Positions 1 to 64,000 of a DNA stretch of 64,000 bases are shown here, in pieces; positions within the stretch are counted from its first letter, which is position 1; each line of letters starts with the position of its first letter. A program made the translations under genes and the position numbers. The DNA lies in contig NZ_CP016268.1 in the NCBI RefSeq assembly GCF_001677435.1, forward strand, positions 1-64,000, read 5' to 3'. The notes under the pieces are model-generated. The model was given only the letters and a program-made list of their open reading frames with translations, searched no databases and was not told where the DNA came from. Origin of the DNA: Woeseia oceani. GTDB lineage: Bacteria; Pseudomonadota; Gammaproteobacteria; Steroidobacterales; Woeseiaceae.

Positions 1-10
1 TGTACACCAC

Positions 11-19
11 TTATCCACA
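11..19. promoter_or_regulatory. DnaA box (perfect TTATCCACA)
   Basis: The nine bases TTATCCACA match the strongest E. coli DnaA-box consensus exactly. The site lies one base beyond the dnaA stop codon, on the side where dnaN and often oriC sit in gammaproteobacteria. The rest of any box cluster would be left of the window, so origin function is inferred from position and motif only. Confidence 0.7.
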
Positions 20-1366
20 TCATCCTGTCAGAGTTCTTAGCAAATTCAAATAGTCATCGTCCAAGCGCTTTTCCACTTCACGCAAACTCGCTATACGCCG
101 GCAACCGTGCAGCACTGTCGTATGATCGCGACCGCCGAAGGCATCACCAATCTCGGGCAAACTGTGATTGGTAAGTTCCTTCGCCAGCGCCATCGCCATC
201 TGCCGTGGCCTGGCTACTGATCGACTACGTTTTTTCGACAACAAGTCGGCGACCCTGAGTTTGTAATAATCGGCTACCGTCTTTTGGATGTTTTCAATCG
301 AAACCAGTCTTTCTTGCAACGCCAGCAAATCCCGCAAGGCTTCTTTGGCAAACTCAAGATTAATTGGCTGACCGGTAAATTCCGAATTCGCCATGACCCG
401 GCGCAACGCGCCTTCCAGTTCCCGAACATTGGAGCGGATACGCTTGGCGATAAAAAACGCGACTTCCTCCGGCAGCGAAACGCCGGCTGCCTCTGCCTTG
501 CTCATCAGAATTGCGACGGATGTTTCCAGCTCCGGCGGTTCAATCGCGACTGTCAGCCCCCAACCGAACCGGGACTGCAAACGCTCCTCAAGGCCGTGCA
601 CCTCTTTCGGGTACCGATCACAGGTCAAAACAATTTGCTTCTGACCTTCCAGCAAGGCGTTGAAGGTGTGAAAAAACTCCTCCTGAGACCGCTCCTTGCC
701 GGCAAAAAACTGAATATCGTCAATCAACAGCGCATCCAGCGACCGATAGGAGCGTTTGAACGCCGAGATCGTGTTGTGTTGCAGGCCTTTCACCATGTCA
801 CCCACAAACCGCTCCGAATGCACGTAACTCACTCTCGCGCCAGGGTTCTTCGCCAGCATGGCATTACCAATGGCTTGCATCAGGTGGGTCTTGCCGAGGC
901 CAACACCGCCGTAGATAAACAGTGGGTTGTAGCTCTTGCCGGGGTTTTCACCCACCTGGCTCGCGGCTGCCCGTGCAAGCTGATTGCTCTTGCCCTCAAC
1001 GAAACTTGAAAAATTGAACCCGGGATTCAGCGTACTGACCACCGGATCCGGCGCCGGACCCGTAGCATTACCCGCAAAAGAGCGCCCCGGAGCCCGGTTC
1101 GGTTTAACTTCAGGTGGCACCTGCCTTGAGCCGACCTCAATGACCACTACCATCGCATCATCAATTGCTTCGACCAGCTTGTGAATCTGCTCAATGTAAT
1201 GCTGTTTCAGCCAATCCACCACAAACCGGTTTGGCGCCAGCAACCGTAGTGTCTGTTCGCCTTCCACGGCCTGTAGCGGCCTGATCCAGGTATTGAATTG
1301 TTGCTCCGGAAGCTCCGCCTGGAGGTCGCGGACACAGCGATTCCAAAGCGACGAATTGCCCTGCAA
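20..1366 (-). CDS. dnaA: Chromosomal replication initiator protein DnaA
   Basis: DnaA is the AAA+ ATPase that binds DnaA boxes and opens oriC. The protein shows the N-terminal domain I opening ([19 protein letters not shown]), a Walker A motif ([10 protein letters not shown]), Walker B (LLIDDIQFF), and the C-terminal domain IV DnaA-box-binding signature ([15 protein letters not shown]). The open frame extends to 1504, but the extra 46 residues do not resemble DnaA. I prefer the TTG at 1366, which has a GGGGG stretch a few bases upstream and gives 448 residues, the usual size. The TTG at 1378 is an alternative. The gene is divergent from rpmH, the standard arrangement near the origin. Identity is certain; only the start is open. 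Confidence 0.97.
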
Positions 1367-1497
1367 TTGAGCCCCCAAGGGTATAAACCTGACAGAAAAG
1401 CGCCGATTGGCGAGTGAACGCGCCAGTCTATACCGTCTCAGGGGGGCGCGCCAGCAAGCAGGGGCCGCGAAAAAAGCCGAACTAAAGCAGCCATCTG

Positions 1498-1526
1498 TTG
1501 ACACAAATTAAGGCTCCGCGTACCCT
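1498..1526 (+). promoter_or_regulatory. Probable sigma70 promoter of rpmH
   Basis: A perfect -35 hexamer TTGACA (1498-1503) is followed after 17 bases by TACCCT (1521-1526), a weak -10. The rpmH start at 1583 is about 55 bases downstream. The leader contains a short hairpin with arms CCGGCT (1529-1534) and AGCCGG (1542-1547). The strong -35 and exact spacing support the call; the poor -10 limits it. Confidence 0.5.
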
Positions 1527-1582
1527 TGCCGGCTCTTTTTAAGCCGGGGTTTAACCCTGGTCGATTTACAGGTATCCGGCAC

Positions 1583-1717
1583 ATGAAACGCACGTTCCAG
1601 CCCAGCACCCTAAAACGAGCCCGTACCCACGGCTTCCGCGCTCGTATGGCAACCAAAGCCGGCCGCCTCGTCCTGAAGCGTCGTCGCGCAAAAGGCCGTG
1701 CGCAGCTAACACCGTAA
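1583..1717 (+). CDS. rpmH: 50S ribosomal protein L34
   Basis: L34 is a very small basic protein of the large ribosomal subunit. The 44-residue product begins [20 protein letters not shown] and keeps the family's arginine-rich core ([18 protein letters not shown]). It ends two residues earlier than the 46-residue E. coli protein. The ATG at 1583 is chosen because MKRTFQPS is the invariant L34 N-terminus, although the frame is open further upstream. It is the first gene of the rpmH-rnpA-yidC group and is divergent from dnaA. Confidence 0.97.
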
Positions 1718-1759
1718 TTACCCGCGAACCGGACAGCGTTACGACGCGCCACTCTGGCC

Positions 1760-2142
1760 GTGACTCTGACGCCGCACCGTTCTCGTTCGGACCTAACCGA
1801 CGCCTTCCCAATAAAGCCGCCTTCAGCCGAGTATTCGCGAAGGCGCTCCGCAGCAGCGACCGATGTTTTACAGTGTTGTACCGATCCAGCGAGGAACCCG
1901 GTGCGCGGCTCGGTATGGCCATCGCGAAAAAAAATTGTCCGAAAGCGGTAGCAAGAAATCGTCTGAAACGCATAATACGCGAATCATTTCGTATGCATCA
2001 GGCGAGTCTGGCGGGCGTCGATATCATCGTGCTCAACAGACCGGGCGCTGAACGCATGACTAACACCGAGCTTTTCACGAGCCTTGCCCGGCATTGGCGG
2101 GCTTGCCAAAACACCGCACAGCGCGGGCAGGAAAACCGCTAA
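1760..2142 (+). CDS. rnpA: Ribonuclease P protein component, with an apparent 1-nt frameshift at the N-terminus
   Basis: RnpA is the protein cofactor of RNase P, which matures tRNA 5' ends. The frame from about 1780 encodes FSFGPNRRLPNKAAFSRVF and later the signature AVARNRLKRIIRESFR, so the identity is firm. That frame has no ATG, GTG or TTG before a GTG at 1873, which would remove the conserved N-terminal third. The GTG at 1760 in the neighbouring frame reads MTLTPHR and would join perfectly to FSFGPNRRL if one T were added at 1780/1781 (128 residues). The alternative is a rare ATT start at 1717 overlapping the rpmH stop. The stop codon abuts the yidC ATG. RnpA is essential, so a sequence error or unusual start is likelier than loss. 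Confidence 0.85.
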
Positions 2143-3858
2143 ATGGAAAATCAAAGACTGCTGATATGGGCTACTTTTGGCCTCATGTTGTGGCTCAGCT
2201 ATGAAGCCTGGATGCAAGACTACGGTCCGCAACCCCAAGCGCCGATCAGCAGCGAAACCATCAATGCTCCGACCGAGACGCCGCTGACAGATGACCTGCC
2301 GCCACTCCCCGCGGGGAGTGGCGATGCGGCCACTGACGGTCCCAGTCTCATGGAGCCGCAGGCCGTGGCCCCCAGTCCGGCAACCACGGCGGCCAGCGTT
2401 CACGTTACTACCGATGTCCTCGATCTGACGATCAGCCTGCGCGGCGCCACGATCACCGAAGCGCATCTGAAAAAATACCCGATCGCCAAAGACCAGCCGA
2501 ACAAGGTCATTGCCCTGTTAAGCACGGAAAACGGTGATACCGGCGCACTGCAAACCGGCCTGCGGGCGGCGGATGGCGCGCCGGAAGCGAACCACCTGAG
2601 CACCTTCAGTAGCAGCCGCGATAACTACGAGCTGTCAGGCGACGTACTCGAAGTTCCGTTCACCTGGACCGACGAAAGCGGTCTGGTGGTCGAGAAGCGC
2701 TTTCGCTTTGCCCGCGGCAGTTATCGCATCGACGTCGTGCAAACCGTGCGTAATGGCACCGCTACCGTCTGGCGGGGCGCAAGCTACGCCCAACTCCAAC
2801 GACGTTCGAAACCCGTCGACCGCTCAATGTTCGACGTCGATTCCTATTCTTTCGACGGCCCCATCATTTACGACGGCGAAAAGTCCACCAAACTGCAACG
2901 CGACGACCTATTGTCCGACGGCGCCTACAGCGTAACCGCCAGCGACGGCTGGGTTGCCGCGATTGAACACCATTTTCTCAGCGCGATAATTCCACCGAAA
3001 GCGGACACCCAGCGATACAACATTGCCATCATCAATGACGTGGTTGTTGCCAGCACCATAGGGCCCGCGCAACGCATAGCGCCCGGTGCGGAAATGGAAT
3101 ACCCGACGACCCTGTTCGTCGGCCCGAAGTTGCAACGCCAGCTGGACCAGATTTCCCCCAAACTCAAACTGACCGTCGACTACGGTTGGCTGACCCTGAT
3201 CTCCGGACCGCTGTTCTGGTTGTTAAGCAAGGTACATACCCTTGTTCAGAACTGGGGCCTGGCAATTATTCTTGTCACCGTTTTGATCAAGCTCGCGTTC
3301 TACAAGCTGACCGAAGCCAGCGGCCGGTCAATGGCGAAGATGCGCAAGATTCAGCCGCGCATGAAAGCGCTGCAGGAACGCTACAAAGACGACCGGCAAG
3401 GCCTGAGCCAGGCCATGATGGACCTGTACAAGCGGGAGAAAGTCAATCCGGCGGCGGGTTGCCTGCCGATTCTGATTCAGATGCCATTCTTCCTCGCGTT
3501 CTATTGGGTACTGCTGGAAAGTGTGGAAATGCGCCAGGCGCCATTCGCTTTGTGGATAACTGACCTTTCCTCACGCGACCCGTATTTCATTCTGCCCATC
3601 ATCATGGGTGTTGCGATGCTGTTCCAGCAACGCCTCAATCCGGCCCCGGCCGATCCGATTCAAGCACGGGTCATGCAGATCATGCCTGTCGTCTTCACCG
3701 GCTTTTTCGCATTCTTCCCGGCAGGCCTGGTTCTTTACTGGGTGACGAATACCTTGTTGTCCATTGCTCAGCAATGGCGTATCAACAAGGTTGTCGAGCA
3801 GGAAGACAAGAAGCGCAGCACCGGCAAAAAAGTCAAAAAGAATAAAGACAGCGACTGA
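2143..3858 (+). CDS. yidC: Membrane protein insertase YidC
   Basis: YidC inserts and folds inner-membrane proteins, with or without SecYEG. The 571-residue protein has an N-terminal membrane anchor (LLIWATFGLMLWLSYEAW), a large periplasmic domain rich in acidic and polar residues (about 30-350), then the conserved insertase core from about 355 with five hydrophobic segments. The core includes the cytoplasmic loop KMRKIQPRMKALQERYKDD and the motif NPAAGCLPILIQMPFF. The tail is highly basic (KKRSTGKKVKKNK), as expected for ribosome contact. The ATG follows the rnpA stop with no gap, implying translational coupling. yidD, normally located between them, is not present. Confidence 0.97.
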   Translation: MENQRLLIWATFGLMLWLSYEAWMQDYGPQPQAPISSETINAPTETPLTDDLPPLPAGSGDAATDGPSLMEPQAVAPSPATTAASVHVTTDVLDLTISLRGATITEAHLKKYPIAKDQPNKVIALLSTENGDTGALQTGLRAADGAPEANHLSTFSSSRDNYELSGDVLEVPFTWTDESGLVVEKRFRFARGSYRIDVVQTVRNGTATVWRGASYAQLQRRSKPVDRSMFDVDSYSFDGPIIYDGEKSTKLQRDDLLSDGAYSVTASDGWVAAIEHHFLSAIIPPKADTQRYNIAIINDVVVASTIGPAQRIAPGAEMEYPTTLFVGPKLQRQLDQISPKLKLTVDYGWLTLISGPLFWLLSKVHTLVQNWGLAIILVTVLIKLAFYKLTEASGRSMAKMRKIQPRMKALQERYKDDRQGLSQAMMDLYKREKVNPAAGCLPILIQMPFFLAFYWVLLESVEMRQAPFALWITDLSSRDPYFILPIIMGVAMLFQQRLNPAPADPIQARVMQIMPVVFTGFFAFFPAGLVLYWVTNTLLSIAQQWRINKVVEQEDKKRSTGKKVKKNKDSD

Positions 3859-3950
3859 CCGCTAACAACGCGACTCAACACTCGATCGCGCCGCCCGTTT
3901 TGCTGTCAGCTCCGGTTTCGCTGCTTGCGGCAGAACGCTGACGAAAAGAC

Positions 3951-3981
3951 GCTGCGGCGGCAAGCTACTTGCCGCCGCAGC
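3951..3981. repeat. Perfect 14-bp inverted repeat (hairpin)
   Basis: The arm GCTGCGGCGGCAAG (3951-3964) and its exact reverse complement (3968-3981) are separated by CTA. The predicted stem is very GC-rich. It lacks a following T-tract, so it could be a rho-assisted terminator, an mRNA stabiliser or a folded RNA. Confidence 0.7.
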
Positions 3982-4075
3982 GCCAAACTCTCACCCCACG
4001 TTGTCTGTGCAAACGGTTACCCTTCGCTTTACCACCCTCAAGTCACCGGCACCGGGTTGAAGAAATCCACCGGTT

Positions 4076-4110
4076 GCGCAATTCGCCTTGAAGTCAGGCC
4101 CGAATTGCGC
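4076..4110. repeat. 10-bp inverted repeat upstream of mnmE
   Basis: GCGCAATTCG (4076-4085) pairs with CGAATTGCGC (4101-4110) across a 15-base loop. It ends about 100 bases before the mnmE start and may lie in its leader. Function is unknown. Confidence 0.5.
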
Positions 4111-4211
4111 GAACAATGCCCGTGCCATAGTTGCCGCGGAATAACTCGCTACTTTGCCACCGCTCCCAATGCGGAAAACCTCTGCAGGAAACGCGTTCTC
4201 CCAACAAGACC

Positions 4212-5567
4212 ATGAACAGAGAAGAACCGCACTACATTGCAGACACCATTGTTGCCGCGGCCACCCCGCCCGGCCGCGGCGGTGTTGCTATCGTTCGCTT
4301 GTCCGGGCCCGATGCCGGCGCAATCGCCAGCCACATGTTGAACCGTCCGCTAAAGGCTCGACAAGCGGTGCTCAATACGTTCAGCGATGCAAACGGCGAG
4401 ACCATTGATCACGGCGTCGCGCTGTGGTTTCCGGCACCGGCATCATTCACCGGTGAAGATGTCCTTGAATTGCACGGTCATGGCGGCCCGTTGCCTGTTG
4501 CAGCCCTGATAAAAGCGGCCACCGAGTTAGGTGCCCGCCGTGCCGAAGCCGGTGAATTCTCCCGCCGCGCATTCATGAACGGCAAACTGGACCTTGCCCA
4601 GGCCGAAGCCATCGCCGACCTGATCGACAGTGGCACCCAGCAAGCCGCGCGTGCGGCATTGCGAACCTTGAGTGGCGAGTTCTCAAACGCCGTCCACCAT
4701 TTGCTTGAACAACTAATCCAGCTTCGCCTGCACGTCGAAGCCGCTATCGACTTCCCTGAAGAAGAAATCGATTTCCTTTCGGACCGGCAATTGCTGGCCC
4801 GGGTGGACACCGTTGCTGCTGCAATGCACGTGCTGGGCGAGCGTGCGCGTGCCGGCCGGGTTCTGCGTGATGGCTTGCAGGTGGTCATTGTGGGCGAGCC
4901 GAATGCCGGCAAATCGAGTCTCCTGAATCTCTTGTCCGGCCAGGATGCTGCCATCGTCACCGAAATCGCCGGCACCACCAGGGACATACTTCGCGAGCGT
5001 ATCGATATTGACGGCTTGCTGGTTGAGCTCATCGACACTGCCGGATTGCGCGACAATCCCGACAGGATTGAAGCGGAGGGCATACGCCGCGCCCTTGAGG
5101 CCACGCAAACCGCCGATGCCGTGCTCTGGGTTATTGATTCGGCAAAGTACAGCAACTCGGAACCTGAACTGCCCGCCGAAATTCCAGCGGGAATCCCGCT
5201 ATTGAAAGTTCGCAATAAAATCGATCTCAGCGGCGAAACGGCCGGTATACAGAACACCATGGCAATTGGTATATCCGCACAAACCGGCATCGGCGTTGCT
5301 GCCTTACGCGATGAGCTGAAGCGCGTTGCCGGGCTTGGCGATATCGGCGAGGGCAGTTTCACCGCTCGCCAACGACACCTCGATGCAATCGCACTCGCAC
5401 AAAAGCATTTTGCGCAAGGCGTCAGCGCATTGCGTAACGATGCGGCTGGCGAATTGTTTGCGGAAGAACTGCGCCTCGCTCAGGACGCGCTTGGCAGCGT
5501 CACCGGCCGATTCACGAGTGATGATTTGCTCGGCAGGATCTTTTCGGAATTCTGCATCGGCAAGTAG
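4212..5567 (+). CDS. mnmE: tRNA uridine-5-carboxymethylaminomethyl modification GTPase MnmE
   Basis: MnmE works with MnmG to modify uridine 34 of certain tRNAs (cmnm5U). The protein opens with the formyl-tetrahydrofolate-binding domain (DTIVAAATPPGRGGVAIVR), then an alpha-helical region into which a G domain is inserted. Visible G motifs are GEPNAGKSS (G1), TTRD (G2), DTAGLRD (G3) and NKID (G4). It ends FCIGK, the C-x-G-K tail carrying the catalytic cysteine. The start at 4212 gives 451 residues, the normal length; the upstream extension of the frame is not MnmE-like. Its partner gene mnmG is 3.5 kb downstream rather than adjacent. Confidence 0.97.
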   Translation: MNREEPHYIADTIVAAATPPGRGGVAIVRLSGPDAGAIASHMLNRPLKARQAVLNTFSDANGETIDHGVALWFPAPASFTGEDVLELHGHGGPLPVAALIKAATELGARRAEAGEFSRRAFMNGKLDLAQAEAIADLIDSGTQQAARAALRTLSGEFSNAVHHLLEQLIQLRLHVEAAIDFPEEEIDFLSDRQLLARVDTVAAAMHVLGERARAGRVLRDGLQVVIVGEPNAGKSSLLNLLSGQDAAIVTEIAGTTRDILRERIDIDGLLVELIDTAGLRDNPDRIEAEGIRRALEATQTADAVLWVIDSAKYSNSEPELPAEIPAGIPLLKVRNKIDLSGETAGIQNTMAIGISAQTGIGVAALRDELKRVAGLGDIGEGSFTARQRHLDAIALAQKHFAQGVSALRNDAAGELFAEELRLAQDALGSVTGRFTSDDLLGRIFSEFCIGK

Positions 5568-5597
5568 CTCACCGCAGCGCGACCGGGAGACCCACGT

Positions 5598-6776
5598 CTA
5601 ACCGAGTAAGCCCTCGCGCCGATAAAGGCGCGCACAAAGCCACGCCGTTGCCGCACCGAGTGCCAGCGTCGCGCTGGCAGACACCGCAACGTGTAACAGG
5701 TTGACCGGTTCGTTGCGTATCAGGCTGTTTAGCAACAAGTGCTGACTGAGGCTGGGGATAAGCATCAACTCAACACTTGGCCGAACCTGCAGAATACTCA
5801 CAATCAGTATGGGTAGCGTCGGCGCAAGCAAGACGGCACTCAACCAGGTCTGTGCTTCCTTGTAGCTGCGGGTGAACGACGCAACCAGGGTCATCAGAGC
5901 AGCACCGAGCAAGGCAAACGGTACCAGCAAGAAAAACGCGGTCATTACCACAAGGGGACCGAAGTTCGGGGTCATGCCCAGTTGTTCAAGGGGCACGAAA
6001 CGCAATGTCACGTAAAACGAAACAAGGCTCAGACACAGCGACATGGCCATAAACAAACAAGCCGCAAGAATCTTGCCGATGATCAACTCGTCACGTGATA
6101 CCGGCAGGCACAACAACGGTTCCAGGGAGCCGCGCTCGCGTTCTCCCGCTGTCGCATCAATAGCGAGATTCATTCCGCCGGTTAACAGCGCAAAGATAAA
6201 AAAGTAACTCAACATGCCGAGCAATATGGCCGAACGGCCGCTCGGCGTGGATACGTCAACAACATCAATATTCAGCGGCCGCATCAGCATCGGATTCACC
6301 CCGCGCAGGGACAGACGCAAGCCGGCGAGCTCTCTGCCGTAACCGGCTAATGCCCGGGTTGCGCGCCGCGCTTCGCGTTCCGCACTGGTATTTGCCTGGT
6401 CCGATATCACTTCGATCAAGGCGGGCACCGCATCGGCCAGTTGCTGACCGAACTCCTCCGGAATAAGCACCACTACATCGTACTCGCCATCTTTGACCGC
6501 CTGCAGAGCGGCCTCCCGGTCTGCAGGTCCGTCGACGACATTGATGTTTTCACTTTCCAGATACCGCAACAGGTTTGGTGCGTACTCCTGCCCGATGACC
6601 GGTAACAACAGCGCTTCCGTCTCGTTGCTGAGTGACTGATTGAGCGAAAGATTGATCACGAAGGCAAACAGAATGGGTCCAAACAACGGGCCCATCAGCA
6701 AGGCTGACAAAAGGGTTCGTCGATCCCGGAAGTTATCCATGACCTCTTTATTAAACACGACACGAAGTGTGCGCAT
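5598..6776 (-). CDS. ABC transporter permease, ABC-2/NatB type
   Basis: This 392-residue membrane protein begins MRTLRVVFNKEVMDNFRDRR, a typical ABC-2 opening in which a cytoplasmic amphipathic stretch precedes the first membrane helix. A soluble extracytoplasmic domain (about 45-185) follows, then five or six hydrophobic segments. The motif AGERERGSLEPLLCLPVSR is characteristic of the NatB branch of ABC-2 permeases. Its ATG overlaps the stop codon of the upstream ATPase gene (ATGA at 6776-6778), so the two are surely made together. The substrate cannot be read from sequence; NatAB-like systems export ions or small molecules. It converges with mnmE across 30 bases. Confidence 0.85.
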   Translation of the reverse strand: MRTLRVVFNKEVMDNFRDRRTLLSALLMGPLFGPILFAFVINLSLNQSLSNETEALLLPVIGQEYAPNLLRYLESENINVVDGPADREAALQAVKDGEYDVVVLIPEEFGQQLADAVPALIEVISDQANTSAEREARRATRALAGYGRELAGLRLSLRGVNPMLMRPLNIDVVDVSTPSGRSAILLGMLSYFFIFALLTGGMNLAIDATAGERERGSLEPLLCLPVSRDELIIGKILAACLFMAMSLCLSLVSFYVTLRFVPLEQLGMTPNFGPLVVMTAFFLLVPFALLGAALMTLVASFTRSYKEAQTWLSAVLLAPTLPILIVSILQVRPSVELMLIPSLSQHLLLNSLIRNEPVNLLHVAVSASATLALGAATAWLCARLYRREGLLG

Positions 6777-7504
6777 CAGCGTTCGTCCTTACTCGAAATT
6801 GCGCTGACGAACGCATCTTCCAGATCATCGCAGCCGGTTGCGTTCCGAATGCCGTCCGGGCTGTCGTGCAAGGCTACTTTGCCACCCGCGATGATGACGA
6901 TCTCATCGCACAGTGCAGCAACTTCCTGCATGACATGACTGGAGAAAAGTACGCAGCGCCCCGCGTTCTTCAACGTGCGTACCAGGTCCCGCAAGGAACG
7001 CGTTGCCATCACATCCAGACCGTTACTTGGTTCGTCGAGGACTACGTTTTGCGGACCGTGCACCAACGCCCGTGCGAGTGCGACTTTGGTTTGCTGTCCC
7101 TGGGAAAAACCGCGGGTCCGGCGGTCGGCAAAATCGCGCAGATCGAGTTCATCAATCAGGCTTTCAATTCGTTCTTCAATACTGTCTTCGGCCACGCCAT
7201 AAAGTCGCGCGTAATAGCGAATGTTTTCGCGCGCCGTGAGGTGCGGGTACAGCCCCGAGCCATGTGGCAATGTGCCGATCGCGGCCCGTGCTTTGAGGCT
7301 GTCGTCAACGACATCGATGCCATCAATCGTGGCACTGCCACTGTCCGGCTTGAGCACCGTGTAGAGGATGCGCAGCGTGGTTGATTTGCCGGCCCCGTTC
7401 GGCCCAAGCAGCCCGGTGATCCGGCCGTCGCCCGCGGCGAAGCTGACGCCATCAACCGCTTGCACGGCGCCAAAAGACTTACGCAGGTCGTTGACTTCAA
7501 TCAT
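6776..7504 (-). CDS. ABC transporter ATP-binding protein (NatA-like)
   Basis: This 242-residue nucleotide-binding subunit powers the neighbouring permease. It shows Walker A (GPNGAGKST), the ABC signature (FSQGQQTKVALARALVHGP), Walker B with the catalytic glutamate (NVVLDEPSNGLDVMA) and an H-loop (FSSHVMQE). The signature reads SQGQQ, as in NatA-type exporters, rather than SGGQ. Its start overlaps the stop of the upstream hydrolase gene (ATGA at 7501-7504), and its stop overlaps the permease start, so the three genes form one tightly coupled operon transcribed leftward. Confidence 0.9.
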   Translation of the reverse strand: MIEVNDLRKSFGAVQAVDGVSFAAGDGRITGLLGPNGAGKSTTLRILYTVLKPDSGSATIDGIDVVDDSLKARAAIGTLPHGSGLYPHLTARENIRYYARLYGVAEDSIEERIESLIDELDLRDFADRRTRGFSQGQQTKVALARALVHGPQNVVLDEPSNGLDVMATRSLRDLVRTLKNAGRCVLFSSHVMQEVAALCDEIVIIAGGKVALHDSPDGIRNATGCDDLEDAFVSAISSKDER

Positions 7505-8991
7505 GGCGCGGGCCCGGAAAAATCAAGAAAAAACGGCATCGCAAACAATTGTTTGTCGAGGCACGTTGCGTCGAGGTCCTGCACTGATGCCGTATCGACG
7601 AATGTCGCAACCAGCTCCGGCACACAGCCCCGCGCTGCCAGACCGTGGCCCTGGTTGCGACCAATAAGGTGCCGGGCATTGCGCAGTTCGACAGCCGCCA
7701 GTTCCGCGTAAGCCGGCGGCGTTATCGGGTCGGCTTCCCCGGATAGCAGCAACACCGGCAGGTCCGTGGACAATGGTTGTTTAAACCCGTCATCAATCAC
7801 GCCCGACGGCCAGATCGAACAGGCAATGCGCATGCTGTCGAGCAACACGGGACCGATGTAGGTTTGCCCCAGCGCCGCGCGCTCCTCCGCAGCAACTTTC
7901 GCAAAAGGAATATCTTCCGTGCAGACAACCGCATTGTGCATGCCGATACTGAGTGACTCCGAGAGCGCGCCGGTATTCTGCAAATACTGTCCGGCAAGCG
8001 GCGCAAGATTGCCGTTAGCCGCTTCGTGTATTAACAAGGGCATTAATGCAATCGTACTCGGGTGATAGCTGAGCAAGCGCAGCGCGCCGGCAAATTCGTC
8101 CGGGCCAAAATCGATACTGTCGCGTCGACCGGTAAGCGGGTCGTTCAAGGCAACGGTCGCCGGCCTGGCACTCAGGCGCGCCTTGAGTTCGGCAAACTCG
8201 TTATCCAGTTGTGGAAAACGTTCGTGGCAGGCGCTGTCTTCGCGGCAGCGGTTGAGTACCGAGTCGAGCGCCCGTTGTGCTTCATTCGCGATGGCCGGGC
8301 CTAACGCGAGCTGCGGCGGCACAACGCCATCGAGAATCACGCTGCGCACGGACTCCGGATAACGTCGGGCGTAATGTTGCGCGACCCTGGTACCGTAGGA
8401 AATTCCGTACACATTGAACTGCGCGTAGCCGAGCGACTCGCGCAGCGCTTCAAGGTCCTGTACAGCGATGCTGGTAGTGAAGTAGCGCGGATCGTGTTCC
8501 AGCGATTCGAGGCATTCGCGGGTGGCGTCCAGCGTTTGCGTGTCACCGATCGTCGCGGTGGTCAGTTGTTCGACCACCTCGCAGTCCAGTGCAGATGACT
8601 GCCCGGTCCCGCGCTGGTCGAGCAGCACGATGTCGCGGGTTCTGCGGACATCTTCAAAGGCTGTCGCAATCGCCGCATAAAACTCCGTCGAGGCCTGACC
8701 GGGGCCGCCGGCAATCGGTACAAACGGGTCAGCTTCGGGCTCGAGGCTCAGGGCTGGCACAACGGCCACGTTCAGATCGATCAGCGGTGAGCCGTCATCC
8801 GCCGGGTTCAGGGGGCGCAGAAGGATGCCGCAGCGCGCCTTGATGCGCGGAAAACCAGGCCCTGCGCTGATACGACAGTCCTGCAAATCAATGCTGTCCG
8901 CGGGTGCCGCTGGCAACAGGCCCGGTAACAGGCAGAAGGCGGCAAGCAGTGCTGTTCTCAATAAACGGGCCTCGGTCAACAAGCCGCTCAT
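7501..8991 (-). CDS. Exported alpha/beta hydrolase, proline iminopeptidase/TAP-like
   Basis: The protein has a signal peptide (hydrophobic [17 protein letters not shown], cleavage near PAAPA) and an alpha/beta-hydrolase fold. The oxyanion stretch is IAGGPGQAS, the nucleophile elbow GISYG, the acid region [12 protein letters not shown] and the catalytic histidine region GRNQGHG. The layout, with a C-terminal TAP-like lid, fits periplasmic amino- or tripeptidyl peptidases. I choose the ATG at 8991 (496 residues) over the TTG at 9018; a TTG about ten codons further in, with GAGG upstream, is also possible. It is the first gene of a three-gene operon with an ABC exporter, so the peptidase and transporter may act on the same substrate. 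Specificity is unknown. Confidence 0.8.
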
Positions 8992-9117
8992 CTTCCGTTT
9001 TGCGGCCGGCGGAGTCAAAAGGAGTCGCTCAGGCTGGCCACTTTCACGGGCTTTTCTGGCAAGTGGCGGGGGGGGCGATTAGAATCCGCCCTCCCGGAGC
9101 TTGCCAGTCGAGTCCCA

Positions 9118-11022
9118 ATGTCCCAGCAGCAGCAATTTGATGTCATCGTCGTCGGCGGCGGTCATGCCGGCACGGAAGCGTGTCTGGCGGCCGCGCGCTC
9201 TGGCGCGCGCACGTTGCTGTTGACCCATGCCGTGGCAACGCTGGGTCAAATGAGCTGCAACCCGGCCATCGGCGGCATCGGCAAGGGCCACCTGACCCGC
9301 GAAATCGATGCCCTGGGCGGCGCCATGGCGCGCGCTATCGATCAGGCGGGGATTCATTTCCGGACCTTGAACGCCAGCAAGGGACCGGCCGTACGTGCAA
9401 CCCGGGCGCAGGCCGACCGCGAACTGTACCGCCAGGCCATCCAGCGCATCTTACTCAGCCAGCCCGGCCTTACGATCGTCGAACAAGCGGTCGACGACCT
9501 GGTGCTCAAGAACGAGAAGATTGCCGGCGTCGTGTGTGCCAATGGCGATCGTTACACCGCCGCGGCCGTGGTTCTAACGGTCGGTACGTTCCTCGGCGGT
9601 CGAATCCTGATTGGACAGACGGAGCGACCCGGTGGCCGGGTCGGCGACCCGCCGTCCATCCGCCTGGCCGACCGTTTGCGCGAAATGCCGTTCCGCGTCG
9701 CTCGCCTGAAAACCGGCACACCACCGCGCCTGGATGGCTCGACTCTCAATTACGCGCTGATGGATGAACAGCCCGGCGACGAACCGGTGCCGGTGTTTTC
9801 ATTTCTTGGCAAGCGTGCCGAACACCCGCGGCAAATCAGTTGCTTCATTACCCGCACCACCGAACGCACGCACGATATCGTGCGTGGGGCGCTCGATCAG
9901 TCCGCCATGTACAGCGGCAAGATCGAAGGCGTGGGACCTCGTTATTGCCCGTCGGTCGAAGACAAGATCGTGCGCTTCGCCGATAAGTCTTCGCACCAGA
10001 TTTTCGTAGAGCCCGAAGGCCTGACAACCAGCCTTGTTTATCCGAACGGCATTTCCACGAGCCTGCCGGAATCCGTTCAGCAAGAGTTCGTGCATTCCAT
10101 TCCCGGTTTCGAGAACGCGCGCATTACTCAGCCGGGCTACGCCATCGAATACGACTATTTCGACCCGCGGGACCTGAAGCTGACGCTGGAAACCCGGTTC
10201 ATCGGCGGGCTCTATTTCGCCGGCCAGATCAATGGCACGACCGGCTACGAAGAGGCTGGCGCTCAGGGTTTGCTCGCGGGTCTCAATGCATCCCGTCATT
10301 CGCGCGGCTACGCGGGCTGGCAGCCGGCCCGTCACGAAGCGTACCTCGGCGTATTGGTCGACGACCTCGTTACCCGCGGCGTCAGCGAACCGTATCGCAT
10401 GTTCACCAGCCGCGCGGAATACCGGCTGATGTTGCGCGAAGACAATGCAGACCAGCGGCTTACCCCGCTCGGCCGCGACTTTGGTCTGGTAGACGACACC
10501 CGCTGGCAGGTTTTCAATGACAAGTGTGCGGCCGTCGCCAGTGAACGCGCGCGGCTTGCCGGCATCGTCCTGCATCCGGCCGCCATGACGGCCGCCGACC
10601 ACGAGCTGTTAAGTTCGCCCTTGCAGCGGGAAGTCACCGCGCTGGACCTGATCAAACGGCCGGAACTGAACCACGCCAGCCTGTGTTCGCTGTCCGCGGT
10701 CGGACCCGCCGTGTTCACTACATTGGCGGACGAAGTTGCCGACCAGGTAGCGCTCGCGCTCAACGTCGAAGCCAAATACGCCGGCTATATTGAACGCCAG
10801 GAGCGTGAAATCGCGCGCCATGCCCGCCAGGAAACCCTCGCGCTGCCCGCCGATATCGACTATTCAACCGTAACCGGCCTGACGACCGAAGCGCGGCAGC
10901 GTCTTGAGGCCGTGCGCCCGCAAACCCTGGGTCAGGCATCGCGCCTGGAAGGCGTCACGCCGTCCACCATTTCGCTCTTGCTGATACACCTGAAGAAGCA
11001 GACCTTCCGCCGCAGCGCCTGA
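9118..11022 (+). CDS. mnmG: tRNA uridine-5-carboxymethylaminomethyl modification enzyme MnmG (GidA)
   Basis: MnmG is the FAD- and NADH-dependent partner of MnmE in wobble-uridine modification. The 634-residue protein starts with a dinucleotide-binding motif ([11 protein letters not shown]). It carries the family signatures [28 protein letters not shown] and [12 protein letters not shown], and the tRNA-binding C-terminal part containing [17 protein letters not shown]. The length is normal for the family. In many gammaproteobacteria mnmG is followed at once by rsmG-parA-parB; here about 15 kb of other genes intervene. Confidence 0.97.
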
Positions 11023-11106
11023 CGGCTACAAAATTGCGACGCGGTTGGCACCCGCGGCCGCCAATTACGCTATGCTCATCGGCCCCGGGGCTGGGAAAGC
11101 AACGAC

Positions 11107-12738
11107 TTGGAAGGCAAGCACCGCAAGCTGAGCTCATGGTTCCTGACGGCAGTCGCCGTGTTGGTGGTGCCGCTGCTGTTCGCGTGTTCCGGACCCGTGG
11201 ACAACGGGGGTACGCTGCTGAACCGTGGTGTTGGCCCGGAGCCGGAGTCCCTGGACCCGCATCACACCCGCACGACCCAGGCGCACCGCGTGCAGCGCGA
11301 CCTGTTCGAGGGCCTTGTTGGCTACTCGGCCGATGGGGTCCTGATACCTGCGGCCGCCGAGCGCTGGGAAGTCTCTGACGACGGCAAGCGCTACACCTTC
11401 TGGATTCGTGACACTGCCCGTTGGTCCAACGGTGACCCGGTAACCGCAGATGATTTCGTTTACAGCTTCCGCCGGCTGGTGAATCCGGAAACCGCTGCGT
11501 TTTACGGTGAGCTGATGATTGCCGTCAAGAACGCGCCGGCCATCATCGAAAAAAAGCTGAACGCAGACTCGCTCGGCGTTACGGCGCTTGGCCCAAAGCA
11601 GCTGCAGATTACGCTGGACTACCCGGTGCCGTACTTCATCGGTCAGCTCGCGTTGGTCAGTGCATACCCGGTGCATGCTGCAAACATCGCTGAACACGGC
11701 GACAGCTTTGCACGCGCTGGCAAACTCATCAGTAACGGTGCTTATCAACTCAAGAACTGGGAGCTGGGTTCATTTATTGAGCTGACGCGTAACCCGCACT
11801 ACTGGAATAACGCCGCAACGCAGATCGATCGGGTTCGCCATCACGTGACTGTCGAGGCGAGTGCCGAGCTGTACCGATACCGTGCCGGCGAACTGGACAT
11901 TACGGCCGTTGTGCCGTCGGAGGCCTACGCGCAACTGGCGAAAGACCGCCCCGACGAATTGCGGGTAGCACCGTTTCTTGGCACGTATTTCTACGGCTTT
12001 AACCTCATGCAGGAAAAGCTGCGCGACAATCCGAAGTTGCGCGAAGCGTTGTCGATGGCAATTGACCGCGATGTGCTGACAGAGAAAGTGACTGCGCGCG
12101 GAGAGCAGCCGGCCTGGAGCTGGGTGCCACCCGGCATTGCCAACTACGCGCCGCAACGTTTCAGTTATGCCGATTTGCCGCGCGCAGAGCGGCATGCTGC
12201 GGCGCGGCGCTTGTACCAGGAAGCCGGCTACGGAGCCGACAAGCCGTTGCAGATCGAAATCCGCTACAACACCGCCGAAACGCACGAACGCCTGGCGCTT
12301 GCGATTCAATCCATGTGGCAGGACGTGCTTGGCTTCGAAGCAACCCTGATCAATGAAGAGTTTCGCGTCCTGATCAGCAACATCCGCGAGATGCGCATAA
12401 CGGAGTTATTCCGTTTGAGCTGGAACGGCGATTACAACGACGCACATTCATTCCTGAGTATTTTCGAATCCGGCAATGCTTCGAATCTGACCGGCTACCA
12501 GAACCCGCGGTTTGATGAGCTCATGCAGGCCGCTGCGCAACAGGTCGATCCGCAGTTGCGACGGCAATACCTCGAACAAGCCGAGCGTGAGATGCTCGAC
12601 GATCACCCGGTGATCCCGCTCTACATTCATGTCAGCAAACATCTGGTCAGTCCGCGCGTACAGGGCTGGCAAGACAACGTGCTGGATTTTCACTACAGTC
12701 AGCACCTGAGTTTGCGCGACAGCAACGACCCAGAATAA
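11107..12738 (+). CDS. oppA: Oligopeptide ABC transporter, substrate-binding lipoprotein
   Basis: This SBP_bac_5 family protein captures peptides in the periplasm for the OppBCDF transporter. It starts with TTG at 11107, with GGGAAAG upstream, and has a lipoprotein signal peptide ending in the lipobox LFAC, so it is anchored by lipidated cysteine. The family pattern GPEPESLDPHHTRTTQAHRV appears right after the anchor, followed by YTFWIRDTARWSNGDPVTADDFVYSF, here quoted in parts, and the late LREALSMAIDRD region. The 543-residue length is normal. It is followed by oppB after 12 bases and then oppC and oppDF in one operon. Confidence 0.92.
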   Translation: MEGKHRKLSSWFLTAVAVLVVPLLFACSGPVDNGGTLLNRGVGPEPESLDPHHTRTTQAHRVQRDLFEGLVGYSADGVLIPAAAERWEVSDDGKRYTFWIRDTARWSNGDPVTADDFVYSFRRLVNPETAAFYGELMIAVKNAPAIIEKKLNADSLGVTALGPKQLQITLDYPVPYFIGQLALVSAYPVHAANIAEHGDSFARAGKLISNGAYQLKNWELGSFIELTRNPHYWNNAATQIDRVRHHVTVEASAELYRYRAGELDITAVVPSEAYAQLAKDRPDELRVAPFLGTYFYGFNLMQEKLRDNPKLREALSMAIDRDVLTEKVTARGEQPAWSWVPPGIANYAPQRFSYADLPRAERHAAARRLYQEAGYGADKPLQIEIRYNTAETHERLALAIQSMWQDVLGFEATLINEEFRVLISNIREMRITELFRLSWNGDYNDAHSFLSIFESGNASNLTGYQNPRFDELMQAAAQQVDPQLRRQYLEQAEREMLDDHPVIPLYIHVSKHLVSPRVQGWQDNVLDFHYSQHLSLRDSNDPE

Positions 12739-12750
12739 CGCGCAACAACC

Positions 12751-13704
12751 ATGGGTAACTCAATGCACAGCATGGGCGCCATTCGCTTCGCCTTGTTTCG
12801 CCTGTTGGCCGCAATTCCGACCTTGTTGCTGGTCATCGCAATCGCGTTCCTGATGGTGCACGCCGCACCCGGTGGTCCGTTTGACGAGGAGCGGCGTTTG
12901 CCGCTTGAGATCGAAGCGAATATCGCAGCGGCCTACCATCTTGATGAATCATTGCCGGAACAATTCTGGCGCTATCTTTCCGGACTGGCAGAGGGCGATC
13001 TCGGGCCTTCCTATCGCTACCGCGAATACCGTGTCGCCGAACTCATCGGCGCGGCGATTCCTGTCTCTCTGGCGTTAGGTGCCATCGCCATGTTGCTGGC
13101 ATTGCTGGTCGGGGTTGGTGGCGGTATAGCGGCGGCCCTGGCGCATGGCAGTCGTCGTGACCGGATTATTTCGGCGCTGGCAATGAGCGGCATTTCTTTG
13201 CCGGTGTTCGTCATCGCGCCAGCACTGGTCCTGCTGTTTGCGGTTTACCTCGGCGTGCTTCCCGCGAGCTGGAGTGGCGCGGACGGCGGAGTGTCACGCT
13301 ATGTGCTGCCGGTGTTCGCACTGGCGTTGCCGCAGGTTGCCTACATCACACGCCTGACCCGCGCGAGCATGATCGAAGTGATGAACAGCGACTTCATTCG
13401 TACCGCGCGCGCTCAGGGTTTGCGGACCGCCAGTGTGGTCCGCCACCACGCGCTGAAGCCGGCGATGTTGCCGCTGCTGTCGTACATGGGGCCGGCCATC
13501 GCCGGCATCCTGACCGGCTCGGTCGTCGTCGAGCAAATCTTCGGTATCCCCGGTCTTGGCCAGCTGTTCGTACGCGCTGCTCTTAACCGGGATTACACGC
13601 TCGTCCTCGGCAGCGTCATTTTCTACGCAACGCTGGTCATCCTGCTTAACCTGCTGGTGGACATGCTTTACGGCTTTCTCGATCCACGGATCCGTCAGCG
13701 ATGA
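12751..13704 (+). CDS. oppB: Oligopeptide ABC transporter permease (OppB-like)
   Basis: This 317-residue inner-membrane permease forms half of the peptide channel. It has an N-terminal helix (LLAAIPTLLLVIAIAFLMVH) and the usual motif AAPGGPFDEERRLP. Further helices follow, with the EAA loop seen in DFIRTARAQGLRTASVVRHHALKPA, quoted here in parts. Two further ATG codons lie within the first eight codons, so the exact start is uncertain by a few residues. Its stop overlaps the oppC start (ATGA at 13701). Confidence 0.92.
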   Translation: MGNSMHSMGAIRFALFRLLAAIPTLLLVIAIAFLMVHAAPGGPFDEERRLPLEIEANIAAAYHLDESLPEQFWRYLSGLAEGDLGPSYRYREYRVAELIGAAIPVSLALGAIAMLLALLVGVGGGIAAALAHGSRRDRIISALAMSGISLPVFVIAPALVLLFAVYLGVLPASWSGADGGVSRYVLPVFALALPQVAYITRLTRASMIEVMNSDFIRTARAQGLRTASVVRHHALKPAMLPLLSYMGPAIAGILTGSVVVEQIFGIPGLGQLFVRAALNRDYTLVLGSVIFYATLVILLNLLVDMLYGFLDPRIRQR

Positions 13705-14552
13705 ACCCGGCACTACAGGCACTCGCAAGCCGCGTCACCGCCAGCCGTACAGTGCGGGCTTGCGGAATAGTGCTGATCGTCATTGCGGCAATCGCCGTGC
13801 TGGGTCCGCTCATTTCCCCGAACGACTTTCGCACAGCGGACTTCGACCTGCGGTTAACGCCGCCGACGCTGGATGGGCTGCACCTGTTTGGCACGGACGA
13901 CCTTGGCCGCGATCTGTTTGTGCGCGCGATGATGGGTGTGCAGATCACCTTGGTCGTTGCCATAGTCGCGAGCCTGGTGAGCCTTGCGATAGGTGTCGTG
14001 TACGGCGCTGTCGCGGGTTTCGTCGGTGGCCGCGTTGATGCGCTGATGATGCGCATCGTCGATGCGCTGTACGCGTTGCCGTTCATTTTCTTCGTCATCC
14101 TGCTGATGGTGGTTTTCGAACGAAACTTCCTGTTGATCTTCGTTGCTATCGGCGCGGTCAACTGGCTGGACATGGCGCGTATTGTTCGCGGTCAGACACT
14201 GGCATTGAAAGAACGTGAGTTCGTTGCCGCGGCCAGAGTCAACGGCGTATCGACAGCGAGCATCATTTTCCGTCACATCACGCCGAACCTGCTGGGCGTT
14301 GTTATCGTGTACGTCACGCTGACGGTGCCGCAGGCCATACTGATCGAATCGTTCCTGAGCTTTCTCGGTTTGGGTATTCAGGAACCGCGAACCTCACTCG
14401 GCGCGCTGGTTGAAGGTGGAACCGGGCATATGGAACAGGCTCCCTGGGTATTGTTGCTGCCCGCGACACTGCTCGCCGTTATCCTGTACTGCTTTAATTT
14501 TCTCGGCGACGGACTGCGCGATGCGCTCGACACGACGGAGCACGACCGGTGA
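13701..14552 (+). CDS. oppC: Oligopeptide ABC transporter permease (OppC-like)
   Basis: This is the second permease of the oligopeptide transporter, 283 residues. It opens with a membrane helix (VLIVIAAIAVLGPLISP). It carries the OppC-typical HLFGTDDLGRDLFVRAMMG sequence, the EAA loop REFVAAARVNGVSTASIIFRH, here given in two halves REFVAAARVNG and VSTASIIFRH, and the ending LSFLGLGIQEPRTSLGAL. It overlaps oppB and oppDF by four bases each, indicating translational coupling. Confidence 0.93.
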   Translation: MNPALQALASRVTASRTVRACGIVLIVIAAIAVLGPLISPNDFRTADFDLRLTPPTLDGLHLFGTDDLGRDLFVRAMMGVQITLVVAIVASLVSLAIGVVYGAVAGFVGGRVDALMMRIVDALYALPFIFFVILLMVVFERNFLLIFVAIGAVNWLDMARIVRGQTLALKEREFVAAARVNGVSTASIIFRHITPNLLGVVIVYVTLTVPQAILIESFLSFLGLGIQEPRTSLGALVEGGTGHMEQAPWVLLLPATLLAVILYCFNFLGDGLRDALDTTEHDR

Positions 14553-16360
14553 CCTTGCTCAGTGTCAGTGAACTGAACCTGCGTTACGCTCAGAACCCGG
14601 TGCTGCAGGACTTGCAGTTCAGGATTGCAGGCGGGGAAACGGTCGGCTTGGTGGGTGAATCCGGCAGCGGCAAGACTCAGACCGCACTCGCGTTGATGGG
14701 CTTGTTACCGAAAGGTGCTGAGCTCCGCGGCAGCATTGTGTTCGCCGGCAAAGAACTGTGCGGCGCCAGTAATGCCACCTACAACAAAGTCCGCACCTGC
14801 CACATGGCCATGGTTTTTCAGGACCCCTCGCAGGCGCTCAACCCGTACCTGAGCATCGGCGATCAACTGCAGCGGGTGCTGCTGGAACACCAACTCGCGG
14901 CCGGGACGGCAGCATTCGCTCGTGTTACCGATATGTTGCGACAGGTTGGTTTGCCGGATCCCACCCGACAAATGCGGGCTTATCCTCACCAGTTGTCGGG
15001 CGGCATGCGGCAGCGCGTAATGATCGCGGCCGCCTTGCTCGGCGAACCCGAGTTGCTCATCGCGGATGAACCGACTACAGCACTCGACGTGACGGTGCAG
15101 GCGCAGATTCTCGATCTCCTGGCGGAGCTGCGAACACGCTATGGCAGCACCTTGCTGTTGATCACTCACGACCTCGGTATCGTGGCCGGCAATTGCGAAC
15201 GGACACTGCTGCTTGATCAGGGTCGCATTATTGAAGCAGCCGACACCGCGACGTTCTTCGCAGCGCCACAACACGAACGAGGAAAGGCGATGCTCGCCGC
15301 GTCTCCTGCATTACAGGACATACGCACAGCACCGCTATTGCGCGCACCGAAACCGCTCATCGAAGTGCTCGATGTCAGTGTCAGCTATCACAGCAAACCG
15401 CACGGCTCGGTGTGGAAGCGCAATGAAGTCAAAGCTGTGCGCAATGTCAGCTTTGACGTGCAGCGCGGTGAAACGGTCGCGCTGGTGGGCGAGTCGGGAT
15501 CCGGCAAGAGCAGCCTGGCACGTGCGCTGCTGGGGTTGCTACCGCCGGCAGCCGGGCGCATCCGTTTTCTCGGTGACGACCTCGAGGCCCTGACGGAGCA
15601 CCGGCAGCAAAGCCAGCGCCGCGATATGCAGCTCGTATTTCAGGAGCCGCTGGCTTCGCTCAACCCGTCTATGCGGGTCGCGGCCGTTGTCGACGAACCT
15701 TTGCGCGTGCATGAACCTCGCATGTCGGCGGCAGAACGCCGTGCTGCCGTTGCCACGATGTTGCAGCGCGTCGGACTTGGCAGCGATATGGGCATGCGAT
15801 TCCCGCAGCAGCTTTCCGGCGGGCAGGCGCAACGGGTGGCACTGGCTCGGGCGCTGATTGTCATGCCGAAACTGCTGGTGCTCGACGAGGCGGTGGCTGC
15901 GCTCGACGGCGAGGTGCGCGCCGACGTGTTGCGGCTGTTGCGCGAAGAACAATCGGCACGTGGTTTGTCGCTGTTGTTTATCTCGCACGATCTGAGCGTG
16001 GTGAAGTCGATCAGCCACCGGGTGCTGGTGATGTACCTGGGAACGATATTCGAGCACGGGTCCGGCCAGCAGCTGTTCAGTCAGCCGCGCCACCCGTATA
16101 CGCGAGCCTTAATTGACTCCGTGCCGATTCCCGATCCGAACGTTGCGCGGCGTCCTGCAGCCGTACCCGGCGAAGTGGCGTCAATCGCGGCTCCACCCAC
16201 CGGCTGCCCGTTTCATCCACGCTGTGTGTACGCCGAGACGCGTTGTCGCTCGGAAGTACCGCCCTTGAGCCGGGTGGACGGTACCTGGGTGGCTTGCCAT
16301 CGCGCAGGCGAGCTGGACCTCTGTTTGCCGTTGAGCCGCGATCACCGCCAATCGTTCTGA
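14549..16360 (+). CDS. Fused oligopeptide ABC transporter ATPase (OppD-OppF)
   Basis: Two complete ABC ATPase domains are fused in one 603-residue chain, replacing separate OppD and OppF. Domain 1 has Walker [10 protein letters not shown] (about 36-44), signature [15 protein letters not shown] and Walker [13 protein letters not shown]. Domain 2 has Walker [10 protein letters not shown] (about 313), signature [15 protein letters not shown] and Walker [13 protein letters not shown]. The C-terminal oligopeptide/dipeptide motif with cysteines ([14 protein letters not shown]) is present after domain 2 only. Translation starts at GTG 14549, overlapping the oppC stop. The 3' end overlaps the convergent DUF945 gene by 19 bases. 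Confidence 0.93.
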
Positions 16361-17676
16361 GTGCCCGGCATGGGGACCGGCATTGGCGCGCCGTTAATTG
16401 TGGCGAGTCCTTTCGCGTACGCGGCGCGCAAGACATAAACATCGCCTTCACGGCGCAGGAAGCCGGTCGCAATCAACGGTTGCAGCTGTAGCGCAAGGTC
16501 CGGCATTGCGTCGACCACACTGACCGGCAATTCGACATCCGCTTTGCCTTCAAGTGCCAGCAGCAGTCCTGGCCAACTTCGCAGGCGATCTGACGCCGGT
16601 ACTTCGAGTGCCACGAGGGCCGCGAGTTCGCCGTCGTCTGTTTGCACACGCAGCTCGTCGATCGTCAGTTTGCCGCCCGCCGACAGCAGCAAGCGCAGTT
16701 CTTCGTCCGCTTGCGAATAAGCAACGTCATCCAGCGTAGAGGAATTCCCTGCAACACCGGACATTCTGCGCAGCACGGGCCGCAGGAAGCGGGCTTGCAG
16801 ATCACTGACAGTCGCGTGCAGCTTTACGTTTTGTTGTCCCCGGGTGCCGTTCAAACCGGCTATGTCCAGATGCAGGTCGCCGTTGAACAGCTCACCGGCC
16901 AGTGCCGACTCGGCCTTTGCCGTCAGTACGGCCCAGCGCGTCTCCGAATCGCTCGCGCGGCGAATCCGGGTATCCGTGAGTGCCAGCTCGAACGAGCCTA
17001 CGGCAATACCCCGGTCACTCATGACGATGTCCGTTGCCGATGTCAGGCTGGCGAAGGACAGTGCTTCGCTGCTGAGATCTATGGACCAGTCGTCGAGCTG
17101 GGCATTGGCGCGCAGGGCGCTGCCATCCGCGTTGCTGGTGACCTGGATATCGGCCGCGGCCCAGCTGGCGGAAATGCCATTGGCCGCACGCCGACCGGCT
17201 GGCAACTGGTAGTGGAAGCGCGCCGAACCGTTGATGCCCAGGCGACTGACCAGCTTGCCCGGCAAATCGACCACGCGCTCCGGCGCCAGTTCGAGCCGCA
17301 GGGTGGACAGTCCGCTCGCAATGGCCGGTAGCAATGACGATGCATCGCGGCCTATGGCGCCGAACGGCAGCAGGCCGTGGTCAAGCCGGGTATCGATCAG
17401 CAGCACGGGCGTAACGCCCGCTTCCGGCGCCGAGCCGCTCATCGCCAGCGCCAGTTCGGCAAGCTCCGGATCGCTGATCGGGACCCGGTACTGGCCCGCG
17501 GAGGTAAACCAGCCCCGTTCGAAACGGGCCGTGTCTACGGCGAGTTGCGGATCGCGCGCTTCGGCAAAGTCTATTTGCTGTTCAATAGCGCGTTCAGCCA
17601 GGTGGCCGACGATCCCGGGCGAAATCAGCAACAACACGGCCAGCGCGAGAAGACCCAGCAACAACCAACGTTTCAA
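16342..17676 (-). CDS. DUF945 (YdgA-like) family protein
   Basis: The protein has one N-terminal membrane anchor (WLLLGLLALAVLLLISPGIVG) followed by a long soluble periplasmic domain. The early sequence ARFERGWFTSAGQYRV matches the RGWF(S/T)S hallmark of DUF945/YdgA proteins, whose molecular role is not established. The open frame reaches an ATG at 17730, but I favour the TTG at 17676 because GGAG lies seven bases upstream and the anchor then begins MKRWLLL, as signal anchors do (444 residues). The gene ends inside the last codons of oppDF on the other strand, so the convergent 3' ends overlap by 19 bases. Confidence 0.7.
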   Translation of the reverse strand: MKRWLLLGLLALAVLLLISPGIVGHLAERAIEQQIDFAEARDPQLAVDTARFERGWFTSAGQYRVPISDPELAELALAMSGSAPEAGVTPVLLIDTRLDHGLLPFGAIGRDASSLLPAIASGLSTLRLELAPERVVDLPGKLVSRLGINGSARFHYQLPAGRRAANGISASWAAADIQVTSNADGSALRANAQLDDWSIDLSSEALSFASLTSATDIVMSDRGIAVGSFELALTDTRIRRASDSETRWAVLTAKAESALAGELFNGDLHLDIAGLNGTRGQQNVKLHATVSDLQARFLRPVLRRMSGVAGNSSTLDDVAYSQADEELRLLLSAGGKLTIDELRVQTDDGELAALVALEVPASDRLRSWPGLLLALEGKADVELPVSVVDAMPDLALQLQPLIATGFLRREGDVYVLRAAYAKGLATINGAPMPVPMPGTQNDWR

Positions 17677-17860
17677 GGACAAGCTCCACGGTTGCACGGC
17701 GGGAAGACCGTTCTGCGTGCATGCTAGCATGCGGATTCACAGCGGCAGTTTGCGAAATCGGCACCCGGTCTCTGGAAATACGTCGCCGCTGCCACTAACA
17801 TAGCGGCCTCCTATTGTGTCGGGCACGTCGTCCGACCATCGTAAGTGCCGGAAACCCAAC

Positions 17861-18481
17861 GTGAATATTGTCAACAGATACGCCGCCCTAGCCGCTGCCG
17901 TGCTCGCATTCAGCGCGCTTGCTCCAATGACCGCCCACGCCGATGGCAATCCGGAGCAGGGCGAACAGCTTGCCTATACGTGCATGGGGTGCCACGGCAT
18001 TCCTGGCTATCGCAATGCCTACCCTTCTTACCGGGTACCAAAACTGGGTGGCCAGAAAGCCGCTTACATCGAAACGGCGCTGAAGGCGTATCGCGATGGC
18101 AATCGGCCGCACCCGACGATGCAGGCGCAGGGCGAAAGCCTGTCCGACCAGGACATTGCTGACGTTGCGGCCTATTTTCAAGGTGCCGAGATGGCCACGG
18201 ATTCGGTGACCGCTGACGATATCGCCGGACTGGACGCCGCGAAAACCTGCCTTACCTGCCACGGTGCGCAAAGCGCCGGCATGGTACCGACGCCGGCCAC
18301 CCTGTCCGGACAGCATCAGGATTATTTGATGCACGCACTGGACCAGTACAAGAGCGGGGCGCGTGCAGGCACGGTGATGTCTGCCTTTGCCGGCATGCTG
18401 AGTGACGACGATATCGAAGCCATTGCCCGCTTCTACAGTCGCCGCGACGATGGCGTACACACGCCCGAAAAGTCCGACTGA
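17861..18481 (+). CDS. Diheme cytochrome c (c4-like)
   Basis: The 206-residue exported protein starts at GTG 17861 with a signal peptide (AALAAAVLAFSALAPMTAHA). It contains two class-I cytochrome c domains, with heme motifs CMGCH (about 41-45) and CLTCH (about 130-134). Each domain has a downstream methionine in the expected ligand region (PTMQAQGESLSDQDIADVA and VMSAFAGMLSDDDIEAIA). This layout matches cytochrome c4, a membrane-associated or periplasmic electron carrier to terminal oxidases. The next gene starts 19 bases downstream on the same strand. The electron donor is not evident from context. Confidence 0.88.
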   Translation: MNIVNRYAALAAAVLAFSALAPMTAHADGNPEQGEQLAYTCMGCHGIPGYRNAYPSYRVPKLGGQKAAYIETALKAYRDGNRPHPTMQAQGESLSDQDIADVAAYFQGAEMATDSVTADDIAGLDAAKTCLTCHGAQSAGMVPTPATLSGQHQDYLMHALDQYKSGARAGTVMSAFAGMLSDDDIEAIARFYSRRDDGVHTPEKSD

Positions 18482-18500
18482 GCAACGACAGCGGATTGCC

Positions 18501-19460
18501 ATGACCGCGGCGCGTTGCACGCATCTCGATCATGGCATTACGGCGGTGGACACGGACTATGTCCGGCCACTGCTCGCGGCCAGCCATCTCATCAATGAGG
18601 GCGGCCGCTGTGCCTTTGTCGACACCGGCAGCAATCACAGCGTGCCGTTTCTGCTCGATGCGCTCCGCCAGCAAGAGCTTGATTCTGCCGCCGTCGATTA
18701 CGTCTTTCTGACCCACATACACCTGGATCATGCGGGCGGTGCCGGCTTGCTCATGCAGTCATTGCCGAATGCCCGTGCCGTGATTCATCCGCGCGGTGCG
18801 CGGCACATGATCGATCCTTCCAAACTGATCAAAGGCTCGCAGGCTGTTTACGGTAAAGAGGTCTTTGCAAGGCTGTACGGTAAGCTCCAGGCTATCGACA
18901 AGGAACGGGTAATCGTGGCCGAGGACGGGCAGCGCTTTGACCTCAATGGGCGCGAACTGCATTGCTTCTATACCGAAGGTCATGCCCGGCACCACTATTG
19001 TTTGCACGATGCGACAGCGTCCGCGGTGTTCACGGGTGACAGCTTCGGCGTTTCTTACCGGGAACTGGACACGGCCAACGGCGAGTTTGTTTTTCCGACA
19101 ACGACGCCCGTGCATTTCGATCCGCGCGAAGCGCACCGGACGGTGGACAGGATTATTGCGCTGATGCCGGCCCAATGCCTGCTGACGCACTACAGTCGGG
19201 TCAACGATGTTGCGCGCCTGGCCGCGGACCTGCACCAGTGTCTTGATGATTTCGTCGCCATGGCCGAGTCTTGCCGACACAGTGCGACGCGCACCCTGGA
19301 TCTTGAAGCCGCCATGTTCGACTACCTAGGCGATCGCGCTGTCCAACATGGAGTGGCGGATGACGAGGCACGACTGCGTGCCATTATCGGTATGGACGTC
19401 AAACTGAACACGCAGGGACTCGAACACTGGCTTGAGCATGGATCACCGTCTGACCGCTAG
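18501..19460 (+). CDS. Metallo-beta-lactamase-fold hydrolase
   Basis: The 319-residue protein carries the MBL metal-binding signature HIHLDHAGG, further ligand regions GHARHHYCLHD and FTGDSFGVS, and a late histidine in LLTHYSR. These are the marks of a dinuclear zinc or iron hydrolase, resembling glyoxalase II-like members of the superfamily. The substrate cannot be deduced. The open frame extends upstream into the cytochrome gene, but the ATG at 18501 begins just before the conserved domain. It lies between the cytochrome c4 gene (19 bases) and an acuI-like gene (10 bases), so the three probably share a transcript. Confidence 0.85.
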   Translation: MTAARCTHLDHGITAVDTDYVRPLLAASHLINEGGRCAFVDTGSNHSVPFLLDALRQQELDSAAVDYVFLTHIHLDHAGGAGLLMQSLPNARAVIHPRGARHMIDPSKLIKGSQAVYGKEVFARLYGKLQAIDKERVIVAEDGQRFDLNGRELHCFYTEGHARHHYCLHDATASAVFTGDSFGVSYRELDTANGEFVFPTTTPVHFDPREAHRTVDRIIALMPAQCLLTHYSRVNDVARLAADLHQCLDDFVAMAESCRHSATRTLDLEAAMFDYLGDRAVQHGVADDEARLRAIIGMDVKLNTQGLEHWLEHGSPSDR

Positions 19461-19470
19461 AGGATTGCCA

Positions 19471-20469
19471 ATGAGCAGCACAGAAAAATTTCGCGCCTAC
19501 CGGATCGACAAGGATGAAAACGGTGTAAAAGCCGGCTTTTGCGAGCTCGGGCTGGACGATCTGTCGAGCGGCGACGTGGTAATTCGGGTCAGCCACTCCA
19601 CGATCAACTACAAGGACGCGCTGGCAGCGACCGGCGCGGGGCGGATCCTGCGCAGCTACCCGCTGGTCGGTGGCATCGATCTGGCCGGCACCGTTGAGCC
19701 CAGCGAGAACCCGGTGCTGGAGCCCGGCACCCGGGTGGTCGTCAATGGTTGCGGTTTGAGTGAAACCCGCGACGGCGGCTACGCGGAATTTGCCCGCGTG
19801 CCCGCCGATTCGGTGATTACTTTGCCGACCGGTATCAGCCAATTGCTGGCGATGCAGCTGGGCACGGCCGGTTACACGGCGGCGCTGGCCATACACCGCC
19901 TGGAACAAAACGGCCAGCTGCCGGAAAACGGCCCGATTGTGGTCACCGGCGCAACGGGCGGGGTTGGCAGCATCGCCATCGACATGCTCGCGGGTCGCGG
20001 CTACGAGGTAGTAGCCGTTACCGGCAAAGCCGAACAAGCGGATTACCTGAAATCCATCGGTGCTCAGCGGGTCCTGTTGCGTGACGAAATCGATTTCGGC
20101 ACACGGCCGATGGAAAAAGCGGAATGGGCCGGCGCCATCGATAATCTGGGTGGCGAGGTCTTGTCCTGGCTGGTGCGCACGACTCAGTATGGCGGCAATA
20201 TCGCGAGCATCGGCCTGGCCGCGAGTCACGAGCTGCAAACCACAGTTTTGCCTTTCATACTGCGCGCTGTGTGTTTGCTCGGCATCAATTCCGTGGAAAC
20301 GCCGCGCCTGTTGCGACAGGCCGTCTGGAACCGGATTGGCGGCGATCTGCGGCCACAACACCTCGATGCCATTGCCACGGAAACCGTGGCTTTTGATGAC
20401 CTGCCGCAGCACTTCCAGCGCTACATCGATGGCAAGGTCACCGGCCGGCTGGTCGTAACCATTCCCTGA
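19471..20469 (+). CDS. acuI: Acrylyl-CoA reductase AcuI/YhdH-family NADPH-dependent oxidoreductase
   Basis: This 332-residue medium-chain dehydrogenase/reductase closely resembles E. coli YhdH/AcuI. Shared stretches are INYKDALAATGAGRI, YPLVGGIDLAGTV, the cofactor loop VTGATGGVGSIAIDML, and EWAGAIDNLGG. AcuI reduces acrylyl-CoA to propionyl-CoA with NADPH. The family also includes quinone reductase-like enzymes, so activity is inferred. The ATG at 19471 has AGAGGA upstream; the frame begins earlier but that part overlaps the MBL gene. The nearby prpB-prpC-prpD genes consume propionyl-CoA, which supports an acrylate or propionate role. Confidence 0.85.
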   Translation: MSSTEKFRAYRIDKDENGVKAGFCELGLDDLSSGDVVIRVSHSTINYKDALAATGAGRILRSYPLVGGIDLAGTVEPSENPVLEPGTRVVVNGCGLSETRDGGYAEFARVPADSVITLPTGISQLLAMQLGTAGYTAALAIHRLEQNGQLPENGPIVVTGATGGVGSIAIDMLAGRGYEVVAVTGKAEQADYLKSIGAQRVLLRDEIDFGTRPMEKAEWAGAIDNLGGEVLSWLVRTTQYGGNIASIGLAASHELQTTVLPFILRAVCLLGINSVETPRLLRQAVWNRIGGDLRPQHLDAIATETVAFDDLPQHFQRYIDGKVTGRLVVTIP

Positions 20470-20595
20470 ACCGCTGTTCGCCGCACAGCCTTCTGCTGGC
20501 CGATTGTTCGTCTGTAAACGCGCGTTTTGCTGGTGCGCGGGCGCTTTCCGGACGTGTCTCGTACTGCTATACGTTAAAGGCAGCCGGTCCGCCAT

Positions 20596-20625
20596 TTGGG
20601 AAACGCCTGTTCGGTAGTTTAGAAT
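20596..20625 (+). promoter_or_regulatory. Possible promoter of the prp genes
   Basis: TTGGGA (20596-20601), an 18-base spacer and TAGAAT (20620-20625) resemble a sigma70 promoter about 100 bases before prpB, inside a 255-base gap after acuI. No regulator gene for prp (such as prpR) is present nearby. Confidence 0.35.
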
Positions 20626-20724
20626 CCGCTGCCCCGGGATTCCCTACGCGCTCCGCTGGCCGAAAAGCCGCTTGATGGCGCGCAGCCCCCGGTTTTAATC
20701 CGGATTAGAATTTGGAGGAATGTG

Positions 20725-21618
20725 ATGGCAGCAGGTGGCAGCAAACGATTCTGGCAGGCTCTGGATGCGGAGCGGCCACTGCAAATTGCCGGCACGATCA
20801 ATGCTTACGCGGCGCTGCTCGCGGAGCGGGCGGGTTTCAAGGCGATCTACCTGTCAGGCGCCGGTGTTGCCAATCACTCCTTCGGTCTTCCCGATCTCGC
20901 GATGACCACCCTGAACGATGTCTGCGAAGACATCCGTCGCATTACCTACGCCAGCGAGCTGCCGTTGCTCGTTGATGCCGATACCGGCTGGGGCAGCGCC
21001 TTCATGATCGGCCGCACTGTTCGTGAAATGGCGCGTGCCGGTGCTGCTGCCTGCCACCTGGAAGACCAGGTTGCCGTGAAACGTTGCGGTCACCGGCCCG
21101 GCAAGGCGCTGGTCGACAGTCGTGAAATGTGTGACCGCATCAAGGCCGCCGTCGATGGCCGGGATGACCAGCAGTTCGGCATCATGGCGCGCACCGACGC
21201 CCATGCCGTGGAAGGCCAGCAGGCAGCCATCGACCGCGCCGCGGCGTACGTGGAAGCGGGCGCTGACATGATCTTCGCTGAAGCCCTGACAACCCTCGAC
21301 GAGTATCGCGAATTTACCACCACCATCAAGGTGCCGGTGTTGTCGAACCTGACCGAATTCGGCCAGACCCCGCTGTTCACGCTCGACGAACTGAAATCCG
21401 TCGGGGTGCGCATGGCGCTGTATCCATTGAGTGCCAGCCGGGCCATGGCCGCGGCGGCGCAGAACGTCTACGAGACCTTGCGCCGCGACGGGACGCAGAA
21501 AGCGGTCATCGAGCAGATGCAGACTCGTGCCGATTTGTACGAGGTTCTCGGCTACCACGAATACGAACAAAAACTTGATCAGTTGTTTTCCGAACAAGGC
21601 ATTAAGCGCGACAACTGA
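20725..21618 (+). CDS. prpB: Methylisocitrate lyase
   Basis: PrpB cleaves 2-methylisocitrate to pyruvate and succinate, the last step of the methylcitrate cycle. The 297-residue protein shows the isocitrate-lyase-family motifs: DADTGWGS for metal binding, the catalytic-loop motif KRCGHRPGK with its active cysteine, and [12 protein letters not shown]. The ATG at 20725 has a strong GGAGG six to seven bases upstream; a GTG one codon earlier is less well placed. prpC begins 25 bases downstream. Confidence 0.95.
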
Positions 21619-21643
21619 AATTCACACCGAGTGAGGACTTAAA

Positions 21644-22765
21644 ATGGCAGCAAGCAAGAAGACTGGTGGACTCGCGGGTGTCGTTGCGGGTGAAACGGCA
21701 CTCTGTACGGTAGGCAAAGAAGGCGCTGGCCTTACCTACCGCGGCTACGATATTTACGATCTCGCCGCCAACGCCCGCTTCGAGGAAGTGGCCTATTTGC
21801 TGATGCACGGGGCATTGCCGACGCAAGCCGAGTTCGATGCCTATGTTGCTCGCCTGAAAACCTTGCGCGGCTTGCCCGATGCCTTGAAGAAGGTGCTGGA
21901 AATGGTCCCGGCGCACGCACACCCGATGGACGTGCTGCGCACCGGTGTCTCGATGCTGGGCAACCTGGAGCCTGAAACAGACTTTTCGATGCAGGCAGAG
22001 GTGGCCGACAAACTGCTCGCCTGCATCCCGTCGATGCTGTTGTACTGGCATCGCTTTCATACTGACGGCAAACGCATCGACGTGGAAACCGATGACGACA
22101 GCGTCGCCGGGCATTTTCTGCACATGCTGCATGACCAGTCACCGTCCGAACTGCATCAGCGCTGTCTGGATACCACGCTGATCCTGTACGCCGAGCATGA
22201 ATTCAATGCCTCCACGTTTACCGCACGGGTTATTACCGGCACGCTGTCCGATTTCCATTCGGCGGTGACGGGTGCCATCGGCGCTTTGCGCGGTCCGCTG
22301 CACGGTGGCGCCAACGAAGCCGCAATGGAGCTGATCCAGAAGTTTTCCTCGCCGGACGAAGCAACCGCAGGTGTGCTCGGCATGCTCGAACGCAAGGAAA
22401 AAATCATGGGCTTCGGCCACCGGGTCTACACAACCTCCGATCCCCGCAATTCAGTCAACAAGAAGATGTCGAAACAACTGGCTGAAGAGGCCGGTGATAC
22501 GCATCTGTACGACGTATCCGAAGCGGTTGAGACTGTCATGTGGGAGCAAAAGAAGCTGTTCGCCAACGCGGATTTTTTTGCCGCCAGCGTCTACCACTAC
22601 ATGGGCATACCGACCTATTTGTTCACGCCGATCTTCGTTTGCTCCCGGATCACGGGCTGGTCCGCGCACATCATGGAACAGCGTTCGAACAACAAGTTGA
22701 TCCGGCCGGGCGCGGATTACACAGGCCCCGGTTTGCAAACCTGGGTGCCAATTGAACAACGCTAA
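21644..22765 (+). CDS. prpC: 2-methylcitrate synthase
   Basis: PrpC condenses propionyl-CoA with oxaloacetate to 2-methylcitrate. The 373-residue protein belongs to the short citrate-synthase family. It carries the substrate-binding and catalytic histidine regions [11 protein letters not shown] and [15 protein letters not shown], plus the late [19 protein letters not shown] stretch typical of PrpC. GAGGAC lies before the ATG. Placement between prpB and prpD fixes the role as methylcitrate rather than citrate synthesis. Confidence 0.95.
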
Positions 22766-22845
22766 GCGCACGCACGACACGACCAAACACTCTGCAACGA
22801 CGCAGCGCGGCACAAGCCGCGCTGCAATCAATTAAAGGAAGCTCC

Positions 22846-24294
22846 ATGTCCGGACACGACATCCGCTCGGCCGAACGGCCGGAACCCGATCAAGTCCTGC
22901 GCGATATCGCCGACTACGTTTGCAACGACAGCATCGACTCGGCGCTGGCGTACGAGACCGCACACTATTGCCTGCTCGATACATTGGCTTGTGGCTTTCA
23001 GGCGCTGGATTATCCGGCATGCACCAAGCTGCTGGGCCCTGTTGTGCCAGGCGCAACATTGGCTGGTGGCGCGCGGGTGCCGGGCACCTCGTACGAGCTG
23101 GATCCCGTGCAGGGCGCATTCAATATTGGCGCGATGGTGCGCTGGCTGGACTTCAACGACACCTGGCTTGCGGCCGAATGGGGACACCCGTCCGATAACC
23201 TTGGCGGCATTCTCGCGACGGCTGACTACCTCAGCCGCAAGCATCGCGCGGAAGGCAAAGACCCGCTAACGATGCAGCATGTACTGACCGCCATGATCCG
23301 TGCGCACGAAATTCAGGGCGTGCTGGCGCTGGAAAACAGCTACAACCGTGTCGGTCTCGATCACGTGCTGCTGGTGCGCATTGCTTCCACCGCCGTTGTT
23401 ACCCGCATGCTCGGTGGTGATCGTGAGCAGGTCATCAACGCGGTTTCGAACGCCTGGATCGACGGTGCGGCATTGCGTACCTACCGCCACGCGCCGAACA
23501 CCGGTTCCCGCAAGAGCTGGGCGGCAGGCGATGCCACGAGTCGCGCCGTCCGCCATGCGCTGATCGCGCTGACCGGCGAGATGGGCTACCCGTCAGCGCT
23601 GACCGCGAAGACCTGGGGCTGGTACGACGTACTGTTCAAGGGCAAGCCGTTCGCGTTCACGCAACCTTACGCAAGTTACGTGATGGAAAACATTCTGTTC
23701 AAGATTTCCTACCCGGCCGAGTTCCATGCGCAAACCGCTGTAGAGTGCGCGATGCAGCTGCATGGCGACGTGAAAGACCGTATCGATAACATTGAGAAAA
23801 TCGTTGTTGAAACTCAGGAGCCAGGCGTGCGCATCATTGATAAGACCGGACCGCTCGACAATCCGGCCGATCGCGATCACTGCATCCAGTACATGATCGC
23901 CGTGCCCTTGATCTTTGGCCGCCTGACCGCTGCCGACTACGAAAACGACGTCGCGGCGGACCCGCGCATCGATCACCTACGGGGCCTGATGGAAGTCAGC
24001 GAAAACAAGCAGTTCACCCAGGACTACTTTGCCGCTGACAAGCGCTACATCGGCAATGCGATCCAGGTGTTCTTTAAAGACGGCAGTTCCACCGACCGGG
24101 TTGCCATCGATTTTCCGATTGGCCACCGCCGCCGCCGCGACGAAGGGATTCCGGTGCTGAAGCAGAAGTTTACCGACAGCGTTTCTGGCAAACTGGCGGC
24201 GGGTCAGTGGCAAGCACTGGCAGAGCTGGCTGCGGCGCCGGAACAACTGGCGAAAACGGCAGTCGATGACTTCATGGCGCTTCTGGTTGCCTGA
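22846..24294 (+). CDS. prpD: 2-methylcitrate dehydratase
   Basis: PrpD dehydrates 2-methylcitrate to 2-methyl-cis-aconitate. The 482-residue MmgE/PrpD-family protein shows [21 protein letters not shown] near the start (split here as [11 protein letters not shown] and [10 protein letters not shown]), then the substrate-site segment [19 protein letters not shown] and later [20 protein letters not shown]. This is the iron-sulfur-independent type, so no acnD/prpF pair is needed. AAAGGAAGC lies before the ATG. An 80-base gap separates it from prpC; the S9 peptidase gene follows after 19 bases. Confidence 0.95.
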
Positions 24295-24313
24295 CCGAAT
24301 CGGGGAAAAGTAA

Positions 24314-26284
24314 ATGACCTACCGTCTGCTGGGATCGCTGGCACTTCTATCGTTCTCGGCGACGGTATTCGCGCAGGAGCTACGCACGGCCAACAATGGC
24401 AACCTGGTAATGGAAGACGTGCCGGTCATTCCCGCCGACGTCGTCTCCGACCTCAACCGTTTCCAGAACGTACGCTCAGCCAGTTTTCTGGACTGGAGCG
24501 CCGACGGCAACAGCATCTTCATTAGCACCCGGTTCGCCGACGTGAATCAGTTGCACCGGGTTGATCGGCCGGGTGGGGCACGTCACCAGCTGACGTTTTT
24601 TGACGAGCCGCTTACCGGTGTGCTGCGCCGGCCCGGCAGCAACACCCTGAGTTTCCAGCGAGATGCGGGTGGCAGCGAATTCGCACAGCTATTCCTGCTG
24701 AACCCCGCTGACGGTACCGCCACGATGTTGAGTGATGGTGAATCGCGCAACGGTGCAACCGTCTGGAACCGGCAGGGCACTCAACTGAGTTACCAAAGTA
24801 CCCGCCGCAACGGTGCCTCGAACGACATCTGGGTCATGAACCCGGACGAACCGGACGGCGCGCGGCTGGTACTTGAATCGCAAGACGGCAGCTGGTGGGG
24901 TCCTGCCGAGTACTCGGCCGCGGGCAGCAAGCTGCTGGCCTACAACTACGTCAGCATTGCCGATTCGCGCATTCATCTGCTGGACCTCGATACCGGTGAA
25001 CACGTTCGCCTCGCCGGCGGCGGTGAGCAGGCGACCTCCAACTACCCACTGGCGTTCAGCGAGAACGACGAGGGCATCTGGCTTATCACCGACAGTGGCG
25101 GCGAGTTCGATCAGCTGGCCTGGCAGGCATTGCAGCCGGGCAGCCAGCCGGAGCTGGTAACGGCGGATATCCCGTGGAATGTCGACGCCGGCGCAATCAG
25201 CCATGACCGCAAACGCATTGCGTTCCTGGTCAATGAGGACGGTCGGTCAGCGTTGTACCTGCTGGACACAAAAAGCCGCAAATACCGCCGCGTAGACAGC
25301 TTGCCGACGGGTCAGGCATACGGTCTGGAGTTCAGTCCCGATGATCGCAAGCTGGGCCTGACCCTGAACTCGCCGCTGTCGCCCGCCGACAGTTACGTGC
25401 TCGAGCTTGGTCAGCGGCCGCTGCAGTCCGGCGCGTTGACCCGCTGGACGTTCAGTGAAGTCGGTGGCCTGGATACCACGCAATTCGTAACGCCGGAACT
25501 CGTGCATTACCCGACCTTCGACCAGGTTGACGGCAAACCCCGGCAGATTCCCGCCTGGGTTTACAAGCCACGAGGGCCCGGTCCGTTCCCTGTCGTTATC
25601 TCCATACACGGCGGGCCGGAAGGCCAGTCACGTCCGTACTTCAGCAGTACCTACCAGATGTGGCTGGCGAAGCTCGGCGTTGCCGTGGTCGTACCCAACG
25701 TGCGTGGCTCGGCGGGCTACGGCAAGAGCTATTTAGCTCTCGACAACGGCTTCAAGCGCGAGGATTCGGTGCGCGACATCGGCGCGTTGCTGGACTGGGT
25801 AGCTGAGCAGGACGATCTTAACGCCGACAAGGTAGCGGTCTATGGTGGCAGCTACGGTGGCTACATGGTGCTCGCGAGTGCGGTGCATTACAGCGACCGT
25901 CTCGCCGCCGCCGTCGATGTCGTCGGCATCAGCAATTTCGTTACTTTCCTCGAGAATACTCAGGATTACCGGCGCGATCTGCGCCGCGCCGAATACGGCG
26001 ATGAGCGCGATCCGGCCATGCGGGCGCACTTGCAGAAAATCAGCCCGCTGAACAATGTCTCGCGTATCAAGGTGCCGATGCTGGTCGTACAGGGTGAGAA
26101 TGACCCGCGCGTGCCGGTTACCGAGGCCGTGCAAATGGTAGCGGCGCTGCGCGCTCAGAGCAGCCCGGTCTGGTATATGAATGCACTCAACGAAGGCCAC
26201 GGTTACAGAAAAAAAGAGAATCGCGATATCTACCAGCAAGCCATGGTGCTGTTCTTCCGCCAGCATTTGCTCGACGGCAACTAA
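24314..26284 (+). CDS. Exported S9-family prolyl oligopeptidase-type peptidase
   Basis: The 656-residue protein has a signal peptide (LLGSLALLSFSATVFAQ) and an N-terminal beta-propeller of TolB/DPP-IV-like blades (about 50-400). The C-terminal alpha/beta-hydrolase domain has nucleophile motif YGGSYGGYM, acid in VVQGENDPRVP and histidine in NEGHGYRKKEN. This is the catalytic order of acylaminoacyl- or dipeptidyl-peptidases of family S9. It probably degrades peptides in the periplasm; exact specificity is open. It lies 19 bases after prpD and two bases before rsmG, so it is embedded in the run leading to the par genes. Confidence 0.9.
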   Translation: MTYRLLGSLALLSFSATVFAQELRTANNGNLVMEDVPVIPADVVSDLNRFQNVRSASFLDWSADGNSIFISTRFADVNQLHRVDRPGGARHQLTFFDEPLTGVLRRPGSNTLSFQRDAGGSEFAQLFLLNPADGTATMLSDGESRNGATVWNRQGTQLSYQSTRRNGASNDIWVMNPDEPDGARLVLESQDGSWWGPAEYSAAGSKLLAYNYVSIADSRIHLLDLDTGEHVRLAGGGEQATSNYPLAFSENDEGIWLITDSGGEFDQLAWQALQPGSQPELVTADIPWNVDAGAISHDRKRIAFLVNEDGRSALYLLDTKSRKYRRVDSLPTGQAYGLEFSPDDRKLGLTLNSPLSPADSYVLELGQRPLQSGALTRWTFSEVGGLDTTQFVTPELVHYPTFDQVDGKPRQIPAWVYKPRGPGPFPVVISIHGGPEGQSRPYFSSTYQMWLAKLGVAVVVPNVRGSAGYGKSYLALDNGFKREDSVRDIGALLDWVAEQDDLNADKVAVYGGSYGGYMVLASAVHYSDRLAAAVDVVGISNFVTFLENTQDYRRDLRRAEYGDERDPAMRAHLQKISPLNNVSRIKVPMLVVQGENDPRVPVTEAVQMVAALRAQSSPVWYMNALNEGHGYRKKENRDIYQQAMVLFFRQHLLDGN

Positions 26285-26286
26285 AC

Positions 26287-26943
26287 ATGACCCCGGCCGA
26301 GATTGCGACCGCGATCAAACGCGGTGCGGCCCGCTTGCCGCAGGAACTCCCCGATACCGCGGCGGAGCAGCTTGCAGTCCTGCTCCTGGAACTGCAACGC
26401 TGGAACGCGCGCGTCAACCTGACCGCGATTCGCGATTTACCGGGAATGATCAGCGGCCACGTGCTCGACAGCCTGACCGCGCAACCGTTGCTGCGGGGTA
26501 CCCGGATACTGGATGTTGGCACCGGCGCCGGCTTTCCCGGCTTGCCGTTGGCGATTACGAACCCGGAGCTTGCGGTGACCCTGCTGGACAGCAACGGCAA
26601 GAAAATTCGCTTTGTGCAGCACATCATCGGCGAGCTGGGCCTCCGCAACGCCAGGACCGTGCACTCGCGGGTCGAGCAGTATGCACCGGAGGAGGGCTTT
26701 GATACCGTAATCGCGCGGGCTTTCGCACCTTTGCCGAGAATGCTGGCGCAGACCGGACATCTCATCAATGAAACTGGCATGCTGCTCGCACTCAAGGGAA
26801 AATACCCGGCCGCGGAACTTGCCGAGCTTGGCGAGGCCGCCGAACCATGGAAAGCAGACGTGAGCAAACTGAAAGTACCCGGTCTCGAGCAACACGAGCG
26901 ACACGCAATATGCCTGACGCGACAGGTCGGGGTGTGCGCATGA
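26287..26943 (+). CDS. rsmG: 16S rRNA (guanine-527-N7)-methyltransferase RsmG (GidB)
   Basis: RsmG methylates G527 of 16S rRNA with S-adenosylmethionine. The 218-residue protein has NLTAIRD, the GidB-typical early motif, and the SAM-binding loop DVGTGAGFPGLPLAI, then TLLDSNGKKIRFVQHI and VIARAFAPLPRML. The size is normal. It begins two bases after the upstream peptidase stop, and its stop overlaps the parA start (ATGA). rsmG-parA-parB is the standard order, though mnmG would usually be directly upstream. Confidence 0.95.
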   Translation: MTPAEIATAIKRGAARLPQELPDTAAEQLAVLLLELQRWNARVNLTAIRDLPGMISGHVLDSLTAQPLLRGTRILDVGTGAGFPGLPLAITNPELAVTLLDSNGKKIRFVQHIIGELGLRNARTVHSRVEQYAPEEGFDTVIARAFAPLPRMLAQTGHLINETGMLLALKGKYPAAELAELGEAAEPWKADVSKLKVPGLEQHERHAICLTRQVGVCA

Positions 26944-27725
26944 CTCGCATCATTGCGGTCGCCAACCAAAAAGGCGGCGTTGGCAAGACCACCACCTGTG
27001 TCAATCTGGCGGCATCGCTGGCGGCAACCCAGCGCCGTGTGCTGCTGATCGATCTCGACCCGCAGGGCAATGCCACGATGGGCTGCGGTGTGGACAAGCG
27101 CGAGCTGGAAAGTACCGCGTGCGATGTCTTGTTGGGCGAGGTGTCGGCCGCCGATGCCATTGTTTCAGTGCCGGAAGGCGATTTCGCACTGCTGCCTGGC
27201 AACGAAGACCTGACCGTTGCCGAGGTGCAATTGCTGCAGGAAATCGGCCGCGAAATGAAACTCCGCCAGGCACTGAAGCCGGTTGCCGGGCTCTACGACT
27301 TCATCCTTATCGACTGCCCGCCGTCGATCAACATGCTGACAGTGAACGCGCTTACGGCAGCGGACGGCGTCCTGATACCGATGCAATGTGAGTACTACGC
27401 GCTCGAAGGTCTGTCAGCGTTGTTGAACACCATTGAACAGGTTCGGGCCAGTGTGAACCCGGATCTGAACGTTTTCGGACTGCTGCGCACCATGGTCGAT
27501 CCGCGCATCAACCTGTCCAACGAAGTATCGGATCAGCTCATCGCGCATTTTGAGGACAAGGTCTTCCGTACCGTCGTCCCGCGCAATGTGCGTTTGGCCG
27601 AGGCACCGAGTTTCGGTCGGCCGGTGCTGTACCATGACCGCAATTCCCGTGGTGCTCTGGCGTACCTGGCACTTGCGGGCGAAGTATTGCGGCGCGAAGA
27701 TGAGCGCGCTTCCGCCGGCCACTGA
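26940..27725 (+). CDS. parA: Chromosome partitioning ATPase ParA (Soj)
   Basis: ParA is the Walker-type ATPase that, with ParB and parS, segregates the chromosome origin. The 261-residue protein begins MTRIIAVANQKGGVGKTTTC, the deviant Walker A motif, followed by LLIDLDPQGNATMGCG and the Walker B region FILIDCPPSINML. The open frame extends upstream into rsmG, but the ATG at 26940 starts precisely at the canonical N-terminus. It overlaps the rsmG stop by four bases and lies 62 bases before parB. Confidence 0.96.
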   Translation: MTRIIAVANQKGGVGKTTTCVNLAASLAATQRRVLLIDLDPQGNATMGCGVDKRELESTACDVLLGEVSAADAIVSVPEGDFALLPGNEDLTVAEVQLLQEIGREMKLRQALKPVAGLYDFILIDCPPSINMLTVNALTAADGVLIPMQCEYYALEGLSALLNTIEQVRASVNPDLNVFGLLRTMVDPRINLSNEVSDQLIAHFEDKVFRTVVPRNVRLAEAPSFGRPVLYHDRNSRGALAYLALAGEVLRREDERASAGH

Positions 27726-27787
27726 GAGAAGCTGCTGCAAAACCAGAAGAACAGCGGCCCGGCGAAACCCTCGATGCAGAGACCAAC

Positions 27788-28705
27788 ATGACTAAGAAAA
27801 AACGACTGGGACGCGGTCTGGAAGCGCTGTTGAGCAAACCGGCTGCCGCGCGCGAGCCGGCTACGGCTACAGCCACGGATCCTGCACCGGCAGGTGCCAG
27901 TGGTGACGACGAACTGCGCAATATTCCCATTGAGCAACTGCAACGCGGCCAATACCAGCCACGCGTGGACATGCGGCAGGACACGCTTGAAGACCTTGCG
28001 CGTTCAATCGAGGCGCAGGGTGTGGTCCAGCCGATCGTTGTTCGCCCGCTGGATAAAGGTGCCGACGGTCAGCCACGCTACGAAATCATTGCCGGTGAAC
28101 GCCGTTGGCGCGCATCGCAGCTCGCGCAGCTCGGTGAAATTCCGGCGATCATCAAGCAGATTCCGGATGAAGCGGCCATTGCCATGGCGCTCATCGAGAA
28201 CATCCAGCGCGAGAACCTGAACCCGTTGGAAGAGGCCCGCGCCCTGGAGCGGCTGATTCGCGAATTCGAGCTGACTCACCAGGAAGCTGCACAAGCGGTA
28301 GGCCGTTCACGTGCGGCGGTGAGCAATCTGCTGCGCCTGATGGACCTCAGCGAAAAGGTCAAACCGATGCTGGAGTCGCGCGAGATCGAGATGGGCCATG
28401 CGCGCGCATTGCTCGCATTAAGCAATTCTGCGCAACAGCTCGATGCTGCGCGACAGGTTGTGAAAAAGAAGCTGTCCGTCCGCGATACCGAAGCGCTGGT
28501 GCGGCGCATGCAGTCCGACCGACCGGCGGCCAAATCCGCCAGCAAGCCAACCGCCAATGCTGACATCCGGCGCCTGGAAACCGAGGTGACCGACAAGCTC
28601 GGCGCGACCGTACGTATCGACCATACGGCAAAGGGCAGCGGCAAAATGGTGATTAGCTACAACAACCTCGATGAACTCGACGGCATCCTGAAACACATCA
28701 AGTAG
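27788..28705 (+). CDS. parB: Chromosome partitioning protein ParB (Spo0J)
   Basis: ParB is the CTP-dependent clamp that loads at parS. The 305-residue protein has the ParA-interaction tip KKRLGRGLEALLS, the domain IPIEQLQRGQYQPR, the CTP-binding GERRWRA motif followed by MALIENIQRENLNP, a helix-turn-helix (THQEAAQAVGRSRAAVSNLL) for parS, and a C-terminal dimerisation domain. I saw no parS-like sequence (consensus TGTTTCACGTGAAACA) in the window. The cupin gene converges 35 bases downstream. Confidence 0.96.
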   Translation: MTKKKRLGRGLEALLSKPAAAREPATATATDPAPAGASGDDELRNIPIEQLQRGQYQPRVDMRQDTLEDLARSIEAQGVVQPIVVRPLDKGADGQPRYEIIAGERRWRASQLAQLGEIPAIIKQIPDEAAIAMALIENIQRENLNPLEEARALERLIREFELTHQEAAQAVGRSRAAVSNLLRLMDLSEKVKPMLESREIEMGHARALLALSNSAQQLDAARQVVKKKLSVRDTEALVRRMQSDRPAAKSASKPTANADIRRLETEVTDKLGATVRIDHTAKGSGKMVISYNNLDELDGILKHIK

Positions 28706-28740
28706 CCTGATCCAGGCCGTACTGGCGGAGGGTCGGCCGC

Positions 28741-29097
28741 TTACTTGGGTTCGACGATGAGGTAGCTCGAGGTTGTCTCGCCAACGTTGAGGACTTCGTG
28801 CCATGCGACGCCGTCGCTCGTCCAACTTGCGCCGCTGGTCAGCGACTGAACTCGCGTTCCGCGGGCATCGGTGATCTGCATGCGACCGCCTTCGAGGATG
28901 TAGCCGAAATGGGCCGCGTGGAAGTGCCGTACGTGACCGCCGCCGGGCGGGAAAACGCAACGCAGCACACGTTGCCGCGCATCCTCGTGCAGCTTTTCGC
29001 AGACGGCGTTACCGTTCCAGCCGGCGTCGAGTGGGTCGGGAAGGTCGGCAGCCAGTGCCAGTGAAGCAAACAGGGACAGAATCAGTAATCGACGCAC
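28741..29097 (-). CDS. Exported small cupin-domain protein
   Basis: The 118-residue protein starts at GTG 29097 with GGAAAC upstream. It has a signal peptide (LLILSLFASLALAADLP) followed by a single cupin beta-barrel. Cupin motif 1 is visible around VRHFHAAHFGYILEGG, where two histidines and a downstream glutamate fit metal binding. Motif 2, around VAWHEVLNVGE, contributes a histidine. Function of such small secreted cupins is not established. The frame is open to 29178, but the extra residues precede a good signal peptide and look non-coding. Confidence 0.7.
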   Translation of the reverse strand: MRRLLILSLFASLALAADLPDPLDAGWNGNAVCEKLHEDARQRVLRCVFPPGGGHVRHFHAAHFGYILEGGRMQITDARGTRVQSLTSGASWTSDGVAWHEVLNVGETTSSYLIVEPK

Positions 29098-29251
29098 TGT
29101 GGTTTCCGGCAAAGAAAGTGGGCGCGAAAGTCTACCTGTCCTGGTTCGAAAGACCAGCAGGCAACGGTCGGCAGACATCGGAAATCACCCGCCCGGGTCG
29201 CCAATGAAATTTTCATGGCCGATATTGTTGCGGGTAAGCCGTGCCTGAGTT

Positions 29252-30415
29252 TCAGGCTACAGCGTGAATATCGATGCTTTCAGCGCTGTAACCGCTTTGA
29301 ATCAGGTCAGGCATTACGGCCTCGCTGATCAGGTAACCCTGCAACTTGTCGCATTCAATTTTCTCAAGAAAATCATAGGTTTCCTGTTCTTCGACACCTT
29401 CAGCACAGACCGAGATTCCAAGGTTGTGAGCCAGCCCGGTCACGGCCGCGAGCATCTTCTGCACAACGTCGTCTTGCCGGGCACGTTTCAGTGCGGCGGA
29501 ATGAATCTTGATTTCATCCACTGGCAGCTCAATGAGCTTGCCGAGCGAGGCAGCTGCAATTCCAAAGTGGTCCAGCGAAATTCGAAAACCGCGTTCCCGC
29601 AACTGCTTGACGACCTGCAGGTGGGGCGCATTCGAATCAGCAAGGTTGTGCTCGACGATTTCGAACGTGAAGTTCGAGCATTCCAGCCCGCGTTCTTTGA
29701 CGATGGTTTCGTAGCGATCTGCCAGCTTCGGATTGTTCAGCTGGCTCGAGGCCAGGTTGATACACGCACTAAGCTCGAGCCCGCCCTTTCGCCACCTGAG
29801 CAACTGCGCCGCAGCTTCATGCAGCACAAATTCACTCACGGTACGCATCATGCCGAACGCTTCCAGTTCGGGCAGAAAATCCATGGGTCCAACACTGCCC
29901 CTGGTCGGGTGCTCCCAGCGCAGCAATGCCTCAACCTCGGCGGTTTTCCAGTTCTGGCCATCGCCACGGACGACTTTCGGTTGGTAGCGTAGCGAGAATT
30001 CGCGGTTAACCAGTGCCGAAGCCAGTTCCAGTTCGGGCACACGCAGCAGCGCTTGCCGGCTATTGCGCACGGCGGCCAGCAGCTCGTCATCGTTGAACTT
30101 GGGGCGCAGCCACTGGACGTTGGGGATGGAGCCGAGGTCGTCAATCAGGTAATCCTGATTCCGGAGCCGCAGTGCTTCACGATCAACACAAACGACCAGC
30201 CCAAGCGGCTGTCGTTTGGCGGCCTTGATCAAGACCGCGACTGTGCCCGCACTGACATCCCGCTTGGTGAGCAGGACGATCCGCCGAAGCGGGTCGGTCA
30301 ACCGCCGGTCCAGGCTCATTGCTTCCGAAAAGGTGGCCGGGAGCAGGCTGAATCCACGTGCGACATCGATCGTGCTGTGGCTCTTGGCGGCGAGCTCACT
30401 GGTCAAAAATTGCAT
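29252..30415 (-). CDS. EAL-domain protein with degenerate active-site motifs
   Basis: EAL domains hydrolyse or sense cyclic di-GMP. About 130 N-terminal residues are unassigned. The EAL domain then runs to near the end of this 387-residue protein. Seen: E162-A-L in VEALLRWEHP, N220, E252/E255 in FEIVEH, K303, E339 in AEGVEE and Q359. Altered: the canonical DDFG metal motif reads DHFG (D282, H283) and the KID motif reads KIH (H305). Loss of the second metal-binding aspartate often abolishes activity, so it may be a c-di-GMP receptor or weak enzyme. No GGDEF domain is present. SD sequence CAGGAG (30421-30426) precedes the ATG, immediately after a strong hairpin. Confidence 0.85.
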   Translation of the reverse strand: MQFLTSELAAKSHSTIDVARGFSLLPATFSEAMSLDRRLTDPLRRIVLLTKRDVSAGTVAVLIKAAKRQPLGLVVCVDREALRLRNQDYLIDDLGSIPNVQWLRPKFNDDELLAAVRNSRQALLRVPELELASALVNREFSLRYQPKVVRGDGQNWKTAEVEALLRWEHPTRGSVGPMDFLPELEAFGMMRTVSEFVLHEAAAQLLRWRKGGLELSACINLASSQLNNPKLADRYETIVKERGLECSNFTFEIVEHNLADSNAPHLQVVKQLRERGFRISLDHFGIAAASLGKLIELPVDEIKIHSAALKRARQDDVVQKMLAAVTGLAHNLGISVCAEGVEEQETYDFLEKIECDKLQGYLISEAVMPDLIQSGYSAESIDIHAVA

Positions 30416-30426
30416 TACATCTCCTG

Positions 30427-30463
30427 CCAGAACGGCAGTGGTGATTATTCACCGCCGTTTTGG
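30427..30463 (-). repeat. Hairpin in the EAL gene leader, abutting its ribosome binding site
   Basis: CCAGAACGGC (30427-30436) pairs with GCCGTTTTGG (30454-30463, one G-U pair). An inner stem GGTGA/TCACC closes a TTAT loop, with a three-base bulge. On the minus strand the hairpin ends exactly where the CAGGAG ribosome binding site begins, so folding could modulate translation. No T-run follows on either strand. Confidence 0.5.
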
Positions 30464-30639
30464 CCACTCTATCCGTGGCAATTGATACTGATGCCGTTAT
30501 ACGCAGGATTGGCGCAGGACATTGTGCGACAGGTCGCATTGTCGAAATTTGACCAATTATGACCTGTGTGGCCTTGACGTTTCGGCATATGGCGTCATAC
30601 AGGAGGGAGATCGCGGAGGAAATACGGTGGCCCATTCTG

Positions 30640-30668
30640 TTGCCTTACCCCCACCTCACCACTATAAT
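30640..30668 (+). promoter_or_regulatory. Promoter of the ATP synthase operon
   Basis: TTGCCT (30640-30645), a 17-base spacer and a perfect TATAAT (30663-30668) form a good sigma70 promoter. Transcription would begin near 30675, giving a leader of about 100 bases before atpI at 30774. No other gene intervenes. Confidence 0.7.
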
Positions 30669-30773
30669 GCGCGGCCTAAACGCAGGCCCGCTTGGATAGA
30701 CAGCGATTTCGACGCCACCCACCGCCGGATACCCGGTGGACGTGGCGTTTTTAATGTCGGAGATACGCGAGAA

Positions 30774-32368
<1,595 letters not shown>

Positions 32369-32421
32369 ATGCCGTTTGCTGCAAAGCAAGGGGACAATAG
32401 CCCGACCCCAAGGAGTCTCTA

Positions 32422-32895
32422 GTGGACATTAATATCGGTACCCTGGCCGGCCAGACAATCGCGATGATCGTGTTTGTCTGGTTCTGTATGAAATTCATAT
32501 GGCCGCCGATCATGAACGCTATCGAAGCGCGCCAGACGCAGATTGCTGACGGCCTGGCGGCCGCCGAGCGCGGTCAGCACAGCCTCGAAAAAGCACAAGC
32601 GGAAGCAGACGAAATCATTGCCAACGCCAAAAAGCAGGCGACTGGCATCCTTGACCAGGCGCACAGCCGTGCCAACGAGATCGTTGCCGAGGGCAAGGCT
32701 GACGGCGCCAAAGAACGCGACAAGCAGCTCGCTGCGGGTCGTTCCGAGGTCGAGAAGGAAATCAGTCGCGCTCGCGAAGAGCTGCGTGGCCAGGTTTCCG
32801 CCATTGCCGTTGCAAGTGCCGAAAAGATTCTGCTGCGCGAGATTGATCCCAAAGCGCATGAAGACATCCTCAGCAAGCTTGCTGCGGAACTGTAA
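32422..32895 (+). CDS. atpF: F0F1 ATP synthase subunit b
   Basis: Subunit b is the peripheral stalk dimer. The 157-residue product has one N-terminal membrane helix (LAGQTIAMIVFVWFCMKFIW) and then a long, charged, alanine-rich coiled coil (for example KAQAEADEIIANAKKQA). It starts at GTG 32422 with AAGGAG upstream. Length and layout are standard. Confidence 0.95.
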   Translation: MDINIGTLAGQTIAMIVFVWFCMKFIWPPIMNAIEARQTQIADGLAAAERGQHSLEKAQAEADEIIANAKKQATGILDQAHSRANEIVAEGKADGAKERDKQLAAGRSEVEKEISRAREELRGQVSAIAVASAEKILLREIDPKAHEDILSKLAAEL

Positions 32896-32913
32896 CGCGG
32901 AGTAAGACTGGCA

Positions 32914-33477
32914 ATGGCAGACAACAACACGATCGCGAGACCGTACGCCCATGCGGCGTTTGACCTCGCACGCGATGCCGGCGAGCTTGGCCCGTGGTCC
33001 GACGCGTTAAACATCGCCGGTAGTCTGCTGGCTGACGGGCAGGCCGCCAAGTTTTTGGCCAGCCCGAAGCTGAAAGACGCCGAGCGGCTGACGTTCCTGA
33101 CCGGTCTGATCACCTCGGCGGGTGGCAATAACGTTGTGTTCGACGGCAGCAACAAGCAGGGCGAGAATTTTCTCAAACTGCTGATTGAGTACGATCGGGT
33201 TGATGTGTTGCCTGAAATCGCCGTGCACTTTGACCAGCTCAAGGCGGCAGTCGAGAACACTATCGACGTTACTGTGACAGCAGCGGTCGCGCTGAGTGAT
33301 GCGCAGCAACAGGAAATTGCGTCGGCATTGAAAGCCCGCCTTGGACGCGACGTTCGGCTCACGATGGAAACAAATGACACACTCATCGGCGGCGCGATCA
33401 TCCGCGCTGGCGACGTAGTAATTGATGGTTCACTGCGCGCCCGACTGCAAGGTCTGGCTACCGCACTGACCGCATAA
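32914..33477 (+). CDS. atpH: F0F1 ATP synthase subunit delta
   Basis: Delta caps F1 and joins it to the b stalk. The 187-residue protein starts [20 protein letters not shown], the family opening, and contains [21 protein letters not shown] and the C-terminal [20 protein letters not shown], all OSCP/delta hallmarks, each quoted within limits. It sits between atpF (18 bases) and atpA (13 bases). Confidence 0.95.
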
Positions 33478-33490
33478 CGAGGAAAGCAAC

Positions 33491-35032
33491 ATGGCACTCA
33501 AAGCTTCTGAAATCAGCCAGCTGATTAAAGAGCGAATCGAGAACTTCGAGTCCGCAGCCGAAGCTCGTGACGTTGGCACCGTAATTGGTGTTACTGACGG
33601 CATCGTGCGAATCCACGGCCTCGCCGACGCTCGCTACGGCGAAATGCTCGAGTTTCCGCAGAACACCTTCGGCCTGGCTCTGAACCTTGAGCAGGACTCG
33701 GTCGGTGCGGTTGTGCTCGGTGATTACAAGCACATCTCTGAAGGCGATACGGTCAAAACCACCGGTCGTATTCTTGAAGTGCCGATTGGCGAGGAGCTGT
33801 TGGGTCGCGTTGTTGATTCCCTCGGCGAACCCATCGACGGCAAAGGCCCAATCAGCGCTAAAGAAACCGCGCCGATCGAAAAAGTCGCGCCTGGCGTTAT
33901 TGAGCGCAAGTCGGTTGATCAGCCGGTACAGACCGGCCTGAAGTCCATCGACTCCATGGTGCCCATCGGTCGTGGTCAGCGCGAGCTGATCATCGGCGAT
34001 CGCCAGACCGGTAAAACGGCTGTCGCGGTTGATGCCATCATCAACCAGCGAGGCACCGGTATTAAATGTATCTACGTCGCTATCGGTCAGAAAGCCTCGT
34101 CGATTGCCGGTGTTGTACGCAAGCTCGAAGAAGAAGGCGCCATGGATCACACGATCGTGGTTGCCGCATCAGCCGCTGACTCGGCGGCAATGCAGTACAT
34201 CGCACCGTACGCCGGCACGACGATGGGCGAGTACTTCCGCGACCGCGGCCAGGATGCATTGATCATTTTTGACGACCTTACCAAGCAAGCATGGGCGTAC
34301 CGCCAGATGTCTTTGTTGTTGCGTCGTCCGCCAGGTCGTGAAGCCTACCCGGGTGACGTGTTTTATCTTCACTCCCGATTGCTGGAACGCGCGGCACGAG
34401 TCAGTGCCGAGTACGTTGAAGAATTCACCGGCGGCAAAGTGAAAGGCCAATCCGGTTCGCTGACCGCTCTGCCAATTATTGAGACCCAGGCTGGTGACGT
34501 GTCGGCCTTCGTACCGACCAACGTAATCTCGATTACCGACGGCCAGATCTTCCTCGAAACCGACCTTTTCAACGCCGGTATTCGTCCTGCTATCAACGCC
34601 GGACTGTCCGTATCGCGCGTTGGTGGCGCGGCCCAGACCAAGATCATCAGGAAGCTCGGCGGTGGCGTGCGACTCGCCCTCGCGCAGTACCGTGAGCTGG
34701 CCGCCTTCGCCCAGTTTGCCTCGGATCTCGACGAGACCACCCGCAAGCAGCTTGAGCGTGGTCAGCGGGTGACCGAGTTGATGAAGCAGAAACAGTACTC
34801 GCCGCTATCCGTTGCTGAAATGGGCCTTTCGCTGTACGCAGCGAACGAAGGTTTCATCGACAAGGTCCCGGTAAACAAGGTTGTCGCCTACGAAGAAGCG
34901 TTGCATGACTTTGCGCGGGCGAAACACGGTGACCTGATCGACAAGATCAATGCCAGCGGTGATTACAGCGAGGACATTCAGGCTGGCCTGAAAGCGGCTT
35001 GCCAGGACTTCGCTGACAATGGCGCGTTCTAG
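33491..35032 (+). CDS. atpA: F0F1 ATP synthase subunit alpha
   Basis: Alpha alternates with beta in the F1 hexamer and binds nucleotide non-catalytically. The 513-residue protein shows the Walker A motif GDRQTGKTA, the segment [20 protein letters not shown] and the family signature [23 protein letters not shown] lies before the ATG. Its length equals that of E. coli AtpA. Confidence 0.97.
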
Positions 35033-35117
35033 TAGTTCGCAGCAAACCATGTGGGAATGACCGAGAGGTCTGACGCACTCTTAAGCACGCAGTAAACGAC
35101 GGAAACAGAGATACGAT

Positions 35118-37381
<2,264 letters not shown>

Positions 37382-37401
37382 GCATCGATCAGGAATAGAC
37401 A

Positions 37402-37818
37402 ATGGCAACGATCCAGGTCGACATCGTATCCGCCGAAGGCGAACTCCATTCGGGCGATGCCAGTATGGTTTTCGCACCGGCCAGCATGGGCGAGATCGGT
37501 ATCGCACCGCGCCATGCGCCGCTGCTCACCACCCTCAAACCGGGTGAAGTTCGGGTTGAGGATACGGACGGCAAGGAGCACTTTTTCTACATCACGGGTG
37601 GCATGCTCGAGATTCAGCCGCACCTGGTCACCGTGCTGGCCGATACGGCATTGCGCGGTGAACAGCTGGACGAAGCCGCTGCGCTGAAAGCGCAACAGGA
37701 TGCTGAAGAGAGCCTGAAGGGCGCCTCTGGCCACACCGACCTCAAGCGCGCGCAACTGGAATTGGCGGAAGCGCAGGCCCGTTACCGGGCGTCCCAGCGT
37801 TTGAAAGGCAAGAAATAG
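37402..37818 (+). CDS. atpC: F0F1 ATP synthase subunit epsilon
   Basis: Epsilon is the rotor subunit that inhibits ATP hydrolysis. The 138-residue product has an N-terminal beta sandwich (IQVDIVSAEGELHSGDA, APRHAPLLTTLKPG) and a C-terminal helical hairpin rich in alanine, glutamate and lysine. It is the last gene of the operon and is followed by a strong terminator. Confidence 0.96.
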   Translation: MATIQVDIVSAEGELHSGDASMVFAPASMGEIGIAPRHAPLLTTLKPGEVRVEDTDGKEHFFYITGGMLEIQPHLVTVLADTALRGEQLDEAAALKAQQDAEESLKGASGHTDLKRAQLELAEAQARYRASQRLKGKK

Positions 37819-37873
37819 CGCCAACGCGAATCTTGCTCAACCGCTGCCTGAACATTGGACGCGGTAACCATAC

Positions 37874-37913
37874 AAAATGCCGGGCCGGTAGCAAACCGCC
37901 CGGCATTTTTTTT
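37874..37913 (+). terminator. Intrinsic terminator of the atp operon
   Basis: A 12-bp stem, AAAATGCCGGGC (37874-37885) with its exact complement at 37898-37909, closes a 12-base loop. The T-run covers 37906-37913. It lies 56 bases past the atpC stop. Confidence 0.93.
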
Positions 37914-38088
37914 GCTGAATCAGGCCCAGTACTGACCGGCTGCGTGATCCGTCGAAACGACGAAGCTTCAATCGAAGCCTGTCAGACGTCTGTCGTTCCC
38001 GAGCGTTGAAACCAGGCGCTGAATGCGGCGTGTGGGGCCAGCGGCCGATCTCCGCCCGGCATCAGGCAGGGCGCTGTAAAGCGCTCGA

Positions 38089-38979
38089 TCAGCCTCTCAT
38101 TTCATCGACGAGCCACTGGCGAAAGGCCACCAGCGGCGGAAACTCGGCGCGGTCCGTCGGCCAGAAAAGATAATACCCGCCGTTGGTCTGCATGGGGCGG
38201 TCAATGGCGCAGACCAATGATGATCGTTTCAATTCTTCCTCGAACAGAAAGGTCGGTAACAGGGCAACCCCGAGACCGGCAACTGCGGCGGCCGCCGCTG
38301 TTGCCAACTCGTCGAACAACATGCCACGCACATGATCCGCTTCGACATCGTTATTCGTTAACCATTGCTCCCAACCATCCGGGCGCGACTTCAGATGTAA
38401 TAGCGGCGCTTTTCGAACATCTTTCGGTTCTTTGAATGAGTACTTTTTCATCAGCTCGTGATTGCAATAGGGCAATACCACGTCATTCGACAAAAACGCA
38501 CTTTGCGCCTCCGCCCAGTCTTTCGTGCCATAGTGCAACGCCGCGTCTACCGATTTCTTTCGAAAATCAAACGGCGCGCTCTGGGTAACCAGGTTCAGCT
38601 TAATATCCGGATTCAAATTCAGAAATTTCGGCAGGCGTGGCACCAGCCAGTTTTTGCCGAAGGTCGGCATTACCGCAAGATTAAGGACTCCCCCGGACGG
38701 GTTCGCCCGCAAATTCATTGAGGCAGCGCCGATGTGTTCCAGGCTCTCGCGTATCTCTCTCGCGTACGCGCGGCCGGCGTCTGTCAGACGAATCGTTTGT
38801 CGTTCACGCCAGAACAACGGTACTTCCAGCTGCGATTCCAACAACTTTATCTGCCGGCTCACTGCACTTTGCGTGAGGTTCAAATATTCGGCTGCTGCTG
38901 TAACGCTGCCGGTCCTTGCAGCCGCTTCAAATGCGGAGAGTGTTGCTAAAGAAGGTAAAAACCTGCGCGGTATCTTCAT
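38089..38979 (-). CDS. LysR-family transcriptional regulator (GcvA-like)
   Basis: The 296-residue protein has an N-terminal winged helix-turn-helix (LSAFEAAARTGSVTAAAEYL and NLTQSAVSRQIKLLE) and a C-terminal periplasmic-binding-like effector domain beginning near residue 95. The HTH wording and PRRFLPSLATL opening resemble the GcvA group, whose members often control amino-acid or amine metabolism. A perfect dyad lies nine bases upstream of the start (38988-39002), suggesting autoregulation. The next gene, an NCS1-type permease, is divergent across 595 bases and is the obvious target candidate. Confidence 0.9.
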   Translation of the reverse strand: MKIPRRFLPSLATLSAFEAAARTGSVTAAAEYLNLTQSAVSRQIKLLESQLEVPLFWRERQTIRLTDAGRAYAREIRESLEHIGAASMNLRANPSGGVLNLAVMPTFGKNWLVPRLPKFLNLNPDIKLNLVTQSAPFDFRKKSVDAALHYGTKDWAEAQSAFLSNDVVLPYCNHELMKKYSFKEPKDVRKAPLLHLKSRPDGWEQWLTNNDVEADHVRGMLFDELATAAAAAVAGLGVALLPTFLFEEELKRSSLVCAIDRPMQTNGGYYLFWPTDRAEFPPLVAFRQWLVDEMRG

Positions 38980-39574
38980 GTAACTTCATTCCACCTTGGA
39001 ATAATGTATTGCGAAACATCTCGTATCTTGTGCCGGAACGCTTGTCCATTATATGTACAAGTTGTTTGAAGTCGTCAAGACAATAAAAGTCACAAACGAT
39101 TTCCCAAAAATAATAATTCGTCAGCAAAATTCAGAAGCTGCCGGGAGCTAACTCGCACCTGATATTGATAGCAACGGACAGCCGTTATGCGCACAGAACA
39201 GTTACGTCACACCTTAATGCTGAATGCTCTTTTTGTTCGTCAGCAGCATTGCCCATCATCACGACGGCGCGTCGCCGGCGCAATCATAGCGTTCGAATGA
39301 ACGACGCGGGGCGCCAGTCTTTGTTCAGTAGACCTGACAAGTACCCTCAGCGTCTATCCGTCGCGTCAAATATCTTCATCTTGTTATCCGGACGCCGCGC
39401 CAATCTGAATCGTTCGGCCATGCTCTGAGATCGCAAGACATTACCGAGATACACCGTACCCATTGAAATTGGAAATAGTCATCACGAAACGGACATGCTT
39501 GCGGTATCGGAACTCCTGAACACCCGTTGTTCCGAAACAGTCGCGATGCAGGTCACCGCTTGAAAGGAGAAAAC
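38980..39574. other. Long gene-free divergent gap between lysR and the NCS1 permease gene
   Basis: The 595 bases are visibly more AT-rich near 39040-39130 than the flanking genes and contain no frame that looks coding. They hold the LysR-type dyad at 38988-39002. A good Shine-Dalgarno AAAGGAGA sits just before the permease start. I see no promoter strong enough to name. Confidence 0.5.
38988..39002. promoter_or_regulatory. Perfect dyad, likely LysR operator
   Basis: ATTCC-ACCTT-GGAAT is a perfect 5-5-5 inverted repeat and satisfies the T-N11-A rule of LysR sites (T at 38989, A at 39001). It lies nine bases upstream of the lysR start codon, the usual place for autorepression. Confidence 0.55.
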
Positions 39575-41194
39575 ATGTCTGCTCCAGGTCGAGATCTTGT
39601 ACCGCTCGAGATTAGTTACACCGATGATCCACGTGTTGTGAAGGAAGCCGCCACCGAGGATTACACTACCCACGTAGTCCCGTACTCTTGGCGCAGTAGC
39701 AAGAAATCTCTTTCCATGTCGTGGTCTTCGCTGGTCAGCGGCATTTTCTACCTCGTAACCGCCGCGACGATTGCCAGTGTCGTAGGTACTGTGGATACCC
39801 TGATCGGTATTGTCCTCGCGTGTACCGCATTCGGGGTCCTGGGTCATGTAATTTCGAAGTACTCTGCACAAACAGGACTGACTGTCGCGTTGATCTCGCA
39901 ACGGCTGTTTGGCGCATCCGGATCCATAGTTGCGCCGTTAATCCTGACCGCGACGGCCATGTACTACGCCGTCTTCGAAAGTACGATGATTGCGCACGCT
40001 TTCGACTCCTATTTCGGTGGACTGGATATTCGCGTCTGGTATGCCGTCGCCGTGTTGATGAACCTGCCCCTGGTTATGGGCGGCATACGACGCTGGATGG
40101 ACAAGTACAATGCGCTGTTGCTGCCGATTTACTGGGCGGGACTCATTATTGTTGTAGCGATGGCCGCTGCCCGCTTCGATACTGCGGGTTGGCTGACACA
40201 CATGCCGTCCTCTGCCCCTGATCTCAATGCGCCCGGCTGGTTGTACGCGTTCTTCGTCTACCTTGGTGTGCTTGTACTGATGATGTTCACCGTTGATTTC
40301 GCTCGCTTTGGCAAAGTGGAAGATGCGAAGTTTAACGGCGTAGTCACCTTTGGCCCGGTGTTCTACGCGTTTTGTTATCTTGGTAACGGTTTGCTTGGCA
40401 TTTACATCGCTTACGCCGCAGGCCTGTCCGGAGAAGTTTCTACAGCAGGTATCGTGAATTTCATCGTGACGCTTATGGGCGGCTGGGGCTTGATTCTGGT
40501 GTGGGTCACTCAGGCACGCATCAACACCGCCAACTTCTATGTTGCATCAACCAACATGGAGGATCTCTGGGCAAGACTGTTCCGCCACAAGATATCGCGG
40601 GTTGGCGCGGTGATGGTCTGCGGCGTCATTGTCTACGCCTGCATGCTCACCGACGTACTCAGCTATTTGTTCGTTGCACTCGCGTGGCAGGGAGCATTTA
40701 TCGCATCCTGGGTGGCGATCATGCTTATCCATGTCATCCGGGCGAAGGAAGAGCTTACTGAATTCCGCACTGGCCGCCTTGCCAGCTTCAGTGCCGGTGC
40801 GTGGATCTGGATTGGCAGCTCACTGTTTGGTGTTCTGTTCTATGAGTACGGCGGTTCTGCCGGTATCGTCTGGTCGACCCCGGTCACGTTCATCATTAGT
40901 GGTTTCCTGTATGCAATGACCTACGAGGTTCAGCGCAGAAAGATTCTGCTGCAGCGCGCCGGTGATCCACGCAACGAAGTCAATAATGTCTGGGAAGCCC
41001 GCGTGAAATGCCACGTGTGTGACCACAGTTATATCGCCATCGAAATGGATCGGGACCCCAGTACTGAGGGCAGTCCGGCGATTTGTCTGGCCTGTTCAAG
41101 GATAAATCTGAGCTACCGCCGGGCCTGTATCGCCGAACACGAACGCACTGTAATCGGCAGAGCGTCAACCACGCCTGCGGAGCTGCCAACGTAA
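39575..41194 (+). CDS. NCS1-type nucleobase/hydantoin permease with C-terminal Cys4 tail
   Basis: The 539-residue protein has about twelve hydrophobic segments and NCS1 (nucleobase:cation symporter-1/CodB-like) features such as the early SWSSLVSGIFYLVTAATIA helix and VDFARFGKVEDAKFNGVV. Such carriers import cytosine, allantoin, hydantoins or related compounds with a cation. After the last helix, a soluble tail of about 80 residues carries C479-H-V-C482 and C504-L-A-C507, a zinc-ribbon-like pattern I do not associate with this family. The ATG at 39575 has AAAGGAGAAAAC upstream; the frame is open a little further. It faces the LysR gene and is followed by two hairpins. Confidence 0.8.
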   Translation: MSAPGRDLVPLEISYTDDPRVVKEAATEDYTTHVVPYSWRSSKKSLSMSWSSLVSGIFYLVTAATIASVVGTVDTLIGIVLACTAFGVLGHVISKYSAQTGLTVALISQRLFGASGSIVAPLILTATAMYYAVFESTMIAHAFDSYFGGLDIRVWYAVAVLMNLPLVMGGIRRWMDKYNALLLPIYWAGLIIVVAMAAARFDTAGWLTHMPSSAPDLNAPGWLYAFFVYLGVLVLMMFTVDFARFGKVEDAKFNGVVTFGPVFYAFCYLGNGLLGIYIAYAAGLSGEVSTAGIVNFIVTLMGGWGLILVWVTQARINTANFYVASTNMEDLWARLFRHKISRVGAVMVCGVIVYACMLTDVLSYLFVALAWQGAFIASWVAIMLIHVIRAKEELTEFRTGRLASFSAGAWIWIGSSLFGVLFYEYGGSAGIVWSTPVTFIISGFLYAMTYEVQRRKILLQRAGDPRNEVNNVWEARVKCHVCDHSYIAIEMDRDPSTEGSPAICLACSRINLSYRRACIAEHERTVIGRASTTPAELPT

Positions 41195-41209
41195 GCCGGC
41201 AAATGTCTG

Positions 41210-41227
41210 TCGACGGGTTACCGTCGA
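41210..41227 (+). repeat. Short hairpin after the permease gene
   Basis: TCGACGG (41210-41216) and CCGTCGA (41221-41227) pair across a GTTA loop, 15 bases after the permease stop. GTTTGT follows, a weak T-rich stretch. Confidence 0.45.
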
Positions 41228-41236
41228 GTTTGTAAT

Positions 41237-41280
41237 CGTTGCGGCCGGCTGCTTTGATCCCCCCTCGGCCGGTCGCAACG
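41237..41280. terminator. 13-bp stem after the permease gene, possible terminator
   Basis: CGTTGCGGCCGGC (41237-41249) pairs with GCCGGTCGCAACG (41268-41280) with one G-U pair and an 18-base loop. There is no T-run, so the terminator label is tentative. Confidence 0.4.
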
Positions 41281-41492
41281 AATTGCCCTAGGGCTGTCAA
41301 CAACCGTAAACACGACTCGCCTGATGCCCGCGAACGCGCCAAAGTAACCTGCTGCAGCCGCTCAACCGAATTCGAATAAGCGGGGAATCGTCATAAGGTG
41401 GCGGGCGTCCGCGCTGACCAGCGCGACCTCAGAGCAGCGCCAACCTGTCTCCAGATACGCCTGGAAGCAGGTATCGATAGCTGGCGGGCCGC

Positions 41493-41510
41493 GGGGACAT
41501 CCTTGTCCCC
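41493..41510. repeat. 7-bp hairpin at the 3' side of the ridA-like gene
   Basis: GGGGACA (41493-41499) and TGTCCCC (41504-41510) pair across a four-base loop, 25 bases beyond the ridA-like stop codon on the minus strand. No T-run follows. Confidence 0.4.
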
Positions 41511-41534
41511 TTGCCCGTGTTCAGAGTCTCAGCG

Positions 41535-41990
41535 CTACTGCGGAACGTGCGCCAAACAAACAACCTCGACCAATAATCCGAACGCCATTCCGTTGGTAGC
41601 GAAGGAACTGCGGGCTGGCCGCTGCCCGGGGGTGAAAAAAGTGACGTAGATGTCATTGAAATCCGACCATGTCGCCATGTCTGCCAGCATAACGGTGCAC
41701 TTGAAGACATCGTCCATGCTGCCGCCCTGTTGGGCTACCGCTGAGGACAGGTTTTCCATGGCGAGGCGAGTCTGGGCCTTGATCCCCGCCGGGATACTTC
41801 CGTCCGGGCGAATACCGACCTGACCCGACAGGTAAAGCACGTCGCCAACCCTGACGGCATCCGAGTACGGTTTGTCGAGTCCGCTGGCGAAAAATTCAAT
41901 TGGCTTGCGGCTATCGGCCGAAACTGCACAGCCTGTACCCAGGACCAGTGCAACGCACAGACTACCGATCAGAAAAATCCTATTCATCAA
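41535..41990 (-). CDS. Exported RidA (YjgF/UK114)-family lipoprotein
   Basis: RidA proteins hydrolyse reactive enamine/imine intermediates to ketoacids and ammonia, normally in the cytoplasm. This 151-residue protein instead starts with a lipoprotein signal peptide whose lipobox is LGTGC, so it should be anchored in the periplasm. The RidA core then shows YSDAVRVGDVLYLSGQVG, AMENLSSAVAQQGGSMDDV and RPARSSFATNGMAFGLLVEV. The arginine in PARS matches the residue that binds substrate carboxylate in active RidA. It is convergent with the NCS1 permease and co-directional with the downstream-facing reductase gene at 42134-43081, from which it is separated by 143 bases. Confidence 0.85.
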   Translation of the reverse strand: MMNRIFLIGSLCVALVLGTGCAVSADSRKPIEFFASGLDKPYSDAVRVGDVLYLSGQVGIRPDGSIPAGIKAQTRLAMENLSSAVAQQGGSMDDVFKCTVMLADMATWSDFNDIYVTFFTPGQRPARSSFATNGMAFGLLVEVVCLAHVPQ

Positions 41991-42133
41991 CTAACGTCTC
42001 CAAGCGACAAGAAAAAAGTCGTAACTGAATGACCAACGGAACCTTTGCCGGTCGCTGCTGCCTGGCGGAAAACCGCTGGATCGCGCGTATCGGGCCGGCG
42101 TGCGCTCACCCGCTGGGCAACGCCATCGTCGAT

Positions 42134-43081
42134 TCAGTTGTGGTGATTGGACTGCCTGACCGCAAGTTCGGCCGCGGCCAGGTCTTCGAGTGCCGAGCCG
42201 ACCGATTTGAACAAGGTCGTCGCATCCGGCGAACGCCGCTGGTCACAGGTGCCGCGCGTGAGTGCGAACAGGTCGCCCACGATATCGGCTCTATCCAGTG
42301 CGCCGCTCTTCATCGCTTTGACGATCTCACCGGCTTCGACGAGCGCGCCCGCATAAGTGTCGACATAAACGTCCGCCAATGACATTGCTGCGTCATCCGC
42401 CTCGCACATCTCGGGCGTGAACGAGCCAACCAGATCCACGTGCTGACCGCCACGCAAGCCGGAACCCTCAATCAAAGGTTCGGATGCCAGTGTCGCACAG
42501 GAGATAATGTCGGCCTCTTTGACCGCGGGCTGAATGTCTTCTACGACCGTTACTGAATACCGTTCATTCGCCAGGCTGTCTGCCACGGCACGAGCGGCGT
42601 CCGGCCTGCGGCCCCAGATCATTACTCGCTCAAGTGGGCGCACGGTGGCGTGGGCCCTAATAAGGTGGGGTGCCAACTTGCCGGTACCGACCATCAACAA
42701 TGTCGATGCATCGGCTCGCGACAAATACCGCGAAGCCAGCGCCGACGCAGCGGCAGTGCGTCGCAAGGTCAACTCCGCGCCGTCCAGTATCGCAACAGGT
42801 TGGCCGGTAGTTCCGTCCAGCAACAGGTAGCTGGCATTCACTGACGGCAAGCTCTTTTTCATATTGCCCGGAAAAACCGTAGCGATCTTGATGCCCAGCG
42901 CGTTACCTGTGCGCCAGGCCGGCATCAGTAGCAGCGTGCCGTCTGCCTCATCCGGGACTTTAATCTGATGATGCGCCCGGTCCGGGACGTCAATATCGCT
43001 GCGAAATGCATCCTCCAGCGCGTCGATGAGTAAATCATACGGTAAAGATTGAGCAACAGCTTGTGCGTTAAACGTCAACAT
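42134..43081 (-). CDS. Ornithine cyclodeaminase/mu-crystallin family protein (probable ketimine reductase)
   Basis: The 315-residue protein has the family's substrate part (GIKIATVFPGN, SYLLLDGTTGQPVAILDGAE, LTLRRTAAASALASRYLSR) and a Rossmann NAD(P)-binding motif at LMVGTGKLAPHLIRAH. The later DLVGSFTPEMCEAD is also typical. Members either deaminate ornithine to proline or reduce cyclic ketimines such as 1-pyrroline-2-carboxylate. With an oxidase and a RidA protein beside it, imine reduction is the more natural guess, but sequence alone does not decide. RidA lies downstream on the same strand. Confidence 0.85.
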   Translation of the reverse strand: MLTFNAQAVAQSLPYDLLIDALEDAFRSDIDVPDRAHHQIKVPDEADGTLLLMPAWRTGNALGIKIATVFPGNMKKSLPSVNASYLLLDGTTGQPVAILDGAELTLRRTAAASALASRYLSRADASTLLMVGTGKLAPHLIRAHATVRPLERVMIWGRRPDAARAVADSLANERYSVTVVEDIQPAVKEADIISCATLASEPLIEGSGLRGGQHVDLVGSFTPEMCEADDAAMSLADVYVDTYAGALVEAGEIVKAMKSGALDRADIVGDLFALTRGTCDQRRSPDATTLFKSVGSALEDLAAAELAVRQSNHHN

Positions 43082-43817
43082 TCAGAAATAGTTCCTGCGT
43101 ATTTGTGCGCCATTGGTGGATCAAGTGTGAGTGTGGAAAGCAGAAACACCCACTCAAACTGGCCGTTATCGCGCTACTGAACTTCGGCGTCGCGTTGGTC
43201 TGTCAACAGGATAACCAAATTCCACCATCACGTTCACGCACAAAACATAACAACAGGCGACAGACGATGCCGTTGTCATCAGTCCTGTACTCAAGGCCCG
43301 CAATTCTTAACAGGCGCTGGCTTTCCCACTTGTCGCGAACAATTACGGCCAGTGTCGAACGTTCATGCCCACTTCATCTTGCAGAGCATTATTAACCGGG
43401 GCATTGGGCACTGGTCATTACAATTTTGAACTACATGTTGCCGAAACCTCGTTTTTAATCATCAGCGTTAACCACGACACTCTGCGGTCATGCGATTTAG
43501 CTCAAACAAATTCAGCGAGGAGACCATGGCAACTATTCTCGTATTGACTGCGGAGGCAGTGTGACGTCAAGGCTAACCAACATCGCATCTGGCCAGACCC
43601 GGTCAAATGAATTCCGCGACCGTTCGGCTGTTACGCAGACCCGGTTTCTTGCAGTGCTTGCCATGTGTTCATCAATCAGGAAGTGCGCGAACGGCAACCG
43701 GTCTCGGTCTTATGTGCGTGCAATGCGTAAACGTCAATCGGCGCAGATGCTAAGCGGAAGAGTTTCCCGCGTTTATCGCGGTCCTTCGATGTCCCGCAAT
43801 CATCGGAGCAATTAGCA
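43082..43817. other. 735-base gap upstream of the FAD oxidase, with tiled short frames
   Basis: No known gene is recognisable. A 12-codon frame (43526-43564) has a strong Shine-Dalgarno (GAGGAGACC). Its stop overlaps a GTG that opens an 84-codon frame (43561-43815), which ends two bases before the oxidase ATG. That frame is rich in arginine and serine and looks like non-coding sequence or the remnant of a decayed gene. The tiling is described as a finding rather than called as genes. Confidence 0.4.
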
Positions 43818-45101
43818 ATGCAGAATGACCCCAGGACGCACGGCCTTTGGGAAGTCTCCGCTCCCCCGGTCCCCCCGACTGAGGTTCTCACTGACAACAT
43901 TACAGCTGACGTCGTCATTATCGGTGCCGGCTTCACCGGGCTGTCAGCGGCACTGCATCTTGCGGAAGACAAGCAGCACGCAGTGGTGCTTGAGGCAGGA
44001 GAGATCGGCTTCGGTGGCTCGGGTCGTAACGTCGGCCTGGTCAACGCCGGAATGTGGATCAAGCCTTTCGACCTTTGCAACACACTCGGTGACACCCTCG
44101 GTCGACGGCTTATCGATCAACTGAGCGACGCACCAGCGATGGTTTTCGAGCTGGTCGAAAAATACGGCATGGCATGCGAAGCGCTTAACAATGGCACGCT
44201 GCATTGTGCGGTTGGCCAAAGCGGCCTCAGGGAAGTTACCGAACGGGCTCGTCAGTGGAGATCGTTGGGCGCTTCTGTCGAGCTGCTGGACGCGAAGAGT
44301 ACCCGGGAAAAGGTCGGTACTGGTACCTACAGTGGCGCATTGCTCGATCGGCGGGCCGGCACCATCCAGCCGCTTGCCTACGCGCGCGCGCTGGCTCGAG
44401 CTGCCATAGCCGGTGGTGCGACTGTGCATACTTCCAGTCCTGTCGTTTCGGCAGAGCCGGCACCGGGCGGCTGGAAGATCAAGACCAGCCGCGGCAGCGT
44501 CACTGCCTCCCGGGTCATTGTCGCCACGAATACGTATTCGAATGGCTTCTCGCAGGCGTTGCAAACAGAGCTTGTCCGCTTGCCGTACTTCAATGTGGCA
44601 ACCCGGCGCCTCAGTGACTCCCTGCTCGCATCAATACTTCCTGAGCGTCAGGGTCTCTGGAATACGTCCGCCGTACTTTCGTCGATGCGCCTTGATGCTG
44701 AGGGCCGATTGATTTTCGGCAGCGTCGGTGCGCTGCGCGGTACCGGCAAGCAGATCCATCGCAATTGGGCGCGACGGGCGCTTTCGAAATTATTTCCGCA
44801 GCTGAGCGATGTTGAATTTGAACATGAGTGGTACGGCTGGATCGGGATGACGCCTGATTCATTGCCGCGCTTTCATCGCCTGGAGCAAAACATCATTTCC
44901 ATCAGTGGCTACAACGGCCGCGGTATAGGCGCTGGCACTTCATTTGGCCGCGATCTCGCACGACTGGTTACCGGGCGTATGACAGAGGCCGAACTATCTC
45001 TGCCGCTCAGTGAAGTAGCAAATACGCAATTCAGGGTTGCGAAAGAATCATTCTATGAAATCGGCTCGCAAGTCGCGCATATGGTGGGCCACAGATTTTA
45101 A
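43818..45101 (+). CDS. FAD-dependent amine/amino-acid oxidase (DAO family)
   Basis: The 427-residue flavoprotein has the FAD-binding motif DVVIIGAGFTGLSAALHLAE (about 30-50), the second DAO-family motif GGSGRNVGLVNAGM, and the C-terminal GYNGRGIGAGTSFGRDLA, where the flavin is held. The layout resembles gamma-glutamylputrescine oxidase (PuuB/OrdL) and sarcosine or glycine oxidases, which turn an amine into an imine plus peroxide. Substrate is unknown. It is followed after 84 bases by a TonB-dependent receptor, and the imine-handling genes lie just upstream on the other strand. Confidence 0.85.
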   Translation: MQNDPRTHGLWEVSAPPVPPTEVLTDNITADVVIIGAGFTGLSAALHLAEDKQHAVVLEAGEIGFGGSGRNVGLVNAGMWIKPFDLCNTLGDTLGRRLIDQLSDAPAMVFELVEKYGMACEALNNGTLHCAVGQSGLREVTERARQWRSLGASVELLDAKSTREKVGTGTYSGALLDRRAGTIQPLAYARALARAAIAGGATVHTSSPVVSAEPAPGGWKIKTSRGSVTASRVIVATNTYSNGFSQALQTELVRLPYFNVATRRLSDSLLASILPERQGLWNTSAVLSSMRLDAEGRLIFGSVGALRGTGKQIHRNWARRALSKLFPQLSDVEFEHEWYGWIGMTPDSLPRFHRLEQNIISISGYNGRGIGAGTSFGRDLARLVTGRMTEAELSLPLSEVANTQFRVAKESFYEIGSQVAHMVGHRF

Positions 45102-45185
45102 GCGACAGAAATCGAGAATAAGGGGAAGGGGGTTCGAGCAGCTATCCGTGCTCGGATTATTCACTTGATAGTGGGGAAAATTAAG

Positions 45186-48104
45186 ATGATTCGAATGCAT
45201 GCCATTGAACAGCTCGTGGCAAAAAAAGAGCAAAGTTCCAGGCCTGACACTCAGCTAAAAACAATTAGCAAAGTGTTCTTACTGTTAGCTGCGGCATCGC
45301 TAACCGGACCACGACTGAGCTACGCGCAGTCAGCCGACACCAGCGACGATCAATCGGCAGCAGAAGACAGAGCAATAGAACAAATCACCGTAACCGGCAC
45401 ACGTATTTCCCGTGTTGACGGCTACGAAGATCCGACGCCTGTATCCATAATGAGTGACGAAACGCTGAACTCATTTGGCTCGGAGAACATTGCCGAAGCC
45501 GTGAATACGCTTCCAGTATTTGCAGGTAGTTACACGCCGGGCTCAAGTATCCAGAACGCGAGTTCTGGTACTGCGGCAATGAACATCCTGAACCTCCGCA
45601 GTCTGGGTACGAACCGGACGCTGGTACTTCTCGACGGCAGGCGCGTTGTTCCTTCTGTCATGGAAGGCACCATTGACGTCAACAACATCCCGCAGAACCT
45701 GGTAAAACGAGTCGAAGTAGCGACCGGTGGTGCATCTGCTGTATACGGCTCTGACGCTGTTGGCGGTGTGGTTAACTTCATCCTCGACAAAGAATACACA
45801 GGCCTCAAAGGCAGTGTGTCAGGTGGCGCAACGGGTTACGGCGACCGTGAAAACATCGGTGCATCACTGACCGGCGGCATGGATTTCGCTGGCGGTCGCG
45901 GGCATGTCGTAGCGAACGTTGCTTACAAAACGGCTGACGGTATTGCGATCAACGACCGCCCCTGGAACCTGAAGGGCTGGCAGTTCATGTACAACCCGAA
46001 CTACACGCCAACCAACGGTCAGCCAGAGCGTATCCTTCTTGATCAGGTCGCGACCAGCAACGGTATCGCAGGCGGCATCATCACGAACACGGCGCTCCGC
46101 GGTACGGCATTCGGGGACGGCGGCACGCCTTATCAGTTCGTGTACGGTGATCTGGTTTTCGACCCGGACATGCGCGGTGGCGACTGGAAGAAGGCTGATG
46201 TGCGCGGCACAAGAGCTGGTCAGACTTTGGCTCCAGAGGCGGAGAATCGCAATTTATTCACGCACGCCAATTATCAGATCAACGATAATCTTGAAGTCTA
46301 TGCAGAGCTAAGCTCCGACTACAGCAAGACTTACAACTGGGCTTACTCGCTCGAGTGTAACGGCTGCATAACGATCCAGGACGATAACCCGTTTATTCCA
46401 GCAAGTGTTGCCACCGAAATGGCGGCGCAAGGCATAACGGAGTTCCGGCTGGGTACCCAGCATCCCGACCTTGGAATTATCGGCACCGATGGCGAGCACG
46501 AAGTAAATCGTTTGGTACTGGGTGCCAATGGTCTGTTTGATGCCTTTGGTTCCAACTGGAGCTGGGACGCGTATTACACGAAAGGTGTTTCCAAGCACAC
46601 GGAAATTGCCGACCACGCGCATTACATGCCCAATGTCGCCCTTGCACTGGATGCAGTTCGCGATCCTGTGACCAACGAAATCGTTTGTCGCTCCACCCTT
46701 ACCGATCCGACCAACGGTTGTGCGCCATACAACCCAATGGGTATCGGCGTAAACACGCAAGCGGCAGTTGATTTCATTGAAGGTGCAGGCGTCAGAGCGT
46801 TCCGCAAGCAAGAGATCACTCAGGACGCGGCTGCATTCACAGTTTCTGGCGAACCGTTCTCCGTCGCGGCAGGCCCGATCTCAGTAGCAGCCGGACTCGC
46901 TTACAAAAAGGACTCCGTCGAAGGCGAGAATGATCCGTACTCACGCGATCGTGACTGGTACATCGGCGGCTACGGTGTTGCCAACGGCAGCATTGATTCG
47001 ACCGAGATCTATATGGAAACGGTTGTGCCGGTCCTTCGTGATGTCTCGTGGGCCGACTCACTGGATCTCAATGGCGCCGTCCGGGTAACGGATTACAGCA
47101 CCTCCGGCAATCTGACGACGTGGAAAGTTGGCGCCACCTACCAGCCGGTGGAAGGCGTACGGTTCCGCGCCACGCAGTCGCGAGATGCCCGAGCCCCCAA
47201 CCTGGCCGAGCTGATCAGCGAAGGCGGCGGCGGCATTGTTTCGGGCATCAACCCGTTCACCGGCGATCCGCTGATCCTGATTCCTGCACCCCGTACCGGT
47301 AACCCGAACCTCGTGCCGGAACTGGCCGATGCGACCGGCGTAGGTATTGTTCTCCAGCCGAACTTCATGCCGGAATTCAGCCTGTCCTTCGACTACTGGG
47401 CGGTGGAAATCGAAGATTCAATCGATACGCTGTCCTTGCAGGAAACGCTCGATCGATGCTTCCTCGGCAACCAGCGCTTCTGTGATGCGATTGACTTCGT
47501 TCCCGGCACTCAGGACATTACCGAGGTCAGACGTTCACCGTTTAACTACGTCGAGGAAACGGCAAAGGGCTACGACATTGAAGCCTCCTACAACCTGCCG
47601 ATACTGGACGGTAACCTGCAAGCGCGTGTCCTCATGTCACGTTACCTTGAAAGAACCACCAACGACGGTAGCGGAGTAATCCGGGAAACCGCAGGTGAGA
47701 ACAGCGGTAGTGAGCCGCCGAACTGGCGTCTGAATGCGAGCCTGTCTTATGCCACAGAGCCGATGATGATTTCGGTTTCGGCGCGTGGCATCAGCAGCGG
47801 TGTTTATGACAACCGGTACATCGAATGTAATTCGTTCTGCCCACCATCAACGGCAGCGCACCGGACGACGAGTGACAATGGCATCGCCAGTCAGTTCTTC
47901 TTCGATGCGGCATTCAGTTACAAAGTACCGTTCGGTGATAGTGAGGTTGATCTGTTCCTGAACATTCGCAACGTTCTTGATACTGATCCGACCGTTGTAG
48001 CGGCAGATCCCGGCTCTGACGGCTTTTTCTACTCACCGGTGAATCACGCGCTCTATGACTACCTTGGCCGCGTATTCCAGGGTGGCTTCCGGGTTGAGTT
48101 TTAA
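45186..48104 (+). CDS. TonB-dependent outer-membrane receptor
   Basis: The 972-residue protein has a long signal region with hydrophobic core VFLLLAAASLTG and cleavage near SYAQS. A TonB-box-like EQITVTGTRI follows, then a plug domain (LGTNRTLVLLDGRRVVPSVM, GGASAVYGSDAVGGVVNFIL) and a C-terminal 22-strand barrel ending in VFQGGFRVEF with the terminal phenylalanine of outer-membrane proteins. The style is the Caulobacter/marine type that imports large or scarce organic compounds. GGGGA precedes the ATG at 45186; a TTG seven codons earlier is possible. The substrate may be the compound metabolised by the adjacent oxidase and reductase. Confidence 0.93.
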   Translation: MIRMHAIEQLVAKKEQSSRPDTQLKTISKVFLLLAAASLTGPRLSYAQSADTSDDQSAAEDRAIEQITVTGTRISRVDGYEDPTPVSIMSDETLNSFGSENIAEAVNTLPVFAGSYTPGSSIQNASSGTAAMNILNLRSLGTNRTLVLLDGRRVVPSVMEGTIDVNNIPQNLVKRVEVATGGASAVYGSDAVGGVVNFILDKEYTGLKGSVSGGATGYGDRENIGASLTGGMDFAGGRGHVVANVAYKTADGIAINDRPWNLKGWQFMYNPNYTPTNGQPERILLDQVATSNGIAGGIITNTALRGTAFGDGGTPYQFVYGDLVFDPDMRGGDWKKADVRGTRAGQTLAPEAENRNLFTHANYQINDNLEVYAELSSDYSKTYNWAYSLECNGCITIQDDNPFIPASVATEMAAQGITEFRLGTQHPDLGIIGTDGEHEVNRLVLGANGLFDAFGSNWSWDAYYTKGVSKHTEIADHAHYMPNVALALDAVRDPVTNEIVCRSTLTDPTNGCAPYNPMGIGVNTQAAVDFIEGAGVRAFRKQEITQDAAAFTVSGEPFSVAAGPISVAAGLAYKKDSVEGENDPYSRDRDWYIGGYGVANGSIDSTEIYMETVVPVLRDVSWADSLDLNGAVRVTDYSTSGNLTTWKVGATYQPVEGVRFRATQSRDARAPNLAELISEGGGGIVSGINPFTGDPLILIPAPRTGNPNLVPELADATGVGIVLQPNFMPEFSLSFDYWAVEIEDSIDTLSLQETLDRCFLGNQRFCDAIDFVPGTQDITEVRRSPFNYVEETAKGYDIEASYNLPILDGNLQARVLMSRYLERTTNDGSGVIRETAGENSGSEPPNWRLNASLSYATEPMMISVSARGISSGVYDNRYIECNSFCPPSTAAHRTTSDNGIASQFFFDAAFSYKVPFGDSEVDLFLNIRNVLDTDPTVVAADPGSDGFFYSPVNHALYDYLGRVFQGGFRVEF

Positions 48105-48129
48105 GCCCGGATAGAGCCCGCGTTTGCAT

Positions 48130-48168
48130 GAGGGGGTGGTGGCCAGTATTTGTACTGCCACCACCCTC
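48130..48168 (+). terminator. Hairpin after the TonB receptor gene, probable terminator
   Basis: GGGTGGTGGCCAGTA (48134-48148) pairs with TACTGCCACCACCC (48153-48166) with one bulged C and a four-base loop. It lies 30 bases past the stop codon. The downstream sequence is only mildly T-rich, so termination is likely but not certain. Confidence 0.6.
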
Positions 48169-48848
48169 GCATTTGCCTTGGCATAGCTGCTTCATCGTTT
48201 GCCCAACACACACTGTGACCTTATGCGCCGTCGAGAGCGCAACGCCCTTTGGCAATACCCGTCACGCTGATTGGCAACCCGCCTGTTCCAACGCCTGAAT
48301 TGAGTGCGCCGGCCCCAGCTACGGGGTTATCGAGCTGCTGCCTGTTACCGCGTACCGCGTGCTGCGCAAGGCAGGATTGCGCGCCAAGCGCTTTCAGGCT
48401 TTGCCTGGTGTGCGTGTCAGCCCGCCACAAGCAAACACCAATGATCTCCTCTTGAGGCGCGCTTGCGAACTATTGCAGGCCCGTAGTGCAATGCCTGCAG
48501 CGCCCATGTAGCCAGCCCGCATGCCGGCTTCGCGCGGAGTAAGTTCCACAAGTGGTGGCGTTCCAATGCGCGGGACAGGGCGAGCCGTGGTGGCGTTCCG
48601 GCGCCTGCCGCGAGAGGCCGGGCATACTTCAGCATCGATCCGCGCCGGCACGTCTCCGGGCCACACGCAGGGCGTGCTCAAGCCACAGCTACACAGTAGT
48701 GGTGGGGTAGGTCGATGGGTTTACGCCAGCGTCCGCGAACAAACGCTGTCAACCCGCACAACACGCCGGCCTTTTCGAGCGCCGCGGCTGCAAACATGTT
48801 GGCCGGTTCAGAAGCGCGTTTCAGCGCTTGCGGGCGAGGCTGGCGATG

Positions 48849-48887
48849 TTCGCTGACAGCAGCGGACGATCGGCTTCTGTCAGCGAA
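48849..48887. repeat. 11-bp inverted repeat
   Basis: TTCGCTGACAG (48849-48859) and CTGTCAGCGAA (48877-48887) are exact reverse complements across 17 bases. The position, 130 bases past the convergent creatininase-like stop, would suit a terminator or a leftover of a mobile end. No T-run is present. Confidence 0.45.
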
Positions 48888-49016
48888 AACCCGTTGCGAG
48901 TAGCATTCGTGCAGAATGCTGGCGAACCGTTTGCGAGAGCCAGAAGTACGGTGGGATACCGTTCCTGTACTCTCCGGTTCGCCGCTGTTTCGTTATGCCA
49001 TCAGGTAACCGCGCGC

Positions 49017-49922
49017 TTAGCGTGCGTCTTGTGCAATCGCCTGACTGATCGCTTCGACCGTTGCTGTGGCCCGGTAGTCGATCAGCCTTTTGCCCCACGC
49101 CACGGTCTGGTCTTTGTCGGCAATGGAAACCCCGTCTATGGTGGCAAGGCCGGCACTCACCCGTTCTTTCCAGCGTACGGTATCAGGGTCTGTCACCATC
49201 ATGATCATCGCCACAGTGGCGTCATCGTGCACCCCGTCACTGACGCCTGGCTTCTGCACACCTTCCGCAACGAGCAGGTCTTCTACGGGGCCCCAGCTCC
49301 GGTAGTACTCCGGAATGTACAGAACAGTTTTCGATCCCCATGCCGTGTTCAACGAATCCGCAACGGATTTCAACCCAGGACCGACGCTCCCGCCGTTGTC
49401 ACTGATAAGCACGATATGTTCGAAACCGTGAGCCTTCATACTGCGCACCGTGTCGGTCACCAGGGCTTCGAACGTGCTCTGTTCAACGCTGATCGTACCA
49501 ACCGTGTCCATGTGACCCGACTTGGTTTCTATGTCGCCTTCCGGAACGAACTTGATCACCGGCGCACATAATGCGTTGCCCAGCTTCCGCGCAATCGCGT
49601 CGCAAGTCGATTGCAGGATGTAATTGTGTTTTCCAAGAGCGGTCCATGGTCCGTTCGGCTCCACTCCGCCGGTCGGGATGATAATCGTCTTCTTGCCAGC
49701 GGCCATGGCATCCCGCACATCCATCCAGGTCATCTCTTCAATCCAGACGGTGTCGACTCTGGGCAAAGGATTGGGTGTCTCGTTGCAGTTATACCGGTTT
49801 TTCTTGCACGCAACGCCATCCGCTGAACGTGGATCGATCTTCCGTTCCGCGTTCGCTGTAAACGCAAAAGCCATGCAACAACAAATGCTCACGGATACAA
49901 CGAATTTTCTTACGATACTCAT
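49017..49922 (-). CDS. Exported creatininase-fold protein with altered metal-ligand positions
   Basis: The 301-residue protein has a signal peptide (FVVSVSICCCMAFAFTANA) and then the creatininase (creatinine amidohydrolase) family core: IIIPTGGVEPNGPWTALGKH, SGHMDTVGTIS and GFEHIVLISDNGGSVGPGL. Typical members use E-x-H, an aspartate, a histidine and a glutamate to bind two metals. Here the first motif reads E-P-N rather than E-Q-H, the NGHGGN-like motif reads DNGGS, and the HAGE-like motif reads HDDA. It may bind metal differently or have another activity. Export is also unusual. ATG 49922 is preferred; a GTG lies two codons upstream. Confidence 0.75.
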   Translation of the reverse strand: MSIVRKFVVSVSICCCMAFAFTANAERKIDPRSADGVACKKNRYNCNETPNPLPRVDTVWIEEMTWMDVRDAMAAGKKTIIIPTGGVEPNGPWTALGKHNYILQSTCDAIARKLGNALCAPVIKFVPEGDIETKSGHMDTVGTISVEQSTFEALVTDTVRSMKAHGFEHIVLISDNGGSVGPGLKSVADSLNTAWGSKTVLYIPEYYRSWGPVEDLLVAEGVQKPGVSDGVHDDATVAMIMMVTDPDTVRWKERVSAGLATIDGVSIADKDQTVAWGKRLIDYRATATVEAISQAIAQDAR

Positions 49923-50499
49923 AAACACTTATCTCCAGGTCAAAATCGGCACGGGGTTGGCCGCGAACTATGGCTACATCGTTAATCGGCCCCAGTGACT
50001 CGATACGTCTGGCGGCGGACTCTAGCGTTAGGCTGGCATGCTGTATGCTCAGGACGAACAACGGTATCCGTTCGGCCTTGCAACATACGAATTCGATTTG
50101 TGGAATTTGTTTGTGAAGAGTCTACACATGCACCTGGAGACTGAGAAGAGTCGTTCAGTTGTCTTCGACTGCCGGGTTTTTCCCGAGAGCTTGCGTCGGG
50201 ATTGCAAAATTTTTCGTCGACAAATGCCGGTTGCCGGGCTGTAGCACAACACCACCAACATGGCTGAAAACGGCTCTGCACAAGCGTTGCAAGTCTTCAG
50301 CGCTGGTCACGAGTTGCTTGCCCGGATCGGGATTGCCGGCCGCCAAATGCCGTGCGGAACAGAGCGTGAAACTCAGGAAAATCAGGCTGTTAGTAAATAC
50401 GAGTCATAGTTCATAACTTTTTATCAAGATCGAAGCGGCGATATCGGATAGGGGAACTGATAGCATCCAAGGCCATAGGCGGCTCTACAGGTGAACCAC
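49923..50499. other. 577-base gap before the DUF1592 operon
   Basis: No supported gene. On the minus strand, 50400-50155 reads as a short signal-peptide-like stretch (SLIFLSFTLCSARHLAAGN) leading into a soluble piece, but it lacks a normal start and is only about 80 codons; I regard it as a possible remnant. The region is AT-richer near 50410, where a promoter for the downstream operon could lie. Confidence 0.35.
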
Positions 50500-52263
50500 A
50501 TGGTACCGACGGAAAACGCTCTTGCGCTTCTGTTAAAGCGAAGTTCCAAACCGGACTCACAGTGCTCGGTGAAAGCATGGTTGCGCGGTAGTGCAGTCAG
50601 TCTGCTATCGGCTTTTATTCTCGCCGGCTGTTCCGGCTCCGAACCGGAACCGGAAAGCGCTGGAACGCCACCGCGTGCTTCACTCGTTTCCACTGCTCAG
50701 TACTTCAACACCCTGCGCTACGTGTTTGGCTCCAGTATCGACCTGCAAGTTGAGTTTCCTCCGTTTGAACGCAAGGAAGGTCTCCTGGCCAATGGCGCAG
50801 CGATTGCCGGCGTAAGCAGTTCTCAGCTCGAACAGTTTCAGGCGGCAGGTACGACAGTAGCTGCCCAGGTCGTCGGTCCTACGCACCGCGAGTTCTTGCT
50901 GCCGTGCAAACCGGCAAACCCGAAGTCTGCCGACGAGGCCTGTGCCACCGAATTTCTGTCACAAACCGGTCGACTGTTGGTTCGTCGTCCGTTGACCGAC
51001 ACGGAACTTAACACCCTGGTCGACAACGCCGGGATGGGTGCCGACAAGCTGGAGGATTTCTACGAGGGTCTTGAGATTGCCCTGGAAGCCCTGTTACTCA
51101 GTCCGGAAGTGCTGTTCGTGGTCGAGCATGCCGAGGCCGACCCCGATAATCCCGGGCAACTGCGTCTCGATGCATACTCGCTCGCATCCAGGCTGAGTTA
51201 CTTTTTGTGGGATGCGGCGCCGGACGCCGAGCTGCTCGATGCCGCTGAAAGCGGCGAGTTGCAGACGGAAAGCGGACTTGCCCGCGAGGTTGATCGAATG
51301 CTGGCCAGCCCGAGACTCGTCGCCGGCATGCGGGCGTTCTTCGGCGACATGTTCCACTTCAGCGACTTTCAGACGCTCGCCAAAGACCCAACTATCTATC
51401 CGAATTTCACGGGGGTGACCGCAGCGGCGGCGCAGGAGCAAACCCTGCGGACCGTCATCAATCACCTGTTGACCGAAAACAAAGATTATCGTGACCTGTT
51501 CACGACCCGCGATACCTTCATGACCCGCGAGCTGGCCATTCAGTTCGACATGCCTGCTGGCCCGGGCTGGGTGCCGTATACCCTGCCAGCGGACAGCCCG
51601 CGAGCCGGCCTGTTGACACAAGTCAGTTTCTTGTCGCTGCATTCACACCCCGGGCGCAGCTCACCGACCCTGCGCGGCATGGCATTGCGCGAGCTGCTGT
51701 TGTGCCAGGTTGTCCCGGCCGCACCGGCGAGCGTGGATTTTTCGGTAATCAATAACCCGGACTCGCACTACCCGACGCAGCGCGATCGCGTGAATGCCCA
51801 TCTTGAGACACCCAGTTGCGCCGGCTGCCACAGGATCATGGATCCCATTGGTTTAACGCTGGAGAGCTTCGACGGTGAAGGTCGCTATCGCACCACAGAG
51901 AACGGCGTGCCCATCGATACGACCGGCTCGCTGGACGGCGTTGAATACAGTGATGCCATTGGTCTGGCACATGCGCTGCGTGACAACCCGGGTTTGCCGG
52001 GCTGCCTGGTGCAGCGGGTTTTCGCCTATGGCACGGGCGGACCGGTACAACAACAGGATCGCGCCTACCTGGAACACATGACTGAAGCATTCAAGGCGGA
52101 AGGCTACCAGCTGCGCGATTTGCTCAGATCCATTGTGCTTAGCGACGCCTTCGCAAAAATTAACGAACCTCAAGCTTCGCCACCTGCCGGGCAGAATGAC
52201 GAAGGCCATACAGCCACCCTCTCGCCAATTATCGAAGAAACGCTTGCTGCCAGCGGCGGTTAG
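50500..52263 (+). CDS. DUF1592/DUF1588-type lipoprotein with one c-heme motif
   Basis: The protein has a lipobox (LAGC) after a hydrophobic stretch, then the domain order DUF1595 (about 135-190), DUF1592 (about 205-340), DUF1588 (about 345-455) and DUF1585 (about 475-560), as in the large Planctomycete-type cell-surface or periplasmic proteins. DUF1588 contains CAGCH (about 440-444), a CxxCH heme c attachment motif, in PSCAGCHRIMDPIGLTLESF. Function is unestablished; redox roles on polymers are often guessed. I use ATG 50500 with AGGTG upstream (587 residues); the GTG at 50569 would give a neater lipoprotein signal, MKAWLRGSAVSLLSAFILAGC split over the limit as MKAWLRGSAVS and LLSAFILAGC. It leads a four-gene group. 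Confidence 0.85.
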   Translation: MVPTENALALLLKRSSKPDSQCSVKAWLRGSAVSLLSAFILAGCSGSEPEPESAGTPPRASLVSTAQYFNTLRYVFGSSIDLQVEFPPFERKEGLLANGAAIAGVSSSQLEQFQAAGTTVAAQVVGPTHREFLLPCKPANPKSADEACATEFLSQTGRLLVRRPLTDTELNTLVDNAGMGADKLEDFYEGLEIALEALLLSPEVLFVVEHAEADPDNPGQLRLDAYSLASRLSYFLWDAAPDAELLDAAESGELQTESGLAREVDRMLASPRLVAGMRAFFGDMFHFSDFQTLAKDPTIYPNFTGVTAAAAQEQTLRTVINHLLTENKDYRDLFTTRDTFMTRELAIQFDMPAGPGWVPYTLPADSPRAGLLTQVSFLSLHSHPGRSSPTLRGMALRELLLCQVVPAAPASVDFSVINNPDSHYPTQRDRVNAHLETPSCAGCHRIMDPIGLTLESFDGEGRYRTTENGVPIDTTGSLDGVEYSDAIGLAHALRDNPGLPGCLVQRVFAYGTGGPVQQQDRAYLEHMTEAFKAEGYQLRDLLRSIVLSDAFAKINEPQASPPAGQNDEGHTATLSPIIEETLAASGG

Positions 52264-52313
52264 TAACACCGTGCACCCGCAACGTATTGCCGATTGCAGG
52301 CCAGGAGATAAAC

Positions 52314-53645
52314 GTGAAAAAGTTGACCAGGCGTAAAGCCTTAAAAGGAATGCTGAGCGGTGGTGCCGTAACCGTTGCACTACCATTGCTGGATTGCTTT
52401 TTGAATGACAGTGGCACGGCGCTCGCAGCCGGAGCACCGATGCCGGTGCGGTTCGGTACCTGGGGCTACGGACTCGGTGGCACCTCAAGCATTATGGTGC
52501 CGAAGAAAATCGGTGCCGATTACGACTTGCCCGAGGAAATCGCTTCGTGGGCGCGAGTTCGCGATCACATCAACTTTTACTCGAACACGACGGCCCACAT
52601 GGACGCGTCTCCGAACAACAACCACTTCACAGGTTGGGTCGTCGGCCGATGCGGCATTGCGCCTTCGGGCGGCATACCGAGTGAAACCATCGACACCACC
52701 ATTGCCAATCGCATTGGCAAAACGACGCGCTACATGTCGTTGACGGCGACGGCAACGGGTGACGTCACCAATACCTACAGCTACGTCAACAAGGTCACAC
52801 CAAACCCTGCGGAATGGTCGCCATTGAAATTCTATACGCGCCTTTTCGGGCCGGATTTCCAGGACCCGAATGCGCCCAGCTTCACGCCGGATCCGCGCGT
52901 CATGGTCCGCAAGAGCGTTCTCTCCGGTGTCATGGATCAAACCCAGACATTGTTAAAAACCGTGGGTTCGGAAGACCGTCAACGCATCGATCAGTACTTC
53001 ACCGGGTTGCGCCAGCTTGAGAATCAGTTTGCCCAGCGCCTGACCAAGCCGGAGCCTATTGCCAGCTGCATCGCTCCCGGACAGGCACCTGTCGACCCAC
53101 CCATGAACAAAGAAGTGGCAACCGTGCAGCTGCGGCATCGCATGATGACCGAGCTCATGGTCATGGCTGTCGCCTGTGATCAGACCCGGGTCTTCAACAT
53201 GGCGTTTTCTGCCGCGTTCTCTGCATTGGTCAAGCCGGGCTTCCCGCAGCCGTACCACACCTGCACGCACGAAGACCCGATCGATCCGGACCTCGGTTAC
53301 CAGCCCAATTCATCCTGGTTTACCCGGCGCACCATGGAATCCTGGGCAGACTTCGTTGAGGCCTTTACCAAGGTCAAAGAGGGTGACGGCACCTTGCTCG
53401 ACAATGTCCTCATCTACGCTACGACGGACGTCGGCAATGCGCGAACTCATGCTGTCGATGACATGCCGGTATTCACCGCGGGTCGCGCGGGTGGCAAGCT
53501 GAAGTCCGGACTGCATATCGACCTGAAGGGCGCGTCTCCAACCGTTGTCGGTTATACCGCATTGCGACTGATGGGCGTGGATGTACCGTCGTGGGGCACG
53601 TTGAGCAATCAGACCTCCGAAGTGTTCAACGAAGTTCTCGTGTAA
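52314..53645 (+). CDS. DUF1552 protein, Tat-exported
   Basis: The 443-residue protein begins at GTG 52314 with AGGAG upstream. Its N-terminus TRRKALKGMLSGG fits a twin-arginine signal, followed by a hydrophobic run, so it should be exported folded, perhaps with a cofactor. The DUF1552 family shows PVRFGTWGYGLGG, NNNHFTGWVVGRCG, and the late LDNVLIYATTDVGNARTHA, which resembles a metal-dependent hydrolase/sulfatase-like core. DUF1552 genes regularly follow DUF1592 genes, as here (50 bases), so the two likely form one system. Enzymatic activity is not established. Confidence 0.85.
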   Translation: MKKLTRRKALKGMLSGGAVTVALPLLDCFLNDSGTALAAGAPMPVRFGTWGYGLGGTSSIMVPKKIGADYDLPEEIASWARVRDHINFYSNTTAHMDASPNNNHFTGWVVGRCGIAPSGGIPSETIDTTIANRIGKTTRYMSLTATATGDVTNTYSYVNKVTPNPAEWSPLKFYTRLFGPDFQDPNAPSFTPDPRVMVRKSVLSGVMDQTQTLLKTVGSEDRQRIDQYFTGLRQLENQFAQRLTKPEPIASCIAPGQAPVDPPMNKEVATVQLRHRMMTELMVMAVACDQTRVFNMAFSAAFSALVKPGFPQPYHTCTHEDPIDPDLGYQPNSSWFTRRTMESWADFVEAFTKVKEGDGTLLDNVLIYATTDVGNARTHAVDDMPVFTAGRAGGKLKSGLHIDLKGASPTVVGYTALRLMGVDVPSWGTLSNQTSEVFNEVLV

Positions 53646-53737
53646 ATGTAACGAACGGTTTTGCTAGCGCTGCGCGGAGCGGGTTCCATCCACGGCGTTG
53701 CGGGCATTGATGTTAAGCCAGACAGGAATACGAAGTT

Positions 53738-55186
53738 ATGCGGACACCGGCGAACCAGCTCAGGGTTCTATCTAAAGTCTCACTTGCCATACTTGCGACA
53801 ACCGCGCTGCTCTCCGGCGCTCCCGGCGTAACTGAAGCCGAAGCGGCTATCATCAGTCCGGACAATCCGGAGGCCTTCAAGTATTGGCAGTCTCCGGACA
53901 GCCCTGATCGTGAGCCCTACATTGAAGAACCGATGCCGCCGGGATTCCAGGTTATCGTCAGCCAGTTTGAAGGGCCGGTATTCGCCGATGCCGAGGGGCG
54001 GACACTGTACAAGTGGCCGTTGCGGGCATTACGCAATGGCGCCACCGGGGACCGGGAAGAGAAGCCGTCCAATTGCACTAACGAAGTACTGAAAACCTCG
54101 GCGGGTATGATGAGTCCGTATCCGGCCGATCTGTTGCTGCCTGATCTTGATACCCGCCCGAGTTGCACCGAAGTATGGCCTCCCGTGATTCCGTCGGAAG
54201 GTGCCGAGGAAGTTGGCGGCTGGACCATCATCGAGCGTCAGGACGGTGTACCGCAATGGGCCTATGGTGGCTACCCGTTGTACACCTCGGTTCTCGACAA
54301 ACAGCCGGGCGACGTTAACGGCGGCACGAAAATGTCTAGCTCCAACGATGGCGGTGTCGTGCGTGTGCCCGTAGGGCCGTCACCCGGAATCCCGCCTGAC
54401 TTTGAAGTTATTCAGTCGTCCACCGGGCGGTTGCTCGTCAACAAAGACAAGTACTCGGTTTACACCTGGGACGGTGACGCACCCAATACATCGAACTGCC
54501 ACGCTGACTGTCTGCTGACCTGGACGCCCGTACCGGCGCCGCAGAACGTTGTTGAGCGCTATGGCTGGACTGTCGTTGAACGCTCACCGGGCATCAATCA
54601 GTGGGCATTCCGGGGCAAGCCGCTGTACACCTATAACCACGATCGACGGACCCAGAGTTTCTGGGGTGCTGACATCGAGGGCTGGCACAACGTCTATACG
54701 CAGCGTGACCTGCCGCCGCCCGAGGGTTTCACCGTGCAGGATGTCGAGGCGGGTGGCCAGGTGCTGGCGGACTCGAAAGGCCGTCCTATCTATTTGTACA
54801 ACTGCCGCGATGATTCGCTTGCGCAGCTCGCCTGCGACAACCCCGATTCAACCCAGGCATACCGCCTGGCGATATGCGGTGCAGGCGATCAGGCGGTTTG
54901 CCGCAAGAACTTCCCTTACGTACCCGCAGCACCCGATGCCAAAAGTGTCAGCCGACTCTGGAGTGTTATGGCCATCGACCCTGATACCGGCCATCGCGCC
55001 AGTGCCGGGCAAACCGCAATCCACGTCTGGGCCTACCGTGACCGGCCGGTCTATACCTACAGTGGCGACGAGAGCCGACCTGGCATGACCCTCGGTGACG
55101 GCTACGGAGAATTCACCGGGAAGCGAAATGGATTCAAGGCTTTCGTTCTCCGAGACATTTTTCAGCGCAACAACTTTCGCCGATGA
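53738..55186 (+). CDS. Exported protein with three PF03640-like (Yx[FWY]xxD) repeats
   Basis: The 482-residue protein has a signal peptide (VSLAILATTALLSGAPGVTEA) and then three repeats of the secreted 'lipoprotein 15' type. Repeat 1 has DAEGRTLYKWP and WAYGGYPLYT. Repeat 2 has NKDKYSVYTWDGD, CHADCLLTWTPV and WAFRGKPLYTYNHD. Repeat 3 has DSKGRPIYLYNCRDD and WAYRDRPVYTYSGDE. Cysteines near each repeat (for example CTEVWPPV, CHADCLLTW) probably form disulfides. The family's role is unknown, though aromatic-rich repeats often bind redox partners or surfaces. It lies 92 bases after the DUF1552 gene. Confidence 0.75.
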   Translation: MRTPANQLRVLSKVSLAILATTALLSGAPGVTEAEAAIISPDNPEAFKYWQSPDSPDREPYIEEPMPPGFQVIVSQFEGPVFADAEGRTLYKWPLRALRNGATGDREEKPSNCTNEVLKTSAGMMSPYPADLLLPDLDTRPSCTEVWPPVIPSEGAEEVGGWTIIERQDGVPQWAYGGYPLYTSVLDKQPGDVNGGTKMSSSNDGGVVRVPVGPSPGIPPDFEVIQSSTGRLLVNKDKYSVYTWDGDAPNTSNCHADCLLTWTPVPAPQNVVERYGWTVVERSPGINQWAFRGKPLYTYNHDRRTQSFWGADIEGWHNVYTQRDLPPPEGFTVQDVEAGGQVLADSKGRPIYLYNCRDDSLAQLACDNPDSTQAYRLAICGAGDQAVCRKNFPYVPAAPDAKSVSRLWSVMAIDPDTGHRASAGQTAIHVWAYRDRPVYTYSGDESRPGMTLGDGYGEFTGKRNGFKAFVLRDIFQRNNFRR

Positions 55187-55224
55187 TCCTGGCAACGGGA
55201 TCGCCGGCAGTGACGAGGTCACCT

Positions 55225-56337
55225 ATGAACAAGAAGTCGACAAATGCAACGGGACGGCAAGCAAACGTGTCCCCTTTGCTCCTGGGTACGCTGGCATTCG
55301 GCCTGCTGGCGGCAAGCAGCGCAGCGTTGGCGCAAGCACCTAAAGACGGCCGGATAGGCTACGTCCTGACAAAAAGGGTATGGGCAATCCACGAGTCTGA
55401 ACGTGGCGAGGTCGAGTGTCCGCAAGGCTTCAATACCGGGCCGCGCGAGGAATACGCCATGCTGTTTCCGGAGGACAGTGGCAAGACGTACACCGAGCTG
55501 GAGACCCGGCTCATGCGGGAAGGTCTGGCCTTCCATACCACGGATGAAACGCCGTTACCGTTTTTCGATGCACAAGGCCCAACAGCTTACGGGCTGAACC
55601 TGGATGGCGAAGTAGGCCCGGAAGACTTTACCAACCCGGAAGGCGAGGAAGGCGTCGACAATCAGATGTACCGTGCGATGGGTTGTATCAATGCCTACCG
55701 TACAGACGGCGTTATCTGGTTCTTCGCGACTGACGATATGTACCGGAATGCCTACAACCGCTGGCTGATCGAGCTGACCAATGTAGATGATCTCAGCAAT
55801 GATGACGACGTTACGGTGACGACCTATCGTGGCCTGGACGAGTTGACCCGCGACGGTACCGGCACGGCCTTTATTGCTGGCGCCACCCAGCAGGTAGATA
55901 CGCGTTGGGGCCAGAGATTCATTGAGCAGTTCAAAGGCAAGATCGTCGACGGGGTGCTAACCACGGATCCCGTTGAGTCGATCACCATCCCCTGGTCACA
56001 GCCAGGCGTCAGTACCGGCGTTTACGTAGTCCGCGATCTGCAGCTTAGACTGGATTTGACAGACAAGACTGCGGATGGACTCTGGGCTGGCTATCTTGAT
56101 GTGAATTCGTTCAGTCATCAGCTCAACACGAACTGGGCAACCCATCATCAGAGCTACGGCCAGCTCTCAGCATCGTCGCTGCACCGCGCGGCCCGCCGTC
56201 TGGCAGACGCGTATCCGGACCCGGAAACCGGCAAGAACACGGCGATTTCCACGGCCGTGCATGTGTCATTCGTGCAAGCGCATATCGACCACCCGGATGA
56301 CGACACCCGGGTGGCCGGCCTCGAGGCTCCCCGCTAG
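55225..56337 (+). CDS. Exported protein of unknown function
   Basis: I do not recognise this 370-residue protein. It has a signal peptide (LLLGTLAFGLLAASSAALAQ) and a mature part with no membrane helix. The sequence is rich in aromatic and acidic residues and contains EVECPQGFNTGPREEYAML, MGCINAYRTDGVIWFFATDD, NSFSHQLNTNWATHHQSYGQ and a C-terminal HVSFVQAHIDHPDDD with several histidines. Its place as the last gene of the DUF1592-DUF1552-repeat-protein group, 38 bases after the previous gene, suggests it belongs to that exported system. The frame is open upstream, but ATG 55225 begins at the signal peptide. A bidirectional terminator follows. Confidence 0.7.
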   Translation: MNKKSTNATGRQANVSPLLLGTLAFGLLAASSAALAQAPKDGRIGYVLTKRVWAIHESERGEVECPQGFNTGPREEYAMLFPEDSGKTYTELETRLMREGLAFHTTDETPLPFFDAQGPTAYGLNLDGEVGPEDFTNPEGEEGVDNQMYRAMGCINAYRTDGVIWFFATDDMYRNAYNRWLIELTNVDDLSNDDDVTVTTYRGLDELTRDGTGTAFIAGATQQVDTRWGQRFIEQFKGKIVDGVLTTDPVESITIPWSQPGVSTGVYVVRDLQLRLDLTDKTADGLWAGYLDVNSFSHQLNTNWATHHQSYGQLSASSLHRAARRLADAYPDPETGKNTAISTAVHVSFVQAHIDHPDDDTRVAGLEAPR

Positions 56338-56392
56338 GCGTTGACAGCGGGCGCCCCACTATTGCGGGCGATCAGTTACGGGCGAGATGAAA

Positions 56393-56430
56393 AAGGGGGC
56401 GTGACGGTTGACGTCACGCCCCCTTCTTAT
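56393..56430. terminator. Bidirectional intrinsic terminator
   Basis: A 13-bp stem, AAGGGGGCGTGAC (56393-56405) with its exact complement at 56413-56425, closes a seven-base loop that a further G-C pair shortens. It is followed by TTCTTATTT on the plus strand and by TTTTT on the minus strand, serving the convergent genes on both sides. Confidence 0.9.
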
Positions 56431-56498
56431 TTCCAACCGCCGTGTGCCAACCAATCGTGAGCCGCACGCCGAAGCGGTTCGACCAATAAAGCCTTTGC

Positions 56499-57080
56499 CT
56501 AGTCAGCCGTCTGACTTGCAACGTGCTGCATTATGTACGGTGCCAACTGCTCTTCATAGACGATCCGTGGTCTGGACTTGGCACCGGCAATCACCACTGA
56601 CACGCCGAGGCTGATGTCGCCACTGCGCACGGCCAGGCCATCGCCCCACCAGAGCGCTTCGTCGCCAAACTCTTTCGGGGTCGGTGCGGAGGGTATTTCG
56701 CCGTTGTCTGCTGCATCGCGAAAATCCTGCAGAAAACCACTCGCGAGCCCGCTGCCGGCGGGCCACTGCGTGGCGTTGAGGATCACGAAACTTCTGCCGC
56801 CGAGTGGCGCTCGTGGATTGAGTTCCACGCCGTCTGCCTGTTCGATGATCCAGACGCAGGTTGAAGAGTAAGAACCGTCCGCCTGCAAACCCAGGTCATT
56901 GCGAAAGTCACGTTCGACAGGGCGACCGACTACCTGGGCAATCTCCGCGGGTGCAAGCAAGGTGCACGCATCGAGTTCCTTTACCATTGTGTCCGCTACC
57001 GGCACTTCGGCACCGACCTGCTGACCAACAAGCATCAGCTTTCCAAGCGCCACGGTCATAATCAACAATCTGGTTTCCAT
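56499..57080 (-). CDS. Exported hypothetical protein
   Basis: The 193-residue protein has a short signal peptide (LLIMTVALGKLMLVGQQVGA) and the pattern DACTLLAPAEIAQVVGRPVE, then CVWIIEQADG. A 'C-TLL-xPxEI-xxVxG' start with a paired later cysteine is common in small secreted domains of unknown function (DUF3558-like in style). I do not claim family membership. It is convergent with the exported operon and co-directional with the small membrane protein gene upstream. Confidence 0.6.
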   Translation of the reverse strand: METRLLIMTVALGKLMLVGQQVGAEVPVADTMVKELDACTLLAPAEIAQVVGRPVERDFRNDLGLQADGSYSSTCVWIIEQADGVELNPRAPLGGRSFVILNATQWPAGSGLASGFLQDFRDAADNGEIPSAPTPKEFGDEALWWGDGLAVRSGDISLGVSVVIAGAKSRPRIVYEEQLAPYIMQHVASQTAD

Positions 57081-57262
57081 ACCTGCTCCAACGGGTTGTA
57101 GGCACGCTATTCTAGCAATTCAAAGAAAACATTGGCGAACAACCGGCCACCTACCACGATTGAAAACGGCCCGGCAATGGTGTGCTCAATAACCGGCTGT
57201 GCGCCGTTGCAAATGTATGCCAGCCGGTGTTCTGCACACCGGCAGCAAGCATGGCGCACCTC

Positions 57263-57637
57263 TTACGTTTTCGCTGCCTTGATCACCATGATTTTCATCA
57301 GCACGAAGCCCGCGAAGGCTATTACCGAGAAAACACCCAGTACCGGCCCGATGGTGGCAGCGGGCATATACCGGCCGTAAAGAAGATACAGACCTGCAAC
57401 CAGGCCGGCCGTTCCAAGCTGATGCAACAGGAATTGCGTTTTCGCCATTTTTGCCGTGTTTCCGGGTAACCACAGTTTGTGCACGGCGGCGTAGAAAAAC
57501 GACACTACGAAGCCGAGCAGCATAATGTGTGTATGCGTCACCATCTGACCATGGTTCTCGCTCGCTGCCATGTAAATACCCAGAATAAGCCCCAGAATTC
57601 CGTAACCCATGGCCGTCATCAAAAATTTTCTGTCCAT
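57263..57637 (-). CDS. Small four-helix membrane protein with conserved-looking histidines
   Basis: The 124-residue protein has four hydrophobic segments (about 6-24, 36-55, 69-88, 95-117). Histidines at 29, 35, 37, 53 and 72 sit at or near helix ends, with the motif HTHIMLLGF recalling the HxHxxLLG motifs of heme-copper-oxidase subunit I-like proteins. I recall small proteins of this type in marine genomes, but their role is not known. AGAAGAAG lies before the ATG. It lies between a secreted protein gene and the TonB receptor terminator. Confidence 0.6.
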   Translation of the reverse strand: MDRKFLMTAMGYGILGLILGIYMAASENHGQMVTHTHIMLLGFVVSFFYAAVHKLWLPGNTAKMAKTQFLLHQLGTAGLVAGLYLLYGRYMPAATIGPVLGVFSVIAFAGFVLMKIMVIKAAKT

Positions 57638-57821
57638 TATTCTTCTTCTCCAGACTAGAAATGACCAGCCGATTGTAGATCAGGCAGATGCTGCTGTTTA
57701 GACGCGATTACCTCCGCAGTGGCGATGGCTTCCCCGACAGGTCTGCCGGTCGGCGAGCGCATCGAACCGGGTTCGGTTGCCTCTGGTCGCAGATACCCTG
57801 ATCGTAGCGGCAGCTTTGACA

Positions 57822-57853
57822 GCCAAAAAAAAGGGGGCCGGATGGCCCCCTTT
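57822..57853 (-). terminator. Intrinsic terminator of the Oar-like receptor gene
   Basis: On the minus strand, a 10-bp stem (AAAGGGGGCC at 57844-57853 read in reverse complement, with its partner at 57830-57839) closes a four-base loop. It is followed by a run of eight T (A-run 57825-57832 on the plus strand). It lies 23 bases past the receptor stop codon. Confidence 0.92.
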
Positions 57854-57875
57854 CTTACCCGTGTTGCAAGCGTAT

Positions 57876-60800
57876 TCAGAATCGGGCCTGAATACTCAGC
57901 CGGACGTAACGCGGTGTCTGCCAGCCATAGGCTGCACCGTACCACTCGTTCGGCGTACCTTCAGACTGTTCAACGTGTTCATTAATTGACGTTGCTTCCT
58001 GAATATCCAGGATGTTGAAGATCTGCAGGTTGGCCGACATGTCCACATCACCGACAAAGAAATCATAGGTCAGTGATGCGTCCAGCGTGGTTAACCAGGG
58101 GGTACGACCGCCGGATCCGCGCGGGTTGAACGTGTAGATTTTGTCCGCTTGCACGTTTGCCGGTGTGCAAGGGCCAACTACGCCCGCGGTGTTACAGGTG
58201 TTGGTGAACAGGTAGAACGTATCACCGTAAGCACCGTAGATATCCGCCGCGTCATCCGGATAGCCTTGCCCGAACAGGTTCAGTGGTCGGCCGCTGGCCA
58301 GCGATGCATTCCAGCCTGCCGTCAACTTGTCGTTGATCTGGTAAGAACCAAAGAACTTGAACACGTGGCGTCGATCGTTTGGCAGGTAGCCGTCCGAGCC
58401 GTCCATCAGCGCCGGGAAGTCGAAGTCCTGGGTGATGCCCGCATCCGGTTGCTGGATGTCGGACTTAACCGCGCCCTCGAAATTGCCGATGCTTTGAGAC
58501 CAGGAGTAAGTAAAGGTGAAGTTGGTCCGCTCACCGGTATGGTCCCATTGCAACTGCACCGCGTTGTACTCATTGCGGCCTTTCGGCAGTTTGATCTGAT
58601 CGGCGGGGTGGAAGCGGGTTACGCCATCGGTATCTTCCCATGTGCCACCGAAGCCAGGATTGACCAGGGTGCAGTAGGTGCCGTTTGCAAGCGGACCGCA
58701 GTAGTCATCCAGTGTGGCGCCAACATCGCGGTTCACGTAACGGACAGACACTTTATTCTCATCCGACAGGTATTTCTCGTAACCCAGAATGAACTCTTCC
58801 TTGAAGAACGGATCCGCCTCCTGCGCCTGGAACTGCGCCTGAGTCGGCGCGGTGCCATCCGAGTTCACAACCGTCGACGTATTTACGTCGCCCGTCACCG
58901 GAACCAGCCCTGTCGGTGCCCCGGTCGCCGGATCAACACCGGTATAGGTGTAATGAGTGGTGGTGTCACTGACGCCCGACGCTACCCGGAAGTTGGTGTT
59001 GTTCGCCACCGGCAGATAGTAACGACCCCAGGTTGAATACACCTTGTCCTGGCCGTTGCCCGTTGGGTCCCAGCTCAAACCTACGCGAGGAGCCCATTCC
59101 TGATCAAAGTCGGTGAACACAACACCCGTACCGCCGATATTGGTCAGCTGGTCTTTGCGGGCGCCGAGGTACAGGACCACGTTGTCATTCAACTGCCACT
59201 CGTCTTCGATGTAATAGGCGGTCAGTTCGCTCTTGAACTTGCCGCCTGACTGGCCGTTGTCAAACAGGCGGTTGTTGACGATCTCTTGCGGGGCACCCGT
59301 CGTGTTGGTGTAGAGCACACCGTTGGTGCCCTGAATCGTGCCATTGGGTGCCAGCGTCGAGTAGGTGTAACGACCACCGCCAATCGGCGAAGACAGGTGG
59401 AAGGTATCCCGGTCCTGCTTGTCCAGGCCTACCCGCACCAGGTGATCGCCGACGGAGTATTCCAGATCCAGGCGAAACTGATCATTCGTGTCACGATTGT
59501 CACCGAACTGGCCGCCAGGACCGCAACCGGTGATCGGCACCGCCGGTGCCGGTGTGCGGTTGTCGGTTACCCGCGGGCACCGGACCACATCGTCGGGTTC
59601 AGTCGTGTACTCGGTTTCGATCGTGCCAAACATCGCGGACACGGTGAAGTCGTCCATGAAAGTGCCGGTGTAGTTGATGCTTGATGCCGTACCGCCCCGT
59701 TTGCGAATGAAGTACGAGTTTGATGTAGAGCTGATCTCGTTGGTTACCGGGTCTTTCGCAAAGTGGGTGTCGATACCGTCACTGCGGTTCGAATAGCCCC
59801 AGGCGCTCAGGCGGTGGTAATCATTGATATCCCAGTCCACCTTGGCACCCCAGAACAGATTGTCCGAACCGGATTTGTCGATCTTGCGGTATTCAGTGTC
59901 GCGGTTGAATTCCGCGGACGGTGAGCCTGCCTGCCAGGAAAAGTTCTGTTGTTCATCGCGCGGGTTGACGATGGCGTAGATAAACAACCGGTCTTCAATG
60001 ATGGGACCGGAGGCTGTCAACCAGTACTCGAACAAGTCATTCTCATCCTTCGTGGTGTCGCGGAATATGCGACCCGTGCCAACCCCGCCCTGGCCGCCGC
60101 CCAGTCCGCCGTTGCCACGCGAGATCTTGCCTTCTTCATAGAGTGATTTTGGTTCTATCGCGGCGCCGATACCGAACTCCCACTCATTGCCGCCGCTCTT
60201 GGTGACCGCATTCAACACGCCGCCGGTACTACGACCGTACTGTGCCGAGTAACCGCCGGTCTTGACCTGGAACTGCTGGTAGAACTCGAACGGCACGGCA
60301 CCGCAACCGAGGCCCTGGCTGGTGTTGGTGACTTCAAGACCGTTGATGTAACAGGAGTTCTCGGCGATGGATGAGCCACCGAACGAGGCAAAGCCCGGTC
60401 CGCCACTCAAACCAAACTTGCTTTCGCCGAGTACGACGCCCGGTGCCAGCAAGGAGATGCCCGTCAAAGTCCGGGCTACCGGCATGATGTCTATTTCGGT
60501 TTCGCTGAGCACGAGCCCGGAGTCTGTCGAATACACGTCGCCGGTTAACGCGGTTGCTGTCACCACGATCTCTTCCAGCGAGCCATCCGACACCTCAAAG
60601 CGCGCGACGGTGTTGCCGTTTAGAGCAACGTTGAACTGGCTTTCTGCGACAACATTGCCGTCACTGCTCACTGACACAATGTAGGTGCCGACCGGAAGCT
60701 GGGAGAAACGGAAATCACCGCTCGAATCCACGCTGACATCGCGCGACCGGCCGGTAGCCGTGTGCGTTGCATTGACGGTGAAATTACCGCCGCTGTAGTT

Positions 60801-60911
60801 TTCCAGTGAGCCAACAATGTTACCCGTGGCCTCACCGACTGCGTATGCGGGTACGGTGACGAATAACGCCAGCGCAACGCATAAAGTGCGCATTAGCAAT
60901 CTGATGTTCAT
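57876..60911 (-). CDS. Oar-like TonB-dependent receptor with carboxypeptidase-regulatory-like domain
   Basis: The 1011-residue outer-membrane protein has a signal peptide (TLCVALALFVTVPAYA). Next comes a carboxypeptidase-D-regulatory-like beta domain (TGNIVGSLENYSGGNF, GDFRFSQLPVGTYIVSVSSD), a TonB-box-like EEIVVTATAL, a plug (FGGSSIAENSCYINGLEVTN) and a long barrel ending in PRYVRLSIQARF. This Oar-like architecture is used for uptake or secretion of proteins and peptides in several phyla. The substrate is unknown. A perfect terminator follows and a dyad sits 30 bases before the start. Neighbouring genes do not show a clear partner. Confidence 0.93.
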   Translation of the reverse strand: MNIRLLMRTLCVALALFVTVPAYAVGEATGNIVGSLENYSGGNFTVNATHTATGRSRDVSVDSSGDFRFSQLPVGTYIVSVSSDGNVVAESQFNVALNGNTVARFEVSDGSLEEIVVTATALTGDVYSTDSGLVLSETEIDIMPVARTLTGISLLAPGVVLGESKFGLSGGPGFASFGGSSIAENSCYINGLEVTNTSQGLGCGAVPFEFYQQFQVKTGGYSAQYGRSTGGVLNAVTKSGGNEWEFGIGAAIEPKSLYEEGKISRGNGGLGGGQGGVGTGRIFRDTTKDENDLFEYWLTASGPIIEDRLFIYAIVNPRDEQQNFSWQAGSPSAEFNRDTEYRKIDKSGSDNLFWGAKVDWDINDYHRLSAWGYSNRSDGIDTHFAKDPVTNEISSTSNSYFIRKRGGTASSINYTGTFMDDFTVSAMFGTIETEYTTEPDDVVRCPRVTDNRTPAPAVPITGCGPGGQFGDNRDTNDQFRLDLEYSVGDHLVRVGLDKQDRDTFHLSSPIGGGRYTYSTLAPNGTIQGTNGVLYTNTTGAPQEIVNNRLFDNGQSGGKFKSELTAYYIEDEWQLNDNVVLYLGARKDQLTNIGGTGVVFTDFDQEWAPRVGLSWDPTGNGQDKVYSTWGRYYLPVANNTNFRVASGVSDTTTHYTYTGVDPATGAPTGLVPVTGDVNTSTVVNSDGTAPTQAQFQAQEADPFFKEEFILGYEKYLSDENKVSVRYVNRDVGATLDDYCGPLANGTYCTLVNPGFGGTWEDTDGVTRFHPADQIKLPKGRNEYNAVQLQWDHTGERTNFTFTYSWSQSIGNFEGAVKSDIQQPDAGITQDFDFPALMDGSDGYLPNDRRHVFKFFGSYQINDKLTAGWNASLASGRPLNLFGQGYPDDAADIYGAYGDTFYLFTNTCNTAGVVGPCTPANVQADKIYTFNPRGSGGRTPWLTTLDASLTYDFFVGDVDMSANLQIFNILDIQEATSINEHVEQSEGTPNEWYGAAYGWQTPRYVRLSIQARF

Positions 60912-61350
60912 GGGTTAATTCCTTAACGTAGTAGAAGAGAATTACTGGAGTAATGTGCAAAGCCCGCTGTCGACAGGTTGGAATCGAGCGAATGGCAGAT
61001 GCCTGAACGTAGCGGATTGAGCAGGCACTCTTGAGTGGCGCGGAAGAAGAAAGTCGCAATCTGAATAAGGCTCATCGCTGCCTGACTTCAGTGTTGTTCT
61101 TTGCCAACAAGAGCAGTTGAGTTCCTCAGGCTCTGCTTTGCATGGCAGGCAGCATACTGGCTGGATTGCTGTATTCTTACGATCAAATCGTTATAAGGTT
61201 GTCTGGCGCCAATGTGTTGTGAAAAACCATCACACAGAAACGCATGACTTATTCGATCCGGTTATTGATGACGCCCTTGCGCGCTGTCAGTACACGATCT
61301 GACAGTCGCGCAATACGCGCCATCGAGCCGCGAAGCACAAAGGAATTGTT
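60912..61350. other. Divergent gap between the Oar-like receptor and CoA-transferase genes
   Basis: No coding frame is convincing in these 439 bases. A dyad at 60941-60954 lies close to the receptor start. Short AT-rich stretches around 61170-61200 could contain the promoter for the CoA-transferase gene, but I cannot name hexamers with confidence. Confidence 0.5.
60941..60954. promoter_or_regulatory. Dyad upstream of the Oar-like receptor gene
   Basis: ATTACT-GG-AGTAAT is a perfect 6-2-6 dyad, 30 bases upstream of the receptor start codon. The position suits an operator or mRNA leader element; no regulator gene is adjacent. Confidence 0.4.
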
Positions 61351-62487
61351 ATGGGTCCGTTGGCCGGCATTAAAGTCATCGAGATGAAAGGACTTGGCCC
61401 CGGGCCGTACGCTGGCATGTTGCTGGCGGACATGGGTGCTGATGTCATCGTTGTTGAACGCGCATCGGCGAGCACCGGACTTGCACTGGCAAGCAGCCAC
61501 GATGTGCACGCGCGCGGCAAACGGTCCATTGCGCTCGATCTGAAAAAGCCGGGCGCTATCGATGTGTTGCTGAGGTTGGTTGAACAAGCCGACATGTTGT
61601 TGGAGGGGTATCGACCGGGTGTTGCGGAACGCCTCGGCTTCGGCCCCGCTGTTTGCCAGCAGAAAAATCCGCAACTGATCTACGGTCGGGTAACCGGTTG
61701 GGGCCAGGATGGGCCGCTCGCCACGGCTGCAGGACATGACATCAATTACATTGCACTGACCGGGGCACTTGCTGCCATCGGTGAACCCGAGCGCCCGGTA
61801 CCGCCGCTCAATTTGCTCGGCGATTACGCCGGCGGCAGTCTCTTCCTCGTGCTGGGTATGCTTGCCGCCTACATAGAGTCAAAAACGTCGGGTCAGGGGC
61901 AGGTGATCGATGCCGCAATTACAGACGGCACGGCAAGCCTGATGTCTGTTGTGCACGGTTTGTCAGGCATGGGTCTGTGGACGGCAGAGCGTGGCAGCAA
62001 TCTGCTGGATGGTGCGGCACCGCAGTACGCCGTATACCAGACCAGTGATGGCAAACATGTTTCCATCGGCGCGCTGGAGCCGGTGTTTCTTGAAGAACTG
62101 TTGACCATTATCGGAGCAGATCCGGGTATTGCCGAACGGTTAAGCGACCAGCGCCAGTGGCCGCACATCAAAGAGCAGTTGGCGGCCATCTTTGCCCGGC
62201 AGTCGCAACAAGAATGGTGCGAACGGCTGGAAGGCAGTGATGCCTGCTTTGCACCCGTGCTTAACTTTGAAGAAGCGGCTGCGCACCCACACAACAGTGC
62301 GCGCAGGACTTACATCAACATAGCGGGACAGCAACAACCGGCGCCCGCTCCACGGTTCAGTCGCAGCGCGGGTGGTGAGCCGGCGCCGCCACGACGGGAA
62401 GGCGCCGACACGGACCAGGTGCTGTTGCAAGCGGGGTTAAGCGCTGCTGAAATCGAGGCATTGCGTGCGGCCGGTGTACTGGGCTGA
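61351..62487 (+). CDS. CaiB/BaiF-type CoA transferase, alpha-methylacyl-CoA racemase-like
   Basis: The 378-residue family III protein most resembles alpha-methylacyl-CoA racemase. It opens GPLAGIKVIEMKGLGPGPYA, has the CoA-binding stretch KRSIALDLKKPG, and shows the racemase catalytic pair as H in GHDINYIALTG and D in NLLGDYAGGSLF, with the glutamate of IGALEPVFLEEL. Such enzymes invert the 2-methyl stereocentre of branched acyl-CoA thioesters so that beta-oxidation can proceed. It appears to stand alone; no dehydrogenase or thiolase is adjacent. Confidence 0.88.
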   Translation: MGPLAGIKVIEMKGLGPGPYAGMLLADMGADVIVVERASASTGLALASSHDVHARGKRSIALDLKKPGAIDVLLRLVEQADMLLEGYRPGVAERLGFGPAVCQQKNPQLIYGRVTGWGQDGPLATAAGHDINYIALTGALAAIGEPERPVPPLNLLGDYAGGSLFLVLGMLAAYIESKTSGQGQVIDAAITDGTASLMSVVHGLSGMGLWTAERGSNLLDGAAPQYAVYQTSDGKHVSIGALEPVFLEELLTIIGADPGIAERLSDQRQWPHIKEQLAAIFARQSQQEWCERLEGSDACFAPVLNFEEAAAHPHNSARRTYINIAGQQQPAPAPRFSRSAGGEPAPPRREGADTDQVLLQAGLSAAEIEALRAAGVLG

Positions 62488-62754
62488 GCAACGCCGCACT
62501 GCAAGGGCATGCCCGAGACAGACACAGACTGTTGGTCGGCCTGGATGCCAGGCAGAGCCCTTGTGACAGAGCCGTTCTGTTTTACTTAGCGCAACGAGTC
62601 TCCGTCCGCGGAAGACAAGAGTACATCGGACGGGTGCGCGACCATGCCACCAGAAACTGACGCCGAACAATCGACAGTCCGTCCAGTGACAAGCCACGCA
62701 GCGAGAACCGTGGTGGTGTGGCGGCTGCCGCTTACAGCGCCTGCTTCGGGAGCA

Positions 62755-63987
62755 TCAGCGTGTGCCATTCTGGCGGCAAGCGGCCGTGGCCTGCAGCACA
62801 GCGCACAGTGGCGATGCCGGCGGCGCATCCCGCCGGTCAGGCAAACCCAGCAGCTCAAGAAACAGCGGGTAGGCATCGGTAATGCCTATCGTGCCGAGCA
62901 TTTTACCGGCCGGCAGCCGTGGTCCGGCGGCGACAAAGATACCGTGCATGTCGCGATCATTGGGTGACCAGCCGTGGTCGCCCTGGTTGCTCTTGCGGCC
63001 GGGGCGACGCTTGTTGATAACCGCGTAGCCCAGATCGGCCTGCAACAAGACGTCGCCCAGACGAGGGTTGTCGCCTACATGCCAGTCGGCCGGGGCGTCT
63101 GCCGGTAACCAGGCGCGGCCATGTTGCCAGCGGGCGTTTATCGCATCACGCAGTTCGCGTGCACGGGCCGGGTCGGGTTCATCAAGGTACAGCATTGCAA
63201 ACGCTCCGCTGGCGCGCACGGTGACCCCATCAAGCTCGAGGAACTCGCTCAATACCAGCGGCTCCGGATCTTGCCGGAACTGGCTCTGGCCATGATCGGA
63301 TACCACGGCGACATGCAACTGCTCTGCAAGCCCGGCTTGTTCGATGCCATCCAGTAGCTTGCCTATCCAGCGGTCGACCTGCTCGACGGCGGCGATGCTT
63401 TCGGCCGAGCCCGGGCCATACCTGTGCGAGGCAACATCCACTTGCTCGAAATACAGGCCTATCATTTGCGGTCGCTCGGCTGCCGGCAGTGTCAGCCAGT
63501 CGAGAACCTGAGCCACGCGCTCATCACCGGGCACGCTGCCATCGAAGGCCCGCCAGTGGCTCGGCGAAACGTCACTGATCCGTGCTTCGGAACCGACGAA
63601 AAAATAGGTGGCGCTGATCATTCCGGCGCGTTCGGCTGCTACCCACAGTGGCTCGCCAGCGTACCAACGCCCATCCTGCACCGTTGTGCTGTCTTTGTAG
63701 CGATACCAGGTTTCCCGCAGGTCATCTGGAAACTCGTTGGCAACGATGCCGTGCTCGGCCGGATAGAGTCCGGTCACGATCGAATAATTATTGGGGAACG
63801 TCAATGATGGCCATACCGGCCGCACAGACTCTGCGCGTATGCCACGTGCAGAAATTCGATCGAGTGCAGGTGTTGAATAGCGCGCCTGGTAGTCGTGGCG
63901 AAAACCGTCGATGGATATCAGGAGCAAGTGCGGTTGCTGCGCGTTGTCGTCTGTTGCCGCGAAAACCGGCACGGCAGCCAGCAACAT
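62755..63987 (-). CDS. Nucleotide pyrophosphatase/phosphodiesterase family protein (start possibly outside window)
   Basis: This 410-residue alkaline-phosphatase-superfamily protein (PF01663 type) shows metal ligands and nucleophile in ISIDGFRHDY and SLTFPNNYSIVTGLYPAEHG, then VDVASHRYGPGS, AVVSDHGQS and DMHGIFVAAGP. It should hydrolyse phosphodiester or pyrophosphate bonds of nucleotides in the periplasm. The ATG at 63987 gives a short signal-like opening (MLLAAVPVFAAT) lacking the usual basic residues, and the frame stays open to the window edge, so the true start may be upstream of the window. Confidence 0.85.
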   Translation of the reverse strand: MLLAAVPVFAATDDNAQQPHLLLISIDGFRHDYQARYSTPALDRISARGIRAESVRPVWPSLTFPNNYSIVTGLYPAEHGIVANEFPDDLRETWYRYKDSTTVQDGRWYAGEPLWVAAERAGMISATYFFVGSEARISDVSPSHWRAFDGSVPGDERVAQVLDWLTLPAAERPQMIGLYFEQVDVASHRYGPGSAESIAAVEQVDRWIGKLLDGIEQAGLAEQLHVAVVSDHGQSQFRQDPEPLVLSEFLELDGVTVRASGAFAMLYLDEPDPARARELRDAINARWQHGRAWLPADAPADWHVGDNPRLGDVLLQADLGYAVINKRRPGRKSNQGDHGWSPNDRDMHGIFVAAGPRLPAGKMLGTIGITDAYPLFLELLGLPDRRDAPPASPLCAVLQATAACRQNGTR

Positions 63988-64000
63988 TGACGTTATACTG

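What the first reader, a model, noticed from the sequence alone, without database searches (positions are those of the whole stretch)
50500..56337. Four-gene exported system: DUF1592 heme lipoprotein, Tat DUF1552, PF03640-repeat protein and an unknown protein
Four consecutive same-strand genes encode exported proteins of unknown function, and the run ends in a strong terminator. One has a c-heme motif, one is Tat-exported, one has three aromatic repeats with cysteines, and one is unrecognised. The set looks like a periplasmic or surface redox/hydrolytic system. This is the best candidate here for an undescribed system.
Basis: inference. Interest (0 to 1): 0.7.

Follow-up and report, generated by a model that had tools for sequence, protein, structure and literature searches.

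The report
Conserved exported redox gene module
Four neighbouring genes for exported proteins of unknown job travel together as one unit in many bacteria, usually near genes for electron carriers or an outer-membrane import channel, so they most likely build a still undescribed redox machine outside the inner membrane.

Summary
Four same-strand exported genes (50500-56337) encode a DUF1592/1588/1585 c-heme lipoprotein (g1), a Tat-exported DUF1552 protein (g2), a PF03640-repeat protein (g3) and a protein without a family (g4), then a terminator-like hairpin. The four genes co-diverge. In the fetched stretches of 62 sets lie a triheme cytochrome c gene (45), an exported creatininase-like gene (26), a TonB receptor (19) or a HiPIP (8). 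Sphingobium has g4-g1-g2 with cytochromes c' and b561 instead. g2 has a predicted alkaline-phosphatase-superfamily fold, but keeps four histidines family-wide and no first-strand aspartate, which weakens the phosphatase reading without excluding it. Best reading: a periplasmic or surface oxidoreductase module with swappable carriers; substrate, metal and electron direction unknown. Steroid catabolism (no KshA) and LPMO donation (no LPMO_10) do not fit this genome. The g1-g2 kind is known and uncharacterised; I found no paper on the module with g3 and g4.

The parts
45165..48104 (+). TonB-dependent receptor (PF00593, PF07715) upstream of the module
   Evidence: homologous receptors (40-46% identity) lie next to the three other copies in this genome
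49017..49928 (-). exported creatininase-like protein (PF02633), divergent
   Evidence: 93.2 bits, cut-off 31.3; a homologue lies in the fetched stretch of 26 of 62 complete sets; two usual metal-ligand positions altered in the alignment to 1q3k (ligand identities recalled)
50500..52263 (+). g1: lipoprotein with DUF1587-DUF1595-DUF1592-DUF1588-DUF1585 and one c-heme motif
51817..51831 (+). CAGCH heme-attachment motif of g1, invariant in alignment A5 (27 rows)
   Evidence: one CxxCH in 61 of 62 g1 members
52314..53645 (+). g2: Tat-exported DUF1552 (HXXSHH) protein, predicted alkaline-phosphatase-superfamily fold
52623..52625 (+). codon of His104 of g2, conserved in 18 of 18 diverse DUF1552 proteins
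53256..53270 (+). codons of His315-x-x-x-His319 of g2 (HTCTH here; the HXXSHH region), both His conserved in 18 of 18
53448..53450 (+). codon of His379 of g2, conserved in 17 of 18
53738..55186 (+). g3: exported protein with four PF03640 (Lipoprotein_15) stretches and 8 Cys
55225..56337 (+). g4: exported protein of no known family, two nearly invariant Cys (ATG at 55183 is an alternative start)
56393..56425 (+). intrinsic-terminator-like hairpin after g4

Best explanation
Shown: g1-g2-g3-g4 is one conserved, co-diverging gene set for proteins with export signals, often near genes for soluble electron carriers or a TonB receptor. Inferred: it is an oxidoreductase module of the periplasm or cell surface. 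A TonB receptor brings in (or the outer membrane presents) a substrate. The DUF1552 protein, an alkaline-phosphatase fold with conserved histidines that probably hold a metal, carries out or assists the chemistry. The single c-heme of the DUF1592 lipoprotein moves electrons between it and a carrier: a triheme cytochrome c, a HiPIP, or cytochrome c' with b561. The Cys-rich PF03640 protein and g4 are structural or substrate-binding subunits. Exported accessory proteins (creatininase-like, HpcH/HpaI-like, metallo-beta-lactamase-like) differ between copies and may act on the product. Direction of electron flow, metal and substrate are unknown. The four paralogous copies here, each with its own diverged receptor, suggest several related substrates.
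For: Four copies in this genome, in the same order. 62 of 92 counted g4 copies in complete order, 62 of 74 with room. Spearman 0.78-0.84 between the distance matrices of the four genes over 62 sets, against at most 0.19 in 200 permutations. Triheme cytochrome c gene in the fetched stretch of 45 of 62 sets and HiPIP in 8; the cytochrome is the next recognised gene upstream of g1 in 33 of 57 sets with room. Other carriers elsewhere: cytochrome c' and b561 in Sphingobium, HiPIP and cytochrome c' in a genome of another class (G610), HiPIP in two Steroidobacter-genus loci. g2 fold and histidines. The only redox measurement found on a relative: the X183 cytochrome domain of Cellvibrio Cbp2D, a DUF1587-bearing protein, is redox-active and reduces LPMOs (PMC8981238, passages); g1 itself has no separate cytochrome domain of that sort.
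Against: 17 of 62 complete sets, the window copy and two others of this genome among them, have no triheme cytochrome or HiPIP gene in the stretch fetched, so a carrier would have to act in trans; 8 of these 17 also show no TonB receptor. Bound metal and heme are motif inferences. The g2 model has mean pLDDT 79; residue-level superposition on a phosphatase site could not be made, and conserved Asp, Ser and Thr residues exist elsewhere in DUF1552 (D127, D226, D363, S201, S/T291), so a hydrolase is not excluded. TonB receptors were seen in only 19 of 62 sets, with a loose profile. In G310 a g3 is followed by another g1-g2 and not by g4. No transcription, protein or phenotype data were found. The distance correlation does not remove organism relatedness.
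Confidence: 0.47

Rival explanations
1. An exported hydrolase system: DUF1552 is a metal-dependent phosphatase, sulfatase or phosphodiesterase, and the cytochrome is a side partner.
For: Predicted alkaline-phosphatase-superfamily fold: Foldseek best E 3.8e-6 against sulfatases; best Z 16.4 against ENPP7, rmsd 3.7 over 245 residues. Conserved Asp, Ser and Thr residues exist (D127, D226, D363, S201, S/T291). Sulfatase genes are often near PSCyt genes in part of the Verrucomicrobia genomes studied (PMC5615132, passages).
Against: In 18 diverse DUF1552 proteins no Asp is kept at the end of the first strand, where the superfamily has a metal ligand (recalled), while His104, 315, 319 and 379 are kept. 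Electron-carrier genes lie near many copies.
Confidence: 0.23
2. Electron donor for lytic polysaccharide monooxygenases or a similar polymer oxidase, like Cellvibrio Cbp2D.
For: Cbp2D carries DUF1587 and cytochrome domains; its X183 domain reduces LPMOs (PMC8981238, passages). Relatives of g1 in two other gammaproteobacteria carry CBM2 and extra cytochrome domains beside a DUF1552 gene. A CBM2-DUF1592 protein is in a table of a lignocellulose study (PMC6004670, one passage).
Against: g1 here has no CBM or extra cytochrome domain. LPMO_10 has no match in this genome and matches in 5 of 29 genomes searched, all Steroidobacter-type, two of them apparently one genome under two handles; none in the two genomes with CBM2-DUF1592 either. 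Other LPMO families were not searched.
Confidence: 0.08
3. A step of steroid or triterpenoid catabolism that takes place outside the inner membrane.
For: Two Sphingobium plasmid copies have KshA-like genes within the fetched flank, one of them with extradiol-dioxygenase-like and flavin-monooxygenase-like genes; hosts include Steroidobacter, Solimonas and Hydrocarboniphaga; a tomato-root Sphingobium degrades steroid saponins (PMC10653915, passages).
Against: KshA has no match in this genome or in any of the 10 g4-bearing genomes among 60 relatives; 4 of 14 named g4 genomes have it. The saponin paper's main text has no occurrence of 'DUF', 'TonB' or 'cytochrome'.
Confidence: 0.08
4. Uptake or handling of a metal, heme or siderophore: TonB receptor with periplasmic redox release of the metal.
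For: TonB receptor near all four copies in this genome; c-heme partner.
Against: No ABC importer or iron regulator was recognised by eye in the gene starts listed for nine loci, but none was searched for; receptor seen in only 19 of 62 sets.
Confidence: 0.08

Closest known systems
PSCyt3 (DUF1588/DUF1592) genes beside unknown genes in Verrucomicrobia (PMC5615132)
   Same: Same cytochrome domain set as g1; the paper says PSCyt2 and PSCyt3 genes are usually next to two families of unknown genes and that nothing is known of their function (passages). That the partner of PSCyt3 is DUF1552 is my inference: the search index counts DUF1552 3 times, the main text none.
   Different: No PF03640 protein, g4, triheme cytochrome, HiPIP or TonB receptor is mentioned in the passages seen.
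Cbp2D of Cellvibrio japonicus (PMC8981238)
   Same: Redox protein with DUF1587 and c-type cytochrome domains (passages); genes of like architecture (CBM2-cytochrome-DUF1592) lie beside DUF1552 in two genomes.
   Different: CBM2 and extra cytochrome domains absent from g1; the next gene after DUF1552 in those two genomes is an FCSD-like flavoprotein, not g3/g4.
Alkaline phosphatase superfamily (sulfatases, NPPs)
   Same: Predicted fold of g2 over residues 40-443.
   Different: Four conserved histidines and no kept first-strand aspartate.
PF03640 / SCO0930-family lipoproteins
   Same: g3 carries four PF03640 stretches.
   Different: SCO0930 model 78 bits against a cut-off of 275; no function found in print.

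Membership tests
PSCyt3/DUF1592 cytochromes | DUF1592, DUF1588 and DUF1585 domains above Pfam cut-off | tested here: met
   113, 97 and 55.7 bits against 23.3, 27 and 25.8
PSCyt3/DUF1592 cytochromes | CxxCH heme motif | tested here: met
   61 of 62 members have one
PSCyt3/DUF1592 cytochromes | covalently bound heme | not testable with these tools
   needs purified protein
DUF1552 (HXXSHH) | Pfam model above cut-off | tested here: met
   139.7 bits, cut-off 30
DUF1552 (HXXSHH) | literal HXXSHH motif (as the Pfam name implies) | tested here: not met
   HTCTHE in the window; the two His of HXXSH are kept, the last H is not; canonical members also vary at the last place
Alkaline phosphatase superfamily | fold | tested here: met
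   Foldseek E 3.8e-6 but TM-scores 0.3-0.4; best Z 16.4, 485 of 1000 chains at Z 8 or more; on a predicted model
Alkaline phosphatase superfamily | metal-binding carboxylates and Ser/Thr/Cys nucleophile | tested here: inconclusive
   no first-strand Asp kept; other conserved Asp/Ser/Thr exist; no residue-level superposition was possible
PF03640 repeat proteins | PF03640 repeats above cut-off | tested here: met
   118 bits, cut-off 24.4, four stretches
LPMO electron-donor system (Cbp2D type) | CBM2 and extra cytochrome domains on the DUF1587/1592 protein | tested here: not met
LPMO electron-donor system (Cbp2D type) | an LPMO in the genome | tested here: not met
   no LPMO_10 match in G000; other LPMO families not searched
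Steroid catabolic cluster | KshA in the genome | tested here: not met
   no match in G000 at E 1e-10
DUF4360 | g4 matches the Pfam model above cut-off | tested here: not met
   16.5 bits against 27; 2 of 90 members match at E 0.1
Porin-cytochrome extracellular electron conduit | outer-membrane porin with multiheme cytochrome | not tested
   MtrCAB-type genes were not searched for; the linked cytochrome has three heme motifs

The most novel reading that the evidence does not exclude
DUF1552 is an alkaline-phosphatase fold turned into a histidine-ligated metal oxidoreductase that works with a DUF1592 c-heme partner. With g3 and g4 it forms a new class of exported oxidoreductase that draws on whichever carrier the host has, serving several TonB-imported substrates through paralogous copies. 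If so, the many DUF1592/DUF1552 pairs of PVC bacteria would be redox enzymes too.
Probability: 0.22. Interest if true: 0.8.

Novelty: new variant of a known kind. Interest (0 to 1): 0.57.

Why it matters
The DUF1592/DUF1588/DUF1552 proteins are an old puzzle of PVC bacteria, with no function found in the papers searched. This module ties the pair to named electron carriers and to two further partners, gives a fold and candidate metal residues for DUF1552, and occurs in cultured genera (Steroidobacter, Solimonas, Sphingobium, Halieaceae), where deletion and biochemistry are feasible. It makes the question 'redox or hydrolase?' directly testable.

Tried and rejected
Steroid link: looked strong on Sphingobium plasmids, but KshA has no match in any of the 10 g4-bearing relatives. 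LPMO link: no LPMO_10 match in this genome. DUF4360 for g4: chance-level. g4 fold: model of mean pLDDT 64.5 from 14 rows; no Foldseek match at E 0.001; best Z 5.8 (bradavidin, rmsd 3.7 over 104), below the level that means anything; so g4's fold is undetermined, not shown to be new. PDB sequence searches for the four proteins gave no convincing relative. A profile comparison of g2 with the window's own phosphodiesterase failed, although the predicted fold is of that class. The first genome-contig scan with the single g4 found none; the alignment found 148. g4 in plain samples is rare: 1 of 274 class genomes (single protein), 11 of 246 order genomes, 2 of 398 phylum genomes.

Rows dropped before the count: nine loci (L022-L030) that repeat contigs already among L032-L110, and g4 matches of 700 bases or less. 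Greedy ORF calling apparently made false antisense ORFs in GC-rich loci; the order was therefore redone with profiles. Those profiles were built from the same loci, so members match by construction.

Full report
What is there. Four genes follow each other on the + strand: g1 50500-52263, g2 52314-53645, g3 53738-55186, g4 55225-56337 (an ATG at 55183 is possible). g1 is a lipoprotein with the five PSCyt3/PSD domains and one CAGCH motif; g2 is a DUF1552 protein with a twin-arginine-like start; g3 has four PF03640 stretches and 8 Cys; g4 has a signal-peptide-like start and no known family. A hairpin of 14 pairs follows (-31.3 kcal/mol, 0 of 200 shuffles as stable), although the count of terminator-like sites in the region is not above chance. 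Signal-type readings (lipobox, twin-arginine, signal peptide) rest on recalled motifs, not on a predictor.

Four copies in one genome. The genome is one contig of 4.06 Mb. All 4 DUF1585 hits, all 4 DUF1552 hits and all 4 g4 hits fall into four sets with the same gene order. PF03640 also occurs in one other 160-residue frame. Relative to the window copy, identities in the three others are 63, 65 and 56% (g1), 70, 71 and 57% (g2), 63, 60 and 53% (g3), 59, 53 and 49% (g4): the copy of L011 is the most distant in every gene. The TonB receptors beside them show the reverse (40, 41, 46%), so the four genes move as a unit and the receptor varies apart. Contig sizes of sister genomes match records titled Woeseiaceae or Woeseia, so the host belongs to that family; Woeseia oceani is my recalled guess, not a result.

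Other genomes. Nine further loci of sister genomes keep the order, two of them with g1 cut by a contig end. A scan of genome contigs with the g4 alignment gave 148 relatives, the best 80 kept as 79 loci: Woeseiaceae, Steroidobacter and Peristeroidobacter, Solimonas, Hydrocarboniphaga, Halieaceae, Pseudohongiella, Kordiimonas, and MAGs labelled Marinimicrobia or Alphaproteobacteria among others. Of 92 g4 copies counted, 62 stand in the complete order, 18 are within 4.8 kb of a sequence end and cannot tell, 4 have g3 only, and 8 have neither in order although there was room (in two of these, L055 and L105, g3 lies beside g4 on the other strand). The distance matrices of the four genes over 62 sets correlate at Spearman 0.78-0.84 (at most 0.19 in 200 permutations), and with the triheme cytochrome at 0.86-0.88 over 36 sets (at most 0.42); organism relatedness was not removed.

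Two kinds of DUF1552. Among 60 relatives, 13 genomes have DUF1552, 41 matches in all. The module's own profile separates two kinds: module members score E 1e-120 or better, canonical ones E 1e-36 or worse. Sixteen of the 41 matches are of the module kind (Pfam scores 106-163 bits). Thirteen of these are in sets with g3 and g4. One is on a 4046-base contig that ends just after g3. Two are on a 5165-base contig of G310 where g2 and a partial g3 match are followed by another g1-g2 and not by g4, a result against a fixed order. Nine canonical loci were examined (L167-L171, L197-L200): 0 of 9 show a g3 or g4 match, though L167, L170, L197 and L198 are short or end near the gene. The other 21 canonical matches were not examined. 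In L168 and L169 the DUF1592 gene carries three CBM2 stretches and extra cytochrome domains and is followed by DUF1552 and an FCSD-like flavoprotein.

Electron carriers. Upstream of g1 the commonest recognised neighbour is an exported protein with three CxxCH motifs (36 of 36 members): 33 of 57 sets with room, 45 of 62 anywhere in the fetched stretch. A HiPIP (PF01355; twin-arginine-like start by eye) is near 8 of 62. In this genome one of four copies (L009) has both; the window copy has neither. 17 of 62 sets show neither, and 8 of these 17 no TonB receptor either. In Sphingobium the order is TonB receptor, divergent AraC regulator, g4, DUF1592, DUF1552, cytochrome c', cytochrome b561; in a genome of another class (G610) HiPIP, g4, g1, g2, cytochrome c', an exported glyoxalase-like protein and a TonB receptor; in two Steroidobacter-genus loci HiPIP, g1, g2, g4, and in another locus of one of those genomes g4, g1, g2, g3, TonB receptor. 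g3 is thus missing in some lineages, gene order varies, and the carriers are swapped. The swapping is the main reason for a redox reading.

Accessory genes. An exported creatininase-like gene is in 26 of 62 fetched stretches and a match of the HpcH/HpaI-like profile in 12; the latter also picks up a metallo-beta-lactamase-like protein, alone or fused. In the window's creatininase-like protein the aligned positions of two usual metal ligands (His36, Asp45; recalled) read Asn and His, so it may not be an ordinary creatininase. For HpcH the best PDB match is weak (E 0.0034).

Fold of g2. The AlphaFold2 model from 62 sequences (pLDDT 79, pTM 0.73) matches sulfatases by Foldseek (E 3.8e-6, TM-scores only 0.3-0.4) and NPP-type phosphodiesterases by VIA-align (Z 16.4, rmsd 3.7 over 245; 485 of 1000 chains at Z 8 or more). 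In an alignment of 18 diverse DUF1552 proteins, five of them canonical, His104, His315 and His319 are kept in 18 and His379 in 17; no Asp is kept at the end of the first strand. Other conserved acidic or hydroxyl residues exist (D363 in 18; D127, D226 and S201 in 17; T or S at 291 in 18) and could not be placed relative to a site. Reading the histidines as a metal site at the place of the phosphatase site is inference. The motif HXXSHH reads HTCTHE in the window.

Function candidates. Steroids: the two Sphingobium copies looked at have KshA-like genes in the fetched flank, but KshA has no match in this genome or in any of the 10 g4-bearing relatives, and matches in 4 of 14 named g4 genomes. 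LPMO donors: Cbp2D of Cellvibrio is a DUF1587-bearing redox protein whose X183 domain reduces LPMOs (PMC8981238, passages), but LPMO_10 has no match in 24 of 29 genomes searched, this one included. The Verrucomicrobia paper calls PSCyt functions unknown and suggests a role in carbohydrate metabolism (PMC5615132, passages). A 2025 Woeseiaceae study was searched for four terms only (PMC12175321, passages); the passages say nothing on this module.

In print. Searches for DUF1592 with DUF1552 (0 papers), DUF1592 (2), DUF1552 (2), PF03640 (2) and related names (18; 13; 2) gave no description of the four-gene set. I saw passages of eight papers and only listings of the rest; subscription papers are not held.

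Verdict. A real, conserved, uncharacterised exported module; most likely an oxidoreductase system; substrate unknown. The DUF1592 kind of cytochrome and its partner gene are known as uncharacterised, so I file it as a new variant of a known kind.

Noticed in passing
window 1-37400: The start of the contig carries YidC, MnmE, MnmG/GidA and ATP synthase subunits, with ParA/ParB-like genes by eye, the usual neighbourhood of a chromosome origin (recalled).
   Followed up: no
window 39527-41194: 555-residue ORF with no Pfam match at E 0.001, although its start looks like a transporter by eye.
   Followed up: no
window 57876-60911: Second TonB-receptor-like gene, with a CarboxypepD_reg domain, on the other strand downstream of the module.
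   Followed up: no
window 49017-49928: Exported creatininase-like protein with two altered metal-ligand positions; a homologue is in 26 of 62 module loci.
   Followed up: partly
L009:994-2709: Metallo-beta-lactamase-like domain fused to an HpcH/HpaI-like domain beside the module copy at 3.05-3.06 Mb of this genome.
   Followed up: partly
L168, L169: CBM2-cytochrome-DUF1592 gene, DUF1552 and an FCSD-like flavoprotein in a row, in genomes without an LPMO_10 match.
   Followed up: partly
G326: A genome of the same order has 14 DUF1552 matches but no g4 match.
   Followed up: no
L059, L036, L061, L084, L173: Tandem or repeated module sets, with extra g3-g4 pairs or g4 fragments.
   Followed up: no
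L010:87-1105: Two ORFs that look by eye like an IS3-type transposase pair just upstream of one module copy in this genome.
   Followed up: no
Sphingobium and Novosphingobium plasmids: Ten of 13 plasmid records hold two g4-like places; only one place in each of three records was looked at.
   Followed up: no
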